From contig JAKLKB010000149.1 in NCBI GenBank assembly GCA_023150835.1, positions 1 to 15,491 of the forward strand: DNA of 15,491 nucleotides, read 5' to 3'. Under the pieces are notes generated by a model that was not told the origin of the DNA, ran no database searches, and was given only the letters and a program-made list of their open reading frames with translations. Shown here piece after piece: positions 1-15,491 of this stretch. Each line of letters starts with the position of its first letter. The stretch's first letter is position 1. This stretch comes from Myxococcota bacterium (lineage in GTDB: Bacteria; Myxococcota_C; UBA6777). The translations under genes and the position numbers were made by a program.

Positions 1-216
1 TAACATAGCGAGATCTGAACGCGATATCTCCGCGTAATGTATGATCGCATGATGTAGGGGCGGTTCGCGAACCGCCCGATGGTTGGGCAGCCACAGGGGG
101 CTGCCCCTACATTTTTACGATAACTCAACGGGCGGATTTCGTCTGAGAGGGGACATCACAAGACGTCCATTCCTCCGATGTTTCTGTCTACCAGTCCAAA
201 AGATCTCGCTATGTTA
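1..216. repeat. Element bounded by perfect 16-bp inverted repeats, MITE-like (left end may lie outside the window)
   Basis: TAACATAGCGAGATCT at 1-16 is the exact reverse complement of AGATCTCGCTATGTTA at 201-216. The left arm starts at the first base of the window, so the inverted repeat may be longer. Between the arms there is no open frame with coding character, only the smaller palindromic repeat at 20-143. A short, non-coding, inverted-repeat-bounded unit of about 0.2 kb fits a miniature inverted-repeat element or a decayed mobile element. That identity is inferred: no target-site duplication can be checked because the left flank is missing. Confidence 0.5.
20..143. repeat. Dispersed palindromic intergenic repeat, copy A
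   Basis: TGTAGGGGC at 53-61 pairs with GCCCCTACA at 103-111. Inside lie a perfect 20-bp palindrome at 58-77 and a GGGCAGCC/GGCTGCCC hairpin (85-92 with 99-106). The right part (about 85-142), ending in GGCGGATTTCGT, is nearly the same as 12,520-12,578, so this is a repeat family and not a chance fold. The plus-strand hairpin is followed by ATTTTT, so it might weakly terminate transcription, but that is inference. Confidence 0.7.
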
Positions 217-243
217 GACACCCTCTGGCGCGGTGGACAAAAA

Positions 244-362
244 ACCCCGTATTCGCACCCGTCGCAAGCGACAGAGTCGCTTGTTTGAAAAACGACGATC
301 TATTCGCCAAAACGGGGTCAAGGGGCGACAGTCCCTTGTGGGGTGTGGGGTGACACCCCACC
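244..362. repeat. Cluster of three hairpins in non-coding DNA, probable second repeat family
   Basis: Three short perfect stems follow each other: CAAGCGAC/GTCGCTTG (265-272 and 276-283, loop AGA), CAAGGG/CCCTTG (319-324 and 333-338) and GTGGGGTGT/ACACCCCAC (338-346 and 353-361). An outer pair, ACCCCGT near 244-250 and ACGGGGT near 312-318, brackets the first stem. A 109-codon plus-strand frame (233-562) crosses the cluster. It looks like translated repeat DNA: Arg/Lys-rich, with no domain and no ribosome binding site seen. The rest of 217-567 shows T-rich runs near 405-495 but no gene. Confidence 0.5.
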
Positions 363-567
363 AGATAAACCAACCGCGTAAGTCCGATCCAGATACGAGA
401 GAAAAAGATTTTTGGGTATTTCTTGCGTCTTCTGTTGATAGGAGAACGGAGAAGGTCGAAAAAAACTTGATGCTTTTTTTGAAAGATTTTTTTAGGGCGC
501 AAAGCGATTTGTTTTTGGTGTGCCAGAAGGATGTGGCGAGGATACGGAGAGGGGAGGTTTAGCGGCG

Positions 568-3027
568 TTAGCGGCGTTTGCGTTGTTTTTTGCGGGGCTT
601 GGGTGCGGAGCGGGCGTAATGGAGGCCGCGACAAGAAGAGAAGAGAGCGCGTCGTGCGCGGGGGCAGGAAGGTACGCGCAGGGATCTTCCTGCGGGGAGG
701 CGTCCGATGGGGATGTCGGGGTTGAGGGCGCGGAGTTGCCAAGGAGTGGTGCAGACTTGACAAGCGAGCCATCCGAGGGGTTCGCCGCCTTTGGTGCGGT
801 AGGTGGTGAGGGGAGCGTTGGCAGCGGCAGCAAGGCGTTGTGCAGGGATGCGGAGAGTGATGCGGGGAGGCAAGTTGCGGGAGGGGGAGAGCGGTTTGGG
901 GCAATGCTTGCGAGCGATCGAGCGGATCTTGTAGGAGATCTTGCGATCTTTTTGTTTGATGCAAAGGGTGGCGAGGGGGAGAGCGGTGGAGGTTTTGCGT
1001 TGTTGTAGTTCTTTGGAAAAGGCGGACTGATGGTCTTTTGTGAGAGTGGGCGTATTGGCTTTGAGGAGTGTGGAGAGGGGGATGTTGTAGCGTTTGGCGA
1101 TGCGGTAAGGCGTTTCGCGTTTTTGAGTGGTGTGGAGCTTGGTGGAAGGTCCGGAGCGTTGGTGTTTTTTGAGGGCAGCTTTGATCGAGGCGAAGCGTTG
1201 GATGGGCAGGCGGAGTGGAAAATACGCAGGGATGGGATGATCGGGATCAGCGAGCAATTTTCGCAGCATGGGGTTGTAGAGGTCGAGTGTTTTTTTGGAG
1301 AGTTGTGTGAGCTTGAGCAGATCCTCAAGCCAGAGGGGTTCGGGCAACAAGAACTCGCGGAAGCGGATGGGTTTTTGGGCGGCGCGGTGGGAGGCGCGTT
1401 GATCGTTGTGGATGAGCAGAGCGGAAGCGAGGAACTTGGCGTAAAAGTTTCGTCCATCAAAGCCGAAGCCACGGTTGCGGGAGCGTTGGATGATGACATC
1501 GAGCTTTTTGGTTTGGAGGCGTCGGGCTTCGTTGAGGATGCGTCCGGGGCCTTGGTTGTAGGAGGTGATCGCAAGAGGCCATGATGTGGGGAAAAAATGG
1601 CGGCAGAGTTTGATAAAGCGCGAAGCTGCGTGGGTTGCGAAGATGGGATCAAAGCGTTCATCGAGTTTGCGGTGGGGGATGGACTTGTTTTGTGGAGGGA
1701 CGAACAGGCCCAATTCTTTGGCGGTATCGGGCATGAGTTGCCACAAGCCGAGCGCGCCGACAAAAGAGCGGACCCATGGGTTGTACATGGATTCGACGAA
1801 GGGGAGGGCGGAGAGTTGTGGGGGGAGTCCAGCTTTGCGGAGGGTGGCTTGGATATGGGGGCGATAACGGCGTTCGATGCGCAGTCCGTGTTGAAAGAAA
1901 TGGCGGTAGCTGCTTTGCCAAGAGAGCTTGGTGCGGGCGAGATAGCGAAACATCTTGTGCCAGCCGGAAGTTTGGTAGCGAGGCTCTTTACGGATCTTGC
2001 GATAAAGCTGTCGGGTCGAGGCGGACAGCCCTTTGAAGGCGTGATGCCAGCGTGTGCGGTCGATGGATTCGGGCTGATAGCGCATGAGGTTCCAACAGAT
2101 GGCGCGCAAGCGTTTTTTGTCGAGTTCTTGGAGGCAGGCGCGTTGTCGGTTGCGCGATTGGGCGATGGCATCGGCTTCAGCGCGGGCTTCTTGTGCGGCG
2201 AGTTCTTTGAGTTGCGTGCGGATGTTCTGAAGTGCAGCAGCGCTGATCTCGCGGCGTTTGTTGGTTTTGATGCGGCGCTGTGCGGGTGTTTCGGTGGGGG
2301 AGAGTTCTGCGCCCGGGGTGGGGAGTTCTTTGAGGATGATGCGTGTTGGAGGATCAAAGAGGATGGCGTCGGCTTTTTGTGCGCCGCCGAAGACTTGGTG
2401 CCAAAAGCGAACACGAGCGGCGATCGGAAGAGGGACGGGAAAGACGCCGAGTTGCTTGGGGAGTTGAAAGTCAGCGTTTCGCAAAGCGCGGGTGCTTGGG
2501 GTGGGGACGCCGATCTTTTTGAGGGCAGCATCCAGAGCGTGTTGATCCTCGATGGCAAGGGCGTGTTTGCTGCGGCTGCTTCTACGCGGCGTGGGCGTCT
2601 CCTCGCTGTCGAAAGAGTCGGAAGAGACTGAACGAGCGGTCTTTTGAGTGCGTTTGCGGGCTGCTTTTTTGGTACGCTTGCGAGCGGTCTTTTGGGTGCG
2701 TTTGCGGGCTGCTTTTTTGGTGCGCTTGCGAGCGGTCTTTTGAGTGCGTTTGCGGGCTGCTTTTTTGGTGCGCTTGCGAGCGGTCTTTTGGGTGCGTTTG
2801 CGGGCTGCTTTTTTGGTGCGCTTTTGGGTGGAGGTGCGGAGCTTTTTTGTGCGTTTGCGGGTGGTTTGTTCGCGGGCGATGCGTTTGGTGGAGCGCGGTC
2901 GTGGCTTGGGGGTGTGATCTTCTTGTGGTGATGGGGTGTTGTTGTCGGGCTTGGCTTCGAGGGGGAGCGGCAGAGCGAGGCCTAGGCCCAAGAAGAGAAA
3001 GAAGAGGGGGAAAATAAGCTTTTGCAT
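568..3027 (-). CDS. MltD-like lytic murein transglycosylase with LysM-like domains and a Lys/Arg-rich tandem repeat
   Basis: Predicted to cleave peptidoglycan glycan strands in the periplasm, forming 1,6-anhydro-muramyl ends. The 819-residue product begins with a signal peptide (about 1-25, ending LEA). Then comes a basic tandem repeat (about 57-132) built of RKRTKKAA and RKRTQKTA units. The SLT fold spans about 385-545: LPFVESMYNP gives the likely catalytic Glu412, followed by GALGLWQLMPDTA (424-436), SYNQGPG (489-495) and NFYAKFLAS (527-535). A LysM-like segment lies near 631-675 and a second, poorer one near 742-786, followed by a basic C-terminus. A purine-rich AAAGGAA lies about 12 nt before the ATG, which is rather far. 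The basic repeat is not part of the usual MltD plan and may bind anionic polymers. The gene lies 108 bp after the PBP4 gene. Family call is firm; substrate detail is inferred. Confidence 0.9.
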   Translation of the reverse strand: MQKLIFPLFFLFLGLGLALPLPLEAKPDNNTPSPQEDHTPKPRPRSTKRIAREQTTRKRTKKLRTSTQKRTKKAARKRTQKTARKRTKKAARKRTQKTARKRTKKAARKRTQKTARKRTKKAARKRTQKTARSVSSDSFDSEETPTPRRSSRSKHALAIEDQHALDAALKKIGVPTPSTRALRNADFQLPKQLGVFPVPLPIAARVRFWHQVFGGAQKADAILFDPPTRIILKELPTPGAELSPTETPAQRRIKTNKRREISAAALQNIRTQLKELAAQEARAEADAIAQSRNRQRACLQELDKKRLRAICWNLMRYQPESIDRTRWHHAFKGLSASTRQLYRKIRKEPRYQTSGWHKMFRYLARTKLSWQSSYRHFFQHGLRIERRYRPHIQATLRKAGLPPQLSALPFVESMYNPWVRSFVGALGLWQLMPDTAKELGLFVPPQNKSIPHRKLDERFDPIFATHAASRFIKLCRHFFPTSWPLAITSYNQGPGRILNEARRLQTKKLDVIIQRSRNRGFGFDGRNFYAKFLASALLIHNDQRASHRAAQKPIRFREFLLPEPLWLEDLLKLTQLSKKTLDLYNPMLRKLLADPDHPIPAYFPLRLPIQRFASIKAALKKHQRSGPSTKLHTTQKRETPYRIAKRYNIPLSTLLKANTPTLTKDHQSAFSKELQQRKTSTALPLATLCIKQKDRKISYKIRSIARKHCPKPLSPSRNLPPRITLRIPAQRLAAAANAPLTTYRTKGGEPLGWLACQVCTTPWQLRALNPDIPIGRLPAGRSLRVPSCPRARRALFSSCRGLHYARSAPKPRKKQRKRR
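2632..2823. repeat. 48-bp in-frame tandem repeat, 4 copies, inside the transglycosylase gene
   Basis: The segment GAGCGGTCTTTTG recurs at 2634, 2682, 2730 and 2778, exactly 48 bp apart. Each unit encodes 16 residues on the minus strand. One base alternates between units (TTTTGAGTG in copies 1 and 3, TTTTGGGTG in copies 2 and 4), which suggests that a 96-bp two-unit block was duplicated. Copy 1 also carries GGTACGCTT where the others have GGTGCGCTT. Copy number could vary between strains without breaking the frame. Confidence 0.9.
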
Positions 3028-3135
3028 CGGATTCTTGGGTTCCTTTGCCCAACCTTCGCTGTTGGGGGTATGGGGGAGCGGTCAAGGAACAGAGGCACAT
3101 TCAAGCAAACAGAGGCGTTGTGTGGGATGCGCTGC

Positions 3136-4668
3136 TTAGCCTTGGAACTGGGCAAGCAGGGCGCAGATCTTGTCTTGTGCTTTGCGAAAGAGTTTGTTGT
3201 GTTTGACTTTGCCATTCATCAGGATCGAGACGATCCAGAGTCGTCGATCTTGGGTAAAGACATAGCCCGAAAGTGAAGACACGCCGTCGATGGTGCCTGT
3301 TTTGGCGCGGAGTCGGCCTGCTGCGGGTGTTTTTTTCATGCGCGTGCGCAACGTGCCGTCGCGTGCGGCGATCGGTTGGGCCACAAAGTATTCGGCCCAT
3401 CCATCGAGGTCTTGGAGTTGTTGCAACAAAACGCGGGTGATCTGTTTGGGCGAGAAACGGTTGCTGCGTCCGAGGCCCGAGCCATTTTTCATGGTGTATG
3501 TGTCGGGGGAGATGCCGATGCTACGGAGGTCTTCGGCGACGATGGCGAGACCTTTGGCCCACGTCCCGGGGGATTCTTTTTGCACAGCGGCGAGGGTTTT
3601 GAGGATCTGCTCGGCGGTAAAGTTGGAGCTTTGTTTTCCGACGGCTTGTAAGAGGATGCTGAGCGAGGGGGAGTTGTGTTTGAGCAGGAGGGCCGCTTTT
3701 TGGGGGACGGTGCCGCGGGTGGGCCAGCGATTGACGCGGATCTTGGCGCGGTAGAGAAGCTCTGCAAAGGTGAAGGCGGTGTACCATCCGGGATCAGAGA
3801 CGCGCCGCCAGAGGGAAAAAGCGGGTGCATCTTGGGCGATCTCTCCCGAAAGATGGACTTCATCGCGGTTTCCTTTGGCGAGGACTTTGATCTTGATGTT
3901 GGTTTTGCCGCGTGCTGCGGTGGTTTTGACTTGGTGGACGATCTTCTTGATGTAGTAGCTGGACGGCTCGATCATGGCGGTGGCCTTTCCACCGACTTTT
4001 GCGCTTGGGCGGAGGTGGATCGTCAGGGTGTTGTAATTGAGTGAAAGCGCGCCCACTCCCGCAACATAGGGTCGGTAGCGGTGGTGGCTGTGATCTTTCC
4101 ATCCGTCGCCGAAGTATTGTCGATCAAAGAAGCTATCATCGAAGACGATGCGCCCCGTTACACGGCGCAGACCGAGGCCCACAAGATCCTGCACGATCCG
4201 CCAAAGCTCTTCGGAACGTAGGCTGGGATCGCCGCTGCCTTTGATGTAGAGGTTGCCTTTGAGTAGGCCTTTGGCGTCGATCGGGTTGTCGCTGTGGAGG
4301 GTTGTTTCGTAATGGTAGTGAGGCCCGAGGTGTTTGAGGGCGCTCATCATGGTGAAGATCTTGGTATTGGAGGCGGGGATGAAGGTTTGTTCGGCTTGAT
4401 GGGAAAAGATGTGCTTGCCTTGGGTGTCGACCACCAACACACCCAAGGAGGTACCTTGGAGTTTGGGATCGCGGAGGATCTGGGATATCTCTTTTTGGAG
4501 GGCTTGGAGGGCGTCGTCTTTGATGGGGGGAGCGGCAGGAAGGAGGACTTGGAGAGAGGGTGGCGGTGCGGAATGGAGGGGCAGCGCGAAAAAGAACAGA
4601 CTGCACAAGAGGCCGGATGTCAGGAGAGTTCGATACGTCCATGAGGAAGAGAAGGTCCGAGACACCAT
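3136..4668 (-). CDS. dacB: D-alanyl-D-alanine carboxypeptidase/endopeptidase, PBP4 (DacB) family
   Basis: A periplasmic penicillin-binding protein of class C (peptidase family S13) that trims or cuts D-Ala peptide bonds of peptidoglycan. The three active-site motifs are visible in the 510-residue product: SxxK in PASNTK (Ser100, Lys103), SxN at Ser347-Ser348-Asn349, and KTG at 456-458. NGSGLGRSNRFSP (395-407) is also typical of the family. A signal peptide with a Leu/Phe-rich core spans about 1-33 (LHSA). The length is normal for DacB proteins. AAGGACGAAG upstream of the ATG can serve as ribosome binding site. The gene lies 150 bp after the metallo-hydrolase gene and 108 bp before the transglycosylase gene, which suggests a cell-wall remodelling pair, perhaps with its own promoter in 4669-4818. 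The symbol follows the family; exact orthology to E. coli DacB is not shown. Confidence 0.93.
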   Translation of the reverse strand: MVSRTFSSSWTYRTLLTSGLLCSLFFFALPLHSAPPPSLQVLLPAAPPIKDDALQALQKEISQILRDPKLQGTSLGVLVVDTQGKHIFSHQAEQTFIPASNTKIFTMMSALKHLGPHYHYETTLHSDNPIDAKGLLKGNLYIKGSGDPSLRSEELWRIVQDLVGLGLRRVTGRIVFDDSFFDRQYFGDGWKDHSHHRYRPYVAGVGALSLNYNTLTIHLRPSAKVGGKATAMIEPSSYYIKKIVHQVKTTAARGKTNIKIKVLAKGNRDEVHLSGEIAQDAPAFSLWRRVSDPGWYTAFTFAELLYRAKIRVNRWPTRGTVPQKAALLLKHNSPSLSILLQAVGKQSSNFTAEQILKTLAAVQKESPGTWAKGLAIVAEDLRSIGISPDTYTMKNGSGLGRSNRFSPKQITRVLLQQLQDLDGWAEYFVAQPIAARDGTLRTRMKKTPAAGRLRAKTGTIDGVSSLSGYVFTQDRRLWIVSILMNGKVKHNKLFRKAQDKICALLAQFQG

Positions 4669-4739
4669 CGTTTTTTCTTCGTCCTTTTGGGGTTGCGCTT
4701 TCGTCCGTGGAGCGCGCTGGACGGTTGGCGGAAAAGCTA

Positions 4740-4769
4740 CGCTTCAAGGTTAACAAGCCTTGGAAGGCG
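4740..4769 (-). terminator. Candidate terminator hairpin after the lon-sulP-metallohydrolase genes
   Basis: A stem of about 10 bp with two single-base bulges pairs 4740-4749 with 4758-4769 around the loop TTAACAAG. On the minus strand it is followed after a few bases by CTTTTCC, only a short T-run. It lies 50-80 bp past the metallo-hydrolase stop, where an operon end is expected. The weak T-run keeps this tentative. Confidence 0.3.
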
Positions 4770-4818
4770 TTGCAAATTTCCCGCGTGGGTGTCTAGGCAG
4801 GGCTGCTTTCGGTGTGGT

Positions 4819-5718
4819 TTAGATATCTTGGAGTTCGAGATCGCCTTTGGGTTCGGGGCGGAAGACGTTGACGGGGATCTTGAGGTAGCGGATGTTGTTT
4901 TCGTGGGGTTGGGGGAGTTTTCCTGCGTCGACGTTGACTTGGACGCTTTGGAAGAGGAGTTTGGGAGCGGCGAGGGACTTGTCGCGTTTGGTGCGGAATT
5001 CGACAAAGGTGGCTTCGTCGCGGTGGTAGGGGAGTTGGACGTTAGAGGCTTTTTCTGCGCCGATGGTGGATTCGTAGGCGAGAGGGCGGCCTCCGGGTTG
5101 ATAATCGTGGCCGACAAAGACGCGGGTGTGATCGGGGAAACTGTACAAGCGCTCGTGGACGGAGTGGTAGAGGTCTTGTGCGCTGCCAGCGGGGAAGTCG
5201 CAACGACCTGTGCCCATGTCAGGCATAAACAGCGCATCACCCGTGAAGATCGCATCACCAAACTTGTACGAAGCACAAGCAGGAGTGTGGCCGGGGGTAA
5301 AGATCACCTCGAAGCGTAGGCTTCCGGCCTCGACGACTTCGCGGTCTTTCAGTAGCCGATCGAATTGGCGACCGTCGGTGGGGAAGTCATCGGGAAGATC
5401 GAAGATCTTCTTAAAGGTCCGTTGTACCGTGGTGATGCGTTCACTGATGGCGATCTGGGCGTTGGGATAACGCTTTTTGAGGATCTGTGAACCCGAAAGG
5501 TGATCGGCATGGGCGTGGGTTTCGAGGATCATCCGCAGGCTCAGGTCTTTTTCTTTGAGGAAGTCAAGGACCGTTTCGACGGATTCTGTCCAGATGTGGG
5601 CGGCGGCGGGTTCGTAATCCAGTACAGGATCGATCACGAGAGCATCGTGTGTTTCGGGATCATAAACGGCGTAGGTGAGTGTATAAGTGCGGTTGTCGTA
5701 AAAAGCTTTGATCTGCAT
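4819..5718 (-). CDS. Metallo-beta-lactamase-fold hydrolase, persulfide dioxygenase / Blh type
   Basis: Probably a mononuclear-iron persulfide dioxygenase-like enzyme, which oxidises glutathione persulfide to sulfite. The 299-residue product has the metal motif THAHADH (67-73; His68, His70, Asp72, His73), GHTP with His144, GDALF with Asp161 and GHDY with His204. The N-terminal run through [10 protein letters not shown] and the segment [13 protein letters not shown] closely fit the ETHE1/Blh branch rather than lactamases or glyoxalase II. No rhodanese domain follows. The start at 5718 was chosen because GGAG lies 6 nt upstream; the ATG at 5724 would give an ATGA overlap with the previous stop but sits directly on the GGAG. 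A longer frame reaches 5829 but runs into the SulP gene. Only 2 nt separate it from the SulP gene, so the two are very likely co-translated. The exact substrate is inferred. Confidence 0.85.
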
Positions 5719-5720
5719 CT

Positions 5721-7532
5721 TCATCTCCTTTTTTCTGAGAGTGAACGGTGACGAAAAGGGCATGGTGAGCAGCTCGACTTTAACAGCGCGCAAGCGTGTT
5801 GCAAGGCTTCGTCCTCGTCTGCAAACCAAGGGGATTGGTTTGAGAAAAGGTGTTCAAGTCCGATCTCTTGGGCAACACCGACGCGCTCAAAGATCTGTTG
5901 GGCATCTTTTCGTAGGCCTGCAAGCACCAGCCAGCGGTTGGTTTGGCGGAGCCGTTTGGCGGCGTCTTGGAATACGGTCGCGATGGTAAAGTCGAGACCT
6001 TGTGTGCGTTTCAGGCGAAGCAAAAGAACTTGCGTCTGCGGTCGGTTGATCTCTTCATCCAGCAGGTGTTGTAGTTCGCCTTCGACACCAAAGAACAGAC
6101 GCCCTTCGATCTCAAGGATGCGGATAGAAGGGCAGAGTGGGCGTTGCTCAAGAGACTCCATCTCAAGGAAGCGGTGGTCGACATCCAAGGTGAGTGCGGT
6201 GAATACGAGAAATCGGGCCTTTCGCAAGAAAAGCACCACAGAGATCCCGACGCCAAGGTAGATGGCTTTGTCGAGTGGTATCAACCATGTACCAAACAGC
6301 GTCACAAGAAAAGCAGAGCGATCGGAGAGTCCACTTTGCATGACAGAGCGGATCTTTTGGAGATCGATCAAGTCGATGGCGATCACGATGATCAATCCAG
6401 CGATGGCGGCGAGGGGCATGTAGTTCGCAAGGGGACCCAAGGCCACAAGGATCAACAGCATAAACAAGCCGCTCAAGATACCCGATAATCGGGTTTGTGC
6501 GCCGCTGCGATAGTTCAGGCCCGAACGTGCAGGGCTTCCGCTGACGGGATACCCTGTAGCTACGGATGCTGCGAGGTTGGCGAGTCCTTGCCCTACAAAG
6601 TCGGTGGACATCTCAAGGCGTTGACCTGTGTGGGTCGCAAGCGCCCGACCGACCGCGCTCGATTCGACAAGAGACAACACCGTACAGGCGATCGCAAGCG
6701 GTAGAAGTTGAACAACCAACCGCAGATCGGGCAAAGAGAACGCTGGAAGTCCACCGGGGATCGGTCGCAGATCCATCACCAGTTTGAGTCCGTAAGCGTG
6801 CAGATCCCATCGCAAAGAAAGCACCGTCGCAAGCACCGTCACGATCAATGGGCCCGGGATGGCCGTGTGGACGCGGCGAAGCCCAAAGATCAAAAGAGCA
6901 GAAGAGACAGCCATGATCACCGAAACAAGGCTGGTTTGAGGGATCTGCGTGATCCACATCCCTAGTTTTTCAAAGAGCGTTCCGTGTCCGCCTTGGGTGG
7001 CGGTGATCACGGGAAGTTGACCGAGACCGATCAGCAAAGCGGCCCCTGTGATGTAGCCCAACACGACGGGCCTTGAGATGTAATCGACGACGGCTCCGAG
7101 CCCAAAGATCCCCGCCATCAACTGGAAAATCCCCGTCAAGAAAGCCAGCGTGACAGCGATCGTCACAGGGTCGATCCCTTGTAGGGCCAAGATGCCACCG
7201 CCCACAAGCAAGCTGACTGCGTTGGTTGGGCCTGTCACAACGTGGTGTGAGCTGCGAAACAGGCCACCGACCAGCGTTGGAAACGTCGATGCGTAAAGCC
7301 CCATTGCAGGGGGAAGTTGAGCGATCGCCGCATACGCGATACCTTGAGGAACCCCCAAGAACGTCACGACCGATGCTGCGACCACATCGCGCAGTAGATA
7401 AGCGCGCTTGTATTGTTTGAGATCGAGGAAGGCGAACCAATGAAGAAAAACCATCGTGTACTCAAATCCGACCGTGTAGAGACGACTCGTGAGAAAAGGT
7501 TGCGCGACCGATGCTCCGCGAACAAAGATCAT
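5721..7532 (-). CDS. SulP (SLC26) family inorganic anion transporter with STAS domain
   Basis: An inner-membrane anion transporter; SulP proteins carry sulfate, bicarbonate or other anions. The 603-residue product has many hydrophobic segments from about 48 to 440, including [20 protein letters not shown] (61-80), the conserved GPTNAVSLL region near 101-109 and the family hallmark [12 protein letters not shown] (327-338). A cytoplasmic STAS domain follows at about 468-585. The ATG at 7532 overlaps the lon stop as ATGA, which supports coupled translation, although no good ribosome binding site is visible. An alternative ATG at 7454 (MVFLHWFAF) would give a more usual N-terminus. The stop lies 2 nt before the persulfide-dioxygenase-like gene. 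That neighbour hints at sulfate or sulfite as cargo, but the sequence alone does not settle it. Confidence 0.92.
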
Positions 7533-10462
7533 TTGTTGGAAGTTGGGGGGAAGGCTTGAAGGGGGGTGCTGTGAGCGGTCGGCTGTTGGGGCATCAAAGA
7601 AGGAGGAGAAGCGAAGACGAGAGGGACGACTTCTTCGTAGTGTTCGACAAAGTAGGCAGTGAGTTTGGCGCGGATATGTTCGGGGACTTCGCCGTAGTCG
7701 AGTTGGTTTTGTTTGGGCAAGATCACGACGCGCACGCCTGCGGAAGCAGCGGCCACCACTTTTTCGCGGATGCCGCCCACAGGCAGGACATCGCCCATCA
7801 AGGTGATCTCGCCCGTCATGGCGGTGTCTCCGCGTGGGGGCGAGCCTTGTGTGCTAAGCAAAGACAGTAGGGCTGTGGTGATGGTAATGCCTGCGGAGGG
7901 TCCGTCTTTGGGGACGGCTCCTGCGGGGACGTGGAGATGGATATCGGTTTGTTTGAGTTGGTCGAGATCGATCGCAAAGCGTGCGGCTTGGGATTTGAGA
8001 TAGGAGAGGGCGATGCGTGCGGACTCGGTCATCACTTCACCGAGGCGGCCCGTCACTTCGACGCGGCCTGTGCCTTGGAAGCGGGTGGTTTCAAAAAACA
8101 AGATATCGCCGCCCACAGGGGTCCACGCAAGGCCGACGGCACTTCCGACGCGGGTGGGGCGTCCCTCAAGGCGCGAACCTTGATGGCGAGGCGGCCCAAG
8201 ATAGCGCTCGATATTGCTTTTTTGGATGATCGCGTGTTTGGGATGCGGGTGTTCGTCACCTTGTTGTTCGGCGATGCGGATCGCGACCTTGCGCACGATC
8301 TGGGCGATCTCGCGGTTGAGGTTGCGGACGCCGGCTTCGCGGGTGTAATGCTTGATGATCTCCTGAAACGTGGGTGCAGCGATCCGCACCGCTCCTTTGG
8401 CCAGTCCGTGATCTTCGATTTGTCGAGGCAAGAGATAACGGCGAGCGATCTCGACTTTTTCTTCGGGGATGTAGCCCGGGATCTCGATGACTTCCATGCG
8501 ATCGAGTAGAGCGGCGGGGATGGCGTCGCGGTCATTGGCGGTCGCAAGAAACATCACCCGCGAAAGATCGAAGGGAACATCAAGGTAATGATCGAGATAC
8601 TTGTGGTTTTGCGCGGGATCGAGGACTTCAAGCAGCGCAGAGGCTGGATCGCCGCGCCAGTCTTTGCCGATCTTGTCGATCTCGTCCAACATAAACACAG
8701 GGTTGTTGCTTCCGACGCGGGCAAGTCCTTGTAAGAGTTTCCCGGGCATCGCTCCCAGATAAGTGCGCCGATGTCCTTTGATCTCCGCTTCATCGCGCAT
8801 CCCACCAAGCGAGAAGCGAAAGAACTTTCGCCCCATCGCTCGCGCAATCGATTGTCCAAGCGAGGTCTTGCCGACACCGGGCGGACCGCTCAAACACAAG
8901 ATCGCACCGCGCTGATCGGGCTTGAGCTTTCGCACCGCTAAAAATTCAAGGATGCGTTCTTTGACGCGATCAAGGCCAAAGTGGTCCTGATCGAGGATTC
9001 GTCGCGCTTGTCGGATGTTGAGCTTGTCTTTGTCCTCGCGTGACCAAGGCAGATCGCAGAGCCAATCGAGATAGGTGCGGATCATATTGTACTCCCCAGC
9101 CTCGGGAGGTAAGACCCGCAGACGACGTAGCTCTTGCTCTGCGCGTTTTCGCGCATCTTCGGGCATCTTGGCTTCTTCGATCCGCTTGGCGTATTTTTCT
9201 CCGTCCAGTTCTTTTTCGTCGCGCTGTTCGCCCAATTCGCGTTGGATGATCTTGAGTTGTTCGCGCAAAAGATACTCGCGTTGCTGTGCTTCGGTGCGTT
9301 CTTGAAGCTCTTCGCGCAGTTTCTTTTGAAGGCGGATCATCTCAACTTCTTTAAGCAAAAAGCTTAGGGCGTTTTCGAGGCGTTTGCGCACAGACAGCGT
9401 CTCAAGGAATTCTTGTCGTGCGTGAAATTCTTGGAGAAAGTGGGAGGCCACAAAGTCGGCAAGGCGGGTGGGAGACTCGATGCCTCGGATCACTTGATCA
9501 AATTCGTCGGGCAAGTTGGGCGAGAGTTTGACGACTTCTTCGAGGCTTTGGCGGATGCTACGGGAGAGGGCTTCGAGGGTGCTTTGATCGCCTTCTTGGA
9601 TCTCATCCTCAAGCAAGGAGACACGTGCGATTACAAAAGGCTGCGTGCGGATCGTTTTGACGATGCGGCAGCGGCGGATCACTTGAAGCAGTGCGGTCAT
9701 CACCCCGTTGGGAAGTTGCATCACTTGCATCAAACGTGCGACCGTTCCGACAGGATGGAGTTCGTGGGGACCCGTCACTGTGGGGGTCTCTTCGGACGGT
9801 GGTTTTTTTCGCGCAAAGATGGCGAGAAATCGTTGCTGCTCGGCTTGGGTGATGATATCTCGCAACGGGCCTTGAGGAAGGGCGATCGGCAAGATCATAC
9901 CGGGAAAAAGAACTTCTTCGCTCAGAGGCAACACAAACAGATTGCTCGGCGGCTGTTCCGCAGGAACCACCGAACGCGGAGGCTCCAGCAGCTCGCCGTC
10001 TTCGTCTACTTCAAGCGGCAGATCCTCTCGCGTGTGCCATCCTGCCGAACTATGGCGCATCGACGGATCGAGGATCTCGGCCTCAACGAGATCTTCGTTG
10101 GATATCTCGACTTGCTTCTCGGACGCCGACGCTACGGTCTCTGCGGGCGGATGGGATGTGCCTTGTGCGGGCGGATGGGACGTGCCTTGTGCGGGCGGAT
10201 GTGACGTGTCTTGTGTGGGCGGATGTGACGTGTCTTGTGTGGCGAAGTTCGCGCTTTCTTCGGCGGGTGGGTGCGTGACATCAAATATCTGTAGGTCTTC
10301 GGTGGGATTGTTCTCGGGCAGTCCTTGTGGATGCGGCAGATCCTGTACATCGTGGTGTGTCTTTGATGCTTTGGGAGATCTGCGTTTGGTTTTTTCTGTT
10401 GGGGAGGCCGATGTTGTCGAGGTGTCTTGTGGGAGGGCGTCGCTGTTTTTTTTCTTCGCCAT
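7529..10462 (-). CDS. lon: ATP-dependent Lon protease with extended N-terminus
   Basis: A cytoplasmic AAA+ serine protease that degrades misfolded and regulatory proteins. In the 977-residue product the Lon N domain starts near 174 (LFVLPLSEEVLFPGM), a coiled-coil stretch spans about 360-450, Walker A is GPPGVGKT (526-533) and Walker B is FMLDEID (590-596). The proteolytic dyad is Ser856 (KDGPSAG) and Lys901 (GGIREKV), so the enzyme should be active. It is about 190 residues longer than E. coli Lon. The excess is mostly a low-complexity N-terminal extension of about 173 residues that carries four TSHPP-containing repeats (about 76-107), plus a Pro/Ser/Thr-rich tail. The start at 10,462 follows AAAAGGA with 6-nt spacing; a frame open to 10,582 has no such support. 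The stop overlaps the SulP start. It is divergent from the RNase J gene. Confidence 0.96.
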   Translation of the reverse strand: MAKKKNSDALPQDTSTTSASPTEKTKRRSPKASKTHHDVQDLPHPQGLPENNPTEDLQIFDVTHPPAEESANFATQDTSHPPTQDTSHPPAQGTSHPPAQGTSHPPAETVASASEKQVEISNEDLVEAEILDPSMRHSSAGWHTREDLPLEVDEDGELLEPPRSVVPAEQPPSNLFVLPLSEEVLFPGMILPIALPQGPLRDIITQAEQQRFLAIFARKKPPSEETPTVTGPHELHPVGTVARLMQVMQLPNGVMTALLQVIRRCRIVKTIRTQPFVIARVSLLEDEIQEGDQSTLEALSRSIRQSLEEVVKLSPNLPDEFDQVIRGIESPTRLADFVASHFLQEFHARQEFLETLSVRKRLENALSFLLKEVEMIRLQKKLREELQERTEAQQREYLLREQLKIIQRELGEQRDEKELDGEKYAKRIEEAKMPEDARKRAEQELRRLRVLPPEAGEYNMIRTYLDWLCDLPWSREDKDKLNIRQARRILDQDHFGLDRVKERILEFLAVRKLKPDQRGAILCLSGPPGVGKTSLGQSIARAMGRKFFRFSLGGMRDEAEIKGHRRTYLGAMPGKLLQGLARVGSNNPVFMLDEIDKIGKDWRGDPASALLEVLDPAQNHKYLDHYLDVPFDLSRVMFLATANDRDAIPAALLDRMEVIEIPGYIPEEKVEIARRYLLPRQIEDHGLAKGAVRIAAPTFQEIIKHYTREAGVRNLNREIAQIVRKVAIRIAEQQGDEHPHPKHAIIQKSNIERYLGPPRHQGSRLEGRPTRVGSAVGLAWTPVGGDILFFETTRFQGTGRVEVTGRLGEVMTESARIALSYLKSQAARFAIDLDQLKQTDIHLHVPAGAVPKDGPSAGITITTALLSLLSTQGSPPRGDTAMTGEITLMGDVLPVGGIREKVVAAASAGVRVVILPKQNQLDYGEVPEHIRAKLTAYFVEHYEEVVPLVFASPPSLMPQQPTAHSTPLQAFPPTSNK
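10139..10236. repeat. 24-bp in-frame tandem repeat, 4 copies, in the lon N-terminal extension
   Basis: GGGCGGATGKGAYGTGYCTTGT-like units recur every 24 bp on the plus strand, ending in CCTTGT twice and TCTTGT twice. On the minus strand they encode the octads QDTSHPPT, QDTSHPPA and QGTSHPPA. The last two units in lon reading order keep Gly in place of Asp. The repeat lies upstream of every catalytic domain and probably forms a flexible linker. Confidence 0.85.
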
Positions 10463-10703
10463 GCGAAATCCTTTTGGGTATGAGGTGTGACATCCGTTTG
10501 GTGCGTTGAGCGGCGCAAAAGAGAACGCGGTTTGGATGCTCGAAATCGGCGTGTCTTCGGCGAGACAAGACGATCTAACCACCCTCGCACAGTAGGCAAG
10601 CGAACAGGATTGTTGTACAAGGTGGATTCGCGCCGTTGGATGGACAGGTTGCGCCTCTTCGTGAGATAGTCAAGCGAAAAAGGGTTGTTGCGAGAAGGAT
10701 GGA
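10463..10703. promoter_or_regulatory. Divergent intergenic region between lon and the RNase J gene
   Basis: These 241 bp separate two genes read outward in opposite directions, so promoters for both must lie here or inside the genes. A TTGACT (minus strand, plus coordinates about 10,667-10,672) resembles a -35 box but has no good -10 at the right distance. I see no clear heat-shock sigma-32 type promoter. Only the two ribosome binding sites are clear: AAAAGGA before lon and AGAAGGA before the RNase J ATG. Confidence 0.4.
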
Positions 10704-12407
10704 ATGTTGGAAACCACGCACGCATTGGATGGAGATCCTTTAGGAAGCGAATCGTTGCCTGTGGAGGTGACGTTTCTTGGGGGCTTAGAAGAGGTGGGGA
10801 TGAATGCCACGCTGATGTCGTGCGGGGAGCAGCGCGTCTTGGTAGATTGCGGGGCGGGGTTTCCCGATCCTGCGTATGCACCGGGCGCTCAGCAGACACA
10901 CCCTTCTTTTGAGAGCTTACGAAAAGCGGGAGAGACGCTTACGGGGATCGTCTTGACGCATGGTCACGAGGATCATATCGGTGCGGTGGCGCAGTTGTTG
11001 GAGTGGTTGGAGGGGCCGATCTACGGCACAGCGTTCACCATCAGCCTCGTCGCCTCCAAGCTTTCGGAGCGAGGGTTCCGCCCCGAGTTTCACATCGTAC
11101 AGCCCGGAAAACGCTACATGATCGGGGCATTTTGTTTCGAGTGGGTGTTGGTTCCGCACAGTATCCCGGGAGCTTGCGCGTTGGTGATCGATACGCCTCA
11201 AGGCCGCATCGTCCATGCAGGGGATCTTAAGATGGATCTGTCTGCACCCAACCACAAAGGCGGCGGTGTGTTTTCGCGCTTTGGGGCTTTGGGCGAAGAA
11301 GGGGTGGATCTGTTGTTGTTGGAAAGCACCAACGTCTATGTGCGGGGGTTTGCACCAAGTGAAGCGGGGCTGGTCGAATCCTTCGAGAAGCTTTTTGCCC
11401 AAGCCAAGGGGCGGATCTTTCTCGTGACATTTGCGAGCCATGTCGAACGGATGAGCCTTGCGATCCAAGCCGCCCGAAAAACAGGGCGTAAAGTGGTGAT
11501 GGCGGGTTCAGGCATCGAACGCAGCTTGCAGATCGCACGAGAGCTTGGCTATCTGCATCTTTTGGAGCGTGAGATCGTCTCGATCGAAGAGGCGCAAAAA
11601 CTCGCGCCAGAGCGGGTCTTGGTGTTGGCAACAGGCTCACAGGGCGAGCCGATGGCAACGATGGCGCGCCTTGCACGAGACGAGATGCCGCCGCTGCGGA
11701 TCCTCTCGGGAGATACGATCTTTTGGTCTGCTCGTTGGGTTCCCGGCAACGAGAATGTGATCTCCTACATCCAAGATCAGCTTCTCTCTCGTGGAGCCGA
11801 GATATTGGACCCACCTCTCTACAACGTCCACGTTTCTGGGCACGGTTTTCGCGGGGATCTGCAACTGGCGATCAAGCTGTTGCGCCCACGCGCTTTGGTG
11901 CCGATACACGGGCAGCAGCGGTTCTTGTTGGAGCATCGCAAGCTTGCCATCGAAACAGGCATGGCGCAGGAAGATGTGTTGGTTTGTCGAAACGGCGAGC
12001 GTTTGCGTTTGTTCGAGCGGCGTGTCGAGCGGGCCGGCTTTGCAGAATGGGAGATGTTGTATCGTGGGCATCCTGCCGCACCACCTTTGGGCGTCGATAT
12101 CTTGCGGCAGCGGCGGCATTTGGCGCGAGATGGCTTGTTGGTGGTCTCTTCCGTCCTCAATCAAAAAGGCGCTCTTGTCGGCGATATGTTGATCGAGTGC
12201 TTGGGCGTGAGCGCTTCACCCTCCCAGCTCTATGAAGAGTGGCCGGCCCTTTTGGTCGATGCCTTCGAGCAGATCCCCCTCACTCTACGCAGCAACCTCG
12301 ACGCCGTTTCTCAGTCCCTCAAACGCGCCTTGCGACAACACCTCCGAAATCAAGAGATCTCTCCCCAAGTTCTCGTGATCCTTCAACAGCTACGCAACAC
12401 GGACTGA
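10704..12407 (+). CDS. Ribonuclease J family exo/endoribonuclease
   Basis: A metallo-beta-lactamase/beta-CASP ribonuclease predicted to act in mRNA decay and rRNA 5' processing, with 5'-to-3' exonuclease activity. The 567-residue product shows THGHEDHIG (85-93; His86, His88, Asp90, His91), PHSIPGA (151-157, His152), HAGDLKMD (171-178, Asp174), the RNase J segment ATGSQGEPMA (309-318), SGHG (His380) and PIHG (His402). The C-terminal part after about 455 fits the usual RNase J C-terminal domain. The normal HSIPD/E turn is HSIPG here, a small deviation. The ATG follows AGAAGGA with a 4-nt gap. The gene is monocistronic by spacing, divergent from lon, with 203 bp before the next plus-strand gene. 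Family call is firm; J1 versus J2 subtype is not resolved. Confidence 0.94.
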   Translation: MLETTHALDGDPLGSESLPVEVTFLGGLEEVGMNATLMSCGEQRVLVDCGAGFPDPAYAPGAQQTHPSFESLRKAGETLTGIVLTHGHEDHIGAVAQLLEWLEGPIYGTAFTISLVASKLSERGFRPEFHIVQPGKRYMIGAFCFEWVLVPHSIPGACALVIDTPQGRIVHAGDLKMDLSAPNHKGGGVFSRFGALGEEGVDLLLLESTNVYVRGFAPSEAGLVESFEKLFAQAKGRIFLVTFASHVERMSLAIQAARKTGRKVVMAGSGIERSLQIARELGYLHLLEREIVSIEEAQKLAPERVLVLATGSQGEPMATMARLARDEMPPLRILSGDTIFWSARWVPGNENVISYIQDQLLSRGAEILDPPLYNVHVSGHGFRGDLQLAIKLLRPRALVPIHGQQRFLLEHRKLAIETGMAQEDVLVCRNGERLRLFERRVERAGFAEWEMLYRGHPAAPPLGVDILRQRRHLARDGLLVVSSVLNQKGALVGDMLIECLGVSASPSQLYEEWPALLVDAFEQIPLTLRSNLDAVSQSLKRALRQHLRNQEISPQVLVILQQLRNTD

Positions 12408-12455
12408 CGCGGACATAGGCGGAGGGACGCGAACACGGGGGGTTTTGACGGTATC

Positions 12456-12580
12456 GTACGATATCCGAAAGATGTGTGATCGAAGGGGCGGCTCGATCCG
12501 CTGTAACTGCCCAATAATAGGGCAGCCACAGGGGGGCTGCCCCTACATCTTCACGATTACACAATAGGCGGATTTCGTAT
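12456..12580. repeat. Dispersed palindromic intergenic repeat, copy B
   Basis: This 125-bp unit matches the repeat at 20-143 best in its right half: the GGGCAGCC/GGCTGCCC hairpin (from 12,520), CCCCTACAT, then ACGAT and GGCGGATTTCGT. Its ends are imperfect inverted repeats: GTACGATATCCG at 12,456 against CGGATTTCGTAT at 12,569-12,580, 10 of 12 pairing. CTGCCC...GGGCAG around AATAATA forms another hairpin. An outer CATAGG/CCTATG pair lies at 12,414 and 12,585. It fills the gap between the RNase J and pseudouridine synthase genes. Confidence 0.75.
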
Positions 12581-12610
12581 CACTCCTATGGAAAGAAAGG
12601 CGTCAAGGTG

Positions 12611-14479
12611 ATGGAGCGAGCGGATACGCTTCGAGAGTTGTTGCATCCGTTGGAGAGGTTTGTTTCTGCGGATGTTTGTGCGGCGGAGTCTTTGGAGCGT
12701 GTCTGCGAGATATCGCCGCCGACGTATCTTTACGAAGGGGACGATCCCAACGATGTGTCCGAAGGATCGGGAGCAAAAAAACGGTTGTGGTTGCCGCGTA
12801 CGGTGTTTGTCGAACAGATCGCTCGGGGGTTGATGCGGCAGTTGCAAGAAGGCGAGATGGCTCCATCAGAAGGCAAGATGTTTGGGGTGTTGTTGGTACG
12901 CGATGCTGCGGGAAAACTGGGCGTATTGAAGGCGTTCTCTGGGCTTTGGCAAGGCGATGATCGGCGGAAGGGTTGGGTTCCACCGATCCCGGGGCGCGAA
13001 GAAGTTGCACAAGAAGAACAAGCGACCATCGCTGCGCTGAACGAGATGAAAGCACGTCTGATCGAACTGGCGGATCTGCCTGTGCGTGCGGAGCTTGCGC
13101 AACAGCAGGCTGCGTATGTCGCTGAAGTGGCCGAAAAACGGGCTGTGTTGAAGCAGCAAAAACAGATCCGCGATCAACAACGGGCTTTGTGGGGGGAGGG
13201 CGCGGAGGCTTCGTGGGTGGAAGAGCAGATGCGCCTTTTGGAGCAACAAAGCCGCAGCCAAAAACAAGCTTTGCGTGCATGGATGCAGTCGCAAGAAGAG
13301 GCGTTGTCACCGCTGCGACAGGCCGTTTTCGAGGCCGATGCAGAGATGCAACGTCTCAAACAAGCACGCAAGCATCGTTCAAGAACCTTACAAGATCGGA
13401 TGTATGGGGCGTATCGCATCGCAAACTTCTCGGGGCGCGCTCGACCCTTGGAAGCCTTCTTTTCAGAAGGGCGCTTGCCCACAGGGACGGGGGATTGTTG
13501 CGCTCCGAAGCTACTGCATCTCGCGGCGACTCACCGATTGCGCCCCTTGGGACTGGCCGAGTTTTGGTGGGGGCCTTCCTTGCCGAACGGAAGTCGCGTC
13601 TCTGGCGAATTTTACGGCGCTTGTGCAGAGCGTTGCCAACCCATCATGGGCTTTTTGCTTTCAGGTCTTACTCCCCCCCAAAACAACCAAGAAGAACACT
13701 CGCCGCAGGTACAGATCCCCTCGCCACATCTGAATTCTACCGTATCGTTAGAAACACACACGCCGCAGGCGCGGACCATTTCGCAGCATCACGGCTCCGC
13801 CGCTTTGCTAGAAACATACACGCCGCAGATGCAGACACTCGCGCAACGCCTCGGGTGTTCGGTCTTGTACGAAGATGCGCATTTGTTGGTGGTGGACAAG
13901 CCAGCGGGTTTGTTGTCAGTCCCGGGGCGTACACAAGCACAGCAGGAAAGTGTGTTGGGGCGTTTGTGGTTGCAGGCGAAGCATGGGGCGTATTATGCGG
14001 CGGTGCATCGCCTTGATGCGCTGACTTCGGGGATCTTGGTGTTTACGCGAGAGATCGCGGTACACAGCGCCTTGCAGCGGCAGTTTCAGCAACGGAGTGT
14101 TGAAAAGCGTTATGAGGCTTTGTTGTCTCACCCGTTAGAGCAAGAAGAAGGTGTGATCGAACTTCCGCTGTGGGGAGATCCTGCGCAGCGCCCGTTGCAG
14201 CGCGTGGATTGGCTGCGAGGAAAGCCCGCTCGCACACGTTATCGCCTTCTTTGCTTGGAAGCAGAAGGCTGTCGGGTGGCTTTTTTCCCTGAAACGGGGC
14301 GCACACATCAGATCCGCGTTCATTCGGCTGATCCTGCGGGTCTTCACGCGCCGATTTGTGGCGATCCGTTGTACGGTGGACCTCCTGCACAACGTCTTTT
14401 TCTTCATGCTTGTGCGATCTCTTTTGTTCATCCAGTCACCCACGTTGTGCTGTCTTTGAGCAGCCCCGCTCCTTTTTGA
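12611..14479 (+). CDS. Two-part RluA-family pseudouridine synthase
   Basis: Predicted to convert a specific uridine of rRNA or tRNA to pseudouridine in the cytoplasm. The C-terminal RluA domain (about 408-615 of 622) contains YEDAHLLVVDKPAGLLSVPG, the catalytic motif HRLDALTSG (466-474, Asp469) and PETGRTHQIRVHS (560-572). The N-terminal half (1-355) has GKMFGVLLV (88-96), LKAFSGLW (106-113), a Gln/Glu/Arg-rich coiled coil (about 145-260), GTGDCCAPKLLHLAATH (292-308), LAEFWWGPS (315-323) and a Cys-containing FYGACAERCQPIMG (334-347). I know this N-terminal module from other large RluA-like proteins; its role is unclear. A 60-bp tandem repeat sits between the halves. The ATG at 12,611 has AAAGG 10 nt upstream; a GTG at 12,608, one codon earlier, is equally possible. 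No recognisable terminator follows. Confidence 0.9.
   Translation: MERADTLRELLHPLERFVSADVCAAESLERVCEISPPTYLYEGDDPNDVSEGSGAKKRLWLPRTVFVEQIARGLMRQLQEGEMAPSEGKMFGVLLVRDAAGKLGVLKAFSGLWQGDDRRKGWVPPIPGREEVAQEEQATIAALNEMKARLIELADLPVRAELAQQQAAYVAEVAEKRAVLKQQKQIRDQQRALWGEGAEASWVEEQMRLLEQQSRSQKQALRAWMQSQEEALSPLRQAVFEADAEMQRLKQARKHRSRTLQDRMYGAYRIANFSGRARPLEAFFSEGRLPTGTGDCCAPKLLHLAATHRLRPLGLAEFWWGPSLPNGSRVSGEFYGACAERCQPIMGFLLSGLTPPQNNQEEHSPQVQIPSPHLNSTVSLETHTPQARTISQHHGSAALLETYTPQMQTLAQRLGCSVLYEDAHLLVVDKPAGLLSVPGRTQAQQESVLGRLWLQAKHGAYYAAVHRLDALTSGILVFTREIAVHSALQRQFQQRSVEKRYEALLSHPLEQEEGVIELPLWGDPAQRPLQRVDWLRGKPARTRYRLLCLEAEGCRVAFFPETGRTHQIRVHSADPAGLHAPICGDPLYGGPPAQRLFLHACAISFVHPVTHVVLSLSSPAPF
13697..13876 (+). 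repeat. 60-bp in-frame tandem repeat, 3 diverged copies, at the domain junction of the pseudouridine synthase gene
   Basis: Units start at 13,697, 13,757 and 13,817, each opening with a CACNCGCCGCAG-like sequence. The first two are followed at the unit end by GTTAGAAACA or GCTAGAAACA. They encode three 20-residue copies: residues 363-382, 383-402 and 403-422. The last copy runs into the conserved start of the catalytic domain (RLGCSVLYED), so the first two look like duplications of the domain edge that then diverged. Confidence 0.75.
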
Positions 14480-14510
14480 GGAGAACTCGATCGCGCCTTG
14501 TTTCCTGCGT

Positions 14511-15106
14511 GTGTTGCGGCTATCCTGCGGATATCGTGCGTGTTTCTTTCCTCTGGATGGGGCGTACGCAGTGGATAAAAACCCGTGTTTGCGCTGTTTC
14601 AAGCGAGAGAGTCGTTGGTGTGAAAAACCGTTCAATCAGCGACCTCACGTTGTCCATGCCTATGGTATCGACAGCGAAGGCGGAGCCAATGCAGAACTCG
14701 CCGATAGCCCGCGCACTTTGCAGTGTTCTTTGCCCCCGCTCCAAGGGGTAAAGCGCTTGCTTTCTGATCCAAAGACTTTTGAGACGTGGGGCTTTTCGTT
14801 GTTTTGGGATGTCTTGCCTGCGCCTGATAGCGCCTTTGCGAGCCTCCCCGTAGGCGAACCGCTACCAAGCAAACCACAACTGGTTCGTGCAGACGATCAA
14901 AAGCCCCATGTTTGGCTGATCGATGGCGTGTATCGCCGCCATGTCGCTTCGATGAAGATCTTGTTGAAAACTCTCCCGACACAGGAACGCCCCGTCGCCC
15001 GCCTGTGCAGGGCTGTGGATGTCGAGCTGCTTCGTCTCCCTCCTTTTCTTCTGGTTTGTTTTGGCTCGCTTTGTTTGTTCTAGGCTATCGGCGAAAAAGG
15101 CGGTAG
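14511..15106 (+). pseudogene. Probable frameshifted secreted cell-wall-type protein with MYXO-CTERM-like tail
   Basis: Two overlapping frames look like parts of one protein. The first (GTG 14,511, open to 15,083) encodes GVKRLLSDPKTFETWGF (about 14,745-14,795) and, later, HVWLIDGVYRRHVAS. Spaced motifs of this sort (KR-x-I/V-x-S/D-P, F-x-x-W/C-G-F/Y, VWLIDG-x-x-RRHV) recall repeats found in secreted peptidoglycan amidases and other wall proteins. The second frame, -1 relative to the first, takes over near 14,950 with FDEDLVEN and ends at 15,106 with QGCGCR, a hydrophobic stretch (GLFWLALFVLGY) and RRKRR, a MYXO-CTERM-like sorting tail. No catalytic domain is present and the start is unsure: GAGGAG at 14,478 is too far from the GTG. 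A signal-peptide-like piece from TTG 14,498 lies in the same frame as the tail but stops near 14,574. It may be a decayed gene, or an intact one with a sequence error. Confidence 0.5.
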
Positions 15107-15232
15107 TCTTCTCGCTTTGTGTCTTTTCTGTGGAGTACAAATCGCGTCACGCTCACCCCGTCGCTTTGCGACGCCCCTCTCTCTGCGACGCTCGCTTTAT
15201 GACAAACGTGCGGTGGCTCGGCAAGAATAGAC
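15107..15232. other. Non-coding spacer between the broken gene and the tandem array
   Basis: I see no gene here. The one structure is a tight hairpin, CGTCGC-TTT-GCGACG at 15,159-15,173, without a following T-run, so it is not a convincing terminator. A minus-strand frame that crosses this stretch exists only because the neighbouring array lacks stop codons. Confidence 0.4.
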
Positions 15233-15491
15233 GATAAGAAGCCTCTGGTTTGTGATAAGAAGCCTCTGATTTGTGATAAGAAGCCTCTGGTTTGTGATAA
15301 GAAGCCTCTGGTTTGTGATAAGAAGCCTCTGGTTTGTGACAAGAAGCCTCTGATTTGTGATAAGAAGCCTCTGGTTTGTGATAAGAAGCCTCTGGTTTGT
15401 GATAAGAAGCCTCTGGTTTGTGATAAGAAGCCTCTGGTTTGTGATAAGAAGCCTCTGGTTTGTGATAAGAAGCCTCTGGTTTGTGATAAGA
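15233..15491. repeat. 21-bp direct tandem array, 12 full copies plus 7 bp, continuing past the window edge
   Basis: The unit contains AAGAAGCCTCTGGTTTGTG and repeats exactly every 21 bp from 15,233 (15,254, 15,275 and so on up to 15,485). Only copies 2 (GATTTGT for GGTTTGT) and 6 (GACAAG for GATAAG, and also GATTTGT) differ. There are no spacers between units. Because 21 is a multiple of three, two plus-strand and three minus-strand frames stay open through the array; the third plus frame meets TGATAA in every unit. No start codon with a ribosome binding site is visible, so coding is not supported. Near-identity of the copies implies recent expansion or homogenisation. Confidence 0.95.

Follow-up and report, generated by a model that had tools for sequence, protein, structure and literature searches.

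Remnants of a broken gene near the contig end

The window analyzed here, a 15,491-nucleotide stretch of DNA, comes from a draft Myxococcota genome (G000) assembled into 239 contigs at 93% completeness. Near its 3' end, a gene survives as two pieces in different frames, remnant A (14,631–14,966) and remnant B (14,967–15,106). The closest genome compared, the Myxococcota MAG KLAP109 (G001), belongs to the same genus and carries the corresponding locus on contig C453 (L063; CAUJFU010000453.1). The features of the window region, with G001 coordinates referring to C453, are as follows.

12608..14479, + strand: RNA pseudouridine synthase, the intact upstream neighbor (Pfam PF00849, E 1.3e-28)
14487..14630, no strand: intergenic DNA 5' of the broken gene, 90% identical to G001 509-652, upstream of the intact gene
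14630..14631, no strand: deletion junction 1; 1,529 bp of G001 (about 653-2181) gone, with 1 bp (G) common to both sides
14631..14966, + strand: remnant A, 112 codons, from the segment that follows the Cys-rich repeats and precedes the linker (residues ~472-584 of the 735-aa G001 protein P0001)
14966..14967, no strand: deletion junction 2; 319 bp gone relative to G001 (about 2518-2836), with 1 bp common to both sides
14967..15106, + strand: remnant B, the MYXO-CTERM tail ENSPDTGTPRRPPVQGCGCRAASSPSFSSGLFWLALFVLGYRRKRR with stop TAG, in a frame different from that of remnant A
15131..15195, no strand: second short interspersed repeat (CGTCACGCTCACCCCGTCGCTTTGCGAC...), just 3' of the broken gene, with 86-91% copies on several contigs
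15233-15491: 21-bp tandem array GATAAGAAGCCTCTGGTTTGT, 12.3 copies, running to the contig end

Reading of the open reading frames gave an open frame from 14,511 to 15,083 (190 codons) and a separate frame ending in GCGCR...RRKRR with its stop at 15,106. A preliminary description of this DNA had reported a protein-like frame and a MYXO-CTERM-like tail in different frames, and both are present. The open stretch of the remnant A frame spans 207 codons, and neither remnant contains a premature stop. A Pfam search of the window frames at the broken gene returned no match, and the VanY domain is absent from the window locus; the region surviving as remnant A is without a Pfam match in the G001 protein too. 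At the protein level, remnant A is 94-95% identical to G001 (protein search, E 4.5e-68), 52% identical to G004, and 49% identical to G002, and remnant B matches the G001 tail at 87% identity.

The pseudouridine synthase is colinear with L064 and L063 at 90% identity, and its last part adjoins the intact gene on G001 C453. On the other side, contig C112 of the window's genome opens with the 21-bp array as well, oriented the same way, so C112 and the window's own contig, C92, are probably neighbors broken at this array. In G001, C103 opens with a variant form of the array (GATATGAAG...), beyond which its DNA is colinear with C112. Elsewhere in the window, 24/48-bp tandem repeats occur at 2633-2823 in a transglycosylase gene (568-3027) and at 10142-10239 in a Lon protease gene (7529-10582). 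The Lon repeat region is 48 bp longer in the window than in G001 (24 + 16 + 8 bp), in frame.

An intact VanY-type gene in related genomes

On C453, G001 carries a single uninterrupted frame of 776 codons with its stop at 2976. Read from an inner start, the encoded protein has a lipoprotein-like N-terminus (...LVSACG) followed, in order, by a D-Ala-D-Ala carboxypeptidase domain of the VanY type (PF02557 at C453 1036-1347; 65.6 bits, E 5e-18), Cys-rich repeats, a conserved region that ends with VWLIDGLYRRHVASM, a low-complexity linker, and a MYXO-CTERM tail. The G001 and window genes adjoin the same pseudouridine synthase; in the window, however, the start is gone along with the VanY domain, Cys-rich repeats, and linker, and what is left lies in two frames. 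The comparison of this locus with a related genome that had been suggested at the outset thus finds a whole gene in G001 and a cut one in the window.

Full-length orthologues are found in G002 and G004, both from another genus of the same family (frames of 645 and 646 codons). In G003, from a third genus of the family, the frame is 701 codons long; it shares the VanY domain and ends in a similar tail, but its middle part differs. The suggestion that the two window segments derive from one gene is supported by G001, G002, and G004, in all of which they are joined in a single open frame. The neighbor genes of the window were not found beside the G002–G004 copies. Since the VanY part is present in three further genomes of the family, the window's lineage has lost this DNA, and G001 did not gain it. 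A literature search found nothing on the sister MAG or on pseudogenes in Myxococcota MAGs.

Two large deletions relative to the sister genome

The window and G001 C453 align in three gap-free pieces at 89-92% identity: 14,487-14,630 with 509-652, 14,630-14,966 with 2181-2517, and 14,966-15,133 with 2836-3003. The 1,529-bp deletion between the first two took the start codon and signal peptide, the VanY domain with the Cys-rich repeats, and some of the region that follows. Because 319 equals 3 x 106 + 1, the second loss moves the tail out of the frame of remnant A. The frame switch, previously put near 14,950, is therefore located at 14,966/14,967 and is a 319-bp deletion.

These alignments bear on two rival explanations. 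A single-base indel, or two compensating indels, might have killed an otherwise present gene, as two frames of one gene lying side by side would suggest. The remnants nevertheless align to G001 without single-base gaps, the losses amount to 1,529 bp and 319 bp, and the catalytic domain is absent rather than frame-shifted. We thus regard this explanation as extremely improbable: the frame change proposed as a single-base event is a 319-bp change accompanied by a separate 1,529-bp loss, and gap-free alignments flank two large losses where compensating indels had been considered. Indels in the aligned intact coding parts of the window contig are multiples of three. Alternatively, programmed ribosomal frameshifting could fuse both frames into one product. 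Only the openness of both frames and the intact tail speak for it; in relatives, the joined protein is read without a shift from a single frame, the frame change was made by the 319-bp loss, and the native start and signal peptide are gone. Its probability is negligible, in agreement with the earlier judgment that such shifting was unlikely: the G001 gene is translated without one, and the window has just lost the DNA that lay between the two frames.

Upstream DNA consists of intergenic sequence and an interspersed repeat

From about 14,565, the intergenic DNA is the left part of an interspersed repeat that the deletion cut off at 14,630. This repeat is ~160 bp long with GC-rich inverted-repeat parts, and it occurs at window 229-398, truncated at 14565-14630, and at L063 588-757. 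Among the 40 of 654 candidates scored, it was found in at least 39 places in the genome at E 1.8e-17 or better, and it is present in the sister genome too; its copies lie mostly within short or stop-broken frames. An Rfam search of the window and L063 gave no match, so the repeat is not a described RNA family there.

We considered 14,511-14,630 as an N-terminal coding part of the gene and rejected this reading because the segment matches DNA upstream of the G001 gene and is in part a many-copy repeat found in short or stop-broken frames. The frame start at 14,511 taken for part of the gene is thus replaced by 14,631, where the remnant begins. Similarly, the signal-peptide-like stretch proposed from TTG 14,498 corresponds to G001 DNA that lies upstream of the gene. 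Given the 90% match to that DNA and the interspersed repeat, it is best read as a chance occurrence.

The interval separating the pseudouridine synthase from the gene is ~195 bp longer in G001 than in the window (window 14483-14487 versus L063 311-508), and this extra DNA contains another repeat type (GATGCCCTATTGTTGGGCAG...).

The tail is a complete MYXO-CTERM tag out of frame

The MYXO-CTERM tag is cleaved by the myxosortase MrtX in Myxococcus xanthus and consists of a Cys signature motif, a hydrophobic helix, and an Arg-rich C-terminal end (PMC11980579). The window tail scored 24.9 bits against NCBIfam TIGR03901 (E 1.9e-5; 24.4 bits in the genome scan), above the curated cut-off of 20 bits, so its assignment to this type stands. 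Tails above the cut-off numbered 15 in the window's genome, including that of the broken gene, and 0 in 14 control genomes. The architecture is complete, with the GCGCR Cys motif, the hydrophobic stretch SFSSGLFWLALFVLGY, and RRKRR directly before the stop at the very C-terminus. The window tail thus shares with the TIGR03901 tag the GCGC-type Cys motif, the hydrophobic stretch, and the Arg/Lys-rich end; unlike that tag, it is joined in frame to no secreted protein, being out of register with remnant A and with the signal peptide within the deleted part.

Selective constraint and the age of the loss

Between remnant A and G001, 19 of 26 differences fall at third codon positions (one-sided binomial p 4e-5), with dS 0.31, dN 0.024, and dN/dS 0.077. 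This ratio is as low as those of the intact neighbor genes (0.066-0.197); remnant B gave 0.29, but its 45 codons are too few to interpret. The substitutions in the remnant indicate that selection maintained the gene through most of the period after the divergence from G001. With constraint retained and no premature stop, there is no sign of long drift, which leaves either a recent loss or an error in the assembly.

An assembly error would imply that the organism keeps the whole gene and that the contig was misjoined near its end among interspersed and tandem repeats. Consistent with this, the locus lies <1 kb from a contig end that falls inside the 21-bp array, junction 1 is within an interspersed repeat, and the larger remnant shows no relaxed constraint. 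However, two independent joins within 340 bp would be needed, each junction has one shared base where assembler joins normally need long shared words, and junction 2 lies in unique gene sequence. Nor did a protein search find a displaced copy of the missing parts elsewhere in the window's assembly; the other VanY genes of G000 that it recovered are paralogues with <=57% identity. A DNA search for the missing parts found the interspersed repeat alone among the 40 of 654 candidates scored, and for this reason the protein search is the better test for displaced copies. We consider an assembly error unlikely, and less likely than recent loss, and infer that the organism itself has lost this DNA.

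The same low dN/dS of remnant A, together with the open 207 codons of its frame, might instead suggest a shortened gene that is still used, with its start either within the intergenic repeat or at a codon farther inside. Such a gene would have neither signal peptide nor native start, would run out of register after 14,966 with its sorting tail in the other frame, and the low ratio is explained by constraint that preceded a recent loss. Continued use of a shortened gene is therefore very unlikely, and the remnant presumably yields no product.

A probable pseudogene left by two deletions

It is highly probable, judging from the sequence comparisons, that the locus is a pseudogene left by two internal deletions, an instance of ordinary gene decay and not a frame-shifting gene. 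The ancestral gene would have encoded a surface-sorted VanY-type (M15) D-alanyl-D-alanine carboxypeptidase with a MYXO-CTERM tag. Two losses would have struck it in the window's lineage: one of 1,529 bp, reaching from part of the upstream interspersed repeat through mid-gene, and one of 319 bp between the conserved region and the tail, which pushed the tail out of frame. Both deletions appear to have arisen by end joining with almost no homology. The absence of the catalytic domain had already been taken as a sign of decay, and with an intact VanY domain in relatives this is still the best reading. The locus resembles other bacterial pseudogenes formed by internal deletion in its loss of the start and catalytic part, a frame-breaking deletion whose length is not divisible by three, and intact orthologues in relatives, and shows no notable difference from them. 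A broader proposal, that interspersed repeats of the families seen in this genus favor repeated, nearly homology-free deletions so that adjacent surface-enzyme genes are lost or trimmed time and again, seems to us quite improbable.

By homology, the lost gene probably encoded a peptidoglycan D,D-carboxypeptidase, and the enzyme may have been delivered to the surface by the MYXO-CTERM/myxosortase route, by analogy with Myxococcus xanthus (PMC11980579). The function class was not lost, since the genome keeps four other VanY-domain matches and the same window encodes an S13 carboxypeptidase. Automatic annotation could call two false small proteins at the broken gene, and the case shows that deletion, rather than frameshifting, can be the origin of a frame split beside a sorting tail. 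The finding by itself carries little weight: it represents one lineage-specific loss of a surface-tagged cell-wall enzyme whose paralogues are kept in the same genome.
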